A program made the translations under genes and the position numbers. This document shows positions 1 through 64,000 of a DNA stretch of 64,000 nt, piece after piece; the first letter of the stretch is position 1; each line of letters begins with the position of its first letter. The notes below the pieces were generated by a model that was not told the origin of the DNA, ran no database searches, and saw nothing but the letters and a program-made list of their open reading frames with translations. Origin of the DNA: Streptomyces albofaciens JCM 4342 (GTDB taxonomy: Bacteria; Actinomycetota; Actinomycetes; Streptomycetales; Streptomycetaceae); contig NZ_PDCM01000001.1 in NCBI RefSeq assembly GCF_008634025.1, positions 4,693,979 through 4,757,978 on the forward strand, in the 5' to 3' direction.

Positions 1-149
1 CAACTGCTGTACCCCGGACGGTTGGTGGTTGGCGAAGCACGCGACAGGTTCGGTGGCCGGACCTGTACGGGCGAGGCGTTCGGCCGCTCCATGGAGGGCT
101 ACACGGGCGGCGGGCTCGTGGGTCGGCCACCGGGCGGCGGACTCGTGGC

Positions 150-821
150 TCAGGCGCCGGACGTGTGGCGCGCGCCCGGGGGCGGGGAGATCAACGTGAT
201 GGCGGCGTCGAGGAGGGTCTGGACCCGGGATGCCGTGAACCTCGTGGGCTCGATGGGGAACATCATCATCCAGCCGTCGCCGATGGCGGCGAGCTGGTCG
301 GCGAGCAGGTCGGCGGGGATGTCGTCGCGAACGGTCCCCTGCGCTTGCCCGGTCGTGAGGAGCGCGGCGAGCGCGTCGCGGTGACGGGCGTAGCGCCGCT
401 CGATGGCGGCGGCGAAGGCCGGTTCGTACCGTGCGTGGGCCAGCAGCTGGGACATCACGGGCCAGAACTCGGGGTCGTCGGTGGTCCGGGACAGCCACCG
501 TTCCAGGATCGCCCGGATGTCGGGCCGGGGCCTGCCGGGCGCGAGCATCGCGTCGAAACTGTCGAACCGGCTTTCGGCCAGCGCGGTGACCAGCTCCTCC
601 TTGTTGGCGAAGTAGTACGTCACCGCTCCGGTCGTGCAGCCCGCGCGCTGGGCCACCTTGCGCAGTGAGGTGTTGGCGTAGCCCTCCCGCGCGATCACCG
701 AGGCCGCCGCCTTCAACAGCTCGGCCCGCTTGGCTTCGCGGTCACCCGCCGGGCGGCCACGCCGCGCGGGCGCTCCGGCTGCGCCATCGCTGAGCGGTCG
801 TCGGGTTGCGTTCTCGGGCAT
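150..821 (-). CDS. TetR/AcrR family transcriptional repressor
   Basis: The protein has an N-terminal TetR helix-turn-helix (IAREGYANTSLRKVAQRAGC, then GAVTYYFANKEELV) and a C-terminal ligand and dimer domain of normal length (about 223 aa). I start it at the ATG at 821 (MPENATRR), since a few further in-frame codons lie upstream but the spacing to the divergent gene favours this one. It is transcribed away from the dioxygenase gene at 919. The ~97-bp gap holds an inverted repeat whose one arm recurs before the FAD oxidase gene at 6659, so the regulator probably controls both genes and itself. The inducer is unknown; an amine or amino-acid-derived substrate of the locus is a guess. Confidence 0.9.
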   Translation of the reverse strand: MPENATRRPLSDGAAGAPARRGRPAGDREAKRAELLKAAASVIAREGYANTSLRKVAQRAGCTTGAVTYYFANKEELVTALAESRFDSFDAMLAPGRPRPDIRAILERWLSRTTDDPEFWPVMSQLLAHARYEPAFAAAIERRYARHRDALAALLTTGQAQGTVRDDIPADLLADQLAAIGDGWMMMFPIEPTRFTASRVQTLLDAAITLISPPPGARHTSGA

Positions 822-835
822 CCCCCGATTCTGCC

Positions 836-866
836 ACACAATTATCGTAACGACTGTTGTGTAAAT
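836..866. promoter_or_regulatory. Putative TetR operator in divergent promoter
   Basis: ACACAA (836-841) and TTGTGT (857-862) form an inverted repeat 14 bp upstream of the TetR start. The reverse complement of 846-866 matches 6720-6740, upstream of the FAD oxidase gene, with a single mismatch. A long match between two intergenic regions of one locus is good evidence for a shared binding site. That the neighbouring TetR binds it is inference. Confidence 0.65.
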
Positions 867-918
867 GCTCGGGGCTCGCTACGGTCCTTCCACCACCTGA
901 CATACGGGAGGAACGCTC

Positions 919-1749
919 ATGCAGGAGTCAGTACGGGAAGCCTTCCGCAACGACGGCGCCGTCCTTCTCGAAGGCTGCCTCGACGAGGCGCAGTTGGCGC
1001 GCTGCCGCGAGGCGTTCGACTGGGCCGTCGCTCACCCCGGGCCCAACGCGTCGCGGATGTTCGACGGAACCGAGCAGCAATCGCACGTCGACAACGCCAA
1101 CCCGCTCGCCAAGCTCCGGCTGGACGCGCTGGTGTCGTCGCTGCCGTTCGGCCGGCTGTTCGCCGACCTGTGGGGCTCGGAACACGTGTGGTACTTCGCC
1201 GAGGAGATATTCCTCAAGGCCGGTGGCCGAGGGGGCCGCACGGCCTGGCACCAGGACACCGCGTACCTGCCGTGGGCCGGTGAGCACTGGGGCAACGCGT
1301 GGATCAGCTTCCAGGCGCTCCCCGCGGCGAACTCGCTGGAGATCATCCGCGGCTCCCACCGCGGCCCCCAGTACGACGGGACCACCTTCGCCAACCCCGA
1401 CGACCCGACCGAACCCCTGCACGGCGGCGGCGCGCTGCCGCGCCTGCCGGACATCGACGCCGAACTCGCGCGCGACCCCGGCGCCTACGACGTGCTCTCC
1501 TGGGCGACCGAACCCGGTGATGCCGTCGCGCTCCACCCCCGCTCGCTGCACGGCGGCGCGCGCGTCGACGCCGCGTGCCCGGACCGCCACACGCTGGTCC
1601 TGCGCTTCTTCGGCGACGACGCCACGTTCCGGCCCCTCCCTCAGGAGAACAGGCACTTCGCCCGCAACGGCATTCTCTTCGTCGAGGAGATGGCGAAGCT
1701 GAACCCGGGAGATCCGTTCCGCTCGTCGGTCTTCCGGCAACTCCTTTGA
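919..1749 (+). CDS. Phytanoyl-CoA dioxygenase (PhyH) family Fe(II)/2-oxoglutarate oxygenase
   Basis: The 276-aa protein has the PhyH signature: the HxD iron ligands in WHQDTAY (H111, D113), a following GNAWISFQALPAANS strand, and the distal histidine in SLHGGA (H211) followed by an arginine. These residues point to a 2-oxoglutarate-dependent hydroxylase of small organic substrates. An upstream GGGAGGA supports the ATG at 919. It faces away from the TetR gene and is followed 92 bp later by ridA. With RidA and an FAD amine oxidase nearby, a role in breakdown or modification of an amine or amino acid is plausible, but the substrate cannot be read from sequence. Confidence 0.88.
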   Translation: MQESVREAFRNDGAVLLEGCLDEAQLARCREAFDWAVAHPGPNASRMFDGTEQQSHVDNANPLAKLRLDALVSSLPFGRLFADLWGSEHVWYFAEEIFLKAGGRGGRTAWHQDTAYLPWAGEHWGNAWISFQALPAANSLEIIRGSHRGPQYDGTTFANPDDPTEPLHGGGALPRLPDIDAELARDPGAYDVLSWATEPGDAVALHPRSLHGGARVDAACPDRHTLVLRFFGDDATFRPLPQENRHFARNGILFVEEMAKLNPGDPFRSSVFRQLL

Positions 1750-1764
1750 CAGCGTCTCTTTCTC

Positions 1765-1812
1765 TGTCAGCTCCTCTGAAAGCTCCCTTGAAAGCTCGTT
1801 TGACAGCTCCTC
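1765..1812. repeat. 12-bp tandem repeat, four units
   Basis: Four consecutive units TGTCAGCTCCTC, TGAAAGCTCCCT, TGAAAGCTCGTT and TGACAGCTCCTC lie between the dioxygenase stop and the ridA start. The period of 12 keeps any reading frame. Function unknown; it may be a slippage product or a spacer in the transcript. Confidence 0.8.
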
Positions 1813-1841
1813 TGACCAGGCACGGCCAGGAGGGATGCGAT

Positions 1842-2270
1842 ATGAAGCGTCAATTGATCAACCCGCCCGCGACCGGAGCGCTGTACGAGAGGTTGCACTT
1901 CTCGCAGGCGACCCGCGTCGGCGACATGATCTGGGTGTCGGGCCAGGTCGGTGTCGACCCCACCACCATGTCCCCCGCCGTTGGTATGGACGCCCAGGCC
2001 CGGCTCGCCTTCGAGGGCGTACGGACCGTCCTCGAAGCCGCGGGAGCGGGCCTGCGCGACATCGTCGAGCTGACCACGTACCACACCGACCTTCGAGGCG
2101 ATATGCCGGTCTTCAGCCGGGTCAAGGACGAGTACCTCACCGACCGATATCCGTCGTGGACCGCGGTCGGGGTGTCCCAGCTGGCGCTCCCCGAACTGCT
2201 GGTCGAAATTCGCGCGGTCGCGGTGGCCGGGAGCGGCGACCGCACAGGCATCGTCACCAGTCGAACGTGA
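1842..2270 (+). CDS. RidA/YjgF family enamine/imine deaminase
   Basis: The 142-aa protein has the RidA fold signature: FSQATRVGDMIWVSGQVG at the N-terminus, a central DIVELTTYHTDL segment and the conserved substrate-carboxylate arginine in LVEIRAVAVAG. RidA proteins hydrolyse reactive enamine/imine products released by PLP enzymes and amino-acid oxidases. This fits the FAD oxidase at 5325-6659 in the same locus. I chose the ATG at 1842 after the purine-rich CAGGAGGG; longer upstream frames are not RidA-like. It lies 92 bp after the dioxygenase on the same strand and probably shares its transcript. Confidence 0.9.
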   Translation: MKRQLINPPATGALYERLHFSQATRVGDMIWVSGQVGVDPTTMSPAVGMDAQARLAFEGVRTVLEAAGAGLRDIVELTTYHTDLRGDMPVFSRVKDEYLTDRYPSWTAVGVSQLALPELLVEIRAVAVAGSGDRTGIVTSRT

Positions 2271-2569
2271 GCACGTCCGGAGTACGGCGCGATTCTGCGC
2301 TCGGAAGGAAAGCCCTGACGGAGATTTCCTTCCTCTTCGACCACGACCGAGATACGCATCAACCGCGGCCGGGACACGCCTCAACCGCGGCCGGGACACG
2401 CCCTTAACGCCGCCACTCAGGGCTCCGGGTACTCGGAACCTTTAACATCAACCAGGTCCTGCCCCTTCAGCGCCGCTGAGCGCCCATGAGTGCCATGAGT
2501 GCCCATGCGCCCATCAATGCCCTTCAGCGCCGTTCCCGTCGTTCTCTGACCGTCCGGAGAGGCTCGTCC
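2271..2569. other. Intergenic region with 22-bp direct duplication
   Basis: No coding signal is convincing. A perfect tandem 22-bp duplication (core AACCGCGGCCGGGACACGCC) occupies 2359-2402. A CCCTTCAGCGCCG motif occurs near 2462 and again near 2519 before the membrane protein gene. Confidence 0.6.
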
Positions 2570-3238
2570 GTGCATCGCTGGCTATCCGAAGGGCGCCGAT
2601 CGGCGGTGAGCCTGGTCATTGCGGTGTGCACGGCAGTGGTCCTTCCCATGGACAGCGTCGTGCGGATTTCGGCAATGGACGTCGGCGTGTTCGTACTGTT
2701 CGCCTATCTGGTCCCTTACCTCGCGATCACCTTGACCGCTTTCCTGCGCGTCGCTCCGGAGCGGGTCCGCTCGTGGGCACACCGCGAAGCCCGTGGCACG
2801 TTCATGCAGCGTTACGTCCTCGGGACCGCGCCCGGACCAGGGGCGTCGCTCTTCATCGCGGCCGCCGCGCTGGTGGTGGCGGTGGTGTGGCTTCCCGGCC
2901 GCCTCGCCACCACATTCTCCGCCCTTCCTCGTACGCTGATGGCTTTCGCTCTCGTGGTCGTCGCCTGGATCTGCGTGGTCGTGGCCTTCGCGGTCACCTT
3001 CCAGGCCGACAATCTCGTGGAGGACGAGCGAGCGCTCGACTTTCCCGGAGAAGGGACTCCGGCCTGGGCCGACTACGTCTATTTCGCCTTGGCGGCGATG
3101 ACGACGTTCGGCACCACCGATGTCAACGTGACGTCACGGGACATGCGCCGGACCGTGGCGGCGAATACGGTCATCGCCTTCGTCTTCAACACCGTCACGG
3201 TCGCAAGCCTCGTATCCGCACTAGAGGCTGTCCCGTAA
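2570..3238 (+). CDS. DUF1345 family membrane protein, 3-prime end altered by IS insertion
   Basis: Four to five hydrophobic segments precede a C-terminal [20 protein letters not shown]...[17 protein letters not shown] block, the DUF1345 hallmark. Function of the family is unknown. I favour the GTG at 2570 because CGGAGAGG lies just upstream; ATGs from 2486 are alternatives. An IS5-family element is inserted after codon CTA (3221-3223), so the protein now ends LEAVP using element bases. Joining the two flanks across the CTAG duplication gives cta ggc ggc ggc tag, that is LGGG-stop. The native protein therefore ended only three residues later, and the insertion probably leaves it functional. 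Confidence 0.8.
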
Positions 3239-3662
3239 ATCACCAGGGACGTGCAGGTTGAGCTGCTCGTTTGCTTGTCATCCGGTGAGGGTCAGGTTGT
3301 GCAGGCGGGCGATGCCGAGCATGGCGTGGTGGGCGCCGTGGCCTCTGAGGCGGCAGTCGCGCAGGATCTTCCAGCTCTTCATGTGAGCGAAGGCGTGCTC
3401 GACGCGGGCACGGACCTTGCGGTGGGAGGCGTTGTGCTCTTCCTTCCAGGCGGGCAGTTCTTCGTCCTTGCGCCGGCGGTAGTGCGGGATGGTCAAGCCG
3501 GTACCGCGGTAGCCGCCGTCTGCGATCACCATGGGGGTGGTGCCGACGGCAGCCTTCGCGCCGGAGTCCTCCCAGGCCCGGCAGTCGTTGCGGTTGCCGG
3601 GCAGCGGCTTGCCGACGGCGACGACCAGGCAGGAGTCGGCGTCGATGACGACCTGATGGTTA

Positions 3663-4808
3663 CTGAGGTTGTCCGGGTGTTGTCGTAAGGGCTGACTTCT
3701 GGTGATCGTCGCAGTAGGCCGAAGTCATGAGGTATCCGCAAGGCGGTGGCCTGACGGCTGAGCGGCGGGCGTTTCGCGAGCGCATCCGGATGGATGCGGC
3801 CGCGATGTTCGCCGCCGGGCAGGCCAGTGATGTGATCGCGAAGCGGCTGCGGGTCAGCGTCCGCTCGGTACAGCGGTGGCGCCGGATCTGGCAGGACACG
3901 GGGCGGCAGGGCTTGCGCTCGCAAGGGCCGGCAGCCCGGCCAGCACTGAGCGAAGCCTTGTTCTCGGTGCTGGAGCAGGAACTGGCCAAGGGGCCGGTGG
4001 CGCATGGCTGGCCGGACCAGACCTGGACCCTGGCACGGATCCGCACGCTCATCGGACGCCGGTTCCACAAGAGCTTCACCCTCTCGGGTATCGCGAAGAT
4101 GCTGCGGCGGCACGGCTGGTCCCATCAGGTGCCGGCCCGGCGGGCGCTGGAGCGCGATGAGGAGGCGGTGGCCGGCTGGGTGAAGGACACGTGGCCCACG
4201 GTGGAAGCGGTGCGGCGGCGCTCGGGGCCTGGCTGTGCTTCGAGGATGAGGCCGGCTTCTCGGTGACGCCGCCCATCCGCCGCACCTGGGCCCAGCGCGG
4301 CCACACGCCGCTCATCCGGGTCCGGGGACGTTCCCAGCGCCGCTTTTCGATCGCCGCTTTGGCCTGCTACCGCCCCGGCCGACGCTCCCGCCTGATCTAT
4401 AGGCCCAAGCGGCACGGCAACGTCAAGGAGGCCAGGCGCCGCAGCTTCACCTGGAGCGATTACCGTGACCTGCTCATCGCAGCCCACCAGCAGCTGGGCG
4501 GCCCGATCGCCGTCGTCTGGGACAACCTGAACGTGCACAAGGACGCCCGACTGCGGGCTTTCATCGACAGCCGAGACTGGATCACCGTTCACTACCTGCC
4601 GCCCTACGCTCCCGACCTCAACCCCGTCGAAGGCATCTGGTCCCTTCTGCGTCGCAGATGCCAGGCCAATGCCGCCTTCACCGATCCCGACGACCTCATG
4701 CAGGCCCTCCGCCGCGGCCTGCGCCAGCTCCAGCACCGCAGCGACGTCATCGACAGCTGCCTCGCCGCAACAGGACTGCCTTTAACGACAACACCCGGAC
4801 AACCTCAG
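3663..4808 (+). mobile_element. IS630-family insertion sequence nested in the IS5-type element
   Basis: The element is bounded by 24-bp perfect inverted repeats beginning CTGAGGTTGTCCGGGTG and by TA dinucleotides at 3661-3662 and 4809-4810. TA duplication is diagnostic of IS630/Tc1-mariner transposition. Length is 1146 bp. The uninterrupted target is visible in the second IS5 copy as ...ACTCCACTAACCATC..., confirming insertion at a single TA. Confidence 0.93.
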
Positions 4809-4811
4809 TAG
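3727..4811 (+). CDS. IS630-family transposase in two overlapping frames (frameshift)
   Basis: The first frame (3727-4266) carries helix-turn-helix domains (SDVIAKRLRVSVRSVQRWRR). The second (phase -1, useful part from about 4200 to 4811) carries the DDE catalytic core: D in FEDEAGF, D in VWDNLNVHKD and E in NPVEGIWSLLRR. Neither frame alone is a full transposase. IS630 elements of actinomycetes are often expressed through programmed frameshifting, so this may be normal rather than damage; no obvious A-rich slippery heptamer is visible in the 4200-4260 overlap. The stop TAG is completed by the TA duplication plus a G of the host element. Confidence 0.85.
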
Positions 4812-5324
4812 TGGAGTAACGGTAGTTCTTGCTGGAGGCGGCCACGGCCCGGTCGCGGGTGGGGACCAGCGTGCCGTCCACGATGAGCACGGTGTTCTTG
4901 CGGAACCGCCGCCGGGGTTGGAGGGCGAGAGCCGGTCCGAGGTGGCCGACGATCCGGTCGGCCGCGGACTTGGAGATGCCGAAGAGCGGGGCGAGTTGGC
5001 GCAGGGTGAGGTTGGTGCGCCAGTACGCGGCCACCAGCAGCACCCGGTCCTCAAGCGGCAACGACCACGGCCGGCCCTTGCGGACCGGATCGGCGCCCTC
5101 GCGCCGCAACGCGGTGATCAGCTTGTTGAACTGCCGTGGGCTCAGCCCGGTGAACGGACCTATCCACGAGGGATCCGACGCCTTGATCACACCAGCCACG
5201 GCAAGATCGTCTCACCTCTGACCGGCAGTTACGGGACAGCCTCTAGGCGGCGGCTAGCATTCCAGCGGTAACGGTACGGCGTACAGCGTATGGCGTGACA
5301 ATGTGCGCCCGCGACGGGCCACCT

Positions 5325-6659
5325 TCAGACCCTGCGGCGGTGAAAACGGTCCGAGATGCGGTCGATCGTCCAAGCGGCGTGCAGCGTCGGCGTGCTGAGG
5401 ACGGACGGGGCGAACCGTGGCCGCGCACGCCACACGGAGGCGAGGTCTTCGTGCATCCGGTCGCCGGCGAGGCGGTCGGCGAGCAGGGTTCCGAGATACG
5501 GGGACTGGGCGAGGCCGTGGCCGTTGCAGCCGATGGCGTAGAAGACGTTCCGCGTCGCCTCCCCGGCGACCGGCAGCAGCGACGGTGTCATCGCGATCCA
5601 CCCGCCCCACGCCCGTTGCGGCGCGACGTCGCGGAGTGACGGGAACCGCTCGTGGAAGCCGCGGACGAGGTCCGATACGACCGCGTCGTCCGGCTCCCGG
5701 GCGCCCAGTGCTCCCGGCGCTGTGCGCAGCCGACGGGTTCCGAACATGATCGTGCCGCGTGGTGTGGGCCGGTAGTTCTCCAGGATCGTGTGCGGGGTGA
5801 TGATGCCGACGTGCCTCGTCCAGCCGGTCGCGGCCAGCCGTTCGGCGTCGACCGGTTCGGTTTCGACCAAGCTGGTCCAGACCGGCGTGACCATTCGCCT
5901 CGGGGCGATCGCGAGGTCCCGGGAGTAGGCGTTGGTGGCGAGCAGGACGCGCTCGGCGTGGACGCGGCCGCTGGTCGTGCTGACGACGGCTCCCGAAGCG
6001 TGGGGGTCGACCGCGCGCACGGCGGTCCGCTCGTACACGCGTACGTCCGATGCAAGAAGCGCCTCGCGCAGGCCGAGCGCGAACTTCCCGGGGTTCAGCA
6101 GTCCGCCGGCACGCTCGAAGACGCCGCCGAGAAACGTCTTCGGCAGGCCGAAGCCGCGGCCCTCGACGAACTCGACGTCCGCCCCCGCGCCTCGCAGGAT
6201 CTCGGCGTTCCGTTTGGTGCGCCGCAGCTGTCCGGGGGAGACGGCGGCGATGACGTTGCCCGTCGGCTCGTAGTCGCAGGCGATGGCGAGCCGTGCGATC
6301 AGCTCTTCGGTGAAACGGGCCGCCCTGTCCGCGTAGCGGACGAGCCCCGGCAGTCGGCGAGGGTACAGCGTGTTCAGGAGCTGCGGGTCGCCTGCCAGCG
6401 CGTTCGACAGGTAACCGGCGTTGCGCGAGCTGCCGCCCCATCCGCAGAAGCCGGACTCCAGCAGGACGACATCGGCGCCGCGGTCGGCCAGCCGGAGCGC
6501 CGCCGCCATGCCGGCGTAGCCGCCCCCGACCACGGCGATGTCGCACGTGAGCTCCCCTTCCAGCATCGGCGCGAAGTCGGTGGGCCGCTCGGCCCAGCCG
6601 CTGAACGCCGAATACGCCACGCCGGTGGAGCCGGCCACGCTCGCTGCAACGTCGTACAT
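5325..6659 (-). CDS. FAD-dependent oxidoreductase, DAO/glycine oxidase-like (amino-acid or amine oxidase)
   Basis: The 444-aa protein has a GGGYAG dinucleotide-binding motif near residues 45-50 in CDIAVVGGGYAGMAAALRLADRG, the DAO-family GWGGSSRNAGYLSN loop, a central LATNAYS segment and a C-terminal FAD-contact region FYAIGCNGHGLAQSPYLG. This matches gamma-glutamylputrescine-oxidase/DadA-like enzymes that oxidise primary or secondary amines to imines. I start it at MYDVAAS (6659), preceded by GGGAG. The operator-like site at 6720-6740 lies 61 bp upstream. Its imine product would be a natural RidA substrate. The exact substrate is unknown. Confidence 0.87.
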   Translation of the reverse strand: MYDVAASVAGSTGVAYSAFSGWAERPTDFAPMLEGELTCDIAVVGGGYAGMAAALRLADRGADVVLLESGFCGWGGSSRNAGYLSNALAGDPQLLNTLYPRRLPGLVRYADRAARFTEELIARLAIACDYEPTGNVIAAVSPGQLRRTKRNAEILRGAGADVEFVEGRGFGLPKTFLGGVFERAGGLLNPGKFALGLREALLASDVRVYERTAVRAVDPHASGAVVSTTSGRVHAERVLLATNAYSRDLAIAPRRMVTPVWTSLVETEPVDAERLAATGWTRHVGIITPHTILENYRPTPRGTIMFGTRRLRTAPGALGAREPDDAVVSDLVRGFHERFPSLRDVAPQRAWGGWIAMTPSLLPVAGEATRNVFYAIGCNGHGLAQSPYLGTLLADRLAGDRMHEDLASVWRARPRFAPSVLSTPTLHAAWTIDRISDRFHRRRV

Positions 6660-6719
6660 GTCGATCTTGGTCTCCCGTCCAGAGTGCTGAGGATGGCGGC
6701 ACCGTATCGAGTCGCGCGA

Positions 6720-6740
6720 ATTTACACAACAGGCGTTACG
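6720..6740. promoter_or_regulatory. Second copy of the TetR operator-like sequence
   Basis: The site reads TTTACACAACAGGCGTTACG and matches the reverse complement of 846-866 with one mismatch. It lies 61 bp upstream of the FAD oxidase start, a normal operator position. Confidence 0.6.
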
Positions 6741-7020
6741 GGAATGGTTGCCCGTGTGTTCGGGAGCGGATCGGGTCGTGGCATTGATCGGTGGCAGAGC
6801 GGTGGCGGATCGGGTGGTGGCATCGGGCGGCGGCGTCGAGGGTGGTGGAGTAGTCGGGGGCAGTACGCGCTCGCGAGTGCTCGCGATTTGCGCCTGGTTG
6901 ATGGTTGTGGCCCGCCGGCCACGGTCGGTGCGCCCGAGGTGGTAGGTGCGGGGTACGGTCCGCGCCGGACGGCGGTGCGAGGGCGAGCGGGCGGCCTGGT
7001 TCCTGTGCCGGCTGGTTGCC
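6741..7020. other. Intergenic, G-rich imperfect repeats
   Basis: Two copies of a GCGGATCGGGT(C/G)GTGGCAT sequence lie at about 6769-6831. Short open frames here are compositional and I do not call them. Confidence 0.5.
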
Positions 7021-7530
7021 ATGGGCCTCCGGCAGAGCCTGGTGGACGACGATCGGGCCGCGGAGTCGGTGCGGAACATCGTCTATGTGTCCAACTTCGC
7101 CGGGCTGCGCACAACGTTTCTGGACCTGTACTGCAAGGAAGGCTCCCACCCCTATATGGAGCTGGAACGCATGAGCAACGGCGTGCTGTCCCATTCCACG
7201 GTCAGCCGCTTCGTCAGCGGGGTGACCGGTCGGCCCAGCCGGCAGTTCGTCCTCGCTTCCGCCCGGGTGTGCGGTATGCGGGGCGTGGCCCCCAACGAGT
7301 GGGCCAGGCATGGAGCCGGGCGGAGGAATGCCGACTGGAAGACCCGCGCAGAGCTCTCTGCCGTAACGCCGAGTGGGACCGTCAGCGTCGAGCATCAGAG
7401 AATGGGAGCTGGGGCATGGATGGCCTTCAGGAGGTGCACGCGTCACTACCGGTGTCCGGCGGGAGCCGGAGTACTTCGCCAGAATCTGCATACCGGCCTG
7501 AAGGGCTCGGTTCGCCGATTCGGACGATAA
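7021..7530 (+). CDS. Putative helix-turn-helix DNA-binding protein
   Basis: A frame from ATG 7021 gives about 169 aa. The segment SNGVLSHSTVSRFVSGVTGRP...FVLASARVCG looks like the helix-turn-helix common in Streptomyces XRE-like proteins (HSTVSR recognition helix followed by a ...FVxAxVRACG helix). The rest is not recognisable and the C-terminal third looks like read-through of non-coding DNA. It could be a truncated regulator. It lies about 480 bp upstream of the P450 gene on the same strand; a regulatory link is only inferred from position. Confidence 0.4.
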   Translation: MGLRQSLVDDDRAAESVRNIVYVSNFAGLRTTFLDLYCKEGSHPYMELERMSNGVLSHSTVSRFVSGVTGRPSRQFVLASARVCGMRGVAPNEWARHGAGRRNADWKTRAELSAVTPSGTVSVEHQRMGAGAWMAFRRCTRHYRCPAGAGVLRQNLHTGLKGSVRRFGR

Positions 7531-8010
7531 GGCCGGCGGACCAGCGGATGCGGGAGGCCGCAGACGTTGGGTGCTGAGGCGGTGCTGAGGCGGGCGGCAC
7601 CTGGTCCGCTGGGTGCCGTCAGCCCGCGACAAGGGCCGAACCGGCGGCATTCAATCTGAATTCCTCACCCGGCCGTGAGGACCAGGCCCGTCACGCAAGC
7701 AGCTCGACAGACCCACTGCTCCGGTACTGAACTCGCCAACTGGACCGCTCCGGGAGCCATGCTCCTGGCCGTCGCAGGGCAGAGAGCCGCTCTCCGGGCT
7801 GGCGGTTCTCCGGACGGGCGGTGCAGGTCACGTCGGCGACGGGAGTTCGAGCGGTCGCGTCGGCGGGTGGTGGGGCCGAGTGTCCGGTGTGTTCACCTTT
7901 ACGAGTGGAGTGACGCCCTTGCGGCATTGGGGACGGTTGTCGCTGGGCAAACACCCGGCACGGGCGGCGGATTGTGTGCCCGGATGACGGCCCTGGGGGG
8001 AGGGCGTGCG
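7531..8010. other. Leader region upstream of the P450 gene
   Basis: An open frame continues upstream of the P450 to 7675 but has no P450 similarity and no good start. A small CTCACCCGGCCGTGAG hairpin lies near 7664-7679. The promoter of the P450-peptide unit probably lies here; I could not fix it. Confidence 0.4.
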
Positions 8011-9168
8011 GTGAGCGTGAGAGAAATGCGCCGATTCCGGCGTGATCCGCTTCAATACATCGAAGACTGCGCACGCCGGAGCCCGGTGGAGGTGTTCCGG
8101 CTCCCGTGGGGCGCCTGGTGCGTGAGGGACACCGATCTGGCGCTCACGGTGTTGCGCGACCCGGCCTTCCACAGCGGCATGTCCACCTTCTTCGGGGACA
8201 TGCTGCCTTCGCGAACCGCCCAGATCGCCCTCGGCCGCGCCGTCCGGGACCTGATGCGGGCGCACCTGCCCACCTGCCGTCAGCGAGTGGCCGAGGCCGC
8301 AGCCGGGCTCGGCCCGGTCAGCCAGTGGCCCGAAGCCGGGCCGCTGCTGGTGTACCGGTGTACGGCGGACGTGCTGCTGCACCCCGGTGTCCCACCGGCA
8401 CTACGGCGGCAGATGGCACAGGCCGTGTCGGCCGGGCTGACCGCCCGCCAGCCGTACAAGCGACAACGGGCACGGGCGGAACTGCTGCGCCCCAGACTTC
8501 TGGCCTCGATCACCGGACATGTCCGCAGCCGCCGGATGCACAGTCCCGCAGCGGGCGAGCCGCAGGACCTGCTGGACGCCGTGATCGGAGCCTGCCCCGA
8601 GAGGCTCACTGATCGGACCGTGGCAGGCCTTTACGTGCTGCTGTTCCAGTCGATCGTAGGCAACATCGGCTATGCGGTGGCGTGGTCGCTGCTGCTGGCC
8701 TGTCTCCACCACCCACCCGGCCCGCCATGGCCGTGGCCCGCCGAATGGCTGGTGCGCGAGGCCGCTCGCCACCGCCCGTTCGTCTGGATGGTCGGCCGAC
8801 GCGTCCCCCACCCCCTCGAATTCGGCGGCCTCCCGTTCTCAGCAGGCACGATCCTGTCGGTCAGTCCCTATCTCCTGCACCACGACTCGCACCGTTGGGA
8901 CCGACCCGAGACGTTCCGCCCCGAACGCTGGAACGAACCAGGCGGGCAAGGCCCCTACCTCCCCTTCAGCGCCGGCCCTTTCACCTGCGCCGGCGCGGCC
9001 GTCGCGCACAGCCTGATCACCGAGGCGGTCACCGCCCTGTCACAGGACGCCCGCCTGACCGTCAACGGCGGCGATGCCCGGCCCCTGGTGTCCGGCTCTG
9101 TCCTGCCCCGCCCCTTCACCCTGCGCCGCGCCCTCAAGGCCCCCGCCCGGCTCGCGTTGATGAGATGA
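8011..9168 (+). CDS. Cytochrome P450
   Basis: The 385-aa protein shows the ExxR motif (E250, R253 in REAARHRPF), the PERF-like FRPERW segment and the heme loop FSAGPFTCAG (319-328, ligand C326). The I-helix region LLFQSIVGNIGYAVAWSLLL lacks the usual (A/G)Gx(D/E)T proton-relay residues. This is a departure seen in some specialised P450s and suggests unusual oxygen activation or substrate. I choose GTG 8011 because GGGGGGAGGG ends 6 bp before it; ATG 7984 is the alternative. A 23-codon peptide gene follows 15 bp downstream and a terminator closes the pair. No ferredoxin gene is adjacent. Confidence 0.92.
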   Translation: MSVREMRRFRRDPLQYIEDCARRSPVEVFRLPWGAWCVRDTDLALTVLRDPAFHSGMSTFFGDMLPSRTAQIALGRAVRDLMRAHLPTCRQRVAEAAAGLGPVSQWPEAGPLLVYRCTADVLLHPGVPPALRRQMAQAVSAGLTARQPYKRQRARAELLRPRLLASITGHVRSRRMHSPAAGEPQDLLDAVIGACPERLTDRTVAGLYVLLFQSIVGNIGYAVAWSLLLACLHHPPGPPWPWPAEWLVREAARHRPFVWMVGRRVPHPLEFGGLPFSAGTILSVSPYLLHHDSHRWDRPETFRPERWNEPGGQGPYLPFSAGPFTCAGAAVAHSLITEAVTALSQDARLTVNGGDARPLVSGSVLPRPFTLRRALKAPARLALMR

Positions 9169-9183
9169 GGGGAGGTGAATGAC

Positions 9184-9255
9184 ATGATCGCTGCTATCCG
9201 ACGCATCCTCTGGAACAAGCCCGCCAGTTACTGGGAGCCGAATGTCTGGCTCTGA
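9184..9255 (+). CDS. Short aromatic-rich peptide, candidate P450-modified RiPP precursor
   Basis: The ATG at 9184 follows GGGGAGGTGA with ideal spacing, one of the strongest ribosome binding sites in the window. It encodes 23 residues: MIAAIRRILW, then N, then KPASYWEPNVWL and stop. Three Trp and one Tyr lie in the last 14 residues. Position directly after a P450, aromatic clustering at the C-terminus and a following terminator match the gene pattern of P450-crosslinked peptides (atropopeptides, biarylitides, cittilins), although known precursors often precede the P450. No protease or exporter gene is adjacent. Alternatively the ORF is translated only to couple termination. Function is inferred. 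Confidence 0.6.
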   Translation: MIAAIRRILWNKPASYWEPNVWL

Positions 9256-9272
9256 CAGTCCCGGTTTGCCCT

Positions 9273-9311
9273 GGTGGCCCGCGCGCCATGGCCAATGGCG
9301 CGCGGGCCACC
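9273..9311 (+). terminator. Strong hairpin terminator after P450-peptide unit
   Basis: A perfect 17-bp stem, GGTGGCCCGCGCGCCAT and its complement, surrounds a 5-nt loop, 17 bp after the peptide stop. No T-run follows, as is usual in Streptomyces. It bounds the P450-peptide transcription unit. Confidence 0.85.
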
Positions 9312-9635
9312 TGAACGTATCGACCCTGCTCATCGTCCCCGTCGGCGCATGGCGCATCGGCGCATTCGCCGATGCCCGTACGGGCTGAGGGGCCCAGAAC
9401 GGCAGCAGTGGACACCTCGCACCTCGCGCCGTTCGCTGGACGAGACTGACTGGGTTTTTTGAGAGGCGTTGAAGGTGTTTCCGAATCTCCGCCGGGATGC
9501 CGTTACATCACTTGTGTTGATTGTTGTTGTCTGAGCCTTCGAAGTTAAGTCGGACCTTGTCGGCATTCCTCCGGCTGGTATGTAAGAAGAAGACCGAACT
9601 ATGCGGGAAAGACGCTGTCGAAGGAGGGATGGGAC
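9312..9635. other. Intergenic region upstream of hsp20
   Basis: This is a lower-GC stretch with a T6 run near 9455 and TTGTGTTGATTGTTGTTGTC near 9510, which may hold the Hsp20 promoter. I did not find CIRCE or HAIR heat-shock operators. Confidence 0.5.
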
Positions 9636-10058
9636 ATGCTGATGCGTACGGATCCCTTCCGTGAGCTCGACCGGCTCGTCGAGCGTGTCCGGGGCACGGC
9701 CGCGCATCCGGCCGGCATGCCGCTGGACGCCTGGCGTGAGGGAGACGGCTTCTTCGTGGAGCTGGACCTGCCGGGTGTGGACCCGGAGTCCATCGATCTC
9801 GATGTCGAGCGGAACGTCCTGACCGTGAAGGCCGAACGCAAGCCGGCGTACGGCGAGAACACCGAGACGGTGATCACCGAGCGGCCCGTGGGGATGTTCA
9901 GCCGGCAGCTGTTCCTCGGCGAGACCCTCGACACCCAGAAGATCGAAGCCTCCTATGAGGCGGGCGTGCTGAAGCTACGCGTCCCGGTCACCGAGCAGGC
10001 CAAGCCGCGCAAGATCGCCATCAGCGGCGGCGGTGACCGCAAGGAACTGGGCAGCTGA
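9636..10058 (+). CDS. Hsp20/alpha-crystallin family small heat-shock protein
   Basis: The 140-aa protein begins [17 protein letters not shown] and has an alpha-crystallin domain at about residues 28-125, including [20 protein letters not shown], the LTVKAER strand, [12 protein letters not shown] and the GVLKLRVPV (GxLxLxxP-like) motif. A short lysine-containing tail follows. These are ATP-independent cytoplasmic holdases. GGAGGGATGGGAC precedes the start. It is monocistronic. Confidence 0.95.
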
Positions 10059-10482
10059 CGGCGGCAAGCCACGCCTGCCGGGCCCCGGGCGGGTCATGCC
10101 CCGGGGCCCTGACGCCGTCCAGGACGCCCATCGGCCGCCTGCGCTGTCGTGAGCACGCCGGCACGGCCCGCGTCCCACCCGCCATCCCGGCTCCATCGCC
10201 TACGAGGAGAGCTTGCACACCTACGGAGAGAGCTCGCACGCATACGAGGAGAGCCTGCACGCCCGTGGACAGGAGCTGTATCGCCCGCTGCGTCGAGCCG
10301 CAAGGCGCCGACCGGCATACCGAGGAGATGCGCGAGCGCTTCACGTCCCCGGCCGACCGCGAGCGGTCTTCCGTATGTCCGTATGTCCTTCCGGCTCCCG
10401 ATGCCCGGGGGCGTTGCCGGGGCCGGGCCGTCCGCCGTGCCCCGATCGGCGCACGAGGCGCGGCGGACCGGATCGCGGTGGC
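10059..10482. other. Intergenic with 21-bp triplet repeat
   Basis: Three imperfect 21-bp units of the type TACGAGGAGAGCTTGCACAC occupy 10200-10262. In the plus frame they encode a 7-residue repeat (HTYGESS, HAYEESL). No start or homology supports a gene, so this may be the tail of a lost repeat protein. Confidence 0.5.
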
Positions 10483-11493
10483 TCACATCTCGAAGACGAT
10501 ACGTGCCTTGATCTGCCCGTTCAGGACTTCGGCGATGGACTCGTTGACGGTCTCCAGCGGCCGGGTCTCATAGATCACCTTGGTGCGTCCTGCGGCGTGG
10601 AGCCGGAAGACCTCGGCCAGGTCCTGGCGGGTGCCGACGATGGAGCCGATGACGGACGTGCCGTTGAGGACGGTGTCGAAGATCGGCACGCTGATGGTGC
10701 CCCCGGCGGGCAGGGCGACCATGACCAGCTTGCCGCCGCGCCGCAGTCCGCCGTAGACGGAGGCGAACGCCTGCTCGTTCACGGCCAGTGCGATCGCGGC
10801 GTGCGCGCCGCCGTGCCGCTTGAGCACCTCGGCCGGGTCCTCCTTGCGGGCGTTGATGAGGATGTCCGCACCGAGTTCCCGGGCGAGTTCGAGTTTGTCG
10901 TCGGTGATGTCGATCGCGGCGACGGTGGCCCCGGCGATTTTCGCGTACTGCACGGCCAGGTGGCCGAGTCCGCCGACGCCGGAGATGGCCACCAGCTGGG
11001 CCGGACGGACACCGGCGACCTTCAGCGCCTTGTACGTGGTGACGCCGGCACACGTCAGTGGCGCGGCGTCACGCGGGTCGATGCCGTCGGGGACCACAGC
11101 GGCGAAGCCGGCCGGTGCGAGCATCTTCTCGGCGTAACCGCCGTCCACGCTGTAGCCGGTGTTCTGCTGCTGTTCGCACAGGGTCTCCCAGCCGGAGAGG
11201 CAGTGCTCGCAGCGCCCGCAGGCCCAGCCCAGCCAGGGCACGGCCACCCGTTGCCCGATCTCCAGGTGGGTCACTCCGTCACCGAGCGCCTCGACAGTGC
11301 CGACGCCCTCGTGGCCGGGGACGAACGGCGGGGTCGGCTTGACCGGCCAGTCGCCGTGCGCAGCGTGGATATCGGTGTGGCACAGTCCGGACGCCTCCAC
11401 CCGGATGCGGACCTGGCCGGGGCCGGGCTGCGGGTCCGGGCGCTCCTCGATCACCAGCGGCTCGCCGAAGGACCGGACGACTGCTGCCTTCAT
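10483..11493 (-). CDS. adhP: Zinc-dependent alcohol dehydrogenase, AdhP type
   Basis: The 336-aa medium-chain dehydrogenase carries catalytic zinc ligands in GLCHTDIH and GHEGVG, the structural-zinc loop CGRCEHCLSGWETLC and the Rossmann motif GVGGLGHLAVQYA, all in the order and spacing of bacterial AdhP ethanol dehydrogenases. It interconverts primary alcohols and aldehydes with NAD(H). The ATG at 11493 follows GAGGAG; the GTG one codon earlier is possible. The downstream gene is convergent hsp20. The gene looks intact and well conserved. Confidence 0.93.
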   Translation of the reverse strand: MKAAVVRSFGEPLVIEERPDPQPGPGQVRIRVEASGLCHTDIHAAHGDWPVKPTPPFVPGHEGVGTVEALGDGVTHLEIGQRVAVPWLGWACGRCEHCLSGWETLCEQQQNTGYSVDGGYAEKMLAPAGFAAVVPDGIDPRDAAPLTCAGVTTYKALKVAGVRPAQLVAISGVGGLGHLAVQYAKIAGATVAAIDITDDKLELARELGADILINARKEDPAEVLKRHGGAHAAIALAVNEQAFASVYGGLRRGGKLVMVALPAGGTISVPIFDTVLNGTSVIGSIVGTRQDLAEVFRLHAAGRTKVIYETRPLETVNESIAEVLNGQIKARIVFEM

Positions 11494-11984
11494 CACTGGC
11501 TCCTCAAAACTGTTCGGTGCGGTGTGGGTTCAGCGTCGGCCGCGTCCCGGTGTCACGACAGGTACTGGAAGTCTTCACCGGTTGGGCCGGTCGGCCCTGA
11601 GTCACAGGGAACCGGCCTACGGATTCGGGCGGAGCGCTTCTGGCGGGACACGTCGGCGAGGCGCTACGGACCCGACTTACACCCCTGAGGACCGGTTGCA
11701 GGGTCAGCCACCGTCGGTTGGGTTGTGGTCGGGCGGAGTCCTTGTCAACGATCTCCTGATCCCGGCAGTCGTGATCATCCTGGCCGTGCGGTCCCGGCGC
11801 CTGGCTGCCGCACCCCGACCGGCCGGCTCGCTCGCCGCCTGAGACCGCGGGAGCTGTTCTCGCGATGGCGGCTGCGGCTCCTGCCCCTGCGGTCGACACC
11901 GTCGACACCGCCGACGCCCCGCCGGCTTCGGTGCGGGCCCATCGCGGCGGGTGCTGGCCGGCGGCGGCCAGATGAGGAGACGGT
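11494..11984. other. Degenerate region between adhP and CAR remnant
   Basis: There is no recognisable coding sequence. It includes a GTCGACACC-type dinucleotide-rich stretch near 11892-11910. Confidence 0.5.
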
Positions 11985-12775
11985 AGCCGGAAAAGAGCCG
12001 GTCGGACGTGACCAGCAGTTCGCCCCTGGGGTGCGATGAGTCGCTTTGGAAGTATCCCAGCTCGGGCACGTCCGCCAGTTTGTGGTCGGTCACCGGCAGG
12101 CTCACCACCCGGCCATCGAGCGAGACGATGCCGGCTTCCGTCGACCCGTAACCGTTGAGCAGCCTGACGTGCAGGCACTTCTCGACGCATGCCGTCGTCT
12201 CCGCGCTCAGCGGGGCCGAGGCGCTGACGGCCCACAGGAGTCGGCCGCCCAGCACCGTCTCCCGCAGTTCCTCCTGTACGCGCTCCGCGTGCTCGGCCGC
12301 ATCTCCTGCCGTCCCGGCATCGTTCCGGCGGGCCAACTCGCTCCGGTAGCGCTGGAAGAGCATGTCGCAGATGCGGGGCACCATGACGAACTCGGTGGGG
12401 CGGAACAGGGGGATGTCCTCGAAGAGCGTCGACAGGTCGCCCGATGCCGCGAAGCAGGCGAGGCCTCCCTTGGCGAGCCTGCCGAACAGCACCCCCCGCC
12501 CCATCATGTGGCTCAGCGGCAGGTAGTTGAGCACGATGGACGGCCGCACCCCTTGGCCGGGCACGAAGTCGACCCAGAACTGCCGGACAAGACGCTCGGT
12601 GTACATGGCGCCCTTGGGGGTGCCCGTACTTCCCGAGGTGTAGACCAGCGAGCCGAGCGAGTCGGCCGTCGTCCCCTCGGGGCTCCGGGGGACCGGTGGC
12701 AGAGCCCGGCCTCGCACGATCACCGACGCCAGTGTGTCCAGGGTGACACCTCGGCCCTGCGCCGCGTTCGTGCGG
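11985..12775 (-). pseudogene. Carboxylic acid reductase (CAR) adenylation-domain remnant
   Basis: The minus strand encodes LGSLVYTSGSTGTPKGAM (AMP-binding P-loop), LNYLPLSHMMGRGVL, DLSTLFEDIPLFRPTEFVMV, VSASAPLSAE and LLNGYGSTEAGIV. This series matches the adenylation domain of CAR/FadD9 enzymes, which reduce carboxylic acids to aldehydes. It begins abruptly at about codon 250 of the family and loses similarity after RLFSGYR (about 11985). Roughly 800 further residues (carrier and reductase domains) are absent. It is a fragment without function. Confidence 0.82.
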
Positions 12776-13073
12776 GACCGTCACTCGCCTGGGGAACGTG
12801 CGGCATGCACCGGCGGATCGTGTGAGCGAAGTCGGCTGGGGCCAGGCCCCCCTCCTTGACGCCTTGGAGACCATCCAGCCCTTGGCGTGCACCGGTTCGA
12901 AGGGGACCGTCCGGGGCTGGCTCACCGGGTCACTGACAAAGGGCCGGTATACCCGGTGTCGGGAGAGTCGAATTCATGGAACGCGCCGAGTGGGTGCACG
13001 GCATCGTCCCGGCGGTGTCGTCCGCTCCCGGATGATGTCATCCGCTCCTGGGAGCTTCGGCACGTCGCCGGTG
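12776..13073. other. No gene seen
   Basis: Short frames only. An upstream continuation of the CAR frame meets a stop almost at once. Confidence 0.5.
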
Positions 13074-13664
13074 TCAGCCGGTTTGCAGACCGTCGAGAAG
13101 AACGGTCAGCACCAAGTGGTGGCCGTGCGCGGGATCAGGGTCGAGTCCCAGCACGCATCCCTGTACCGCTGGGGCGCCGGTCAGCCGCAGCACTTCCTGC
13201 CAGGCCAGGTCCCGGCGTAGACGTCCCTGGTCCTGAGCGCGTTCGATGACCTTCCGGGTGAGGTCGAGGAGCTCGTGGCGCTGCTGGGCGACAGCGGGCC
13301 CGCCGTGCTGGTCCAGGGAGCCGGACAGTCCCGCGTTCTGAGCGGTGCGCAGGGCCAGGCCGGTGAACAGCAACGAGAAGCCCTCCCAGGCGTCATCGCA
13401 GTCCAGAGCCTGGTGTGCGGTGTCGATCAGTTCGGTGAGGATGTCGCTCAGCACCGCCGCCATGAGCTGGTCGCGTTCGGGGTAGCGCCGGTAGACGGTG
13501 CCCACACCGACGCCGGCCTCCCGAGCGATCTCGTGGTAGCTCACGTCCAGCCCGGCAGAGGCGACGGCGCGACGCGCGGCCGCGAGAACCCGCGCGGCAT
13601 TGCGCTGGGCGTCGGCGCGCACGGGCGTCGTCCCCTGGGTCGTCGCAGACCGCTCCGTGTTCAT
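13074..13664 (-). CDS. TetR family transcriptional regulator
   Basis: The 196-aa protein has an N-terminal helix-turn-helix (LDVSYHEIAREAGVGVGTVYRRYPERDQLM) typical of TetR proteins that repress a divergent oxidoreductase gene. Start ATG 13664 (MNTERS); an alternative start is one codon upstream. The intergenic region towards the SDR at 13770 holds two inverted repeats of the same GGAC half-site. The controlled SDR next door is decayed, but the second SDR at 14629 may still be under this promoter. Confidence 0.9.
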   Translation of the reverse strand: MNTERSATTQGTTPVRADAQRNAARVLAAARRAVASAGLDVSYHEIAREAGVGVGTVYRRYPERDQLMAAVLSDILTELIDTAHQALDCDDAWEGFSLLFTGLALRTAQNAGLSGSLDQHGGPAVAQQRHELLDLTRKVIERAQDQGRLRRDLAWQEVLRLTGAPAVQGCVLGLDPDPAHGHHLVLTVLLDGLQTG

Positions 13665-13683
13665 CACCCCATCGTATCCATAA

Positions 13684-13742
13684 GTGGACAGCTTCTGTCC
13701 GCCTCCTCTACTCTCACGGAAACGGACAAGATTGGTCCGTTT
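13684..13742. promoter_or_regulatory. Two inverted-repeat operators for the TetR at 13074-13664
   Basis: GGACAG-CTT-CTGTCC at about 13686-13700 and AAACGGAC-AAGATTG-GTCCGTTT at 13720-13742 (8-bp perfect arms) lie between the divergent genes. Both are built on the half-site (C)GGAC. Binding by the neighbouring TetR is inferred from position and symmetry. Confidence 0.6.
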
Positions 13743-13769
13743 GTTTGGCTCGTGCGAGAGGTGCGCAGC

Positions 13770-14627
13770 ATGGGGTCCCGTGTATGGCTGGTCACCGGCG
13801 CGTCCGGCGCGTCCGGCGGGTTGGGCGCGTCCGGCGGGTTGGGTCAGGCCCTGGTCAGTGAGGGTCTGAGTTCAGGTGAGCGGGTGATCGCGGTCACGCG
13901 CGACGACGAGCCGCTGCTACCGCTGACCGCCGCCTTCCCGGGTGTCTGCGCACCGTGAGCGTGGACATCGCCGACGCCAGTACGCCGCGTCCGGTACTGG
14001 ATGACGCGATCACCGGGTTCGGCCGCCCCGACGTCGTCGTCAACCGCGCTGGCGGGCCCCTTCGAGGAACTGGACGACACGGAACTGCGCGCCCAGTTCG
14101 CAGGAACTTCTGCGCCGCCGCCAACGTCCTGCGCGCCGCTCTGCCCCACCTGCGCGCGGCAAAAGCGGGCCGTGTGCTGCAGATTAGCTCGCCGGCAGGG
14201 CAGATCGGTACCCCGGGGATGAGCGCCTGCACGGCCGGCAGGCACGCCCTCGAAGGTCTGAGCGTCTCACTGGCCGCCGAACTCACCCCGCTGAGCATCC
14301 GGACGACGATCGTGGAGCCCGGAGCAGCCCGCACCGGCTTCCGCGCCAACTGGGCGAGCCGGCTGCCCGGCAGCCCCGCCCTCCCCGATTACCTCCCGTG
14401 CACGAAGCACTGGCGCGCTCCGCCGACGCCGCGGCAAGGCAGGGCGGCGACCCGCCCGTACGGCCCAGGCCCTTATCGCCCTCGCCGACATGCCGAGCCC
14501 CCGCTGTGCCTTCCCCTTCGGCAGCGCCGCCCTCGCCGGCATCGAGAACGCCCGCAGCGACCAACGCAAAGAGCTGCGCCGATTCGCGCCCCTGAGCGCT
14601 TCCACCGACCACACAAAGGCAATCTGA
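13770..14627 (+). pseudogene. Short-chain dehydrogenase/reductase, multiply frameshifted
   Basis: Pieces in three frames reconstruct a classical SDR: VWLVTGASG...GLGQALVSEG, TVSVDIAD, GFGRPDVVV, LAGPFEELDDTELRAQF, NFCAAANVLRAALPHL, GRVLQISSPAGQIGTPGMSA, HALEGLSVSLAAEL, IVEPGAARTGF and a C-terminal ALIALADMPSP tail ending at 14627. An 18-bp duplication (GCGTCCGGCGGGTTGGGC) has expanded the cofactor loop. At least four single-base frameshifts are present. The catalytic YxxxK is now CTAGR (Tyr to Cys, Lys to Arg). Loss of the catalytic residues shows this is real decay, not only sequencing error. Confidence 0.85.
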
Positions 14628-14628
14628 C

Positions 14629-15405
14629 ATGCCCGAGCACCGCACCACCAGCCGTTTCGCCGTCGTCACCGGCGGCAGCGAGGGCCTGGGCCTGGCCATC
14701 GCCGAAGCCCTCGCCCGTGACGGAGCGGACCTGATTCTCATCGCCCGCAACCGCGACAAGCTCAAGACCGCCGCCGAGGCACTCGGCCGGCACGGCACCG
14801 TCGTGCACACCGTCCCCGCGGATCTCTCCGCGCCCGATGCCCCCGCCCAAATCGCCGCGCACATCGCAAACCTGACCGACCGGGTCGACACCCTCGTCAA
14901 CAACGTCGGCACCGCACACTTCGCCTCCCTTGCCGACACCACGGTCGACGAGATGAACACCATGTGGCACCTCAACGTCCAGGTGCCGCTGCTGCTCAGC
15001 CAGCAACTCCTGCCCGCCCTCGTGAACGCTCGGGGAAGCATCATCAACATCAGCAGCTACTGGGCCCGCAAAATGGTCGCCGGCCGTCATGCGGCCGCCT
15101 ACTCCGCCACCCGCGGAGCGCTCAACTCCCTCACCCGGGCGCTGGCCAGTGAACTCGGCCCCCAAGGAGTCCGTGTCAACGCCATCGCGCCCGGCGCCGT
15201 CCGCACGCCCAAGTACGAACGCTCCTACCTCGCCCCCATGACCGCAGAAGAACGCACCGCACACGACGAGCAGATCGAGCACTCCTACCCCCTGGGACGC
15301 CTGGGCACTGCCCAAGACATCGCCACCGCGGCCGCCTACCTGGCCTCCGCCCAGTGGACCACCGGCACCATCCTCGCCGTCGACGGCGGACTCACCACCC
15401 GCTGA
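14629..15405 (+). CDS. SDR family NAD(P)-dependent oxidoreductase with YxxxR active site
   Basis: The 258-aa protein has TGGSEGLGLAIA (cofactor loop), NNVG, the NISSYWARKM serine region and the C-terminal GTILAVDGGLTT typical of FabG-like SDRs. The catalytic motif reads Y158-S-A-T-R162, so the lysine that lowers the tyrosine pKa is arginine. The codon is CGC, so no single transition restores lysine. Activity may be reduced or altered. It starts one base after the stop of the upstream SDR pseudogene, indicating a former two-gene operon. Confidence 0.85.
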   Translation: MPEHRTTSRFAVVTGGSEGLGLAIAEALARDGADLILIARNRDKLKTAAEALGRHGTVVHTVPADLSAPDAPAQIAAHIANLTDRVDTLVNNVGTAHFASLADTTVDEMNTMWHLNVQVPLLLSQQLLPALVNARGSIINISSYWARKMVAGRHAAAYSATRGALNSLTRALASELGPQGVRVNAIAPGAVRTPKYERSYLAPMTAEERTAHDEQIEHSYPLGRLGTAQDIATAAAYLASAQWTTGTILAVDGGLTTR

Positions 15406-15428
15406 CTCACCATCCGATGACTTCTGCA

Positions 15429-15595
15429 AGCTTCCTACCTGGCTCAACGCCGTGAACGACCAGGTCGCGGGCATCGGGCAGATGGACGTGCCGGGCACCC
15501 CGCGCGACTCCCCGCACATCCTTGACACGCTGCTGAACCTGGACGCCGGAGTGAAGCCGGAGATGGTGGCCACCGGCAACGCCTCGTACTCCCGT
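15429..15595 (+). pseudogene. Tn3-family transposase fragment, left part
   Basis: The plus strand encodes LNAVNDQVAGIGQMDVPGTP, then RDSPHILDTLLNLDAGVKPE and MVATGNASYS. This resembles the DDE core of Tn3-family transposases (usually ...VATDNASYSDMVFGLF...). The expected continuation is found at 17360-17497 on the other side of the IS110 element. Both ends are lost; non-functional. Confidence 0.75.
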
Positions 15596-15677
15596 ACCCT
15601 TCAAGCAGGCTCGATCGGGCACGAGTGGCAGCCCCGGGAAACCGGTGCCGCTACTCGCCCTCGCTGCTAATTAAGAG

Positions 15678-15838
15678 CTGCGATCAGGATCGCTACAGTA
15701 CGGGCGTGCAGGTGGGCACCCGGTCGAGCTGTAAGCTGCGCGTCCAGTCAGGAAGGCTGGATGCGACTCGTAGCAGCCTGCCCATCAAAGGGCTCTTCAC
15801 GACTCCGTCGGCCGGCCTTCCGGACGCCCCGTAACTGC
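15678..15838 (+). ncRNA. Candidate IS110 bridge RNA, repeat unit A
   Basis: The unit has the same order of predicted stems as unit B although the sequences differ: GCGATC-AG-GATCGC; GCGTCCAG pairing with CTGGATGC; GCCC-ATCAAA-GGGC; CGAC-TCC-GTCG; CCGG-CCTT-CCGG. Position in the non-coding left end of an IS110 element and length near 170 nt match the known bridge (seek) RNAs that direct target and donor recognition. Expression is not demonstrated. Confidence 0.6.
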
Positions 15839-15848
15839 TGATTAAGAG

Positions 15849-16008
15849 TGGCGACTCGATCGCTCGTACGGACTTGCTGACGGGTGTCCCGACTGTCTGA
15901 TAGTCGTTGCACCGGTAGCCACGAAGGCTGGGTGCGACTCTCGTACTCCTGCCCGTCATGGGGCTCATGTCGACTCCGTCGGCCAGTCTTCTGGTCACCC
16001 GCCATAAC
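15849..16008 (+). ncRNA. Candidate IS110 bridge RNA, repeat unit B
   Basis: Stems corresponding to unit A are kept by compensatory changes: GCGA-CTCGA-TCGC; GCACC pairing with GGGTGC around AGCC-ACGAA-GGCT; GCCC-GTCATG-GGGC; CGAC-TCC-GTCG; CCAG-TCTT-CTGG. The stretch after TCGTACGGACTTG differs strongly from unit A, as expected for a target-binding loop. A third, truncated unit (16011-16098) repeats the first ~40 bp and runs into the transposase gene. Confidence 0.6.
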
Positions 16009-16098
16009 TGATTAAGAGCTGCGGCCTCGATCGCTCGTACGGACTTGTTTCAGGGGTGACCTGGCACTTCCTGTTCGTGTTCGATCTGGAGAGGCGAG

Positions 16099-17340
16099 AT
16101 GACGCAACGGCCGCCACAGGTATGGGCCGGGATCGACGTAGGGAAAGGGCATCACTGGATCACCGTGGTCAATGCCGATGGCGACCCACTGTGGAACCGC
16201 AAGGTGATCAACTCCGAAACCGACATCCTGGGCGTATTCGGTGAGGTTATGGACGCAGCCGACCACGTAACGTGGGCACTTGACCTCGTCGACGGGCCAG
16301 CAGCATTGCTGCTGGAGACCCTGGCCAACCATGGGCAGAGGACCCGGTACGTCACCGGGTCAAAGTTCGCAGCGTTCAAGAAGAGCTTCAGCGGCCAGGG
16401 CAAGTCCGACTTGAAGGACTCCTACGTCATCGCCGAGTTCGCCCGCTGTCTCCGGCGGCAGACAGTTCCCGTGCCAGCGCCTCCGAGGGTCACCAAGGAA
16501 CTCTCCCTGATCCTCTCCCACCGCAATGGCCTCTCAGTCGAACGCACCAGAACCATCAACCGCATGAGGGCCATGCTCACCAGCATCTTCCCAGAACTGG
16601 AGCGGTCCTTCGACTTCGCCCGATCAGACGGCCCGCTGGTCTTGCTTTCCGGGTACCAGACACCTGGGGCCATTCGGCGGATGGGCGAGAGCAGGCTCAC
16701 AACCTGGCTCGCCAAGCGCGGTGTGAGAAAAGCGGCAGCCATCGCAGAGAAGGCAGTGACGGCCGCTAAGGCACAGGACTCAGCTATCAATGGAGAGGAC
16801 CTGGCGGCCGAGCTGGTAGCCGAACTCGCCCAGAAGGTCACGCAGATGAACTTCCGCCTGAAGGAACTGGAAGCCAAGATCAGGGAGATTCTCTCTCAGC
16901 ATCCCCAGGCTCCTATCGTCCTTTCCATGCCGGGCTTCGGTGAGCTCCTTGCGGCTGAGCTTCTCGCAGCGATCGGTGATATTTCCAGGTTCCCGAGTGC
17001 TGGGCGGCTCGCTGTCGCATCAGGAATGGCACCCGTCTCCAGGGACTCCGGTTCGAACACGGGGAACCGCCAGCGCCCTACCCAGTACAGCCGACCCCTT
17101 CAACGGGCCTTCTTCATGTCCAGCCAGTCCGCGTGCCTGACCGCGGGGACGTGGGAGCAGGAGATGTACCTGCGCAAGTACCAGGGCTACACGCACGACC
17201 GAGGCCGCCACAAGAAGGCCGTCATCGCTGTTGCCCGTCAACGCGTCTCCATCCTGTGGGCCATGCTCAGGGACGGTCGGCTCTATGAGAGGGAGTACAA
17301 CCCCCGCGAGAAGGCGGCTGGCGAGGCTCAGGCGGCTTGA
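16099..17340 (+). CDS. IS110-family transposase (DEDD recombinase)
   Basis: The 413-aa protein has the N-terminal RuvC-like DEDD domain (D13 in WAGIDVGKGHH, WALDLVDGPA, GKSDLKDSYVIAEFAR) and the C-terminal Transposase_20 domain with SMPGFGELLAAELLAAIGD and a serine-containing GMAPVSRDSGSNTG motif. It is a site-specific transposase that works with a non-coding guide RNA. The ATG follows GGAGAGGCGAG. The gene is intact, with a normal length for the family. The C-terminus is followed within 9 bp by the ATTAAGAG boundary. Confidence 0.95.
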   Translation: MTQRPPQVWAGIDVGKGHHWITVVNADGDPLWNRKVINSETDILGVFGEVMDAADHVTWALDLVDGPAALLLETLANHGQRTRYVTGSKFAAFKKSFSGQGKSDLKDSYVIAEFARCLRRQTVPVPAPPRVTKELSLILSHRNGLSVERTRTINRMRAMLTSIFPELERSFDFARSDGPLVLLSGYQTPGAIRRMGESRLTTWLAKRGVRKAAAIAEKAVTAAKAQDSAINGEDLAAELVAELAQKVTQMNFRLKELEAKIREILSQHPQAPIVLSMPGFGELLAAELLAAIGDISRFPSAGRLAVASGMAPVSRDSGSNTGNRQRPTQYSRPLQRAFFMSSQSACLTAGTWEQEMYLRKYQGYTHDRGRHKKAVIAVARQRVSILWAMLRDGRLYEREYNPREKAAGEAQAA

Positions 17341-17359
17341 CTTAACTCATTAAGAGTCG

Positions 17360-17497
17360 ATATGGTCTTCGGCCTGTTCTCCCTGCTCGGCTACAACTTC
17401 TCCCCGCGCTTCAAGGACCTGGCCGACCAGCGGTTCCGGCGCGCGGAGATGCCCGGCATCACCACCGGCGGCTACGGGCCGCTGGAGGGGTTGGCGC
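17360..17497 (+). pseudogene. Tn3-family transposase fragment, right part
   Basis: The frame VFGLFSLLGYNFSPRFKDLA followed by DQRFRRAEMPGI continues the Tn3 core broken at 15595. Similarity ends at about 17497, where the ATP-grasp remnant begins on the opposite strand. Confidence 0.75.
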
Positions 17498-17507
17498 GGG
17501 GGACCGC

Positions 17508-17770
17508 GTGAACCTGAACAAGGTCACGGTGCCGGGCACTTGCACGGGCGCGTGCCCCAGCGTGTCCCAGCCGCTGCGGCGCCAGTCCAGCGCCCCGTCG
17601 GGGGCGGTCACCTGCTGGGCGAAGACCCGCTCGCCGACCACGGTGACGCGTACGTCGGCGGCCTTGGGAATCCCGGCCTGGAACAGGTGCGCGGTCACGG
17701 CCAGGGAGTGCTCGGCGGCGAACTTGGCCGCGGCCTCGGAGTCGTTGGTCACGTAAGGAACGGAGATCTT
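17508..17770 (-). pseudogene. ATP-grasp peptide maturase (MvdD/TgmB-like) fragment
   Basis: The minus strand reads VTNDSEAAAKFA...LAVTAHLFQAGIPKAADVR, VTVVGERVFAQQVTAPDGALDWRR and WDTLGHAPVQVP. This is the central ATP-grasp domain of RiPP maturases that form ester or amide crosslinks in graspetides. An internal segment between AEHS and LAVT is missing and both ends are lost. No precursor peptide gene was found nearby. Taken with the lasso-cyclase remnant near 46 kb it suggests repeated loss of RiPP clusters here. Confidence 0.6.
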
Positions 17771-17910
17771 GCGGTCTCAGGCCTGCATCGCGGCTTTCGC
17801 TGCGATGCAGGGTGCATCGCGAGGAACGCCTTCGGAGGCTCGAACGAGTTCGTCAATGGGCGGGCTCGGAGGAAACCCGGAGTCGGCCCGGCAGGGGCGG
17901 GCGTCGGCGC

Positions 17911-18495
17911 TCAATGCGGGCTGCGTCGGCTCCGGTAGGCCGCGACGCTGGCCCGGTGTGCGCAGGTTCGGGTGCAGTACTGCTTCGAGCCGTTGCGCGA
18001 GAGGTCCACGAAGGTGGCCCGGCAGGTCGGCCCGGCACATACGCCGAGACGAGCGGGACCGAGCGTGGCGATCACGGAAGCCAGTGCGCTGAGCGTGGTC
18101 GCGGCAAGGTGCGCCGCGCAGCGGTCGGTATCGGACGTCACCTCGGTCCACCAGCGGCTGTCCTCGTGGCGCAGTACCGGGGTGGCGCGGCTGCGGCGCA
18201 GACCCTCGTTGATCAGCGCCGCGGCTTCGACCGCGTCCGTGTTCGCCCGTTCGAGCGCCTCACGCACCGTCTCGCGCAACGCGCGGACTTCCGCCAGGTC
18301 GGCGCGGGTGAGATGCCGCGGACCGGTACTTCGGTTCGCGGCCGAACGCGGAGGCTCGGCCGCGGGGTGGTCGTCAAGGAAGTCCCGGAGCTGCTCCACG
18401 GTCTCCAGCGCGTCCTCTCCCTTGACCGGCCTCAAGGTGTTGGCCAGGTCGACGGCCGTCTGGACCACCAGTGGACTGTAATACGCATCCCGCAT
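17911..18495 (-). CDS. CGNR/ABATE-type zinc-finger transcriptional regulator
   Basis: The protein of about 194 aa has an N-terminal ABATE domain (VVQTAVDLANTLRP...LRDFLDDH) and a C-terminal zinc ribbon, CAGPTCRATFVDLSRNGSKQ followed by YCTRTCAHRASVAAYR. The usual CGNR tetrad is replaced by CTRT(C), while the four metal cysteines are present. Start ATG 18495 follows GAGGAGA. It is divergent from the MFS exporter at 18547 with a 51-bp gap, so it probably regulates that operon. Effector unknown. Confidence 0.85.
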   Translation of the reverse strand: MRDAYYSPLVVQTAVDLANTLRPVKGEDALETVEQLRDFLDDHPAAEPPRSAANRSTGPRHLTRADLAEVRALRETVREALERANTDAVEAAALINEGLRRSRATPVLRHEDSRWWTEVTSDTDRCAAHLAATTLSALASVIATLGPARLGVCAGPTCRATFVDLSRNGSKQYCTRTCAHRASVAAYRSRRSPH

Positions 18496-18546
18496 TTGAC
18501 GTGTCTCCTCACTGCTCCGTAGCGTTACACGCAAAGGAGCTTTCGC

Positions 18547-19992
18547 ATGTCACAACATACCCGGCAGGGAACGACACCGCAGACGAGCCCGCCTGGAGGT
18601 ACTCCGGCACCGGGGCGAACGGACGCCCCGGACGGGCGTCGGCTGGGGCTGACTTTGGGAATGCTGGTGCTGCCGATGTACGTGGCACTGGGAGCACCGT
18701 CGGTGGCCTTACCGGCCGTCGGCCGCGCACTCGCGGTGCCGTTCGGGGCCACCGCATGGATTCTCGCCGCGTGGTCGCTGACCTCCGCGCTCGCGATGCC
18801 GGTCGCGGGTCGGCTGCTGGTCCGCTGGAGCCCCTTCCAGGTCCTGGTCGCCGGGGTCATGGCGCTCGCCGCGGGCTCCGCGCTCGCCGGAGCCGGGCCG
18901 GCACTGTCCGTCGTGATCGTCGGCCGACTGATCGGCGGCGCTGGGGCGGGCGCGACGGTGATCGCCGTCTTTGCCGCGGCCACCGCCCTTCCCCGGCGCC
19001 AACGGATCCGCGTCCTGGGAATCATCGCGGCGGCCAGCGCGACGGCGTCGGGGTGCGGGACACTGATCGGCGGGGTGGTGACCGCATGGCTCGGGTGGCG
19101 TGCCGTGCTCGCGATCCCGGTCCTCGCGCTGCCCCTTCTGCTGGCCGCACTGCCGAGCAGGCGCGCGCTGACGCGGAGCGGTGGCGGCGAGCGAAACGGC
19201 TTGACCGAGCGATTCGACATCGTCGGCGCGGCCGTACTGTCGGTACTCGCCGGCTCCTTGATCACGTTGTTGCAGGCACACTCGGTCGGCCTGCCCGCCC
19301 CGGTCACGCTCGTCGTGGCCGCCGCCGGGGCGCTCGCCGCCGTGGGACTGTGGTGGCGCGTGCGCAGCACGCCCGACGGGTTCGTGCCGCGGCGGGTGAT
19401 CGCATCCCGCGGCTTCCTGGCGGCCGGGCTCATCGGCGGGACCGTCTTCGCCGGCTACTACGGGGTGCTGTTCCGCGCCCCGTCCCTGATCGAGCAGGCC
19501 ACGGGCGGTGGCCCCCTGGAAGCCGGCGTGCTCCTGGTCCCGGCTGCCGCCTGCTCGGTGCCGGCCGGGCGGCTGGTCGGCACCTTCACCGACCGGTTCA
19601 CCGGCTGGCAGGTGTCGGCCGGGCTTGCGGCACTCACCGTCATCGGCGTGCTCGTGGTCGCGGTCGCCACCGCGCCGGTCCCGATCGTCCTCGGCACGGC
19701 CCTGACCGTGTGCGGGTTCGCCGGCGCCCAAGCCGTACTGGTGAGCCTCGCGCCGGACCTGGTCGCCGCGGACGACCGCCACACCGCACAGGGCCTGGTC
19801 AACTTCATGAACGTCCTGGGCGGCGGGATCGGTCCGGCCGCTGTCGCAGGTCTGTCCGGCGTCGTGCCGGCGCCGATGGCCCTCGCCGTGCTCGCGGCGC
19901 TTCCCCTGTCCGGACTCGTCCTCAGCCTGACCCGGCGCCCTACCGCCGACCGCCGCCCTGAACCCGGTGCCACGCGTGGGAGCCCGCGCTGA
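18547..19992 (+). CDS. MFS transporter, EmrB/QacA-like drug exporter
   Basis: The 481-aa protein has about 12-14 predicted membrane segments. The first long segment is LGLTLGMLVLPMYVALGAPS and the motif-C-like helix is IIAAASATASGCGTLIGGVV. A long Pro/Gly-rich cytoplasmic N-terminus precedes helix 1. The family exports hydrophobic compounds using the proton gradient. AAAGGAG precedes the ATG. The epoxide hydrolase follows 52 bp downstream in the same direction; export plus detoxification of one compound is a reasonable but untested idea. Confidence 0.88.
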   Translation: MSQHTRQGTTPQTSPPGGTPAPGRTDAPDGRRLGLTLGMLVLPMYVALGAPSVALPAVGRALAVPFGATAWILAAWSLTSALAMPVAGRLLVRWSPFQVLVAGVMALAAGSALAGAGPALSVVIVGRLIGGAGAGATVIAVFAAATALPRRQRIRVLGIIAAASATASGCGTLIGGVVTAWLGWRAVLAIPVLALPLLLAALPSRRALTRSGGGERNGLTERFDIVGAAVLSVLAGSLITLLQAHSVGLPAPVTLVVAAAGALAAVGLWWRVRSTPDGFVPRRVIASRGFLAAGLIGGTVFAGYYGVLFRAPSLIEQATGGGPLEAGVLLVPAAACSVPAGRLVGTFTDRFTGWQVSAGLAALTVIGVLVVAVATAPVPIVLGTALTVCGFAGAQAVLVSLAPDLVAADDRHTAQGLVNFMNVLGGGIGPAAVAGLSGVVPAPMALAVLAALPLSGLVLSLTRRPTADRRPEPGATRGSPR

Positions 19993-20044
19993 CAGCCCAC
20001 CTGCATCTGATACGACAACGCCTCGACCAGCAAGGAGCCTTGCC

Positions 20045-21166
20045 ATGGCCGCCGAGCCATTCGAAGTGAGCATCACCGAAGCCGAGATCGAGGACCTGCG
20101 TGAACGATTGCGACGGACCCGGTGGCCCGAGCGCGAGCCGGTGGACGACTGGTCACAGGGGCTGCCGCTGGCGTACGCGCAGGAGCTGTGCCGCAGCTGG
20201 GCCGAGGACTACGACTTCGGGTTCGCCGAGCGGCTGAACGTCTTCCCGCAGTACCGCGACACCATCGACGGGCTGGGTCTCCACTTCCTGCACGTCCGCT
20301 CGCCGGAGCCGGATGCGTTCCCGCTCGTGCTCACGCACGGGTGGCCGGGTTCGGTGCTCGAATTCCTGGAGGTCCTCGGCCCGCTGACCGACCCCCGCGC
20401 GCACGGCGGTGACCCGGCGGACGCGTTCCACGTGGTCGCGCCGTCGTTGCCCGGGTACGGCTGGAGCGACAAGCCGTCGACGACCGGGTGGGGCATCACT
20501 CGCACCGCGCGCGCCTGGGACACCTTGATGGTCTCGCTGGGTTACGAACGGTACGGCGCGCAGGGCGGCGACTGGGGTTCGGCGGTGTCCGGGGCGCTGG
20601 GCGAGGTGGCGCCCGAGCGGGTCGTCGGCGTCCACCTGAACCTGGGATCCGTGGCGGCGGGCACGTTCGACGACCCGACGCCCGCGGAGCTGGCGAATCT
20701 GGAGGCCGAGAAGGAGATGCAGCGTACCGGCCGGGGGTACTCGGCGATCCAGGCTACCCGGCCGCAGACGCTCGGCTACGGCCTCACCGACTCCCCGGCG
20801 GGGCAGGCCGCCTGGATCGCCGAGAAGTTCTGGGCGTGGACGGACAACGACGGCCATCCCGAGGACGCATTGTCGCGGCAGACAATACTCGACGAAATCT
20901 CGGTCTATTGGTTCACCGCGTCGGCCACATCGTCGGCGCGCCTGTACTGGGAGAGCTTCGCCCACTTCCGGGACAAGGTGACCGCGCCATCCGGGCTGTC
21001 GGTCTACCCGCGCGACATCACCCGCCCGTCGAGGCGGGAGGCCGAGCTGCGGTTCACCGACTTGCGCTGGTTCGAGGAACTGCCGCACGGCGGCCACTTC
21101 GCCGCGCTGGAGCGGCCGGAGTCGCTGGTCGAGCAGGTGCGCGGGTTCTTCCGCCTGTTCCGCTGA
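20045..21166 (+). CDS. Epoxide hydrolase (EHN-domain, alpha/beta-hydrolase fold)
   Basis: The 373-aa protein has an N-terminal EHN domain (FEVSITEAEIEDLRERLRRT with RYRDTIDGL-like FPQYRDTIDGL), then the HGWPGS oxyanion loop, the nucleophile motif QGGDWGS (catalytic Asp) and a C-terminal HGGHFAALE (catalytic His). This is the full set for a microsomal-type epoxide hydrolase. AAGGAG precedes the ATG at 20045. It opens epoxides to diols in the cytoplasm. It is probably co-transcribed with the MFS gene. Confidence 0.93.
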   Translation: MAAEPFEVSITEAEIEDLRERLRRTRWPEREPVDDWSQGLPLAYAQELCRSWAEDYDFGFAERLNVFPQYRDTIDGLGLHFLHVRSPEPDAFPLVLTHGWPGSVLEFLEVLGPLTDPRAHGGDPADAFHVVAPSLPGYGWSDKPSTTGWGITRTARAWDTLMVSLGYERYGAQGGDWGSAVSGALGEVAPERVVGVHLNLGSVAAGTFDDPTPAELANLEAEKEMQRTGRGYSAIQATRPQTLGYGLTDSPAGQAAWIAEKFWAWTDNDGHPEDALSRQTILDEISVYWFTASATSSARLYWESFAHFRDKVTAPSGLSVYPRDITRPSRREAELRFTDLRWFEELPHGGHFAALERPESLVEQVRGFFRLFR

Positions 21167-21523
21167 CTGTCCGTGCCATCCCCCGGGAAACCCGCGCCCG
21201 GGAGATGGTCCTGTCCGTCCCCCGGGGCAACGGCAAAACGACGGCCGGGAGGCACGCCGCAAGGGGGAGGCACGCCGCAAGGGGGAGGTGCGCCGGGGCG
21301 ACGGCGCCGGCTGGCCGAAATCTACGTGCGCCGCACGCCGGCCGCTCCGAAACGCTGGTGCCCGGACCACGGCTCTTTAGCGTGTCCGCGCCACACTTAA
21401 CCCGCCACCGCCACGCCATCACACGGCCGAGCCGCCTGTCCGGCCCCGCCCCCGGCACGCGGCCGCCCGCGCGGTGCAGTTCCGCGTACGACGTCCCGGA
21501 CGACATGGCCCACTGCTGGAGGA
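21167..21523. other. Intergenic with 18-bp tandem repeat
   Basis: GGGAGGCACGCCGCAAGG is repeated twice and partly a third time at 21247-21298. No gene is supported. The long plus frame that continues through here from 20488 is a shadow of the epoxide hydrolase. Confidence 0.6.
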
Positions 21524-23298
21524 ATGATGCGCACGGCTGGCAGGAGACGGCCTTTCCGTGCACTCGCTCGCGGAACCAGCCTGGCCACGGTGCTCGGCGT
21601 GTTCGCCGGGGCCGTCCTGACCCTGATGTCCGCGGCCCCTGTCGCCGAGACGTTCGGATCGTGGCCCGGACGCGAACACTCCGGCATCACCGTGCCGCGC
21701 TGGGCTGCCCGCAAAGCGGTACGGGCCGTGACTACTGCTTCGACTCCCGATCGCTGACCGTCCTCGCGGGCGGTGGCGGCCCCGTGGACAACCCCGACTT
21801 CTGCGGCGCGGTCGGCTGGCCGGACAACGTCGTCAAGCCGGGCGGCGCGGACGGCCCCGAGGCCCACTGCGACAACGCGGACTACCTCGATCCGTCCTAC
21901 AACGGCGGCCGCGCCTACCCGCTGACCCGTGACCAGGCGACCAGCGCGCTGCTGTCCTGCGTACGGCACGCCCGGCAGGGGTTCACCAGCGCGATCGACT
22001 CCGCCGCCGACCTGCTCGATGTCCACAACCGGCTCAAGACCGGACCGGAGTTCGACCGGGCCAAGCGCACTGTTCTGTACAACTGGGGCCGTCTGCTGCA
22101 CGCGGTGCAGGACTTCTCCTCCCACTCCAACTGGGCCGACGCCCCCGCGCCGGATCTCCCTCTCGGGACCGCCAACCCGCCCGGCCTGAACATGCCCCGG
22201 CCCGCCCAGCTGTTCAACTTCCTCGCTCCCGAGCCGTCCCCCGCCTCCGTGCCCCGTGACCTGACCACCGGCTGCTACTACCTGGACCCCGACCACCCGA
22301 ACCGCTGCCAGGGACACGTACGCCACGGCGCACCGCTCAACGGGGAGGACACGGGTCTGAACAAGGACGGCGGGAAGATCGACCCCAGGACCGGGCAGAC
22401 CTCCGGGCCGAGCACGTACCGGGGCAAGACCGGCCGGAACTTCGACCAGGCGGTACGGGCCGCGATCACCGACACCCGCCTGCAATGGGTCGACCTGCGG
22501 CAGGGACTGGAGAACCGCTACACCAACCCCGGCCAGGCATGGCTGATGGCGTGCGCGCTGCTGCGCGACGCCCCGCACACCGAATGCGCACCGGGCCGGG
22601 CCCCGGCGCCGTCCGGTGCGCGCACCCCGGCCAAGGGCACCACCGTCGCCGACGGCGCCGCACCGGACTGCGGCGTGCACTGGCAGCAGCCCGGCGGGCC
22701 GTACACCACGGTCTTCATGCAGTACGTCAACTGCTCCAGCAGCCCGCAGACCATGGCCCCGTACGCCACGGGAGCCGCCGGCTCGCCCGACTCCCGCTAT
22801 ACGTTCGGACGCGTGTGCCGCACGATCGCGCCGGGCTGGGCGACCTCGTGGGTGATCGACCCCTCCTACTTCCCGCCGGAGAACACCACCCTGCAAACGG
22901 TGGCGCACTGCTGGAGCCCCGCCGCGACTGCCGCCTCCCCTCCGTTGCGCCCGCCGGCCTCCTCGACTGCCGACCCCGGCGCACGCATCGGGCCATCGCC
23001 GGGGCCCTCGCTTACGGGAGGCGAAGAGCGCCGTGCTGCCGCGCCGCCGCCGTGCGGGACGAGCTGGAGCCAGCCCGGCGGTACGGGCACCACGGTCCTC
23101 ATCGACTACGTCAACTGCCTCGGCGTACCGGCTCTGATCGCCCCGCTGGCCATCGGGGCCGGACCCGATTCCCGCTACAGCTACACCGAAGCGGCCCAGT
23201 ACGTCGCTCCAGGAGGCGCCACGGCACACTTCCGCATCACGCCACCGCAGTTCCCACCGGAGCCGACCAACCTCCAGTGGATCACCCGGGTAATCTGA
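21524..23298 (+). CDS. Secreted Het-C/zinc phospholipase C-like protein with duplicated C-terminal domain (apparent frameshift)
   Basis: A signal peptide (RRRPFRALARGTSLATVLGV, FAGAVLTLMSAAPVA) starts at 21524/21527 after GGAGG. One base appears missing near 21693 (ACCGTG where ACCCGTG is expected); adding a C joins EHSGIT to RAALGCPQSGTGRDYCFDS in the main frame. The body contains NWGRLLHAVQDFSSHSNWAD, the HxxxD...HxxW signature of Het-C/P1-like zinc phospholipases. The last ~210 aa hold two copies of a ~75-residue module (C-G-x-x-W-x-Q-P-G-G ... YVNC ... PDSRY ... FPPE) separated by a Pro/Thr linker. It is exported; substrate unknown. Confidence 0.7.
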
Positions 23299-23465
23299 CG
23301 GGCCGACGGCCAACGCGCCACGGTCGACGACGCCGAAGCGCTTGTGCGCCGCTACTGAGTCATCAGGGCCGGGGATGTGACCACCGAGCCCGTCACGTAC
23401 TGGTGTCTACGACGACGGCGCCGTGTACGGCCCCAACCGCCCCAGCAAAAGTGAAGACACCGAGC

Positions 23466-23816
23466 ATGGCCACGAAGAAGCCGTCGAAGCCGTGGCTCGT
23501 CCGGTACACCACCCCGGGCGGACCGACCGTGCAGAAGTACCGCTCAGAGCCCGATACTCACCGAGCAATCGGCAAGGAGCGGGACCAGATCGCTGACGGC
23601 TCCAGTCGCGTTCAGAAGTTCATTGACCCCTTTGAACCGGATGTTCAGGCCCCACTTGGTGATCTCTATTGCGTCTTTCGCGACCGAGTCATTCGGTCCG
23701 ATCCATGGGACCGGCTCGTGGCAGAATGTCCGCATGATGCTGACCAGAAAGGGCGATGCCGCGTAGGCGCCCGAAGGCCGTCCGTACTGAGCGATGGCGG
23801 CCCCGTAAGCATGTGA
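23466..23816 (+). CDS. Hypothetical protein
   Basis: The frame encodes 116 aa starting MATKKPSKPWLVRYTTPGG, basic at the N-terminus. The first ~50 residues look protein-like and the remainder less so. It overlaps the next gene (23756) in another frame. No recognised domain. Possibly truncated. Confidence 0.4.
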   Translation: MATKKPSKPWLVRYTTPGGPTVQKYRSEPDTHRAIGKERDQIADGSSRVQKFIDPFEPDVQAPLGDLYCVFRDRVIRSDPWDRLVAECPHDADQKGRCRVGARRPSVLSDGGPVSM

Positions 23817-24178
23817 TGGTGCACCGTATCCGCGGTGTCTCTGCTCGAACCCGGGCGGCCGTTCGCCGCGTGGAGGACGAGCGGCTGGGTCGTCCGGACC
23901 TTGTCTTTGACGCGTTGTCCCGCTTCGAGCGGGTGTTCAGGCAGCCAGGGCGGTTGCTGAACGCGTCGGAGGTCTGGCAGCCGGGCTTGGAGATTGAGGA
24001 CGCCCGCGATGACTTGGATGAGGTCATGCGCCACCTCCCGCGCGGTGCCCGGATCGATCTGGGCCGACTGGTCGCCCGGATCGATGCCGAATTCGAGCGT
24101 CGCACTCTTCCGGATCCTGGCTGGGCGCCCGAGTGGACAGCGGGTCGTTGGTGGTGGTGGAGAATCCGGGAGCGTTGA
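23756..24178 (+). CDS. Hypothetical protein, charged
   Basis: The 140-aa protein starts MPRRRPKAVRTERW and is arginine-rich, with an LFDALSRFERVFRQ-like helical region (DLVFDALSRFERVFRQPGR) and a DDLDEVMRHLPRGARIDLGRL segment. No known domain is recognised. The C-terminus overlaps the following GTG frame (24133) by 46 bp, so one of the two may carry a frameshift. Confidence 0.5.
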   Translation: MPRRRPKAVRTERWRPRKHVMVHRIRGVSARTRAAVRRVEDERLGRPDLVFDALSRFERVFRQPGRLLNASEVWQPGLEIEDARDDLDEVMRHLPRGARIDLGRLVARIDAEFERRTLPDPGWAPEWTAGRWWWWRIRER

Positions 24179-24672
24179 GCTTGGCGCTCACCCATCCGCT
24201 GGCCATCAGTGATCGGCGGATCCGGTTCGTTGCTGTTCGGTCCGGGCCCGGGGCAGGCGAGCTGGTAGGAGTCGGCGCTGGGCGGCCCCATCTCGGGCTG
24301 CGTGCACCAGTGCACGACGGATCGCGATGGTTCGGCTGGACCGACCCGGACAAGCCCGCCTGGACGCTTGCGATATGCGGCCTCCACGACGGCGCCTGGT
24401 ACCTGTCACAGGCGTGGAACACCGAGCCGGTCCGCTGCTGCGTCCTGCCCCTGGGACATTCGGGTGCGCACCTGCGGGCCCCGGCCCGTGCTCAGGGCGG
24501 TGAATTACCGGTGCCTGCCATGGACCGCAGCCTTTTCGCCGCACTGCGCTGCCGCTTGGGATACCCGCAATGGCTGCGCCCACCCACTACTGCCGTGAGA
24601 TCCCCGTCAGGACAGCCGGTATCCGCCGGCCCGGGTGCGGACGGGCGCCGCCGGCCGCCGGTCCGCCCGTGA
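24133..24672 (+). CDS. Hypothetical protein
   Basis: A frame from GTG 24133 gives 179 aa, including NPGALSLALTHPLAISDRRI, HDGSRWFGWTDPDKPAWTLA and HDGAWYLSQAWNTEPVRCCV. Composition is that of a folded protein, unlike the antisense frame. No family recognised and no clear ribosome binding site. It may be the second half of the preceding gene after a frameshift. Confidence 0.45.
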   Translation: MDSGSLVVVENPGALSLALTHPLAISDRRIRFVAVRSGPGAGELVGVGAGRPHLGLRAPVHDGSRWFGWTDPDKPAWTLAICGLHDGAWYLSQAWNTEPVRCCVLPLGHSGAHLRAPARAQGGELPVPAMDRSLFAALRCRLGYPQWLRPPTTAVRSPSGQPVSAGPGADGRRRPPVRP

Positions 24673-24795
24673 CAGTACACCCGTCGAATCCGGCAGCGTT
24701 CGCGCCTGGCTGGTGCCGCAGAAGGGGGCCAACGGCGCCTGCCGGCCGTTCTGGTGTACTGGCTGCCAGCGGCGAGAAGGCGGCGGAGGAGCGCG

Positions 24796-25092
24796 GTGGA
24801 CAGCACGGGGTGGGAGCAGGCAAAGGAGGACGAGGCGGAGCAATCTGCCGAGGCCCGGCCGAATCCCCAGGCAGCGGCCGAGGCGCTCTACATCAAGGCA
24901 GCTCTGCGGGCCGTAGCTCACGGCAGACGCAACCGCACCTCATCGGAGCCACTGCCGCGCAAACCACTGGTGAACACCGAAGACGAAGCGCGCTGGTGGG
25001 TGCAGATCCAGCGCGAGTACTCGGCTGTTTCGCCGCGCCTGGCCGAAGAACTGCTGCAATCCGTCAGTCCGGTGCCCACGGAAACGTCGTAG
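24796..25092 (+). CDS. Small hypothetical protein
   Basis: GTG 24796 follows GGAGGAG with good spacing. The 98-aa product is acidic then helical (EDEARWWVQIQREYSAVSPR, LAEELLQSV). No domain known. It precedes the DUF4334 gene by 107 bp on the same strand. Confidence 0.6.
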   Translation: MDSTGWEQAKEDEAEQSAEARPNPQAAAEALYIKAALRAVAHGRRNRTSSEPLPRKPLVNTEDEARWWVQIQREYSAVSPRLAEELLQSVSPVPTETS

Positions 25093-25199
25093 GACGTGCC
25101 GGACGACCCGCGGCCAGCCCGGCCGACGCGCCGGCGACCTCGGCCCCGGGCAGCCCAGCACATCAGTACCGCAAGACCGACAACGAGGAGCCCCTCCGT

Positions 25200-25670
25200 A
25201 TGAACGCCGAACAGGCCTGTGACCGCATAGCCTCCATCCGGAGGGACGGAAGCAGCGTGACCGATCCAGCCGAACTGGATGAGGTGTGGGCGGCACTGGA
25301 CACCGTGCGCCCCGAGGACATCCTCGGAGCCTGGAAAGGCACCAGAATCAAGAGTGGTCACCGGGTGGAAGAGATGCTCGGCCGGATTCGCTGGTACGGC
25401 AAGACCTTCCATTCCACCGGCCGTGCCGAGCCTTTGATCTGCCGTGACGAGCACGGCGCGCTGTACTCGAATGCCGAGCTGGCCAAAGGCGAGGCGAGCC
25501 TTTGGATGGTGGAGTTCCGTGGCGAGGCGACCGCCACCATGGTCTATGACGGCCAACCCGTGCTCGACCATTTCAAGCGGGTCGACGGCGACACCCTCCT
25601 CGGCGTGATGAACGGCAAGAACGTCCTGGACAACGGCCATCACTTCTACTTCATTCTCGAACGTCCCTGA
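25200..25670 (+). CDS. DUF4334 / GXWXG-domain protein
   Basis: The 156-aa protein contains VRPEDILGAWKGTRIKSGH (the GxWxG motif), WYGKTFHSTGRAEPLICRD and the C-terminal FKRVDGDTLLGVMNGK, NGHHFYFILERP. This is the complete two-part GXWXG-DUF4334 arrangement. Function is unknown, probably a lipocalin-like ligand binder; such genes are often found beside zinc alcohol dehydrogenases, as here. The ATG at 25200 is the start of the homologous region. Confidence 0.85.
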   Translation: MNAEQACDRIASIRRDGSSVTDPAELDEVWAALDTVRPEDILGAWKGTRIKSGHRVEEMLGRIRWYGKTFHSTGRAEPLICRDEHGALYSNAELAKGEASLWMVEFRGEATATMVYDGQPVLDHFKRVDGDTLLGVMNGKNVLDNGHHFYFILERP

Positions 25671-25771
25671 AACGCCCTGCCTCATCCCACGGGCACCACG
25701 CTCCAGGGCAGACGCCCTCCCAGCCGTCCGGGCAATACCGGCACGGCGGACACCACACGAGGAAGACACGC

Positions 25772-26866
25772 ATGCGCATACAGGCAGCACTGGTGGAGAC
25801 TCCCGGCGGCCCTTTCACCGTCCACGAGGCCGACCTTGAGGAGCCGAGGCCGGACGAGATCCTCGTGCGGATCACTGCTTCAGGCATCTGCCACACCGAC
25901 CTCAGCATGCGGCAGGTCTGGCCGCCGGGGCGTCTGCCCATGGTCTTCGGCCACGAGGGTGCCGGTGTCCTCGAGGCGGTGGGGGAGGCGGTGACCAGCG
26001 TCGCTCCCGGTGACACCGTGTGCCTGACTTACCGAAGCTGCAGCGTCTGCGAACAGTGTGCGACAGGGGAGCCCGCCTACTGCGAGCATTCGGCTTCCCT
26101 GAACGCCGGTGGTTCCCGTCCGGACGGCAGCTCGCCCCTGTCGTACACGGACGGTAGCCCGGTCTACGGCAGCTTCTTCGGCCAGTCCGCCTTTGCCTCG
26201 CACTGCCTCACCACAGAGAGCAACACCGTCAAAATCCCCGCGGACATACCCGCAGCCGTGGCCGCCCCCCTGGGATGCAGTGTCCAGACCGGCGTGGAGA
26301 CAGTACGTACGGTTCTGCGTCCGGCAGCGGGCACCACGCTGGCCGTCTTCGGCGCCGGCAGCGTCGGCCTCAGTGCCGTCATGGCGGCAGTCGCCGAGGA
26401 CTGTCCGGTCATCGCCGTCGACCCCATCGCCTCGCGGCGCGCGCTGGCCCAGGACCTCGGCGCCGCGGCGGCTCTCGATCCCACCACCGAAGACGATGTG
26501 GCGTCGGCCCTGCGCGACCTCACCGGCGGAGGGCCGCACTGCGCCATGGACACGACTGGCAAGTCGACGGTGGTGTCCCAGGCCATCACAGCCCTGCGCA
26601 AGCGCGGCACGCTCGCCCTGGTCGGAATCGGAAAGGCCGAGTTCGACACCATGCCGGTCATGACGAAGGGCATCACGATCCGGGGCGTGACCGAAGGTGA
26701 CGCCGTGCCGGCCCGGACCATTCCGCAACTGATCGACCTCTACCGGCAGGGCCGGCTCCCGCTGGATAAACTCATCACCGAGTTCCGCTTCACCGACATC
26801 GAGGCAGCCGCCGAAGCAGCACTGCGGAAGAGCGTGGTCAAGCCTGTCCTCACCGCATCTCACTGA
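25772..26866 (+). CDS. NAD(P)-dependent zinc alcohol dehydrogenase (aryl-alcohol/AdhF-like)
   Basis: The 364-aa medium-chain dehydrogenase has catalytic zinc ligands GICHTDLS and GHEGAG, a structural zinc loop CSVCEQCATGEPAYC and the Rossmann motif FGAGSVGLSAVMAA. The large insert NAGGSRPDGSSPLSYTDGSP with YGSFFGQSAFASH is typical of class III-like and benzyl-alcohol dehydrogenases. It is likely coupled to the DUF4334 gene 101 bp upstream. Substrate unknown, probably an aromatic or bulky alcohol. Confidence 0.92.
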   Translation: MRIQAALVETPGGPFTVHEADLEEPRPDEILVRITASGICHTDLSMRQVWPPGRLPMVFGHEGAGVLEAVGEAVTSVAPGDTVCLTYRSCSVCEQCATGEPAYCEHSASLNAGGSRPDGSSPLSYTDGSPVYGSFFGQSAFASHCLTTESNTVKIPADIPAAVAAPLGCSVQTGVETVRTVLRPAAGTTLAVFGAGSVGLSAVMAAVAEDCPVIAVDPIASRRALAQDLGAAAALDPTTEDDVASALRDLTGGGPHCAMDTTGKSTVVSQAITALRKRGTLALVGIGKAEFDTMPVMTKGITIRGVTEGDAVPARTIPQLIDLYRQGRLPLDKLITEFRFTDIEAAAEAALRKSVVKPVLTASH

Positions 26867-26885
26867 TTCCTCATGTCGTCTGTCA

Positions 26886-26982
26886 CACAGCGAGGGCGAC
26901 GGGCGGCGTGGATTCGTAGCACCGTCCGTCGCGCAGAAGGGCCCGGAAGACGTTGACGCGGCGGTGGGCAAGAGCGAGGACT
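26886..26982 (-). pseudogene. Transposase C-terminal remnant (IS110/IS116-like)
   Basis: The minus strand encodes LALAHRRVNVFRALLRDGRC followed by YESTPPVA and a stop. This is the usual C-terminal end of IS110/IS116-type transposases (compare VAVARQRVSILWAMLRDGRLYE in the intact IS110 gene here). Only about 30 codons remain. Confidence 0.6.
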
Positions 26983-27021
26983 ACTTGGATGTGGCAAGCA
27001 CCTCCTGCCGAAACTGGCCCC

Positions 27022-27858
27022 ATGAACAGGACAACGAGAGAAGCACTACCGGAAGGAGGACTCGTCCTGGCTGTGCCCGACGGCTGGCAGGGGCCGCCCT
27101 CACTGCGTTTCGAGCGACCGGCGGGTCGCCACTGGGTTCTCCGGCAGGGCGAACGGACGCTGATCGTGGCCCGGGCGGAGGGCGACGGCTGCTGTCGCGA
27201 CCTCCGCCTTCGCCGCCTGTCCGGTTACCGTTCCCCGCTGCCGCCGGTGAGCGCCGCGGCGATGAGGGCCGGGGGCAACTGGCCTCACCGGTACGCGCGG
27301 TGGCTGGAGGACACCAAGTGCGGCCCACTGCACCACGGGCGCTGGCGGCTGTCCCAACAGAAGGCCTTCCCACCAGCTGTCTGGAGCTGCGACCTCGTTC
27401 GGGACTGGCCGGACACCACCCTGGAAATGCTCTGCGGAGGCGGCTGGCACGGTGTCCTGCCACTGCGCCCACTCCCAGTACCGGACACTGCCCGCGTGAA
27501 GGCATACCGCAAGCACGCCCGCGAGAACACCCTGGCCCCCGTCCTGCTGTGGTGGGTGTCTTTCCTGGACGGCTGGCTGCTCCTCGACGGCCACGGCCGG
27601 GCCGCGGCCGCGCTGGCCGAAGGCACCCAGCCGGCCTGCGTGGAACTGACTCGCGTACCCGACGACGCCGACTGGCGGGCGAACGCCGTAAGCGTCACCG
27701 AGGCATACGAGGAACGAGTAGCGCGCCTCAGCGCGCACCGGGCAGGTCCGCACATCGAGCGCCAAAGGCAAGCGCTGGAGCGGGGCTATGCCGATGTCCT
27801 CTCCACACTGCCGTATGACCCGGCCACCACAGTGATCTTCGACCATCCCGGCGACTGA
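27022..27858 (+). CDS. Hypothetical protein, ~278 aa
   Basis: The protein starts MNRTTREALPEGG and contains the Trp-rich region NWPHRYARWLEDTKCGPLHH and a GWLLLDGHGRAAAALAEGT segment that resembles ParB/sulfiredoxin-like nucleotide loops (LLLDGHHR). The second half has ERQRQALERGYADVLSTLPYD. No family can be assigned with confidence. It looks intact, with codon use like neighbouring genes. Confidence 0.6.
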   Translation: MNRTTREALPEGGLVLAVPDGWQGPPSLRFERPAGRHWVLRQGERTLIVARAEGDGCCRDLRLRRLSGYRSPLPPVSAAAMRAGGNWPHRYARWLEDTKCGPLHHGRWRLSQQKAFPPAVWSCDLVRDWPDTTLEMLCGGGWHGVLPLRPLPVPDTARVKAYRKHARENTLAPVLLWWVSFLDGWLLLDGHGRAAAALAEGTQPACVELTRVPDDADWRANAVSVTEAYEERVARLSAHRAGPHIERQRQALERGYADVLSTLPYDPATTVIFDHPGD

Positions 27859-28049
27859 CGACGGGGCATCGTGCTTGCTGCACGCTTTGAACGGCAGATA
27901 CGGCCGTGTACCGGGCAAAGGCCAAGACAGCGCCACGCTGCCGACGGCGAGACGGAACACGACACGGAACGGCGCGTCGACGAGCGTACAGCCGGTATAC
28001 CACGGTTGCGTCCCGCGCCGCTGCCCCGCATTCAGGTCGCGGTGACCGC
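27859..28049. other. Intergenic, no gene seen
   Basis: Only short arginine-rich frames occur. Confidence 0.4.
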
Positions 28050-28505
28050 GGTTCTGCCGCCAGCCGACCGTACGCAGTGCTACCGCGAGACGGGCGAGGC
28101 CGACGAAATTGAGCCGCTGGTCCTGCTGCGCCGCTGGTGGCTGCGGGCCCGCCTGTACGCCGACCCGCTTGCCGGACGACAGTACGGACATCGAATCCGG
28201 CACCGCCCCCGGGCACCCGGCTGGTGCCGCGCTGCGCCAGGCCGCCGCCGACCGCGAGACGAGCGCCGGTGAGTGGATGGCATCCCCAGGCCCGGCGGGG
28301 AGGCAGGCGTGGACCGTATCCGGCTCTCGCCCGCCATGCTGCCGCTGCTGGGCCCGGCCGTGTCCGCGAGCGTGTTCTCGGCGGTGGCCAACTGCTGGCC
28401 GAACTGCGCGCCGAATGGCAGCGACGGACCGGGCAATGGCGCCAGGAGAACCCGGAGCTCGCCGCGGACATCGCCCGGGTGGCCGCCGAGCTGCGACAGG
28501 CGTAG
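28050..28505 (+). pseudogene. Hypothetical gene remnant in several frames
   Basis: Protein-like segments occur in different plus frames: EPLVLLRRWWLRARLYADPL, then DDSTDIESGTAPGHPAGAAL, then QLLAELRAEWQRRTGQWRQE and a helical tail ending AAELRQA-stop at 28505. This reads as one or two genes broken by frameshifts. Family not recognised. Confidence 0.35.
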
Positions 28506-28769
28506 TCGTGCCCGCCACCCCCGGACGACTCCCTGTATGTACCGAACATGCCAGCCCCTTGGATACCTGGGCATGGGGCTCCGGCAGGTACTTCGCCCGG
28601 CACGCTCATTCGGCACCCGAGACAACCGGAGGCCGTTGCGCGGCGAGGGCGGCCGGCCAGGGCGCGCTTCTGCGTCCGTGCGTCGAGGAGGCGGGGTCGG
28701 CTGTGAGCGAAGCTCGGTGGGGGACAGCTCGGCCACCGGGCTGTCAGACCCGCCGCCTATGGTCTGCGC

Positions 28770-29420
28770 ATGACTTCAATGGATCTTGCTTCGTTCGATC
28801 AGGCGTGGGACCGCTTGGAATCCTGGCTGATTGCCCACTCACCTGCGGATCACGCCGCGCTTCGGCCCCCGGCCGCTGCCACGGAGATCGCCGCGGTGGA
28901 GGAACAGCTGGGCTTCGCCCTCCATCCTCAGCTCAGGAGGCTGCTGGAGCGGCGCAACGGCGTTGCCGAGCCGGAGCAGGACGGCGGCCCGGTGGCGGGA
29001 GTCTTCCCGGCCGGAGGCATCCTGCCGCTGAGCCACCGGCTCCTGTCCACCGCGGAGATCCCCTCGGCGCACGAGGTTCTCGTGGAGGTCCATGAGGACC
29101 ACGTCGCCCCCTACCTCACGGATGACGAGGATGCCGAAGAGGTCGCCGGCCATCTGCACCGGTGCGTGCCCTTCGCGCTGCCCAACGACGGAGGCGTGGC
29201 GTTCATCGACCATCAGCCCGGCCCCACATACGGACATGTGGTTGAGATGGGCATTGGCTCCGGCGATCTGGACGGCACTCTCTGGGGCCCGAGCCTGGCT
29301 GAGTTCGCCGGGGCGGTGACCGATGCGCTGGAGACAGGCACTGCGTTCCTGTCCTACTGGCCCACCACCTTCGCGCACTCCTCTGGCCGAAGCTGCATCG
29401 ACTGGGAGGTCCGTTCGTAG
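28770..29420 (+). CDS. SMI1/KNR4 (SUKH) family protein
   Basis: The 216-aa protein has the SMI1/KNR4 core: ATEIAAVEEQLGFALHPQLR followed by RLLERRNGV, then VFPAGGILPL, CVPFALPNDGGVAFIDHQPG and LAEFAGAVTDALE. Bacterial SUKH proteins are mainly immunity proteins of polymorphic toxins. No toxin gene is adjacent, so it may be an orphan immunity gene or a general regulator. Starts at 28770 or 28779 are both possible. Confidence 0.88.
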   Translation: MTSMDLASFDQAWDRLESWLIAHSPADHAALRPPAAATEIAAVEEQLGFALHPQLRRLLERRNGVAEPEQDGGPVAGVFPAGGILPLSHRLLSTAEIPSAHEVLVEVHEDHVAPYLTDDEDAEEVAGHLHRCVPFALPNDGGVAFIDHQPGPTYGHVVEMGIGSGDLDGTLWGPSLAEFAGAVTDALETGTAFLSYWPTTFAHSSGRSCIDWEVRS

Positions 29421-29539
29421 CGCACCGAGCTGCGCGGTCTGCTTCCTTCGGCGCGGCCGTCGCGGATCTCGCGCACGGCCGGTCGGCGCGGTCGCTCCCG
29501 GCCGTCCCCAGATGGCAGGCAGGAAGCGGCCGCCTGACC

Positions 29540-29954
29540 GCCTTCACTTCGGCCAGGGCCGTGTACGACGTCCAGGAGCCGGCCCATGCCCACGTGGTCG
29601 CCGTCCGGCGAGCGGGCTGTGGCCACCTGGGCGTGGACACCAGGACGGCGGAGGCGTCCGTACCCGGCCTGCTCCGTGCTTCGACGGTCGGTATGTCGTG
29701 CGGCACGTCGCGGTGGCGAGCATCGCGGCGGCCCCTGGCGAGGACGTGACCCGAGCCCTGTTCCGGGAGCACGTCGGGTCCGACGGGTACCTCCTGGCCG
29801 ATGCCGTCGGTTGCCGGCCGCCCAGGCCGAGGCCCTGCTGAAGGGCGCGGCCGACAAGCCGGTCTGCCGCGTGGAACCGGCGGCGCTCGCGGACGCCGTC
29901 GACATCGTGAACGCCTATGCAAGAATCGCGTACACCGTCGCGGACCTGACGTAG
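29540..29954 (+). pseudogene. Hypothetical gene remnant, frameshifted
   Basis: Segments VYDVQEPAHAHVVAVRRAGC, YVVRHVAVASIAAAPGEDVT, and AEALLKGAADKPVCRVEPAA followed by LADAVDIVNAYARIAYTVADL occur in successive plus frames, ending at 29954. Likely one former gene. No function assigned. Confidence 0.4.
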
Positions 29955-30096
29955 CTGCACGATGAGGCGGCGGCCACGTCCACCAAGAGGTGGGGCCGTG
30001 CCCCTTGGTGCTGTTCCCCGGACCCGGGCCGCGAGCAGATCGACGCCGAGCCCGACATGGCCGCCGAGTGGCCGATGTGGCCGTAGCGTCAGGGTT
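29955..30096. other. Intergenic, nothing seen
   Basis: A short gap between convergent remnants. No terminator is obvious. Confidence 0.3.
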
Positions 30097-30498
30097 CTAC
30101 GGGGAGACGACTGCAGCAGCGTCCGTTGCTGTGTCCTGGCGGTACGCGTCTGCTGTGTCCTGGCGGTACGCGTCGAGGAGCCGGAAGAATTCCTGGACCG
30201 GGGTGGAGCCGGTGGGAGTGTTGCGCTCGATGTCAGAGGCCCAGCCGAGCGGGCTGTTGCCATCGAGGTGCTTTCCGAGCCATTGGCTGAATGCCCCGCC
30301 ATGCCAGAAGTCGCAAGGGTCGTCGACGGAGTGTACGGCGACGGCAACCTGGTAGCCGACGAGGATGGCCTGCAAATGGTGAAGCGATCCGCCCGGCAGC
30401 CACATGCCGGGCCGCAAGCGGACTTGCTCAAGGAAGTCGTACACGTCCGTGCAGTCGCGCCAGTGCTTGACAGCTCGGGGTTTGTCCTCGGTCGGCAT
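30097..30498 (-). CDS. Hypothetical protein (possible immunity-type)
   Basis: The 133-aa protein starts MPTEDKPRAVKHWRDC and contains DVYDFLEQVRLRPGMWLPGG and FWHGGAFSQWLGKHL. I recognise the pattern as a conserved Streptomyces hypothetical but know no function. Near the C-terminus a 21-bp duplication gives two copies of DAYRQDTA, pointing to recent slippage. The last ~15 residues are variable. Confidence 0.6.
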   Translation of the reverse strand: MPTEDKPRAVKHWRDCTDVYDFLEQVRLRPGMWLPGGSLHHLQAILVGYQVAVAVHSVDDPCDFWHGGAFSQWLGKHLDGNSPLGWASDIERNTPTGSTPVQEFFRLLDAYRQDTADAYRQDTATDAAAVVSP

Positions 30499-30539
30499 GC
30501 ACACGAGCCTACGTGCGGCAGTCATGGCCGTTGGACGTG

Positions 30540-31252
30540 CCATACGTGACAGCCCCGCCGACCACGTCGTTAATCTGCTGTGACCCCTGCGCCCCGCCGG
30601 TGACGTACACCGTGGGCAAGGCACGGTCGAAGCCGAGCCCCCAGGGCGGCCACGGCCTTGTCCGGATGTCCGGCCAGCACCTCCGGGCGCATGGGGTTCC
30701 CGGTGACCACCTCAAGCGGGCGCACGCTCTCGGGCAGGAGCGGCACACTCGACTCCGAGGACACTGTGATCCGCGAGGTACTGCCGGCCAGCCTGCGGTT
30801 GGCGAGCCCGAGCCGTACGGTCTGCTCGTGCAGTACCAGCGGTACCTTGCACATCCGGACGGCAAGTCCGGTCGGCACTGCCACGTAGCCGCCCGTTGCG
30901 AGCACCACGTGCGGCTGGAACCTTACGACCGCTGTGCGCGCCTGAGCAACACCGAGCGGCACGCGCGCCATGTCCCGCTCATTCGCGGGCGACACCATCT
31001 TCAACGGATTCGATGAACGCCTCACCTTGCCGGTGGCCACAGCGGTGAACGCGATCCCTTCCGCGCCGGCAACGCGTGCCTCCAGACTGTCGGCACTGCC
31101 GATCCACAGCACATCGAGCGAGCGTCCCTGCGCCGTCAATCGCTCCCGCAGCGTACGGATCGCGGTGAGAGCCGGGTAGGTATGCCCGCCGGTGCCTCCC
31201 CCCCCGCCGCGATCAGACGGAAGGCTGCGGGGAGCCGAGAGGGGGCGTCCAC
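30540..31252 (-). pseudogene. MurG-like glycosyltransferase (GT28), frameshifted and truncated
   Basis: From GTG 31252 the protein would read AFRLIAAGG, then GTGGHTYPALTAIRTLRERL (MurG GGxGGH motif), LDVLWIGSADSLEARV, GKVRRSSNPLKM, PHVVLATGGYVAVPTGLA, LVLHEQTVRLGLANR and VVTGNPMRPEVLAG. This is the membrane-substrate half of MurG. A G run near 31199 has one G too few to keep frame (8 instead of 9), and a second shift near 30655 leads into TVYVTGGAQGSQQIND, after which the C-terminal domain is lost. It is a second, non-cell-division MurG homologue, now inactive. Confidence 0.75.
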
Positions 31253-31378
31253 ACGAGGCACCCTAGCGGCCCGAGCGGCCCTCTGGTTTCGATGGTCCGG
31301 GCGGGCGGGTGGGCGGCAAGCGTGGCGAAAGCGCGGCGGTAACGGAACCTGCTAGGGGAGCGGCGCGTCGTAGAGATC

Positions 31379-32374
31379 ATGACAGACAGCGGCGCCATGT
31401 CCATTGACGAGCTCTCCCGGTCCTGGGAAGAGATACAGGAGGAGTGCGAGGAGTTCCGCAACAGCCGGTACGACCGGACGGTCCTGGACTGCGCCGCCCG
31501 GCTCGCCGCGGAACCCGGCGGTACGTCGGCGTATGTGTGGACGCTCGGCCTGGTGCTGATGGCCCGCTACGTCGCCTGGGCCCCGGGTGAGGGCGTTGTA
31601 CCGCAGGTCATGGCCGCTTTGGAGGCCACCGACACGGCACTGCGCGACCGGGCCTGCGATCATGAATCCCACCCGTACTCCGGCCATGCCGAACGGGACG
31701 ACGCCGACCTTGCTCAGCTGCTGCCCGAGCTCGCCGACGAGACGGTCGAGTGGCGGATGGACCAGCCCCGGGACCAGTGGCGCTGCCCGCGCAACGTGGC
31801 TGGGTTCGCACGGATCGCCATGGACATCATCGACCCGGGATCGGTCGAAGATGTGCCGCCCCGCCTGCCCGTGGACGCCGTGGACACCATGGACACGCTG
31901 GCGGCGCTGCTGCACGGATACCCGAAGCCATGGACCGACGTCGAAGAGGAGATCACCTCGCACGCGAGGGGCCTCTCCTACGCGGAGGGCGAGGACCGTG
32001 CCGGGCGTCTGCTGGTCGTCCGGGCGCTGACCTGGTACGCCGTCTCCGACATGATGCGGAGCAAGGCGGTCCTGGACGAGCTGATCAAGGCGGTGGAGAA
32101 GACGCTGCCGCACGTCGTCGGAGCCTCCTGCACCCACGACTGGCATGCGACACTACCCGCCAGTGCCCCGGATGCCGCCGAGTTCGGCATTCTCCTGAGC
32201 AGCCGGGGCGGGCGGCGCCTGTACGAGCGAAGCGTCGAGTCGGGCCGCGGCGCTCCGCTGGAGAGGGTGGTGTGCCCCGCCTTCATGGCTGAGGTAGCTC
32301 AGCAGACCCTGAAGCTGCTGCGCGAGCGGCGCGACGCCCTCACGCACGCCGGAGCCGCTCCGACCGACCGCTGA
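31379..32374 (+). CDS. Hypothetical protein, ~331 aa
   Basis: An acidic, helical protein starting MTDSGAMSIDELSRSWEEIQ. It includes EWRMDQPRDQWRCPRNVAGF, SYAEGEDRAGRLLVVRALTW and a C-terminal RLYERSVESGRG...QQTLKLLRERRDAL. No domain identified. The neighbourhood of SMI1- and SUKH-type genes suggests an immunity or toxin-related role, which is only inference. MSIDELS at 31397 is an alternative start. Confidence 0.65.
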   Translation: MTDSGAMSIDELSRSWEEIQEECEEFRNSRYDRTVLDCAARLAAEPGGTSAYVWTLGLVLMARYVAWAPGEGVVPQVMAALEATDTALRDRACDHESHPYSGHAERDDADLAQLLPELADETVEWRMDQPRDQWRCPRNVAGFARIAMDIIDPGSVEDVPPRLPVDAVDTMDTLAALLHGYPKPWTDVEEEITSHARGLSYAEGEDRAGRLLVVRALTWYAVSDMMRSKAVLDELIKAVEKTLPHVVGASCTHDWHATLPASAPDAAEFGILLSSRGGRRLYERSVESGRGAPLERVVCPAFMAEVAQQTLKLLRERRDALTHAGAAPTDR

Positions 32375-33503
32375 CTGACCGCCGGCACACGTTCGAGGCA
32401 CCGTTTTACCGACTTGCGGCTTAGCGTTCATACACCGCTCGTCTCAGCGCCCTGGCGACCGGGTGGCGCGTCGGTCAGCGCACCTCGTCCTTCAGGAGAC
32501 CGGTCACCGCTGCACCCTTCCAGGTGGTCGCAGACGACGAGCGTGTCGGGGCGGGTGTGGATGGTGCGCCTGTCCCCCTACGGCCGTCCTTCCGCCGGTG
32601 CGGTGCGGCTCTCCTGCTCCCGCCCGGCCTGCCCCGACCAGCGCATTTCCCAGGGCGCGGCGGCCGGGCACAAGGCCGTGGCCACACACGTCAACAGGCA
32701 CCTGGCACACCCCGACCCCGGCCCCGACCCCGACGCCGGACGTCGCAGCGGGCCATGGGCTGTCGGCGCGGGCGGTGCGCTGCGGGGCCCGGTGGTCCTG
32801 GCGGTCGACCCCCGTCGCGATCCTCGCCCGCCGAGCACGCCGGGGATGGATCACGTTGGCGCGGTTCTCGCACCCGGCCCCGGTGCCCAGCCGGCCCCCG
32901 TTGTCGCGGCGCCGGTCCGAGCAGGACGGCCGCTGACCAGTCCCCGTCGGATCAGCCAATCGTACGGGCCGGTGACCGAGGCCTCGCCACCGGTCTCCGC
33001 CGGCTGGCGCGGCCTCCGGCCGCTCCAGCAGACCCTCCAAGCGTGCCAACTTCGCCTTCGCGGCCGCCTTCACCTGGTTCTGCTGCCAGCCCGACAGACG
33101 CTCCCGCAGCCAGGCCACCAGCCTCTGAGTCTCCCGCAGACGACCTGGCCACCGTAATCCGGGGTGACATCGTAGCTCGAATTGTGCGGCGCTCTGCTGG
33201 CTGACCTGTGAACTGGCCAGGCCATAACAGGCGGATGCCATGCCCGTCGCATCAATGCCATCATTGATCCGGTCTTCGTCAACTTCCTTTTCCATCCTTT
33301 ACCGGGAACGAGTGAGTTACGACAAGGAGAGATTGCGACATGCTGCTCTGTGTCGCCATGGGCTTGATCACAAGGTGATCGATTGAGCAGCTCCATGCGG
33401 GGGTGCTAGCTTCACTCCGCACGTCGGCCGTAACGCAGGAAAATAGCCCGGCGGCATAAACTTCAAAACAGAACAATTGGTGGGGGTAATGATGTGATCT
33501 CGG
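32375..33503. other. Degenerate 1.1-kb region with minus-strand gene remnants
   Basis: On the minus strand around 33000-33160, ETQRLVAWLRERLSGWQQNQ followed by VKAAAKAKLARLEGLLERPE reads like a genuine helical protein end, but flanking frames are broken. Around 32480-32900 Cys-rich pieces (for example CVATALCPAAAPWEMRW) occur in several frames. At 33366-33380 GATCAC-AAG-GTGATC is an inverted repeat in the AT-richer promoter region of the next gene. Confidence 0.45.
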
Positions 33504-33911
33504 ATGCGTGCTGCCGTCATGGCCACAGCGGTGGCTCGTGCGCTTGCTGCTGTAATCTCGCCTGCATCAGCTGCGGCAAATGTCAGCGGCCCGGATAGTC
33601 CGCGTAACGGAAACCCGGGAGGGGGTCAGCGCTGCACAACGCTCAGCAACGGCGTGCTGATCGTTCGCAGCACCGGAAGTGGAAAAGACGTATCGGTCGA
33701 GTATTTCCGGGAGCGTGGCGGTGCCCTCGCCGCCCGTCTTGGATGGGAACGCAATGGCAGCAACACGTGGGAAGGATGGAGGAACATGAACGCCGCACCC
33801 CTCTACTACTCGCAGCAGTGGGGCACGGCCAAGAGCTGCTCGCCCTTCATAGGCAAGCTGAACACGAAGGGCGGCGACACCTTCTCCACACCGCCGCTTC
33901 CCCAGTGCTGA
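33504..33911 (+). CDS. Small secreted protein
   Basis: The 135-aa product has a short signal peptide (MATAVARALAAVISPASAAA) and a mature part with two cysteines (QRCTTLSNGVLIVRSTGSGK and KSCSPFIGKL), probably disulfide bonded, ending in PLPQC. No enzyme motif is visible. The stop is followed within 26 bp by a strong hairpin terminator. It is a single gene with an AT-richer promoter region. Function unknown; small secreted Streptomyces proteins include inhibitors and surface factors. Confidence 0.75.
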   Translation: MRAAVMATAVARALAAVISPASAAANVSGPDSPRNGNPGGGQRCTTLSNGVLIVRSTGSGKDVSVEYFRERGGALAARLGWERNGSNTWEGWRNMNAAPLYYSQQWGTAKSCSPFIGKLNTKGGDTFSTPPLPQC

Positions 33912-33936
33912 CTTCCGCTGATCACTGACGGCTTGA

Positions 33937-33960
33937 GGGCCCGCCTGCCAAGGCGGGCCC
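33937..33960 (+). terminator. Hairpin terminator of small secreted protein gene
   Basis: GGGCCCGCCT-GCCA-AGGCGGGCCC, a 10-bp perfect stem with a tetraloop, followed by TTG. Confidence 0.85.
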
Positions 33961-33988
33961 TTGCCCGTCCCCCACAGAAAACATCACG

Positions 33989-35299
33989 ATGCTCACCGCT
34001 GTCTTCCGCGGCCACGAAGGCTTCATCGCTGCCGCGATAATCATCAGCTTCCTCGCGGCTGCCGTTACCTACAGTGTCGTCCGCCGTCGGGCGCGCCGTC
34101 CGCTAATTGTCTCCTTGTGGGCCGCGTCCGTCGTGTCCATCGGATCCTTGACGTTCTGGATCGATGGAGGCGAGGCCCTGGCCACCTGCATGGTCAACAA
34201 AGATGTCCTGGAGCCTTTCACCACGGTGCAGGGGCTGCTCAACGTGGCCATGCTCCTCCCCTTCGGTCTGCTCGGTGTGCTTGCCACCCGCCGCCTGCCG
34301 CTCATGGCAGCTCTCAGCATTCTGTTCCCCGCGTTGATCGAGATCGCGCAGGCGGTGGTGCCCTTCGTCAGCCGGCTTTGTGACACCAGCGACCTGGTAG
34401 CCAATACCGCGGGTGCCTTGGTCGGTACCGGAGCGGGCTACGCCGTTAACCGGCTCATCCGTACCCCGCCGGCAGCCACGACGGGGAGGCACTATGTGGC
34501 CTGCGTAGCGGGGGCGCTGGTCCTGGCTGGCATGGCTGCTGGCTTCATCACGCCTGTTGTGGCCACGCAGGCAGAGACCGATGTCGCGGCTGGAACCGAG
34601 CAGGAAAAGGCCATCACCGGCGCACTTCGTGATGCCTTCGGTGGCCGGTACACACCGAAATCGGTGACGTTTACGCCTGGCGAGGGCGGCGTCGGGACGG
34701 TGATGGCAAACTTCCCCCAAGGCGCTGCCGAGCTGACCTGGCCCAGCAGGGAGCAGCTCGCGGTCAACCTCGTACCCGAAAAGGTCGAGCCAGGCAACTC
34801 CTTTCCCGTGCCCAGCGCCGCAGGCCCCGTCGCCGATAACCAAGGCGCTGAGCGCGTCGCAGTAGCCTATGCACGCCAGTTCGCCCCATGGGGGCTCAAA
34901 GAATCCGAAATAACGGTGCGGCGTATCGATGAAAAAGCGAACCTTGGATGGCTGGTCAGCTGGCGTCGATGGCGAGGAGAAATTCTGCTGCCCATGCGGC
35001 TGGATGTGGTGATCCAGCCCAGTGGACGCTTGAGTGATCTCATTTCCCGCAACGTCGACGCCTTTGACCTTCCCGATGTCAAAGTCGGCGAAGAACGGGC
35101 CTGGAAGATCCTCGAAAAGCAAACCGGCCACCAGGGCAGCACCATTGAACATGACGAGGCAGTGCTGCTGGCCGAACGTCGGGACGGTGCGTGGCGTGTT
35201 CATTGGCGCCTCGGCATCAAAAACGGACAGAGTGTGACTACCAGGGTCGTCGACGCCACCACCGGGACCGTCCATAAGCCCCGGCAACCCGGCATGTGA
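33989..35299 (+). CDS. VanZ-family membrane protein fused to a PepSY-like extracytoplasmic domain
   Basis: The 436-aa protein begins with five membrane segments. The VanZ core reads LLNVAMLLPFGLLGVLATRR...SILFPALIEIAQ followed by DTSDLVANTAGALVGTGAGY. After a fifth membrane helix (near residues 157-180) comes a ~250-residue soluble domain with AERVAVAYARQFAPWGLKES and a C-terminal EERAWKILEKQTGHQG...VDATTGTV pattern like PepSY/YcdB domains. VanZ proteins can raise tolerance to lipoglycopeptides; the fusion partner may sense or bind cell-wall ligands. The gene is intact. Confidence 0.82.
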   Translation: MLTAVFRGHEGFIAAAIIISFLAAAVTYSVVRRRARRPLIVSLWAASVVSIGSLTFWIDGGEALATCMVNKDVLEPFTTVQGLLNVAMLLPFGLLGVLATRRLPLMAALSILFPALIEIAQAVVPFVSRLCDTSDLVANTAGALVGTGAGYAVNRLIRTPPAATTGRHYVACVAGALVLAGMAAGFITPVVATQAETDVAAGTEQEKAITGALRDAFGGRYTPKSVTFTPGEGGVGTVMANFPQGAAELTWPSREQLAVNLVPEKVEPGNSFPVPSAAGPVADNQGAERVAVAYARQFAPWGLKESEITVRRIDEKANLGWLVSWRRWRGEILLPMRLDVVIQPSGRLSDLISRNVDAFDLPDVKVGEERAWKILEKQTGHQGSTIEHDEAVLLAERRDGAWRVHWRLGIKNGQSVTTRVVDATTGTVHKPRQPGM

Positions 35300-35718
35300 A
35301 CCTTGCGTGAACCGATGCGGAGTTTACCGACCTCGATTACATGGGTTCCATCATCGATTACTATCACCATCTCGCGGGGGAGGCCTCTGGTACGAACTCC
35401 CAGGGGCCTCCTGGCCGAGCGCGTCATCTCTTCTTGCGCGTGCACGCGCGGAGACGCTCAAAAACCGTCGAGCTCCGTACGGCGGGCCTCTGGGGCCGAT
35501 GGCAGCACGAAGTCCGAGGCCACGGGGCTCCGGGCTCCCCGAGGTACAACGGCCCGCCCCGGGCAACGGATGCGAGCCGGTGCGGGGCGACGTGCGTGAC
35601 CGCAACCGTGCTCCTCTTCCACCCGGTCAAGCGCCCGGGATGAGTCCTCCGCACACAGCGCGATCGTAGAGTCGCTGGACCCATTCGTTGGCACCGGGAC
35701 CGGGACCGGGATCGGCGG
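35300..35718. other. Intergenic, no gene seen
   Basis: Several ~80-120-codon frames overlap on both strands without convincing protein character. GAGGCCTCTGG...CCAGGGGCCTC near 35380-35410 could form an imperfect hairpin after vanZ. Confidence 0.45.
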
Positions 35719-35940
35719 TCAGGACGGGGCTCGGGGCGGTCTCATGAGGTGCAGTAGCGACCCGGCGACGCCGAAGCAGTCGTCCGGGCCGAAGCAGGAG
35801 ACGAGGGCCCGGGCCTCTTCGTCCGTGACGGGTTCCACGATGGCTTCGAGTTGCCGGACCCGCCTCTCGATCGCTTCTTCGCTCGCGTCCCAGTCAGGCA
35901 GCAGGCCGTCGGCGACAAACGCCAGCACTTCGGATCTCAT
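35719..35940 (-). CDS. Small acidic hypothetical protein
   Basis: The 73-aa product starts MRSEVLAFVADGLLPDWDAS and contains EEAIERRVRQLEAIVEPVTD and LVSCFGPDDCFGVAGSLLHL. It is acidic and helical, resembling conserved Streptomyces small hypotheticals. ATG 35940 is preferred over TTG one codon earlier. Function unknown; size and acidity suit an immunity or antitoxin protein. Confidence 0.6.
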   Translation of the reverse strand: MRSEVLAFVADGLLPDWDASEEAIERRVRQLEAIVEPVTDEEARALVSCFGPDDCFGVAGSLLHLMRPPRAPS

Positions 35941-35946
35941 CAAAAC

Positions 35947-36195
35947 ATGGTCGGCTGCTGCTGCGACCTGACGGCTGCCGGCTGGGCCGTCGCCACCGAA
36001 GACGCCTACCGGCCCCTGCCGCCGCCCGACGACACCGCCTGGCAGCGCCCGCCGGGCCTGCGCGGCGATCTATTCGCCACCGTCAGCGAGGTCCGCCGGG
36101 GCGGCGGCCACCTCACTCGCCTGCAGCCGCCCGCCTACCGCGCGGCGGTCCGCGCCGCCCTGGCCGACGCCGCGCACATCTGGGCGGACACCTGA
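35947..36195 (+). CDS. Hypothetical protein fragment
   Basis: An 82-aa frame (CDLTAAGWAVATEDAYRPLP ... RGDLFATVSEVRRGGGHLTR) starts 6 bp from the divergent gene and has no ribosome binding site. It probably is the 3-prime end of a lost gene. Confidence 0.35.
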   Translation: MVGCCCDLTAAGWAVATEDAYRPLPPPDDTAWQRPPGLRGDLFATVSEVRRGGGHLTRLQPPAYRAAVRAALADAAHIWADT

Positions 36196-36398
36196 GGCCC
36201 GCGCACCTGGCCGTGCTCCTCGATGTCCCCCCGCCAGGACCTGGGACGGCCAAGAGCCTGCGCGCCGACCGGCTGTACGCCGTGCTGCAACAGAGCACGT
36301 CGCCCCGTCGGCGGCCGCCGACCCGCATCGGTGGTAGGGCCCTGGCCGCGGCCTACCGCCGTTGGCCCGGATGGGAGCGGGCGTGGCAGTCTGAGGTT

Positions 36399-36905
36399 AT
36401 GCGGATTTTGGAAATTATTGTGCCCTTTGCTCAGTCTGGTCGTATTGGAGCGGCGCGGCCTGGGGCGCACCTTGAGGACGTGGCGCGGGAGTTGGGGGAA
36501 CCATGGGATCGGGGCACTTCCGTCGGGGCTGACGGACGGCCGTATCTGTATGCGTACGGCTGCCTGGAGCTCGGTACCTGCCAGGAACACTGTCAGGAGA
36601 TCCGGTCGGTCATCGTGCAGACGGACTGGCCCACGATGGAGTGGCCGGCGCGGGAACAGGGGCGAGTGGAGAGGTTCTCTGGTTTTCCCGCGTACAGCGA
36701 CGTCGTGCGGGCGCTGGGCGAGGCCGGTTGTGTTTGGGAGGAGCATGAGCCGCTGACTTTTGATGACCAGCTTGCGATCCGTGTCCCCGCTTCCGGCGCG
36801 GAGTTCGTGTTCGCAATGGACGAGGGGGCGGAGAGGGGGGAGGGAGGCGAGCCCAGGCTTTGTTCCGTGTCGGTGGCTGGGCATCGTCCGCACGCCTGCG
36901 GTTAG
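36399..36905 (+). CDS. Hypothetical protein, immunity-like
   Basis: The 168-aa protein starts MRILEIIVPFAQSGRIGAAR and contains DRGTSVGADGRPYLYAYGCL with GTCQEHCQEIRSVIVQTDWP. Codon third positions are less GC-rich (gattttggaaattattgtg) than neighbouring genes, a sign of recent transfer. The overall form resembles small immunity proteins of polymorphic toxins. It is convergent with the next gene, 8 bp apart. Confidence 0.65.
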   Translation: MRILEIIVPFAQSGRIGAARPGAHLEDVARELGEPWDRGTSVGADGRPYLYAYGCLELGTCQEHCQEIRSVIVQTDWPTMEWPAREQGRVERFSGFPAYSDVVRALGEAGCVWEEHEPLTFDDQLAIRVPASGAEFVFAMDEGAERGEGGEPRLCSVSVAGHRPHACG

Positions 36906-36913
36906 CTTGGCGT

Positions 36914-37420
36914 TTAATCTCCTGGGAGGGTTTTGCGCTGAGCGGGAGGAGTCTCCGTGCAGCATTCGGCCTTGATCCGGTCCGCCACCAGGTCGCGGCA
37001 GATGACGGTGAGCGTGCCATTCCAGAACGCGAGCTCGTGGCTGCAGCCGTTCTCGTGGGGCAGGATCTCGTCGAGGATCAGTGTTCCCAGATTCGTCCAG
37101 TGGTCGGCTTCGGGAGTTGTGGTCTTGAAGCTGGAGACGCCTGTGTAGCGGATGACCAGGTCTGCGTCATGTTTCCAGCAGTTGTGCCGGAGCCGAATCT
37201 CGACCGCGTCATCAGCGCCTCCGCCACTCCGGACGTGCTGGAGCTCCAGGTCCTTCACGCATCGCTCGCTGCGGAAGTTGTAGTGGCCCGTATCAGTGGC
37301 GAAGGCTCGGGCGCCGGGTGGCAGGTCGCCGGCAATCGAGGGCAGGTGTTCCAGGTAGCGAGTGGGATCGAGGACATTTGACAGGTCGCCGACCTGCGCA
37401 TCGAGATTGACGTACTCCAT
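36914..37420 (-). CDS. Hypothetical protein
   Basis: The 168-aa protein starts MEYVNLDAQVGDLSNVLDPT and contains CVKDLELQHVRSGGGADDAV, HNCWKHDADLVIRYTGVSSF and the C-terminal NGCSHELAFWNGTLTVICRD. Four Cys and several His residues are present. No family known. It converges on 36399-36905 with an 8-bp gap and no terminator between. Confidence 0.65.
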   Translation of the reverse strand: MEYVNLDAQVGDLSNVLDPTRYLEHLPSIAGDLPPGARAFATDTGHYNFRSERCVKDLELQHVRSGGGADDAVEIRLRHNCWKHDADLVIRYTGVSSFKTTTPEADHWTNLGTLILDEILPHENGCSHELAFWNGTLTVICRDLVADRIKAECCTETPPAQRKTLPGD

Positions 37421-37739
37421 CAGGCTTTGTTCCCGCTCGTGAGTCTCAATTGGTCGGCCTATCGTCGCACGACAGCCCATGGTCCTGGCCGGGTACGCAC
37501 GGTGCCGTACTCGGCGTGGGGCTGCGACGAGGCTTCGTGCCCGCCGTGTGGTGGGCCGGGTGGGCTGATTGCCACCGCAGGGCGCGAACCACCGGCCGCC
37601 GGACTGAACCAGTGAGTACTCGGACCAGCATCATCTCGAAGGCAGTGGTTGATGCGCGCTTATGCGACCGCTCTCCGGTTTCTAGGGATCGGACCACCGG
37701 CCGAGTGAGGTCGCCGCCCTGTGGCTCCTACCGTCAGCG

Positions 37740-38672
37740 CATAGCGACCGCTCGGGTGTAATCGGCCAGAGCGCAGAGGGCCGCCAAACCCTGCCTTTCG
37801 GGTGCGCGTACGGGACACCCGCCGAGGTCCGCGTCGGCGGCGGCCGCACGGGGCAGCAGCGGGGACGGGGCTGTGACCCGCAGCAGTTCGCCGACCAGGG
37901 TCGGCCGGAGCCGGTCGTCGGCCGTCTGGTGCCACAGGTGGGCATGGGCGCACCAGGCGACGGCACGGGGGAGGGCCGTGACGGTGGCGTTGACCGCGGC
38001 GACGGCGAGCATGGCGCGCAGCGCCGCATCCTCATGGCGGGTGGCTCCGGGGTGAGCAGGGTCTCCAGGCGCCCGGCCGCCGCGGCTGCGGCCCGTGTGG
38101 TGCCGGGCAGGCGGGGACCGGGCAGGTGGTCGCGGACGGCCGCTGCCGCGGTGCGGGCGGCTGCCTCGGCCGGCTCCTGCGGATCCGTGGCGATACCCAG
38201 CAGTGCACCGACGGTGGCTCCGGCCAGTTCGCGGGCCAGCGGCACCAGGTCGACGGTGCGACCCGCGGCGAGTGGCCCGGTGTGGCGGGACAGCACCTGC
38301 TGCCACATCGGGCGCAACCGTTCCACGCCGGCCGCGCCGAGCCCGGCGGCGACCGCCCGACGGGTAGCGCGGTGCCCGGCGCCTTCCTGGTCGAACAGGG
38401 TGGCTCCGTCGGGCAGTCTGCGGGCGGCGCCCCCGGTGGTGCTGGGCGCGGTGCGGTCCAGCGGAAGGCGGGTGAGGGCCTGCCGGTACGGTTCGGTGCC
38501 GTGCACCAGCACGGTGCCGCCCCCCCCAGCCGGACGACGGGCCGGCGGCGGGTGGCGGCGAGCAGTGTGGTCAGCAGCGGTGGGAGCGGGTGTAGACGCG
38601 CAGGTCGCGACGGCATGCTGTGCGAAGAGCGGATGGGGCGGGGGCGGTGGAAGCGGCGTGGACCGTGGTCAT
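37740..38672 (-). pseudogene. Cytochrome P450, frameshifted and lacking the heme-binding end
   Basis: The start ATG (38672) overlaps the GT2 stop as ATGA. Pieces in different frames read LLTTLLAATRRRPVVRLGG, VLVHGTEPYRQALTRLPLDR, LFDQEGAGHRATRRAVAAGL, VDLVPLARELAGATVGALLG and VGELLRVTAPSPLLPRAA, the last with the ExxR motif. Shifts lie near 38580, at a G run near 38520 (one G short) and near 38040. Sequence stops being P450-like about 40 codons after ExxR, so the cysteine heme loop is missing. Even with corrected frames this is not an active P450. Confidence 0.75.
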
Positions 38673-39442
38673 CTGGCGTGCACCTCTGTCAGGTTGGCGG
38701 GGCAGTAGCGGCGGTCCCAGCACCACAACAGGGTTCGCCGGGCGCCCCAGGCCCGCAGCCGGCGCAGGCTGGCCTGCACCACCATCCGCTCGGCGCGGAC
38801 GATCCGGGCGCTGCGCTCGCGCGCTCGGTTCAGCAGGACGACATCCTCGGCCGGACCCTCCAATGGGATGCGCGGTGTACCCCCGCATCGCAGGTAGAGG
38901 TCGGATGTCATGGCCAGGTTGTGACCGTGACACAGCACGTAAGGGGCGCGGTAGCGGGGGTGACGGTGGGCAGTGCGGTAGCGCCCGTACACTGCGGTCG
39001 TCCGTACCACTGCCGGGAGCAGGTATCGCTCGGCGAGCGAGGGGACCTCGTCCCGGCGCGGGACGCTGCGGCCGCAGACCATCTCCGCGCCGCGGGCGAA
39101 CTCCGCCCTGGTCGCCGCGATCCAGTTCCGGGCGGGCAGGCAGTCGGTATCCGTACGCACCAGCCATCGGGCTCCGCGCGCGATGGCGTACCGGAAGCCT
39201 GTGTCGACGGCGGCCCCGGTGCCCGGCTCGTCCTCGTGGATGAGATGGACGGCGAAGGGCGCGGTGGCGGCGAAGGCGCGGACGCGGGCGGCCGTCGCAT
39301 CGGTGGACGCGTTGTCGACCATGACCAAGGTGAAGCAGGTGTCGCTCTGCGACGCGAGCGCGGCGAGGGTGGCGCCGATCCCGGCCGCCTCGTTGAAGGC
39401 CGGCACCACACCCCACAGTGGCCCGGTGAGTTGTGCGGTCAT
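38669..39442 (-). CDS. Glycosyltransferase family 2
   Basis: The 257-aa GT-A protein has VPAFNEAAGIGATLAALASQ, the nucleotide-binding VDNASTDAT and the DxD-type metal motif RTDTDCLP, followed by a conserved CHGHNLAMTSDLYLRCGG acceptor region. No membrane helix, so it is probably cytoplasmic. It overlaps both neighbours by 4 bp (ATGA), showing translational coupling in the operon GT2-ligase-GT2-P450. It is the only gene of the four that is intact. Sugar and acceptor unknown. Confidence 0.88.
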   Translation of the reverse strand: MTAQLTGPLWGVVPAFNEAAGIGATLAALASQSDTCFTLVMVDNASTDATAARVRAFAATAPFAVHLIHEDEPGTGAAVDTGFRYAIARGARWLVRTDTDCLPARNWIAATRAEFARGAEMVCGRSVPRRDEVPSLAERYLLPAVVRTTAVYGRYRTAHRHPRYRAPYVLCHGHNLAMTSDLYLRCGGTPRIPLEGPAEDVVLLNRARERSARIVRAERMVVQASLRRLRAWGARRTLLWCWDRRYCPANLTEVHAR

Positions 39443-40908
39443 CGCCCGGCTTCTTTCTGGAGGCGGGTGGCGGCGAGCCGGGCCGTGGCGGCACGGTCGG
39501 GTTTGCGGGAGCGGCCGAAGAGCGGGATACCGGCCAGCAGCACCGCGTCCGGCCGGGGGGTGCCCATCCGCGCGAGCGGGCCCGCGAGGGCGGCACGCCG
39601 TGCCCGGTCCGCGCCGCGCACCGGCTGGACGACGGCCATCAGGCGCTCGTCACCGTCGCCGGCCGGTATGCCCACGAGCAGGGCGAGATCGACGCCGGGC
39701 TCGTGCACGGCATTCTCGTACAGGCCGGGACAGATGTTCTCCGCGCACTTGAGCACCATGTCCTTGCACCGGCCCTCCAGCACGATCCGCCCGCTGTCGA
39801 GACGGGCCCGATCCCCGGTGGCGACCCAGGGGGCGGGTGCCTGGCCGACGTAGCGGTGCGGGGCGGCCGGTCCGGACAGCAGCAGCTCACCGCCCGCGTC
39901 GGTCTTCGCCTCGACGCCGGGTTGAGGCTCGCCTACCAGGTCACCCTCCCCGGTGAAGGCCGCCTTGGCCGCCTGCTCGACGGCCGCGGCGGGAAACAGC
40001 CCGGTCAGCGCGTACACGCTCCACGCCTCGTCGGGCCCTGCGGCCTTGAGGCGGGTGAGCAGGTCGGCGCTGGCCGGGGCCGAACCGGTCCACACCCGCC
40101 CGGTGAAGTGGGCCCCCTCCGCCAGTACGCCGCGCAGCTGCGGCGGCGTCAGGTGCGTGGCCTGAGGAGTGAGCCGGTGCAACTGCCGTGCTGGAAGCCT
40201 GGGAGAGCGGGCGGGCAGGGCCACCGGCGCGCCGCTCGCCAGGGACGGTGCAAGGACGAAGAAGGTGCCGCCGAGAACGGCTCGGCCCGCCCTCGGCCGT
40301 ACCAGATCCGTCACGGTGGCCATGCCGCGGCGAGCGAGGACCGCGTGTGCACCACGGCACGAGGCCGCGAAGTGGTGCCCGAGGTGAAGACGATGACCGC
40401 GTAGCCGTCCTCGTCCAGCGTCGGAGGCAGACCCGACGTGCGAACATCGGTGTCCAGTACGGGGGCACAGCCGGGCAGCCGTCGGCCGACCGTGGCCACC
40501 GGCCCTCCGCGAGGTCCGGCAGCGCCAGGCGAGCCCGGCGGGCGAGCGGCCGGGCCCAGCTGGCGACCGCCTGGGCCGCGGCATCGGTGAGCACCAGGTC
40601 GGGGCGGGCCAGGGCGAGCCGGGCGTGCAGGACGTCGGGCCCGGCGCCGGGGTCGAGCACCGCTCCCCGTGCACCGAGCCGGTGCACGGCCAGCAGCACG
40701 CCCAGTGCCGCGGGACCGGGCCGGACGGCCACACCGACGGTGCTGCCCCGGCCGATGCCGCGCGCGTACAGGGCCGAGCGAACCGCTCGGCGAGATCGGC
40801 CAGGTCGCCGCATACCGCCTTGGTCCGTACGGCCCTGGAGCGGGTCGTACCCAGGACGGCCGGACGATCAGGGGACCGCCGCAGTGTGTGCATCAGCGCG
40901 TCGAGCAT
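39439..40908 (-). pseudogene. AMP-binding acyl/aryl ligase, frameshifted
   Basis: Starts MLDALMHTLRRSPDRPAVLG at 40908 (TGATG overlap with the GT2 upstream). Three single-base deletions, near 40790, 40500 and 40365, throw the frame. The pieces include GIGRGSTVGVAVRPGPAALG, the ATP P-loop VIVFTSGTTSRPRAVVHTRS, then VSVYALT-like SVYALTGLFPAAAVEQ, PWVATGDRARLDSGRIVLEG and RCKDMVLKCAENICP. It resembles class I adenylate-forming enzymes. Either a pseudogene or a good gene with sequencing errors, since the last ~310 residues are undamaged. Confidence 0.78.
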
Positions 40909-41475
40909 CAGCGAGGGTCCTCCCCGTGCCGTCCGGGCCCTTGGCCGAGGTACCAGCGGGCGGTGCCGATCAGGCCGTAGGCGCGCAGTCGGCGGGTGGA
41001 GTTCTCCACCGCCATGCCGCGGGCGTGGACGATGGCGGTGGTGTGGCGGCGTACCCGATTCAAGAAGAGCCGATCGGTGGGGGAGGGACGGCGTGGCATT
41101 CCGCCGACAGCTTCGTAGAGTTCGCTGGTGATGGCCATGTTGTTGCCGGCGTGCATTCGGTAGGGCGCGAGATAGCCGTGACGGCGCCGGTGGGCGGGGC
41201 GGATGCGGCCGAAGAGCGCGGCGATGCGGACCAGGCGCGGAAGGCGGCCCGCCCGAGCGGCCCGTGCTCGTCCCGGCGCGCGTCGATGCGCCCGCACACC
41301 AGGCCCGCGCCCTGCCGTAGGGCACCGCGGGCACCGGGTCCAGCCGGGATGCGGCAGGCAGTCAGCAGCCGTGCGGGCCAGCAGCGTCACACCGTGCGCG
41401 ATGGCGTACCGGAAGCCGTTGTCGACGGCGCAGCCCACCCCCTTCTCCGGCTCGTGCAGCACATTGTGGTCAAGC
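40908..41475 (-). pseudogene. Second GT2 glycosyltransferase, truncated and frameshifted
   Basis: The C-terminal two-thirds resemble the intact GT2 at 38669: VGCAVDNGFRYAIAHGVTLL, AADCLPHPGW, YRMHAGNNMAITSELYEAVG and NRVRRHTTAIVHARGMAVEN. The N-terminal nucleotide-binding part is gone and a frame change lies near 41310. The stop overlaps the ligase start (TGATG). Confidence 0.75.
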
Positions 41476-41851
41476 CGTGAACGTCGGGAAGCTGTACTGC
41501 CCGCAGTCGACGCGGGCCACTGTGGCCGTCCCGCAGGCTTACTGAGGTGTGAGGGCGAAGAACACCGGCTGCTGGTGGAGAGGCGAATCTTTGCGGCCCG
41601 CCCGGCGCGGACCGTTCAGGGGGTTTGCGAGCGCGCACCGGCACGTCTCGGTCAGGGCCGTCGGGCAGCCCCGCTGACCGGCGGCATCCCCAGATGCAAA
41701 GACCGGTCCTCCGCCACCAAGGCATCCTGGTCGCTCACGTACGATGCCGTTGCTCGAGCCGACCGGCCTGTTACCGGCTGCTGACCAAGGATCAGGCACC
41801 GTGCGAAACCCGAATCGATGAGGCTTCCGCGGGCGGAGCCGGCTGGATGGC
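41476..41851. other. No gene seen
   Basis: The missing N-terminus of the GT2 should lie here but the sequence is unrelated, so a deletion or rearrangement ended the operon at about 41475. Confidence 0.45.
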
Positions 41852-42232
41852 CTACCTCTTGTTGTCGGCGAAGCAGACCACGAACGACTCGGTGCCGATC
41901 TGTGTGAGGGAGCCCGTCGCGCCCTTGACATCCGCACACTCAAGGGTGCCGGAGACCCCGCCCTTGACGGTCTTGAGCACCTTGTAGCTGGCGCGGCTGT
42001 CCGTGCAGCCGAGCTTGTCGACCTTCGGATCCTTCGTGGTCCCCGTGTTCTGGAAACACTCGCCCACCTGCAATGTTCCGGCCTCGTCCGAGGCGTCGTC
42101 CGGCAGGAGAACCGCAGCCGCTACCACGCCGACGATAACCAAGATCAGCCCCAGCAGCACCAGGCAGCCGCGTGTGCGGTTGGCGGGCTTCACCGAAGCG
42201 TTCGGGGCAGACAGAGGCGGCAGGGCGGACAC
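41852..42232 (-). CDS. LppU/SCO3897-like membrane-anchored protein
   Basis: The 126-aa protein has a short cytoplasmic tail, one membrane helix (GCLVLLGLILVIVGVVAAAV) and an extracellular domain with paired cysteines in VGECFQNTG, LGCTDSRASYKVLKTV, GTLECADVKGA and SFVVCFADNKR. This four-cysteine pattern is that of LppU/SCO3897 proteins. Function unknown. The gene is complete. Confidence 0.8.
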   Translation of the reverse strand: MSALPPLSAPNASVKPANRTRGCLVLLGLILVIVGVVAAAVLLPDDASDEAGTLQVGECFQNTGTTKDPKVDKLGCTDSRASYKVLKTVKGGVSGTLECADVKGATGSLTQIGTESFVVCFADNKR

Positions 42233-42995
42233 GGACAGGGATACCTCCGGTGAGACGAGGGTGAACAGTTTCAGGTGACCCTAGCAACACACCTGATGTA
42301 CCTGCCGCGCCCGGCATCGACGAAACAGAAGGTCAGGCGGTGGCCCGCCGCGTACGGGCGCGAAGCCGGCGCCCCCGTTGCGACCGGTGCCACGGTGGCG
42401 CCGTACGGCCGTAACGCCGGGTGTATGCGCTCCCCATGCCAATAAATGGTGCTGGGTCGTGGCGCCGTGAAGACAGCTGAACGGGACAACTGCGGAGTGA
42501 GGAAGTGTAGCTACCGTTCCGACTGCCCGCTCCGTATCGGTCCATGAGCTGACGTAGTCCTGCGGCAGTCCGGGAAAGTCCATGACGTACCGGCCATGCC
42601 GTGATGGTGTGCTGGCCAGCGGCACTCGGTGCCCGCGCGAGCCACGGGCATGCGCGCCATCGGGACGATACCGACTTTCCGGACCACCGAGACGGTTCGA
42701 GTCGGCATCCGACGGCGGGTTCGAAGGAGTTGCGAGCCGACAGCCGGAGCGGGCCGATGCCCGCGTCGGCCAGGAGGTACCGGGCTGCGTCACCGCTACG
42801 GCCGCGGCGAACGAGCTCGAAAGGCTCCCGCTTCCTGGGCGGGCACACCACTCGCCTCCCGTGCAAGGGGCTGTGCCGCCTGGTGTCGGCGACTGCTGAC
42901 GCGTTCCGTCGTAGTCGCCCGACCAGCCGACTTGGCCGTCCCAAGGGCAGCTTACGATGATCCGGAAACTGCAGCACCGGAAATGGGGGGTGTAT
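42233..42995. other. Intergenic 0.76 kb, no reliable gene
   Basis: Overlapping frames on both strands lack protein character and start signals. The promoter of the following EspC-like gene must lie near the 3-prime end. Confidence 0.5.
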
Positions 42996-43319
42996 ATGGG
43001 CAATATCAACATCAATAGCCATGCTGTGCGAGCGACGGGCAGTGATATGAGCGCGCTGTCCCGGGAGGTGGCCCGCAAGCTGAACAACTCCCTGGAGGAG
43101 AGCCAGGCCACGGGGGTGGCGAATTCCGTCTGGGGCTGGGAGTGTGCCCAGCGCCTCAACTCCTGCGCACTGATGTGGGAAGAGCACATGGTGGGTTTGG
43201 CGAAAAAGATGGGCGAGCTGGGTGAGCGGCTGCAGGAAAGCGCCGGCAGCTACGACGCTCGGGACGAGGAAGCCGCTTCACGGCTGCGGCACGGCCTGAA
43301 CGATCTGGGAAAGGCGTGA
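42996..43319 (+). CDS. EspC/WXG100-like type VII secretion substrate
   Basis: The 107-aa all-helical protein (MGNININSHAVRATGSDMSA ... LSREVARKLNNSLEESQATG) has the size and helix-turn-helix hairpin of ESX-secreted small proteins, with VWGWECAQRLN at the bend and a second helix EEHMVGLAKKMGELGERLQE and a YDARDEEAASRLRHGL tail. A G6 ribosome site (GGGGGGTG) precedes ATG 42996. The next gene is an effector-like remnant starting 8 bp later, the usual order of a WXG-type partner and its toxin. Confidence 0.75.
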   Translation: MGNININSHAVRATGSDMSALSREVARKLNNSLEESQATGVANSVWGWECAQRLNSCALMWEEHMVGLAKKMGELGERLQESAGSYDARDEEAASRLRHGLNDLGKA

Positions 43320-43326
43320 GTGGCCG

Positions 43327-43976
43327 GTGGTGGACTAAGAGGCCGTCATCAACGCCCGGCCCGAGAAGTGGCGCAAGGCCGCCGAAGAATGGGTGACGCT
43401 GGCCAAGCATGCTCTGCGCGCCGCCCAGGACATCCGGGACAACGGCACCAAGCCGCTGGCGGAGCACTGGAGCGACGAGGTGGGGCAGAAGGCTGCGAAG
43501 GACTTCGAGCAACTGGCCGACCAGCTGGAGTCCGCCTACGACATCCTGCTCGGCGGCAAGATGCTCTGCGAGGCCGTGGCCGACAGCATGGAAACCGCGC
43601 TGAGCTCGGCGCGCGAGATCAACGAACTCGCACAGCGCCACAACCTGCGCGTCGGCACGGACGGCCTGCCCGAGGGCGCGCCCATGCCTGGCGAGGACCC
43701 GGACAAGCTGCACGCCCGCGAGCAGATCGTCGCACTGCGCGATCATGTGCTGCAGCAGGTCGGTGACAGCAGGCCGGCGACAACGACGACATCGAGAAGG
43801 GGAACACCCGCCACGCCGCCATCGTCACCGGCGTCATGCCGGACGGCGAGATCAAGTACACCCAGCACAGCGACCCGTATCGCAACGTCAGCCTCGACGG
43901 ACGCCTGCCCAACACGGAAAAGGCCGAAGGCCAGCAGAAGGTCCGCATCGTCCGTCCGCATCCAGATTGGTACTGA
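43327..43976 (+). pseudogene. Type VII-type effector with amidase (Amidase_6-like) C-terminus, decayed
   Basis: From GTG 43327 the frame reads V-V-D-stop-EAVINARPEKW, where a TAA replaces an expected Tyr codon. The N-terminal helical domain (AAEEWVTLAKHALRAAQDIR ... FEQLADQLESAYDILLGGKM) is of the long WXG/LXG type. After about residue 145 the frame shifts and only the end of an amidase domain remains: KGNTRHAAIVTGVMPDGEIK, YTQHSDPYRNVSLDGRLPN and VRIVRPHPDWY-stop. The catalytic middle is deleted. Initiation at GTG 43393 could still give the helical domain alone. Confidence 0.7.
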
Positions 43977-43980
43977 TCCC

Positions 43981-44415
43981 GTGGCCGAAACCACCCCCCG
44001 TGCCCAGGAGCGACCACGGGACCCGCTGAGGCGTCGGCGCGCCGCGTTCCTGGGCGTGCCGATATTCACCGTCGCAGCCGTCACCTGTTTCGTCGCGACG
44101 CTGGTCGTATCCACACAGCATGTCCATCACCAGTCCGCCGCCTGCCGGTACATCGCCGTGCCGTGGACCCATTTCGCCTTGGCCTACGGCGGCCTGGCCG
44201 CCGCCGTGCTGGCGGTGGCCGCGCACATCGTGCTCCTCCGCGGTGCGCGGCGCCGCGGAGGCGAACCGGACGCGCGGTGGCGCAGCAGCCTTTCAACCGT
44301 GTGTGTCGTCATCGCCGGTCTGATGATCGCCCTAACAGCGGTCGTCACTGTCATGACGCATGCGGACGCCGCTGAAACGGCAGCCCACCTCGGCAAGCCT
44401 ATGTGCGAAGGCTGA
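43981..44415 (+). CDS. Small membrane protein next to the effector remnant
   Basis: The 144-aa protein starts at GTG 43981, 4 bp after the effector stop, and has three membrane helices (AAFLGVPIFTVAAVTCFVAT, FALAYGGLAAAVLAVAAHIV and TVCVVIAGLMIALTAVVTVM) with a basic loop ARRRGGEPDARWR. Two cysteines flank the first extracellular loop. Position after a toxin-like gene suggests a membrane immunity or accessory protein; no family is recognised. Confidence 0.72.
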   Translation: MAETTPRAQERPRDPLRRRRAAFLGVPIFTVAAVTCFVATLVVSTQHVHHQSAACRYIAVPWTHFALAYGGLAAAVLAVAAHIVLLRGARRRGGEPDARWRSSLSTVCVVIAGLMIALTAVVTVMTHADAAETAAHLGKPMCEG

Positions 44416-45056
44416 CTGGCCCACGTACGGCCTCTTGGTGGGTGTCGGTGGTGGTGAGCGTCGGTGGTACTGGTTGGCAGCTGTCTCGTATCGCTAATCA
44501 CTGCGCAGGGCCTCGCTGTGAGGAGTGGGTGATCGGCCGGTAGATGGTGTGTTGTGGCTGGGTGTCCCGTGTTTCTGGTTGGTTCGGGGTGGGTGGGGGA
44601 GGGGATGGCTGTTTCGGGATGAGGTGTTCGGCTGGGCTGGTCAGCAGTGTGTGGAGCGTCGAGCTGGGTGCCTCCTGCTGGTGGCGCTGTGCGCATCAGA
44701 CCGATGCCCTGCACGGTGACTTCCTGCTGGCCTTCGTCAATGGCGGGGGCTGCGCTCGAGGTCGTGCTGAGCACTCGTCGCAACAAGAGCGCGCCCAAGC
44801 GGCTTCCTGACAGGCCGAAAGCCTCGTAGTCAGAGACGGGGCACCGACGAGTCCATCTGCGATGGTCGATGTCGTGTGGAGCGGCGTTTCCAGGCCTGAG
44901 CCGCGGCGCGCTTGGCGACCGGCGAACACTGTCGGCCGGATGAGGGCAGGCGGGGGCGGCCTGGCAACGTGGTGAGGGTTGAGGAAGCCTCGGGCAGATG
45001 ACGAGGGCTGTCGTCCCCAAACTGAGCCCGTCCAGCGACGCAGACCGAGGGGGCCG
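44416..45056. other. Intergenic 0.64 kb, no gene supported
   Basis: G/T-rich low-complexity stretches (GGTGTCGGTGGTGGTGAGCG near 44440). Frames on both strands look random. Confidence 0.45.
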
Positions 45057-45323
45057 GTGGTTCACAGCCAGATGGTCATTTTGGCAGGCCTAATGGCGTA
45101 CGGAGTCGCCGGCGCCGCCTTTTTAGCATTGTGGGGTTTTTCCGCTAAAGATTTTCTGCGAATGGCGCGAAAGACCAACCCGCACATCGATGCGACTGCG
45201 CCCGCGGACCTCGCTCTCGTATGTTCGCTCTTGTGGGGAGTGGTCTTGGCCTTGTGGCCGTTAGCCGCCCTTGTTGCAGCTCTCGAATGTCTGGCCAACC
45301 GTCCGTATTGGGTCACTGCTTGA
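45057..45323 (+). CDS. Small membrane protein, two helices
   Basis: GTG 45057 starts an 88-aa protein with two membrane helices (MVILAGLMAYGVAGAAFLAL and LVCSLLWGVVLALWPLAALV) joined by a polar loop (RMARKTNPHIDATAPADLA). The central part uses lower-GC codons than the surroundings. Function unknown. Confidence 0.6.
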   Translation: MVHSQMVILAGLMAYGVAGAAFLALWGFSAKDFLRMARKTNPHIDATAPADLALVCSLLWGVVLALWPLAALVAALECLANRPYWVTA

Positions 45324-45346
45324 TTCGGCATCCTGGCCGACCGGGG

Positions 45347-46520
45347 TCAGCATGCCGCCTCCAGCGGGGCGCTGTGGCCGGTCAGCCACCAGCACGTCAC
45401 CAGCAGCTGGTGCAGGTCGGCGATCGCCGTGGCGCTCTGCCCCGGGCCGCCTGCCAGAGAGCTGCGCGGACGGCAGCGGGGTCGATGAGCCCGCTGGTCA
45501 CGGGCGCACTGGAGGCCATGAGGGCGTCGAGCCGGTCGTGGTGGCGGGCCAGAGCGGCGATGCGCTGGGCGGTGAACGACCCTTTCGAGCGGCGGGCGGT
45601 GAGCCAGGCCGGCAGATGCGGCAGCGCGGCCCGCAGCAGCGGTTTGTAGGCCACCAGTCCGCGCCGGGCGAGGGCCCGGCGTGGCGAACGCCGCGCGGAC
45701 GACCTGGTTGTCCAGGTACGGATACACCGCTCGCACGCCCAGCGCATCCCCGTACGGCGTCCAGCCGCGGGCCGAGGCGCCGACGGACCGCAAGGCGGCC
45801 TACTGGTCGAACTCGTCCGCCTACTGCGGCTGCTGGTCACCGGCGTCCTGCCGCAGCTGCAGGGCGACCTGGTGGCGGCCGGAGCCGGTCAGCCAGGACG
45901 CCCCGGCACCCAGGCGACACCAGGACCAGCCAAAGGCGGCGGACCGTAGCGTGAACGGCCCGCGCTCCAGCACCTTGGCGGCACGTTCGAGGGAGCCGGC
46001 CCGGCCGAGGGCTGCGGCGTTCTCCAGCACCTTCCAGTACGGGCCCGGCGCGGTGGTGCGCAGCCGGGCGTACGCCACGGCTTGGCGGTGGGCCTCGCGT
46101 CGGCGACCGTCCTGCAGGAGGCGGACCCAGCAAGCGCTGGTGGCGTCCAGCACAATGTCGCCGCCGTGCCCCGTCAGGTGCAGCGGCAGACCGCGTACCG
46201 GGCGCAGGTACGCGGCGTCCATGGCATACATCGCCGCCTCCAGACCGGCTCGCTCCCGGTGGGCTGCCCGGCCGGGAAGGAGAACGGCAACTGCTCGTCG
46301 GACCCGGCGGCGACGGTGTGCTCGACGTGTGCTCGGCGACGCGGGCGGCGAAGGTCCGGTCCTCGACGCTGGTGTAGCCATCGGTATACGTGACCGCGTG
46401 CACGGGCCCGGCAGCGGTCGCGAGCACAACGGCCGCCGAAGAGTCCAGCCCGCCGGACAGATCGGCCCCCACCGCCCCGTCGGCGGCGCGGATCCGGTAC
46501 CGGACCACATCGGTGAACCC
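45347..46520 (-). pseudogene. Asparagine-synthetase-like lasso peptide cyclase remnant
   Basis: Minus-strand pieces in several frames give IRAADGAVGADLSGGLDSSA (ATP-PPi SGGxDSS motif), VHAVTYTDGYTSVEDRTFAA, GLPLHLTGHGGDIVLDATSA, AVYPYLDNQVVRAAF, LVAYKPLLRAALPHLP, RRSKGSFTAQRIAAL and a C-terminal ATAIADLHQLLVTCWWLTG. Order and spacing match lasso cyclases (B1/C proteins) rather than AsnB. The N-terminal glutaminase-like domain is gone and at least four frameshifts plus stops are present. No lasso precursor or protease gene is nearby. Confidence 0.65.
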
Positions 46521-46529
46521 ATCCGGCTC

Positions 46530-46786
46530 GCCACACCGAGTTCTACCGGCTGACCGCCCGTAATCGGGTGTGGCTCGCCCGCCGCATCCTCCCCACCCTG
46601 CTGATCCCCGCCAACCTCGTGACCTGGGCCGCACTGACGGCATGGCGCGTACGGAGCCGGGACGCCTGGCGAGGCACGGCCTTTGGCTTCCGAGAAGGCC
46701 TGCGCACGGACCCCGGCACACGATCGCCCATGAGCTGGCGCATCGTCGGACGATTGACACGCGTCGGCCGCCCGCCGATCTTTTGA
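46530..46786 (+). pseudogene. GT2 glycosyltransferase C-terminal fragment
   Basis: The plus frame reads FYRLTARNRVWLARRILPTL followed by LIPANLVTWAALTAW and MSWRIVGRLTRVGRPPIF-stop. This is the membrane-associated tail typical of large GT2 proteins of actinomycetes. It abuts the cyclase remnant on the opposite strand, so a rearrangement joined them near 46525. Confidence 0.6.
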
Positions 46787-46816
46787 CCCCCAGAAACGGT
46801 TCTCTCAGTCAGACGT

Positions 46817-47175
46817 CTACGGCCGACTGCGCGCTCCTGGGGCCAGAACGTGGGTCCAGCTGCCGGTCAGGCCCGGGCGGCGGACGTACAAGGCGGCAGC
46901 GGCTCTCGTCAGTCTGGCCTGACGAGAGCCGACTTCGCCGTGGCAGCAGGTCAGGAGGTAGACCCGGGGCCTGGCGCCGGTCGCGTGAAGGGTGGCGCAG
47001 GCCAGCCCGGTGGTCCGGGCACCTTCGTACAGTGCCTTGTGAATGACCGCCTCACCACAGCCCCGGCGCCACCACAGCGGATCGGTGGCGACGAACGTAA
47101 CGAACAGGCGCCCATGCGCTTCAACCGGGGCGGCGCGCATATCATCAGTTATCAGGCGCTCTTCCCCTGAAACCG
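46817..47175 (-). pseudogene. GNAT acetyltransferase fragment
   Basis: The segment GRLFVTFVATDPLWWRRGCG, EAVIHKALYEGARTTGLACA contains the acetyl-CoA loop RRGCGEA of GNAT enzymes. N-terminal and C-terminal parts are not GNAT-like, so it is a core fragment. Confidence 0.5.
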
Positions 47176-47219
47176 CCGCGCACTGCCCGCGCGTGGGAGT
47201 CGGCTGGAAACGGCCCTGT

Positions 47220-47460
47220 TCACCCTGCCCGCCACCGGCCGCGCCGATCAGCCGGCTCGAACAGGCCCTTGGCCGGGAGCGTGCCGACTTCCGCCACACC
47301 CGGCACCAGGCCCTGAGCACCGGCCTGCTCCCTGCTCTTCGCCGCCGCTGACCCGACCGGCGACCACCTCACCGGCCACGCCCGGGAGCACGCCGATACT
47401 CTGGCCTCCTACGCCTACAGCCTCGCAGGGAAACTCGCCGGCGCCTTGGCGAAGAGGTAG
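47220..47460 (+). pseudogene. Hypothetical 3-prime gene fragment
   Basis: The final codons DPTGDHLTGHAREHADTLAS then YAYSLAGKLAGALAKR-stop look like a real helical C-terminus, but no intact upstream frame exists. Confidence 0.35.
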
Positions 47461-47544
47461 TCGGCGTCGTCCTTGCCGCGGTTGCGGCCGCAAGGCTGGT
47501 CGGCCCCACCGCTGCCGTGATGTGCGAAAAGGAGCCGGCCTCGT

Positions 47545-48120
47545 ATGACGACCACCGACAGGGCAATGCTGGAGAGCCAGTTCAATGCAGACGAGATAGT
47601 CACCCTCCCGGAGGAGGAACTGGGTGACCTAGGGCATGAGCCCAGCCGGTGTTTCCTGCGTGAGGTGGGGCTCCCGGTCCGCGCCAACCCGTGGTTCGAC
47701 CTGATCGACAGGTCCGACCTGAAGCTCAAGAAGGTGGGCGCGTGCTATGACGACCTGAACGCCCGCTGGGGGAACCTTCCCGGCAACGCGGCGGACTGGG
47801 TTCTGATTGGCATGGTCCCGTATGACGACATCGCCCTCGACGTCGCCACCGGTACCGTCTTGTGCCTCCCCCAGGACGAAGACGAGGTCTACCCGCTCAA
47901 CAAGGACCTGGCCTCCTTCGCCCACTTCCTTTACCTGCTGGAGGACGAGCGTCCGAACTACGACGAGGAAGTGAACGAAGACATCAGCCTTGCGAGCGCA
48001 GGGGAAGCCGGTCAGCGTCTGGCCGAGCAGATGCGAGTCATCGACCCGGCAGCCTTGGACATCCCCCACTCCCGTTGGCACGACATCCTGAAATGGGTCT
48101 CTGACCCGGACGCCAGGTAA
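47545..48120 (+). CDS. SUKH-4-like immunity protein
   Basis: The 191-aa protein starts MTTTDRAMLESQFNADEIVT and has the SUKH-4 pattern: CFLREVGLPVRANPWFDL early, WVLIGMVPYDDIALDVATGT followed by VLCLPQDEDEVYPLNKDLAS then FAHFLYLLE. It is strongly acidic. The family gives immunity against deaminase and nuclease toxins of polymorphic systems. No toxin lies beside it. The start is at 47545 (ATGACGACC). Confidence 0.72.
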   Translation: MTTTDRAMLESQFNADEIVTLPEEELGDLGHEPSRCFLREVGLPVRANPWFDLIDRSDLKLKKVGACYDDLNARWGNLPGNAADWVLIGMVPYDDIALDVATGTVLCLPQDEDEVYPLNKDLASFAHFLYLLEDERPNYDEEVNEDISLASAGEAGQRLAEQMRVIDPAALDIPHSRWHDILKWVSDPDAR

Positions 48121-48695
48121 TCGACCGCACCAGCGGAACATTGGCTGCGAAGAGTTTCCGTGCCGGGGCTTTCACCCCCACTCGCTCTACAAGCGCCTCA
48201 CAGCACAGGGGTAGGGCGGCTTTCGTCGCGGCAGGGGTATGGGTGCCACCGGCTCCCTGTCGGTGAAGCGTTCTGCGGGACGCCCGGCGCGCTTGGCAGT
48301 CTTTTGCGCGGCGCCGATCCCCAGCGCCTGCGGGATCGCGGCGCTGGGGATCGGCAGTCTGTCCCGCCTTGCCGCCCCGGCCAGCCCGCCCCGGTCCTGG
48401 CGCCGTGTCCCAGCACCGTCCGCCGTGGACCGCCGTCGGCGCTGCCCCGCTGGGTTCCGGCTGTCCAGGAGCCGACGCGGCCGCCGACGCCCAGGTCGAT
48501 GTGCAGGTGGGCCCAGGCCATCGCGTCACCGTAACCCTCCTGGTGCAGGGCAAAAGGCCATTGCATCGGTGGGGCCCCGGGGCACCGGCGCCCGGGGCCT
48601 TCGTTGGCGGAGCCCAGTGCCTCAGTGACACCGCCCGCTACCGCTGTAGCAGTGGGAGTAGCCCACGTGGAAGCGGACGCAGGATGCACGGATCC
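48121..48695. other. Intergenic with two large hairpins
   Basis: GCCGATCCCCAGCGC (48313-48327) pairs perfectly with 48341-48355 across a 13-nt loop. GGCCCCGGG-GCACCGGCG-CCCGGGGCC (48573-48599) is probably the terminator of the LAETG gene. No gene seen. Confidence 0.6.
48573..48599 (-). terminator. Terminator downstream of LAETG protein gene
   Basis: A 9-bp perfect GC stem with a 9-nt loop, about 100 bp after the stop of the minus-strand gene. Confidence 0.55.
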
Positions 48696-49721
48696 TTACG
48701 CCTGGGAGCCGGTCCTGCGGCGACGTGCGATGACGACGGCCCCGGCACCGGCGAGGACGGCGGCGCCCCCGATGGCGGCAAGGGTGGGCAGCCTGTCCGA
48801 GGAGCCGGTTTCCGCGAGCGTGCCGCTGACCGGGAGCTCGTCATGGCCGCCGTGCGACGCCGTCTGGTTCCCGGCGGTGCCCGGCTTTTCCGACCTGCCC
48901 TTGCCGTCCACGGGCTTGCCCTGGGCATCGTCGACCGGGCCGGGCTTGCTGTGCGGGGAGAGGACGGTGAAGTCGAACTGGCTGATGTTGTCGAAGCCGC
49001 ACCGGTCGTCCTCGCCGTAGGAGTACCCGATGGTGAAGAAGTACCCCGTGCCGGCCTTGGCCTTGCCGCCGGCCTTGATGCGCAGCTTGGCGTCCGCGTA
49101 TTCGCCCGGCTCCAGCCGCTTGATGGTGGCGAAATCGTCGCTGTCCTGGAACTTGGCGCCCTCGCCTTCGATGGGCTTCCAGGCGTGTGTCTTCGGGTTG
49201 AACCACTGCACCGTGACGTCCAGTTCGGCGATATCGCTGAGTTTCGGGTCGGCGGTGCCCAGGGAGAGGGAGATGTCGGTCGCCCTCACCGCAATCCTGG
49301 AGACGTTGGTGACGCGGTAGGTGAACTCATGCCAGCCGGAATTGGCGACGATCTTGCTCGGGAGACCGGCCAGCCCCGTCTTGCCGCGGTCTGCATCGAA
49401 GATCGGAAAGCAGGAGGTGGAACCGGTTTCGGTGGGGGACGGCGTGGTGCTCGGCTTCGCCGCCCCCGAGGCAGTGGGCGTCGGCTCAGCGGCCGGCCGC
49501 TTTGCGGCGGCCTCCCCGCTGCGCATGTCGCCGGCAGCGCTGTCACCGCCGTGGGTGCCGTCGGCGCCGGTTGACGAGGAGGTGGCCGGGGCCGACGCGG
49601 AGGGCGTGGCACTGGGCGTCGGCACCTGGTCCGTCGCAGACGCGGCGGGGGCCGCGAGCAGGGTCAGGGGGCTGATGACGGCCGTGACAACTGCAGTCGC
49701 CAGGACACGGTGGAGCTTCAT
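48696..49721 (-). CDS. LAETG-anchored cell-surface protein (class E sortase substrate)
   Basis: The 341-aa protein has a signal peptide (MKLHRVLATAVVTAVISPLT ... AAPAASA), a Ser/Thr/Pro-rich stalk, and a ~170-residue beta-rich domain (CFPIFDADRGKTGLAGLPSK ... FTIGYSYGEDDRCGFDNISQ) with two cysteines. It ends LPVSGTLAETGSSDRL, a hydrophobic helix and the tail ARRRR. The LAETG motif, helix and Arg tail form a sorting signal for Streptomyces class E sortases. The protein is covalently attached to the wall. Binding partner unknown. Confidence 0.9.
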   Translation of the reverse strand: MKLHRVLATAVVTAVISPLTLLAAPAASATDQVPTPSATPSASAPATSSSTGADGTHGGDSAAGDMRSGEAAAKRPAAEPTPTASGAAKPSTTPSPTETGSTSCFPIFDADRGKTGLAGLPSKIVANSGWHEFTYRVTNVSRIAVRATDISLSLGTADPKLSDIAELDVTVQWFNPKTHAWKPIEGEGAKFQDSDDFATIKRLEPGEYADAKLRIKAGGKAKAGTGYFFTIGYSYGEDDRCGFDNISQFDFTVLSPHSKPGPVDDAQGKPVDGKGRSEKPGTAGNQTASHGGHDELPVSGTLAETGSSDRLPTLAAIGGAAVLAGAGAVVIARRRRTGSQA

Positions 49722-50454
49722 TGAAACCTTTCTTGGGGAGCCGGACTGACGGCCGACGGTGAGGCAAGCCCGGTACGGCCCCGTGGACGAACAGGTATGT
49801 GACCGGCGAGGCCATCGAATGGTTGTGCGCCGAGCGGACGCGCCCGGTGTGACAGTGCTCACCGGGCGCCCGCAGGTCGGCCCGTCCTCGGGGCGTGGCC
49901 TGCCAGAGCCCCGCCTGATCCGACGCCTTGGGGCAGGCGCAGTACAGGAGGCGCAAGGCGTGACGCCAGCCGGCCACATGGTTCCCCGCTGGCGGGCGTT
50001 CGGAATAGGCCAGGTGGCAACCGGCAACCGGACGTGGGCGCCGTAGGAGTAGACGATGAAGAGGCGGCGGCTGCTCCGGAACGCGCAACAGATGGATGTT
50101 CATAGCTGACCACCGCACTGCGCTGTGACATAGCCGGTGCGCAGCCCAGGTTCGGGGCGACGGGATACGTACGGTGGCGGCGCACTGTCCGTCTGGGACC
50201 GGTTCGGTGGGCGCGGCGGTGGGCATGATCGTCTTCCTGCGTCCTTGGGCATGACGGACGGAGCAGGGGGCGGGGTGGGTGCGGTCCTCGTTGGCTAGGT
50301 GCCGCCAGTAGGCGGTGAAGGCGCGGTCGCCGTCGGGGAAGGGATGGTCGGGGGCCGCGCGACGGGCTCAGGTGCGCACCGCGAGGTCGCCGTGCGGGTA
50401 CACCGGCGACTTCGCGGCACCTCGTGCAGGGCCTCGACGAAATCGTCCAGGCTA
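49722..50454. other. Intergenic 0.73 kb upstream of IS element
   Basis: No convincing gene. A minus-strand frame from about 50105 (MNIHLLRVPEQPPPLHRLLL) is open but has unusual Pro/Arg/Leu composition. The LAETG gene promoter should lie near 49730-49850. Confidence 0.4.
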
Positions 50455-51313
50455 AGACGTCATCTCATTTGGCGATTCTGCGGTAGCAGATGAGGGTGCA
50501 GGCGATGCTGGTGAAGGCGAGGAAGTGTGCGGCTTTGCGTTCATAGCGTCGATGGAGGCGGCGGCAGCCGGCGAGCCAGGACATGGGTGCGTTCAATGGT
50601 CCAGCGGTGGCGGCCGAGTCGCTTTGAGGTCTCGATGCCTTTCCGGGCGATGCGGTGGGTGATACCTCGTCGGCGTAACCATCGCCGCAGGTGGTCGTAG
50701 TCGTAGCCCTTGTCACCGTGGAGCTTGCCCGGCCTGCGTCGCCGGGGCCCACGGCGGGAGCGGATCGGCGGTATGCCCTTGACCAGGGGAATCAGGGCTT
50801 GGCTGTCATGCAGGTTGGCCGCGGAAATACCGACGGACAGGGGCAGACCGGTCCGCTCGGTGAGCGAATGGATCTTCGAGCCGAACTTGCCCCGGTCCAC
50901 AGGATTCGGGCCTGTCAGGTCCCCCTTTTCAGGGCCCGCAGGTTCACCGAGTCGATCGCACAGCGGGACCAGTCCAGCTCACCACGACAGCCCAGCTCAT
51001 CGGGGACCGGGCGATGGAGCCCGGCCCATACCCGCGCCTTCGTCCACTCCGCAAAACGCCGGTGGGCTGTGGCCCCGGACGGCCCGAAGGAGGCGGAAGG
51101 CAACTGCTGCCACGTACAGCCCGACGTGGCTACGAACACGATCGCTGCCAGCACCTCCCGGTCACCGTGCCGGCGCCGCCCACCGCCCTGCGGCCGCGAC
51201 GGCGCCTCCGGCACCACACGCTGGAACAGCTCCCACAACTCATCCGGCACCAGCCGCTCAACGATCCCCACCACGCCGACAGCCTACCGAAGCCACCAAA
51301 TGAGATGACGTCT
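50455..51313 (-). mobile_element. IS5-family insertion sequence (different type, two-frame transposase)
   Basis: Inverted terminal repeats AGACGTCATCTCATTTGG are identical at both ends (50455-50472 and complement 51296-51313). Length about 859 bp. A clear target duplication could not be assigned; TA flanks are possible. Confidence 0.85.
50465..51274 (-). pseudogene. IS5-family transposase, two frames plus an extra frameshift
   Basis: Frame A (51274-50915) has the HTH-type start MVGIVERLVPDELWELFQRV and DWSRCAIDSVNLRALKRGT. Frame B continues after a -1 shift in CTGAAAAGGGGGACC with GPNPVDRGKFGSKIH, HGDKGYDYDHLRRWLRRRGI and HRWTIER. The -1 shift at an A/G run is a normal expression mode of these elements. 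A second, abnormal shift near 50582 (ACCCATG, one extra C) moves the last ~45 residues (SWLAGCRRLHRRYERKAAHF) out of frame, so this copy is probably inactive. Confidence 0.82.
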
Positions 51314-51336
51314 ACGAGCCGGGCCTCTCTGCCGGG

Positions 51337-51650
51337 GTGATGCCGGTGCAGCGCGAGCTGGTCCCGCCCGGGCCCGACTACCTCGCCCGGCGGGAGGCCT
51401 TCGTCCATGAGTACGAAGAGTGCTTGGAGCGGCGTACGACCGGTTCGGTGCGGACAGCGAGACGCCCGCCCGGACGGTACGCCGTGGTGCGCCGGCCCGA
51501 GGGCCTCATCGTGATCGAACGGCTGGCCACCGTCCGCTACGACGTGTTCGCCGCGTTCGACGGCGAGATCGAGGGCCACTACCTCACCGACATCGCGGAG
51601 GCCTGGGAGTACGGGCATGAGCACCGACGCAGATCTCCGCCCGGAACAAC
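51337..51650 (+). pseudogene. Hypothetical gene remnant
   Basis: The frame MPVQRELVPPGPDYLARREA ... RYAVVRRPEGLIVIERLATV, RYDVFAAFDGEIEGHYLTDI then AEAWEYGHE looks like a small alpha/beta protein, then loses character. It is truncated at its 5-prime side by the IS end. Confidence 0.4.
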
Positions 51651-51856
51651 TCACCGAGCGAGTGCGGTTCGACCTGAAGAGCGCAGGGCTCTCCCTGGCC
51701 CCGGAACCCCGGGGCCGCTGGCGCGGCGCGCCGCTACAACGCCGCCTCGCAGGTCATGCACGCCGCTTTGGGCATGATCCTCGCCGCGTTCGGCCACCGC
51801 ATCCCGAACGGGGCTATGGGTCCGGCTACATCGTCACGACAGCAGGTGCCCCATGA
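51617..51856 (+). pseudogene. Small hypothetical gene, frameshifted
   Basis: ATG 51617 starts STDADLRPEQLTERVRFDLK; after two shifts the sequence continues as YNAASQVMHAALGMILAAFG and GYGSGYIVTTAGAP-stop at 51856. The stop overlaps the next small ORF as ATGA. Confidence 0.45.
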
Positions 51857-51957
51857 CCGTCTTTCCCAACTCACTGGTGCGGCGCGCCGACGGCGGCCGC
51901 CACCCTTGGCACGCGGCGGCCGCCAGTCCTCCTTCAGCGTCCTCCGACCCGCTCTGA
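51853..51957 (+). CDS. Tiny ORF coupled to the upstream remnant
   Basis: The ATG overlaps the previous stop (ATGA). It encodes 34 aa (MTVFPNSLVRRADGGRHPWH...). It may be the start of a truncated gene. Confidence 0.3.
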   Translation: MTVFPNSLVRRADGGRHPWHAAAASPPSASSDPL

Positions 51958-52379
51958 GGCCGTGGGCCTGATCTCGTCAGGGTGAGTCCGGTGGCTGAGC
52001 CCAGCCCACCGAGGAATGCGGCCAGGGTGCGGCGTTGGCACTCCTCATTGTCGGTCTTCTCCGCCGGATCCGGTCTCTCTTCAGGGCGCCGGAGGCAGGC
52101 CGTGCGACCGGGGAAGCCGAGGCGGGAGGGCGTTAGTGCCGACATTAGATGTCCGTTAGATCGGCACGGCAGGCTCAGGGATGTCCGCTGGGGGACTGGT
52201 CCTTTATGGGGCGATCCCCTTCATCGTCCTCGTTCGTCTCCACAGTGATCTCTGCTCGGCAAGGACCCGCCGACAGGCCGTCTGTCGAGCCGAGGTCTTA
52301 CCTGAACCACCCGTATGCGTGCCGCCGCTGGAGGCACGGCCGCTTGTCCAGCACACCCCTGCCGAAGGACTCAACCGTG
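51958..52379. other. Intergenic
   Basis: GTGCCGA (52136-52142) and TCGGCAC (52161-52167) are inverted arms around an AT-richer loop containing two TTAGA motifs. No gene seen. Confidence 0.4.
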
Positions 52380-52493
52380 ATGTCAACTCTGCGCGCCGCG
52401 CTCGCGCGCATACTGGCAGCTTCGCTCGCCGTTCTGGCCCTGGCTGGACTGGCTGCCCCCTCCGCCCATGCCGACACGACGCGCGAGCGCTGA
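52380..52493 (+). CDS. Signal-peptide-only ORF
   Basis: The 37-aa product is almost entirely a signal peptide (MSTLRAALARILAASLAVLA then LAGLAAPSAHA) followed by DTTRER and a stop. The stop TGA is part of the first of two 93-bp repeats, so a longer secreted protein was probably cut short by that insertion or recombination. It may still be made as a tiny exported peptide. Confidence 0.5.
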   Translation: MSTLRAALARILAASLAVLALAGLAAPSAHADTTRER

Positions 52494-52582
52494 CATGCGT
52501 ATATGACGGGTCGTGTGGCGCAGTGAGTGCGAGATGGCCGGACATGGATTGCGAAACCGCAGGTTACTTTCATGCGAGTCGG
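52490..52582. repeat. 93-bp repeat, copy 1
   Basis: It begins CTGACATGCGTATATG and ends TTTCATGCGAGTCGG. It is roughly 80 percent identical to 54880-54972 in the same orientation. Read on the minus strand both copies keep SHESDLRF ... SLRHT-RHIRMS, so they may be remnants of one coding element end. Confidence 0.75.
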
Positions 52583-52583
52583 T

Positions 52584-52800
52584 AACAGGTGAGGGCAGGG
52601 TGGCCGTGGAGGCGACCGTGGCGTATCGGCCGCGGGCATCGCGGCCGATGGCGTCGTAGGCGCCCCTCTGCGGCAGATCGGTGGCCGGGGCCGTGACGCC
52701 GGTCTCCTCCTGGAGTTCGCGGGCGGCGGCGGCCGGACTCGTCTCCCCGCCATCCATGTGACCGCCCGGCGAAGCAGGCGGGTTCGCCGGTTTCTGGCCG
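52584..52800 (-). pseudogene. NUDIX hydrolase fragment
   Basis: The Nudix box is complete: GGHMDGGETSPAAAARELQE followed by ETGV (Gx5Ex7REUxEExGU). N-terminal strands are lost and the C-terminus runs into the 93-bp repeat. Former nucleotide-diphosphate hydrolase. Confidence 0.65.
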
Positions 52801-53030
52801 GGGCGTTGCAGGAACCGGCGGGTGAGTGGTTCACCGGCAGCTATGAGTATGGCGGGTTCGCAGCCGAAGGGGTTCTGGGCGTCTGGGCCCACCGCCGTCG
52901 CCGACCGCGTCCTGGCCACCGGCGACCTCTCCGCACCCCCTGGGCGACAACACCCCGGGGAATGAAGCGTCCGGTACTGGCTGTCCGGCGGTTGAGGTCG
53001 CCGACGGTCACAACCGGTATGGATGTGGCG

Positions 53031-53597
53031 TTACCAGCTGCGTGCGGTGCGGTGCAGATCCTCGAAGCTCGTGTGCAGGTGATGCCCGAGCGTGCGGTAC
53101 TGCGGGTCGGCCAGCCACCGGGCTGCGGCGAGCTGGTATGCGGTGACGGAGACCGCGGCGGTCAGCGTGGCCGCCGGGTCGGGGATGCCCCGTGTGCGCA
53201 GCGCGGCGGTGATCGCCTCACCAAGGGCTGCCAGTTTCGCCCATTCGCGTTCTCGCAGATCGGTATGTGCGTCGAGAAGGTGCCTGCGGCGCTGTGCGGC
53301 CTCCCGGCGCTGGTCGAACCAGTCACTTTCGGCGATGAATGCCGCGCTGACCGCGTCGAGCGGGGACTGCTTGGCGGGTGCCGCGCCCACCGCTTCGCGG
53401 ACCGTGGCGATGTACGAGTCCTGCTCGGGGAAGAGCACCTCGCGTTTGTCGGCGAAGTGGTTGTAGAAGGTGCGCTCGGTCAGGCCGGCTCGCGTCGCGA
53501 TCTCGGCGACGGTCGTGCGTTCGTAGCCGCGTTCGGTGAACAACTCGATCGCGGCTTCCTGCAGTCGTTCCTGCGTGCCGCCCGGCCATCGTCCCAT
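53031..53597 (-). CDS. TetR family transcriptional regulator
   Basis: The 188-aa protein starts MGRWPGGTQERLQEAAIELF and has a TetR helix-turn-helix (TTVAEIATRAGLTERTFYNH then FADKREVLF). The FYNHF type recognition helix is common in regulators of oxidoreductase genes. It is divergent from the LLM oxidoreductase at 53744. Two copies of a 19-bp palindrome lie between the genes. Confidence 0.9.
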   Translation of the reverse strand: MGRWPGGTQERLQEAAIELFTERGYERTTVAEIATRAGLTERTFYNHFADKREVLFPEQDSYIATVREAVGAAPAKQSPLDAVSAAFIAESDWFDQRREAAQRRRHLLDAHTDLREREWAKLAALGEAITAALRTRGIPDPAATLTAAVSVTAYQLAAARWLADPQYRTLGHHLHTSFEDLHRTARSW

Positions 53598-53612
53598 GAC
53601 ACGCAGAGTAGT

Positions 53613-53662
53613 GACTACAGAAACTGCAATCAAACTGTACGGTGATTGCAGAACCTGTAATC
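53613..53662. promoter_or_regulatory. Double operator for the TetR/LLM gene pair
   Basis: GACTACAGAAACTGCAATC (53613-53631) and GATTGCAGAACCTGTAATC (53644-53662) are two versions of the palindrome GATTrCAG-N3-CTGyAATC, centred 31 bp apart, that is three helical turns. Binding by the adjacent TetR is the natural reading. Confidence 0.7.
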
Positions 53663-53743
53663 ACCGTGGTGCTGCGGGTCGACGGAGGCCGCAGCGGTGA
53701 AGAGGACGCGAGTCATGGGAAGCGGAACACGAAGGAGCTCGTG

Positions 53744-54691
53744 ATGGACACTGCCGGAATGAGGGTCGGAGTGTTTCTGGGAGGCACGTTCGCGCAGGAA
53801 CCCGGCATGACCAACCTTGTGGACCGGGCGGTGGAGTTCGCGCACGAGGTGGCCGACGCCGGGGTGCGCACCGTGTGGTTCGGGCAGGCGGCGGATTACG
53901 ACGCGCCCCAGCTCGCCGGGCTGGTGGGCCGGGCGGAACCCAGGGTCTGCGTAGGTACCTCGGTCGTGCCGATGTATCCTCGTCATCCGCTGCTGCTCGC
54001 GGCTGCGGCGAAGACGGCGCAGGCGGCTGCCGCAGGGCGCTTCCGGCTCGGCGTCGGACTCGGCGCGCGCACTGTTCTCCAGCCGCAGTTCGGCCTGCCG
54101 TATCCGCCGCAGATCCAGCACCTGCGCGAGTACCTCACCGCGCTGCGCCCGCTGCTGGACGGCGACGACGCCGCCTTCGTGGGGGAGACGCTGGCGTCGC
54201 GTCCGGTCGGCTCGACGGCCGTGGCCGGGGCTTCCCCGGCGGTCCCGGTGCTGGTGGCTGCGATGGGGCCGCGGGCCCTCGCGGCCGCGGGCGAGCTGGC
54301 CGAGGGAACGATTCCGTTCCTCGCCGGGCCTCGTACCCTCGCCGAACAGATCGTGCCGGCCGTCACCGAAGCCGCCGCCGCGGCCGGGCGGCCGGCCCCG
54401 CAGATCGTGGCCGGGGTGCCCGCGGTGGTCACCGACGACGCCGCAGCTGCCCGCGACCGCGTCTCGGCCGCCCTCGACTTCTACGACAGCATCCCGTCCT
54501 ACCAGAAGGTCATCGCGGCCGAGGGGCTGTCGAGCGCGGCGGACCTGCTGATCGCCGGCGACGAGGACACCGTCACTGCCGGTCTGCGCCGCTACTTCGA
54601 CGCCGGGGCCACCGAAGTCATGATCACCCACACCGACCTCTTCGACGCGCAGGACCGCGCTCGGACCTGGGCTGTCGCCCGGCTTCTGTGA
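53744..54691 (+). CDS. LLM-class F420-dependent oxidoreductase (TIGR03564-like)
   Basis: The 315-aa TIM-barrel protein has RVGVFLGGTF, VWFGQAADYDAPQLAGLVGR, the GTSVVPMYPRHPLLLAAAAK segment and GRFRLGVGLGART characteristic of F420-dependent luciferase-like enzymes, and the C-terminal AGDEDTVTAGLRRYFDAGAT. AAGGAG precedes GTG/ATG at 53741/53744. It reduces or oxidises a small molecule with coenzyme F420. Expression is probably induced by a TetR ligand. Confidence 0.88.
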   Translation: MDTAGMRVGVFLGGTFAQEPGMTNLVDRAVEFAHEVADAGVRTVWFGQAADYDAPQLAGLVGRAEPRVCVGTSVVPMYPRHPLLLAAAAKTAQAAAAGRFRLGVGLGARTVLQPQFGLPYPPQIQHLREYLTALRPLLDGDDAAFVGETLASRPVGSTAVAGASPAVPVLVAAMGPRALAAAGELAEGTIPFLAGPRTLAEQIVPAVTEAAAAAGRPAPQIVAGVPAVVTDDAAAARDRVSAALDFYDSIPSYQKVIAAEGLSSAADLLIAGDEDTVTAGLRRYFDAGATEVMITHTDLFDAQDRARTWAVARLL

Positions 54692-55239
54692 CGCGGGACC
54701 GAACCGGCCGCACCGCCCCTCCGGCTTCTCCCGCCGTGATCGCTGTGCGGTTCTCGACCGCCCGGTCTACCAACCCCGCGGAAAGGCAGGACCACCGACC
54801 AATCTCCGGCGGGGCCGGGTGCCGATTCGCGGCTCAGCGTCCGTGGGTCTCTCATCGCGGTGTTCTGACGGTGGGGCCCCTGACATGCGTATATGTCGGG
54901 CCGTGTGGCGCAGCGAGTACGAGATGCTCGAAACATGGGTTGAAAAACGCAGGTCACTTTCATGCGAGTCGGCAGCTGCTCGATGGCTGGGGCGGGCACG
55001 GTGGTGCCGGTCGTGCTGGTGGCGTCGTCCATGCCTGCCCAACTCCCGGAGCCGCGTGAGCGACACGTTGCCCGCAGCAGCGGTCGAGAGGGTCAGAGAA
55101 CCCTTGTGCTAATCGTGCGATCCGAGTGTGCTCATGGTGAAGGCGACATCGTGCACTTCGTACGTGCTCATGTTGAAGGTGGCATCGTGCACTTCGTGCG
55201 TGCCGTGCGGAGCCGCCCAGTCGACGCGTTCGCTGATGA
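54692..55239. other. Intergenic with repeats
   Basis: It contains the second 93-bp repeat and two 36-bp direct repeats (55128-55163 and 55164-55199, core ATCGTGCACTTCGT) that in the plus frame encode GDIVHFVRAHVE / GGIVHFVRA. No gene is supported. Confidence 0.5.
54880..54972. repeat. 93-bp repeat, copy 2
   Basis: Same orientation and boundaries as 52490-52582. The two copies flank the NUDIX fragment, TetR and LLM genes. Confidence 0.75.
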
Positions 55240-56114
55240 AGTGGGCATGGAAGCCCCCGACCTGATGGGGTCAGCGCGCGGCAGCATGGCCGCTATGCCT
55301 CGGCTTCTTTCATCCTCGCGACGCGCCTGTGCGAAGCGGCGCCGTTCTTCAGCAAGGACGAGGGCCGCGTCGGGGAAGTCGAAGGCCAGGACCTCGCCGT
55401 CGGCGGCCACGACCGGCGTGCGGATGGTCCGTTCCTCGTCATCGACGGTCACCGTGGCGGCCACGTCATGCGCTGCGGTCTCACCCTTCTTGACCACTCG
55501 TACCGCGTAGGAGCGGTCCAGTCGCCTTCCCAGCGGACATCATCCCGCTCGGTGCTGCGGGCATCGCTTCTCTGGGCGCAGACGTTGGCTTCCTCCGCGA
55601 GTTGGTTCGCCTCTCCGGCGATGCGATTCGACTCGTCGCTCTTCGCGTTCGCCTCCGTGGCTATGTCGTTGGCCTTACCGGCGTGTCTGTTGGCCGGGTG
55701 GGCGTACACGAGCGCGGCAACACCGGCTACGCCTCCCACCCACCCCGCTATGTGTTTCCACGCCGTCACCTTAGACACTGCCACTGACACTGCTGCTTCA
55801 CCGGCACGCAGGCGTCTGGACGGCTGTTGTGCCGTGGCGGCGGCCACGGTCTCCAGTACGGTGCGCTGCTGCGGGGAGACGGGCACGTCGTCCTGGCGCA
55901 GCGAGCGCAGGGTGGCACCTGAAGCGCACGGCCTGCACAGACCGAACACGGAAACCGGGCTGATGAGGGTGTGAGAGGAGGAGCTTTCGTAGACGGGCCG
56001 ATAGCAGCCGGGGCACCGCCGGCAGTCCTCCGGCCCATCCGCCGGCGGGGCATCCGGGCCCAGCAGCACCACGATCCGGCAGAGGTTCTCTCCGGCCTCG
56101 GCCCACAGGCCCAT
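55240..56114 (-). pseudogene. Hypothetical zinc-ribbon/coiled-coil membrane protein, frameshifted
   Basis: The N-terminal part has a possible zinc ribbon (CRRCPGCYRP ... FGLCRPCASG). Then come a membrane helix (WVGGVAGVAALVYAH) and a heptad-like coiled coil (GKANDIATEANAKSDESNRI then AGEANQLAEEANV). Near 55510 the frame breaks; the continuation DRSYAVRVVKKGETAAHDVA ... EVLAFDFPDAALVLAEERRR is in the next frame. Function unknown. Confidence 0.5.
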
Positions 56115-56507
56115 CGGCCGTTCCGCGCGCCGAAGATGACGTCCGCACCTTCCGGGCCTCGACAGTACGGATCCGGACCCGGGCCAGCGTGCCGACGCCT
56201 TCGTCCGGGTGATCGGGAAAAAACATCACGGCAGTCTCGAACCCAACCCCTTCCTCCACAGGGATGCCGTGTGGCTGCCCGGCGGCGAGGGCCGCGCCGA
56301 GGTCGTTCAGCCCGCAGCCGTCATCGTCGTTGCTGATCCGCAGCGGCCACGCGGCCGCAGCGCCGTCGGCCTCGGCAGGCGATCAGGTTCCGCTTCCGCT
56401 GCGCCGGCGCCACCGTGAGCTGTTTGTCGTCGGCCGCCTGGAGGCCGGTGGCACCCGGGCGCACGGGGTGCTGGACGGCGTCGCGATCACCCGGACGGTC
56501 AAGATGC

Positions 56508-56790
56508 TCACGCCGGGGCGGCATGATGCTGGGTGAGGTGGGGCAGCTCGACGATCTTGCCGAGGTTGAACTGCCCGTTGCCCTGGGTGTTGGGGATGTA
56601 GACATCGGGGAACAACTGACCCACCGATCCGTCCTCCCGCTCGATTTTGGCGCTCATCGTAACTCTCACGGGAATCGTGCTGGTGGCGTCCGCGTACTTG
56701 GGCGTTACCTGGTAGAGGATCGCATCGTCCTCTCCGAACGACTGCTTTGCCACCTCGCCACGGACCTTGACATGCAGGCCGGAGTGGTGA
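56508..56790 (-). pseudogene. Possible C-terminal end of a DNA/RNA non-specific endonuclease-type toxin
   Basis: The minus frame reads HVKVRGEVAKQSFGEDDAIL then YQVTPKYADATSTIPVRVTM and IPNTQGNGQFNLGKIVEL. YQVTPxYxDxxSTIPxxVTM resembles the final strands of NUC-type endonucleases in polymorphic toxins. There is no intact upstream part. The assignment is tentative. Confidence 0.4.
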
Positions 56791-57023
56791 CGGGGGTGGG
56801 CGCAATTCTCGCTGCAGGTGGCGGGGTATACGCGACCAAGAAGGACGCGTCGGCCTTGACCGACAAGCAGAAGATGCCCGTCTTGCTAGCGGTCGTCGTC
56901 AGCATAAACTTGGACCAAGTTCTCGACAAGAACGGTGACTCCTTCCTGGTCGCAGTCAGTGCGGCCGTAGCTGTAGGACTTGTAGTCGGCCTTATTGCGC
57001 GTATCCAAACTTCCGGCAAGTGA
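56772..57023 (+). CDS. Small membrane protein
   Basis: From ATG 56772, 83 aa with two hydrophobic helices (AGVVTGVGAILAAGGGVYAT and FLVAVSAAVAVGLVVGLIAR) and a polar middle (KKDASALTDKQKM). The IS5 element copy 2 is inserted 2 bp after its stop with CTAG duplication, leaving the gene intact. Codons are lower in GC than surrounding genes. Function unknown. Confidence 0.55.
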   Translation: MQAGVVTGVGAILAAGGGVYATKKDASALTDKQKMPVLLAVVVSINLDQVLDKNGDSFLVAVSAAVAVGLVVGLIARIQTSGK

Positions 57024-57029
57024 TCCTAG

Positions 57030-57899
57030 AGGCTGTCCCGTAACTGCCGGTCAGAGGTGAGACGATCTTGCCGTGGCTGGTGTGATCAAGGCGTCGGATC
57101 CCTCGTGGATAGGTCCGTTCACCGGGCTGAGCCCACGGCAGTTCAACAAGCTGATCACCGCGTTGCGGCGCGAGGGCGCCGATCCGGTCCGCAAGGGCCG
57201 GCCGTGGTCGTTGCCGCTTGAGGACCGGGTGCTGCTGGTGGCCGCGTACTGGCGCACCAACCTCACCCTGCGCCAACTCGCCCCGCTCTTCGGCATCTCC
57301 AAGTCCGCGGCCGACCGGATCGTCGGCCACCTCGGACCGGCTCTCGCCCTCCAACCCCGGCGGCGGTTCCGCAAGAACACCGTGCTCATCGTGGACGGCA
57401 CGCTGGTCCCCACCCGCGACCGGGCCGTGGCCGCCTCCAGCAAGAACTACCGTTACTCCACTAACCATCAGGTCGTCATCGACGCCGACTCCTGCCTGGT
57501 CGTCGCCGTCGGCAAGCCGCTGCCCGACAACCGCAACGACTGCCGGGCCTGGGAGGACTCCGGCGCGAAGGCTGCCGTCGGCACCACCCCCATGGTGATC
57601 GCAGACGGCGGCTACCGCGGTACCGGCTTGACCATCCCGCACTACCGCCGGCGCAAGGACGAAGAACTGCCCGCCTGGAAGGAAGAGCACAACGCCTCCC
57701 ACCGCAAGGTCCGTGCCCGCGTCGAGCACGCCTTCGCTCACATGAAGAGCTGGAAGATCCTGCGCGACTGCCGCCTCAGAGGCCACGGCGCCCACCACGC
57801 CATGCTCGGCATCGCCCGCCTGCACAACCTGACCCTCACCGGATGACAAGCAAACGAGCAGCTCAACCTGCACGTCCCTGGTGATTTACGGGACAGCCT
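57030..57899 (+). mobile_element. IS5-family insertion sequence, copy 2 (intact)
   Basis: 870 bp with the same 14-bp inverted repeats as copy 1 and CTAG flanks (57026-57029 and 57900-57903). It is inverted relative to copy 1. Confidence 0.95.
57073..57846 (+). CDS. IS5-family DDE transposase (intact)
   Basis: The 257-aa protein starts MAGVIKASDPSWIGPFTGLS, with an HTH_Tnp_4 region (LTLRQLAPLFGISKSAADRI), the DDE_Tnp_4 catalytic blocks VDGTLVPTRDR, MVIADGGYRGTG and the glutamate in RARVEHAFAHMKSWKILRD. All three acidic residues are present. Cut-and-paste transposition at CTAG. It may also mobilise the split copy at 3225-5242. Confidence 0.95.
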   Translation: MAGVIKASDPSWIGPFTGLSPRQFNKLITALRREGADPVRKGRPWSLPLEDRVLLVAAYWRTNLTLRQLAPLFGISKSAADRIVGHLGPALALQPRRRFRKNTVLIVDGTLVPTRDRAVAASSKNYRYSTNHQVVIDADSCLVVAVGKPLPDNRNDCRAWEDSGAKAAVGTTPMVIADGGYRGTGLTIPHYRRRKDEELPAWKEEHNASHRKVRARVEHAFAHMKSWKILRDCRLRGHGAHHAMLGIARLHNLTLTG

Positions 57900-58118
57900 C
57901 TAGGGGTCTCTCCAGGACTATCTGTCCGGCAAGGGTTGCGTTGCGATCTGTAAAAACTGATCAAGGTCGCCGATTCGCTGTGACCGACCACATACGACGT
58001 ATGTGGCCTCGCCTCCCGCGTGCGGGCCGACCGTTGTGATCAGCAATAGTCTGTGGGCGGCACCCCGTCTCCACCGGGATGCCGCCGACAGCTATCTGGG
58101 CGCAGGAAGGCGTGGACG

Positions 58119-58619
58119 ATGGACGACAGCCATCAGCCCGACGATGAAAGCCCCTGGGCGTCTCTCTCCCCGTGGGAGAGGGCCCTGGCCGCTTTCGGTA
58201 TGACCGGTCTGATCCTTGGGGTCGTCACTGCTGTTCTCGCGGCTGTGCTGCTCGGTCTCCTTGCCGTCGCCGCCGCGTCGCTCCACCTGGTGGAAGCCGA
58301 CGGGATCGGGACCCTGTTGTGGGGCGTGGCGCTGTTCCTGCCGTGCAACGCCCTGGCAGCGCTGTTCATCTACCCGCTGCGTTTGGGGCTTCGGCTCACC
58401 AGCCTCGCACCGCGAACCAAGAAGGCGACGGAGGCCGCGCTTTCCGTGGCGACGACATTCCTCGCCGTCTTGTTCACCGAATACTTCACTCCCGGATTGC
58501 GGGTACAGCACCCATGGCTCCCGGCATTGCTGGCTGCATTGCTTGTCGTCCTGGCCAACCTGGCGGTCAGGAAGGCGGAGAGGCGCACATCGAACAGGGC
58601 TGGCGGAAAGCTCCTCTGA
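58119..58619 (+). CDS. Small integral membrane protein
   Basis: The 166-aa protein starts MDDSHQPDDESPWASLSPWE and has four hydrophobic helices (GMTGLILGVVTAVLAAVLLG, LLWGVALFLPCNALAALFIY, ALSVATTFLAVLFTEYF and WLPALLAALLVVLANLAV). AGGAAGG precedes the ATG. It sits just before TraB-like remnants and may belong to the same lost conjugative element. Function unknown. Confidence 0.65.
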   Translation: MDDSHQPDDESPWASLSPWERALAAFGMTGLILGVVTAVLAAVLLGLLAVAAASLHLVEADGIGTLLWGVALFLPCNALAALFIYPLRLGLRLTSLAPRTKKATEAALSVATTFLAVLFTEYFTPGLRVQHPWLPALLAALLVVLANLAVRKAERRTSNRAGGKLL

Positions 58620-58624
58620 CCGGG

Positions 58625-59299
58625 CAAACCCTGAAGCAACGGCCACCGCCAGCGGCGGCAGCACCACGATGCTGCGCTCCCTGACCGCCCAGTTCCTCCA
58701 CCAGGGCGCCCACGCCCTGGTCCTCGACCCCAAGCGATCTCCCACCTGCATGCGAAGGCCCTGCCGACGGTGACCCACCGCGGCAACATCGCCGGCCTCC
58801 ACGACGTCCTAATCCGCCTCGCCACCGAACTGGAACGCCGCCTCGACCTCAACGGCGACCTGGACGACGTACCGCGCCTGATCGTCGCCATCGACGAGGC
58901 CAACACCACGCTGCGCCAGCTCGCCCGCTACTGGGAGACCTTCCGGCACAAGGACGACCCGAAGACGTCCCCGGCCATCACCGCGCTTGAGGAATTCCTC
59001 TGGGCAGGACGCGCGGCCCGCGTCCACGTCATCTTCGACGGACGGCCCCACACCGCCGCCCTCGGCGGGATGTCGCGGCTGCCCACGAGCTGTTCGCCAC
59101 GGTCATCCTGGCGCGGTTCACGGCCGACACCTGGCGGCGCCTGGCCCCGATGGCCGGCCCTGCCCCGAAGAAGCAGGACCCGCGCCCGGGCCGCTGCCAC
59201 GTCGTCCAACACAACAGCACCCACGAGACGCAGGCGGTCCTGATGACCGACGCCGACGTCGTCAACCGGTTTACCGACCCGGACGACCACGAGAGCTGA
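58625..59299 (+). pseudogene. FtsK/SpoIIIE-type conjugation ATPase (TraB/TraSA) remnant
   Basis: Three frames give TMLRSLTAQFLHQGAHALVL, THRGNIAGLHDVLIRLATEL followed by ERRLDLNGDLDDVPRLIVAI and DEANTTLRQLARYWETFRHK, then ELFATVILARFTADTWRRLA ... RCHVVQHNSTHETQAVLMTD. The Walker B (LIVAIDEAN) is present. The Walker A reads SGGSTTM, lacking the GxGK part. These are TraSA-like proteins of integrative conjugative elements (pSAM2 type). No integrase or Rep gene is seen nearby. Dead remnant. Confidence 0.78.
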
Positions 59300-59603
59300 C
59301 CCGGCGACGGACACACAACGGGCCCCGGGGAACTGTCATGACCTCCCCGGTGCCCGGTATGGGTTCCGCTGTCCAGGTTGTCGTCGACGTGCAGCGCTGG
59401 GTGCGCGCCCTGCCCTTGTTTGGGGTGGCCCGCCACGTGGCACGGCCGTCGGCGGGCGCCTGTGCAGCCGGGCGGGCCACTGGGCAAGCGGTGCATGACG
59501 TCGACGTTAGATTAGATAGGCGTTAAGTCCGCAGGCCGACGGAGATGCGGGTGATGAGGAGCACGGCATCCAGGCGCATACGGCGCCGGTCCGGTGCGCC
59601 GGG
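59300..59603. other. Intergenic
   Basis: Lower-GC patch GACGTTAGATTAGATAGGCG near 59501 between convergent units. No gene seen. Confidence 0.4.
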
Positions 59604-62549
59604 TCAATGTTGCGCTGAGCTGGTCGGCTGACTGCCGGCTGGAACGCCGGGATCGCCGGTGAGCCATGCCCGTACGTCGGCGACTTCGGGGGCACCCAGC
59701 TGTTCGTAGATTGTCAATGCCTCTTGCCAACAGGCGCGAGCACGAGCCCGGTCGGGGTGTTTGATGTGCTGCAGTGCGTGTCCCAGAGCGCTGAGGGAGT
59801 TGGCGCGGACCCAGTTGTTGCCGGTGTCGCGCGAAGCAGCGAGGGCCTGTTCGGCGAGGCCCACCGCCTGGGTCGGCCGTCCTGCGGCGAGGTGGACTTG
59901 GGCCATCCGCCAGTAGGTCATCGTCTCCCAGAAGCGATGCCGGTAATGCTGGAAGATGGGCAGCGCCTGGGACAGATGATCCAGCGCGTCGTCTGTGCGG
60001 CCGGCCTGTGCCAGAGCCAGTGCCAGACTGTAGTGGCCGACGGTCAGCCGCAGCGTCGCGCCGATGGTCCGGTAGGTGGCCAGGGCCCGCTCTGCCAAAG
60101 CCACCGCGTCGGCGACACGGCCGGTGTCCAGGTAAAGGCGGGATAGGTTGGCGAGCACGCTCGCGACGCCGTTCTGGTTGCCGTAACGGCGGAAGGCGTC
60201 AAGCGCCTGGTGAAGGCACGTTTCCGCTTCGCTGTGGCGGCCTTGCACGCTCGCGAGGATGCCCCTGTCGTTCAGGGTCTGCGCAGTAAGCATGAGGTCG
60301 GAGCAGTGGAGTTGGTGTTCCCAGGCGGCCCGGGCTGCGTTTTCCGATTCCTGGAAGCGGCCGACCAAGAGGTGGATGTTAATCATGAGACAGTGCAGGC
60401 GGCCTGCGGTCCGGGCATCACCCACCTGCTGGGCTGCGGTCAGGAGTCGGGCGTTCACCTGCGCGTACTGCTGAGCGTCCGAGCCGGTCTCGGCCAGGTC
60501 CTTAGCGACGAGCATGAGGTCGGCGGCGCGGCGCAGTGCTGGGCCGTGGGTTGAGGCAGCGGCGCAGGCCAGGAGAGCTTTGGCTTCGGTGAACAGCCAC
60601 TGCAGAGCGGGCTCGGAGTGGTGAAATTGCAGACCGGGCCATCGGGTGGGTTCAATGTGGTCGAGTATGGGGTCGCCAGGCCGCACGAGCATGTAGACGT
60701 GTGCGGTGGTGGCCAGGTAGAAGTCCAGCAGCCGCGATCGTGCCGCTTCCTGCTGCTCGGGTGTCTCGTCGCGTTCGGCGCAGGCCCGCGCGTACAGACG
60801 CACAAGGTCGTGAAGGCGATAGCGGTCCGGGGCGGGCGACTGCAGCAGCGAGGTGTCCACCAAAGTTTCCAGCAGTTCCCTACTGTCCGTGGTGTTCGAA
60901 CCGAGGACTGCAGCGGCGGCACTGAGCGAGATGTCCGGGCCGTCGGGAAGGCCCAGCAGACGGAACGCACGGGCTTGAGCGGCGGTGAGCTGGCGGTAGC
61001 CCAGTTCGAAGGTGGCGGTGACCGCGATGTCGCCTGCCCGCAGTTCGCGCAGCCGGTGCCCTTCGTCGGCGAGTTTGCGGGCCAGGTCGGTGACGGTCCA
61101 GCTGCGGCGCGCAGCCAGCCGGGAGGCGGCGACACGGATCGCCAGGGGCAGGTACCCGCAAGCCGCCACCACTTCGAGGGCTGCCTCGTCCTCCGCGCCG
61201 GTGATGCGGGCGAACAGGGTCAGGGCGTCCTGCGGGGGCATGACGTCCAGGTCGACCAGGTGCGCGCCGGCCAGGCCGGTCATCCGGGTGCGGCTGGTGA
61301 TCAGGACGGCGCAGCCCGGCGTCCCCGGCAGCAAGGGCCTGACCTGGGCGGCGTCGCGGGCGTTGTCCAGCAGAACCAGGACGCGTCGGCCGGCGAGCAC
61401 CGAGCGGTAGAGAGCCGCGCGTTCCGCCACGCCTTGGGGCAGAGCTGCGCTGGGTGTGCCCAGGACTCGCAGGAAGGCGCCGAGCACGGCCTCGGGCATG
61501 GCTGGGCCGGACCCGGCTCCCTGCAGATCCACATACAGCTGACCGTCGGGAAACTGCGGCCGGACGCTGTGCGCGACGTGCACGGCCAGTGTCGTCTTGC
61601 CGACCCCTCCGACGCCGGAGACCGCCGACACCACCACCCCTTGCCCGTCTGTTGCGACAAGGCGCTTGCGCAGTTCTTCGACCACGGTCTTGTGCCCGGT
61701 GACGTCAGGCAGGTCCGCAGGCAGTTGCGCCGGCCTGACCACGGCATCCGGTACGTCCCGCGGCCCGTCCGGCAGCGCGGCCAGGCCCGGGTCAGCCCGC
61801 AGGATGCGCTGGTGCAGCTCGGACAGATCGCGGCTGGGATCAGCCCCGAGTTCCTCCGCCAGCAGCCGACGGGTATCGGCGTAGACGGCCAGCGCCTCGC
61901 CCTGGCGCCCACCACGGTAGAGCGCCAGCATCAGCAGCTCCCGCAGCCGTTCGCGCAACGGGTACGTCGCCGTCAGCGTGGTCAATTCCGCGACCACCTG
62001 CGCATGAAGGCCGCTCTCCAGGTCAAGGGCGAGTCGGCGCTCAAGGAGAGCGAGGCGCTGTTCTTCCAGACGGGTCCGCAGCATCGCGCAGTACGGACCG
62101 GGCACACCGGCCAGGGGGTCGCCGGACCACAGTCCCAGAGCCTGACGCAGCAGCTCCCGGGCGCGGCCGATCCCACCGCAGCGCTGCGCCTGTTCGGCTT
62201 CGCGTGCGAGCCGTTCGGCAGTGCCCAGATCGGTGTTCTCATCTTCCACGCGGAGTGCGTAGCCGCCGGATTCGCTCACCAGGACGTCCGCATCCGGCCC
62301 CAGCGCCTTGCGTATCCGGAACGCATACGTCCGCAATGCGGCCACCGCGGTCGCCGGCGGGTCTTCGCCCCATAGTGCGTCGACCAGTTCGGCTACCGAG
62401 GCTACCCGCCCGCCCCGCAGCAACAGCACGGCCAGCAACGCCCGCTGCTGCGGCGAACCGGCATCCAGCCGCTCCCCGCCTCGCCACACCCCGACCGGCC
62501 CGAGCACGGTGAACCGGAGCGCACATCCGCCCGCTGCACCAACGGCCAT
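59604..62549 (-). CDS. AfsR/SARP family transcriptional regulator with NB-ARC and TPR domains
   Basis: The 981-aa protein has an OmpR-type DNA-binding domain (about 10-100: LRFTVLGPVGVWRGGERLDA, QQRALLAVLLLRGG, VAALRTYAFRIRKALG) and a bacterial transcriptional activation domain to about 252. An NB-ARC ATPase follows (P-loop GVGGVGKTT 312-320, VLVLLDNARDAAQVRPLLPG, LITSRTR, GYLPLAIRVAASRL). The C-terminal third is TPR repeats (for example DRGILASVQGRHSEAETCLH). This is the architecture of AfsR, an activator of antibiotic clusters. No biosynthetic cluster lies in the window next to it, so its targets may be distal or to the right. Confidence 0.93.
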   Translation of the reverse strand: MAVGAAGGCALRFTVLGPVGVWRGGERLDAGSPQQRALLAVLLLRGGRVASVAELVDALWGEDPPATAVAALRTYAFRIRKALGPDADVLVSESGGYALRVEDENTDLGTAERLAREAEQAQRCGGIGRARELLRQALGLWSGDPLAGVPGPYCAMLRTRLEEQRLALLERRLALDLESGLHAQVVAELTTLTATYPLRERLRELLMLALYRGGRQGEALAVYADTRRLLAEELGADPSRDLSELHQRILRADPGLAALPDGPRDVPDAVVRPAQLPADLPDVTGHKTVVEELRKRLVATDGQGVVVSAVSGVGGVGKTTLAVHVAHSVRPQFPDGQLYVDLQGAGSGPAMPEAVLGAFLRVLGTPSAALPQGVAERAALYRSVLAGRRVLVLLDNARDAAQVRPLLPGTPGCAVLITSRTRMTGLAGAHLVDLDVMPPQDALTLFARITGAEDEAALEVVAACGYLPLAIRVAASRLAARRSWTVTDLARKLADEGHRLRELRAGDIAVTATFELGYRQLTAAQARAFRLLGLPDGPDISLSAAAAVLGSNTTDSRELLETLVDTSLLQSPAPDRYRLHDLVRLYARACAERDETPEQQEAARSRLLDFYLATTAHVYMLVRPGDPILDHIEPTRWPGLQFHHSEPALQWLFTEAKALLACAAASTHGPALRRAADLMLVAKDLAETGSDAQQYAQVNARLLTAAQQVGDARTAGRLHCLMINIHLLVGRFQESENAARAAWEHQLHCSDLMLTAQTLNDRGILASVQGRHSEAETCLHQALDAFRRYGNQNGVASVLANLSRLYLDTGRVADAVALAERALATYRTIGATLRLTVGHYSLALALAQAGRTDDALDHLSQALPIFQHYRHRFWETMTYWRMAQVHLAAGRPTQAVGLAEQALAASRDTGNNWVRANSLSALGHALQHIKHPDRARARACWQEALTIYEQLGAPEVADVRAWLTGDPGVPAGSQPTSSAQH

Positions 62550-63569
62550 GACAACCCCCTGCCGCCGACATCGGCTTGCCCCTCATTCAGCCGCCTCCGC
62601 CCGGCCCACAGGCCCGCAGAACACGACATGACCTGAACCTGCCGCAACAGCGACGCCAAAATGACCTTTGTCCGTCAGCTGTGGTCGCCTTCGCAGCCGT
62701 CGAACCGTGCGGTTCCGGCCTTGCGGCCCTGAGGCTCCGCAGCGGCGCGGGTCGGGCGAGGGGCGACGAAGCAGACAGCCGCCATGCCGCCGAAGTGGCA
62801 TCAGAGCGTGAAGCCGCTCCCGCGGACGGCGAATCCGGGCACGTGGACGTTACGACACTTCGACCACGTCCTTGCCCGCCTCATCGATGTCCTCTCTGCC
62901 CTTCCTGGCACGAGCCGCACCTGGGTACGGCGTCCTCTTGGCCCTCGTGCTGCCGTTCGCGCTCGCGGAAGTTGGAGTGTCATGTTGATCACGCGGCCGT
63001 AGCGGCCGTCCTCGCGCAGCAGGTGCGCGTATTGCGGGTCCACCCAGCCCATGGCGGCCTCCTGGTGGTGCGGTGTGGACGGTGCGCTTTCAGCGTCCTC
63101 CGCTGCCGGCGCCTGGTCCAGGCGCCGGCAGCGGCGCCCTTGCCGAAGTCGTCCTTCGTGAAACTGATGGACCTGTACGCGCCGCTGGGGGCACCGCCCG
63201 CTGCCCAGCACCGCGCCTCCTCGTACGGGCGCTCTGCGCGCGGCTGGCCCGCCTCACAGACCCCCTTGGCCACCACGCAGCCCATGGGGGAGCAGCCCAA
63301 GATCTCCGGGGCTACACGCACTCCAGTGCAATGTCGCTGTATCCAGACCCCGGCATCGTACTGAGGTGCGTGTAGGCCCTGGGGTGCGATGCCGATAAGT
63401 CCGAAGTAGCCAGCACCCCGGCCGCGCAGCGCGCCCAGAACCCGCTGACGCGGTACCTTCGCGTGATCGGCTGCTGTGGAAACGGCATTGTTGCCGGCGG
63501 GACTGCCGCGTCATGCTGGCTATCACCGCGCGGCGAGGGGCCCGGCGGTACAGCCGCTGGAGGACCACG
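62550..63569. other. 1-kb region with a palindrome and a minus-strand gene remnant
   Basis: On the minus strand at about 62960-63330, APEILGCSPMGCVVAKGVCE, YRSISFTKDDFGKG and GWVDPQYAHLLREDGRYGRV then INMTLQLPRA are protein-like but in different frames; probably a decayed hypothetical gene. A perfect palindrome lies at 63100-63134. The AfsR promoter must lie near 62550-62700. Confidence 0.4.
63100..63134. repeat. Perfect 35-bp palindrome
   Basis: CCGCTGCCGGCGCCTGG and its exact complement are separated by a single T. It can form a very stable hairpin or cruciform inside the decayed gene. Confidence 0.85.
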
Positions 63570-64000
63570 GTGACAAGCGGACGGCCCGACGCGACAGGAG
63601 GAGCGGCGCGGCACCGCGCCCACCTGGAGGCATTCGTAGTACGCGCCCGCCGGGTGGAGGCGCACTCGATGGCTTCCGACTGGGATGTCCTGGTCGCCCT
63701 GGCCGGCGCAAAGTTCTCGGTGACCGTTCTGGCAAACGGCGAGGCCCGGTTCCGGCAGGAACTGCCGCCCGAGGAACTGGTCGAGTCAGCCGCAGCACGG
63801 ATCAGACCGATCCTGCTGGAGAAGGACCCCTGCTCGCACCGGAAGGCTCTGGCGGGGTTGGGATACTTCTGCCGGTCGATGCCGCATGAGACAGCGTGGG
63901 TGAAGGAGGCGCGGGCCGAGTGGCAGGCGAGAACAGCGGCGGCACCCGCTCGGGAGACCGGATACCGCGTCATGATCGGCGCCACTGCAACCGGACACAC
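63570..64000 (+). CDS. Hypothetical protein, truncated by window end
   Basis: GTG 63570 follows CTGGAGGACCAC, a strong ribosome binding site. The frame stays open to the edge (143 codons): ...VEAHSMASDWDVLVALAGAK then FSVTVLANGEARFRQELPPE, ELVESAAARIRPILLEKDPC and YCRS-like GLGYFCRSMPHETAWVKEAR. It looks like a real alpha/beta protein with GC-rich third positions. No family recognised. An internal ATG (MASDWDV) is a possible later start. Confidence 0.65.
   Translation, partial: MTSGRPDATGGAARHRAHLEAFVVRARRVEAHSMASDWDVLVALAGAKFSVTVLANGEARFRQELPPEELVESAAARIRPILLEKDPCSHRKALAGLGYFCRSMPHETAWVKEARAEWQARTAAAPARETGYRVMIGATATGH

What the first reader, a model, noticed from the sequence alone, without database searches (positions are those of the whole stretch)
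8011..9311. P450 followed by a 23-codon Trp/Tyr-rich peptide: candidate minimal P450-RiPP system
Seen: a complete P450 with an atypical I-helix (no AGxxT), then 15 bp later an ORF with one of the best ribosome binding sites of the window, encoding MIAAIRRILW-N-KPASYWEPNVWL, then a 17-bp-stem terminator. Known: P450s install Trp/Tyr crosslinks on short peptides in atropopeptides, biarylitides and cittilins, often with no other modifying gene. Inference: this peptide is the substrate. The gene order (P450 first) and the core sequence do not match a family I can name. The unit is intact amid decayed neighbours, which suggests selection.
Basis: partly seen in the sequence, partly recalled or inferred. 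Interest (0 to 1): 0.85.

Follow-up and report, generated by a model that had tools for sequence, protein, structure and literature searches.

The report
Two-gene P450 and cross-linkable peptide pair
A soil bacterium carries a two-gene unit, an oxidising enzyme followed by a tiny Trp-rich peptide, that recurs as a pair in dozens of related bacteria and most likely makes a small ring-shaped peptide whose product is not yet known.

Summary
The window (a Streptomyces genome) has an intact P450 (8011-9168), 15 nt, a 23-codon ORF (9184-9255) behind GGGGAGGTGA, and a 17-bp hairpin. Of 50 named loci with a related P450 (49-86% identity), 49 carry a homologous short ORF just downstream; the exception is L069. 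A blind search of 382 Streptomyces genomes with the peptide profile gave ten strong hits, all beside this P450. No other gene recurs in more than 11 of 51 loci. Leaders are alike (MxAxxRRIfxNKPA). One core Trp is present in 55 of 55 peptides and a second Trp/Tyr in 54, at i+2 or, as here, i+5. The spacing class follows the P450 tree (2 changes; 200 shuffles gave at least 13). Best reading: a minimal P450-RiPP family, related to but distinct from hyalucidin A (30-36% P450 identity, same P450-first order), and not atropopeptide or biarylitide. A cross-link is inferred, not shown. NCBIfam has no model for the precursor. Key P450-RiPP mining papers could not be read, so prior listing of the family cannot be excluded.

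The parts
8011..9168 (+). cytochrome P450, 385 aa, putative peptide-modifying enzyme
   Evidence: Pfam PF00067; 133 proteins at E<=1e-20 among 7997 scored candidates, best others 84-87% identical; heme Cys and ExxR intact, I-helix acid/alcohol pair absent
9169..9178 (+). Shine-Dalgarno GGGGAGGTGA directly after the P450 stop
   Evidence: sequence; a permissive SD pattern matched near all 55 homologous peptide starts, AAGGAGGTGA in 27
9184..9255 (+). 23-codon precursor peptide MIAAIRRILWNKPASYWEPNVWL; leader about 1-14, core about SYWEPNVWL with conserved W17 and W22
   Evidence: homologous ORF in 49 of 50 named loci; blind genome search; dN below dS in 19 of 21 pairs and unconserved DNA after the stop
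9273..9311 (+). 17-bp hairpin, possible transcription end of the two-gene unit (no T-run)
   Evidence: -45.9 kcal/mol for 9256-9325, z -5.57

Best explanation
A minimal two-gene RiPP locus. The precursor gene follows the P450 gene and is translated from a near-perfect Shine-Dalgarno placed at the P450 stop. The basic N-terminal leader (MxAxxRRIfxNKPA, a predicted helix) is bound by the P450, and the C-terminal core is oxidised at the invariant Trp (W17) and, most likely, joined to the second aromatic residue (W22 here) to give a macrocycle. A protease encoded elsewhere then frees the core. Shown: the pair, its co-inheritance, the conservation pattern, and the match between core type and P450 clade. 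Inferred: one transcript, substrate relationship, cross-link, cleavage. Not known: bond type and activity.
For: 49 of 50 named loci have the peptide at 26 bits or more, against at most 4.8 bits in 340 decoy ORFs from upstream DNA (the profile was built from 20 of these peptides). Less biased check: 10 strong hits (34-53 bits) in 382 Streptomyces genomes, each beside the P450 found; 4 weak hits (20-24 bits) lie in longer frames of 109-536 aa. Outside the P450 span no ORF group recurs in more than 11 of 51 loci (the 25 largest groups printed). Invariant core Trp 55 of 55, second W/Y 54 of 55. WxW versus other spacing changes twice on the P450 tree of 53 labelled rows, shuffles at least 13. Peptide codons differ at 5-14 of 69 nt among seven close loci while the next 69 nt differ at 28-53; dN<dS in 19 of 21 non-independent pairs. 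The sister P450 clade (30-36% identity) sits directly upstream of precursors of the hyalucidin A family. The missing I-helix acid/alcohol pair is shared with that clade.
Against: L069 has a 59% identical P450 but a Trp-less peptide; L005 has the Trp but no second Trp/Tyr. In L042 the P450 match holds 3 stops, and in L067 and L017 only the C-terminal part of the P450 matched, though the peptide is present. L051 is WxW but groups with the wide-spacing clade. AlphaFold models of two P450-peptide fusions give a leader helix of middling confidence (pLDDT about 81 and 60) and a core below 50, so they show no docking. Mass loss, product and expression were not testable. The locus is sparse: 11 of 392 Streptomyces genomes.
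Confidence: 0.82

Rival explanations
1. The P450 acts on the peptide, but by hydroxylation, dehydrogenation, nitration or another change of the Trp rather than a cross-link.
For: Only one Trp is strictly invariant and L005 has no second Trp/Tyr. One biarylitide-type P450 clade has switched to Tyr nitration (PMC13417212, introduction read).
Against: A second Trp/Tyr is kept in 54 of 55 peptides, at spacings that follow the P450 clade.
Confidence: 0.12
2. The peptide is a partner or regulator of the P450 (small stabilising subunit, translation or stability factor), not its substrate.
For: The N-terminal part is the more constant part and forms a predicted helix.
Against: The variable, aromatic C-terminus with spacing classes that track the enzyme is what a substrate core looks like; the precursors of the sister clade belong to a named RiPP family.
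Confidence: 0.05
3. Chance ORF after a P450 of ordinary secondary metabolism.
For: Short ORFs are common in GC-rich DNA (one search lists 136 ORFs of 20 aa or more overlapping 4000-14000).
Against: Conservation in Streptomyces, Embleya, Kitasatospora, Nocardia, Saccharothrix, Amycolatopsis and others; blind search; control counts.
Confidence: 0.01

Closest known systems
Hyalucidin A family RiPP (NCBIfam NF053510; Yin et al. 2026, title seen only in a reference list)
   Same: Related P450 (30-36% identity, I-helix also without the acid/alcohol pair) directly upstream of a short aromatic precursor with an AGGAGGTGA-type SD
   Different: The precursor is another family (no NF053510 hit for the window peptide; theirs ends in FWYLYHHI or close to it), and a second P450 match follows in 8 of 8 loci found with that model; none recurs here
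Atropopeptides (tryptorubin, varsorubin, scabrirubin)
   Same: Two-gene P450 + short precursor, Trp-rich C-terminal core
   Different: KSLK leader motif; precursor before P450 in the sva locus; P450 barely alignable (SvaB: 38% over 50 residues). S. varsoviensis carries both kinds
Biarylitides
   Same: Minimal P450-RiPP pair
   Different: Pentapeptide precursor with a two-residue leader (passages of PMC13417212); here precursors of about 16-28 aa
Cyptides roseovertin, rubrin, lapparbin
   Same: P450-made Trp/Tyr/His cross-links on short ribosomal peptides
   Different: Reported links span i+2 or i+3 (PMC11002830 passages); here the pair is i+5. Precursor sequences of that study not seen
Aminopyruvatide P450 ApyO (NF050147)
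   Same: Best NCBIfam match of the P450, in its C-terminal part
   Different: 64 bits against a cut-off of 525; no partner gene recurs beside this P450

Membership tests
P450-modified RiPPs / cyptides (broad kind) | P450 gene next to a short precursor gene with conserved aromatic core residues | tested here: met
P450-modified RiPPs / cyptides (broad kind) | P450-installed aromatic cross-link in the product | not testable with these tools
   needs expression and MS/NMR
Hyalucidin A family | precursor matches NF053510 | tested here: not met
   window peptide and five other family peptides: 0 NCBIfam hits
Hyalucidin A family | second P450 downstream (tandem P450 catalysis) | tested here: not met
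   no second P450 recurs in 51 loci with flanks of up to 8 kb, shorter in some; second P450 match in 8 of 8 loci found with NF053510, 7 of them over its cut-off
Hyalucidin A family | homologous P450 immediately upstream of the precursor | tested here: met
   30-36% identity, P450 match ends 46-163 nt before the precursor
Atropopeptides | KSLK-type leader motif | tested here: not met
   none of the listed motifs in the window peptide; definition from PMC11450843 passages
Atropopeptides | class-defining P450 | tested here: not met
   SvaB very distant, 38% over 50 residues
Atropopeptides | Trp at position 2 of the core | tested here: inconclusive
   cleavage site unknown; W17 is invariant
Biarylitides | pentapeptide precursor with aromatics at 3 and 5 | tested here: not met
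   23-aa precursor; definition from PMC13417212 passages
Cittilins | YxYY-type core with CitB-like P450 | not tested
   no CitB reference fetched; motif recalled
Aminopyruvatide | ApyO equivalog score | tested here: not met
   64 of 525 bits

The most novel reading that the evidence does not exclude
This is an unnamed, P450-first RiPP family in which one enzyme lineage has split into clades making rings of different size: WxW (i,i+2) in one, and mostly Trp to Trp/Tyr over five or more residues (i,i+5 to i+7) in the other, larger than the P450-made links described in the passages read. The window pair would make a W17-W22 bridged peptide.
Probability: 0.4. Interest if true: 0.75.

Novelty: new variant of a known kind. 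Interest (0 to 1): 0.62.

Why it matters
It adds a compact, well-bounded enzyme-substrate family with natural variation in aromatic spacing, so the rule by which such P450s choose cross-link distance can be read from sequence and tested by swapping cores. P450s of this kind are sought as peptide macrocyclisation catalysts. The precursors are easily missed: NCBIfam gave no hit for the six family peptides tried.

Tried and rejected
Atropopeptide, biarylitide and hyalucidin membership were tested and rejected. Rfam gave no hit at gathering scores in 7000-11000. Fold searches listed only P450s of other functions; the closest chain by sequence, 9ulw (full length, E 1.4e-26), was named in no held paper and was not among the fold-search rows shown. 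Fusion models did not place the core with confidence. A text search for NKPARRWYWY, RRWYWY, WYWY, NKPAR, RRIFTNKP and NKPASYW matched 170 papers; none of the 30 listed is on the subject. Studies that may already list the family (Nam 2023, He 2023, Hu 2023, Liu 2024) were seen only in reviews and reference lists; six other articles looked up by id, the MpoB paper among them, were not held. The first peptide alignment used wrong coordinates for two loci and was dropped. The first downstream scan read the minus-strand loci in the wrong orientation; named loci and reverse complements replaced them. The script ended with an error at L019, so what follows that P450 was not seen. My regex scan missed L040, L054 and L061; they were read by hand and by profile.

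Full report
Observation. The P450 (8011-9168), gap, Shine-Dalgarno, 23-codon ORF (9184-9255) and 17-bp hairpin (9273-9311) are all as described. The P450 keeps the heme cysteine loop, ExxR and PERW, but where eight other P450s of the same genome show AGHETT-like I-helix centres it reads SIVGNI. In the 64 kb no other ORF on either strand combines GGAGG, an ATG/GTG start, 15-35 codons and an aromatic C-terminus; first-order random sequence gave a mean of 0.075 per strand.

Relatives. The protein search scored 7997 candidates and found 133 proteins at E<=1e-20 (120 shown). Of 392 Streptomyces genomes, 17 had a P450 match at E<=1e-30: 11 (own included) at over 50% identity, one of them partial (G087), and 6 at 35-41%. 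Of 394 genomes of the class, 4 (own included, all of the same genus) matched at E<=1e-40. A pattern scan of named genomes gave 50 loci in Streptomyces, Embleya, Kitasatospora, Streptosporangium, Nocardia, Saccharothrix, Amycolatopsis, Actinosynnema and others.

The peptide is conserved with the enzyme. With a profile built from 20 of the peptides, 49 of the 50 named loci score at least 26 bits within 300 nt of the P450 match end; L069 does not (0.8 bits). The window and five further loci also match (20 bits or more), giving 55 peptides; 340 upstream decoy ORFs score at most 4.8. In L042 the P450 match holds 3 stops, and in L067 and L017 only a C-terminal part matched. A separate profile of 14 peptides run blind over 382 Streptomyces genomes gave ten hits of 34-53 bits, each beside a P450, and four of 20-24 bits within longer frames. 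The eleventh family genome (G224, divergent peptide in L005) is not in that answer's list of matches; whether it was among the 382 is not known. Among 3149 ORFs of 100 aa or more in 51 loci (flanks up to 8 kb, shorter in some), the groups that recur in more than 11 loci are the P450 and frames overlapping it; the next, in 11 loci, are mostly Nocardia, and a short-chain-dehydrogenase-like group (my reading of the sequence) is scattered over 9 (25 largest groups printed).

Selection. Among seven close loci, peptide codons differ at 5-14 of 69 nt, the 69 nt after the stop at 28-53 (ungapped); dN is below dS in 19 of 21 pairs, which are not independent, and above it for window-L020 and L023-L024. 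A permissive SD pattern matched near all 55 peptide starts, AAGGAGGTGA for 27.

Anatomy. The leader is MxAxxRRIfxNKPA (14 peptides). The core Trp is present in 55 of 55; the next Trp (or Tyr where there is no further Trp) lies at +2 in 28, +5 in 20, +3, +4, +6 or +7 in 6, and is missing in 1. In the window this is W17 and W22. Among the seven close loci W10 is R in four and Y16 is F or L in two, so these are not part of the conserved pattern. On the P450 tree the WxW class and the rest (53 rows) need two changes; 200 label shuffles needed 13 or more, mean 17.9. L051 (WxW) sits on a long branch within the wide-spacing clade.

Kinship. The nearest known RiPP family is hyalucidin A. The peptide after the L012 P450 (36% identical to the window's) matches NF053510 at 41.3 bits, cut-off 35; those of L013-L016 and L018 look alike. 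With that model, 8 of 293 genomes of the order gave loci (7 over the cut-off), and 8 of 8 have a P450 match (30-35% identity) ending 46-163 nt before the peptide and a second P450 match starting 0.6-1.1 kb after it. The hyalucidin A paper is known here by title only. The atropopeptide reference SvaA/SvaB of S. varsoviensis, located through PMC11450843 section 12, matches NF038372 and is far from this family; the same assembly carries a member of this family (L023).

Mechanism. The data fit leader-guided oxidation of the core by the P450, most likely a Trp-Trp (Trp-Tyr in Nocardia) cross-link. AlphaFold fusions of P450 and peptide, with 12 peptide-bearing rows each, gave a leader helix (pLDDT about 81 for the window, 60 for L057) and a core under 50, so they neither show nor exclude docking. 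Bond type, cleavage and activity remain open.

Novelty. NCBIfam (June 2026) gave no hit for the window peptide and the five other family peptides tried, though it has models for tryptorubin and hyalucidin A. Reported P450-RiPP links in the passages read span i+1 to i+3. The large mining studies, described in PMC12299652 as yielding 11 categories and 19 BGCs (passages), were not readable, so the family may be listed there. Papers: PMC11450843 abstract, passages and sections 4, 6 and 12 (part 1 of 2); PMC13417212 section 5 and passages; PMC12352619, PMC12299652, PMC13383641, PMC13192836 and PMC11002830 passages only.

Noticed in passing
L101-L108; L012-L016, L018: Hyalucidin-family loci: P450, then precursor, then a second P450 (second P450 checked in L101-L108), in several Streptomyces; one hit just under the cut-off in another genus (L108). 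Precursor end FWYLYHHI nearly fixed.
   Followed up: partly
L011 (G183), after the P450: A P450 relative (38-41% identity) with its own downstream ORF MRSMRKFIRRLQDVTAKQAWRIW, seen once; may be a further P450-first family.
   Followed up: no
L017 / L112 (G087): Only the C-terminal part of the P450 matches (residues 275-380) although the peptide MTSTMRRIFTNKPARRWYWY is intact.
   Followed up: no
L069, just after 9122: Nocardia transvalensis P450 with the usual Shine-Dalgarno and ATGATCAAG start, but the peptide then diverges and has no Trp.
   Followed up: partly
L042 8001-9118: P450 match with 3 stops in the frame read, peptide intact; broken gene or assembly error not decided.
   Followed up: no
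window 3727-4811 (+) and 4747-5199 (-): IS630-type transposase in two overlapping frames (HTH_33, DDE_3; the IS630 label is recalled) next to a short HTH_Tnp_4 transposase ORF.
   Followed up: partly
window 5325-7079 (-) and 6946-7530 (+): FAD-dependent oxidoreductase (DAO) frame with about 180 residues before the domain, overlapping an opposite-strand frame with a weak HTH_31 match; true start uncertain.
   Followed up: no
window 11704-12723 (-): AMP-binding enzyme matching only profile positions 155-383 of 384, so without its N-terminal part in this frame.
   Followed up: no
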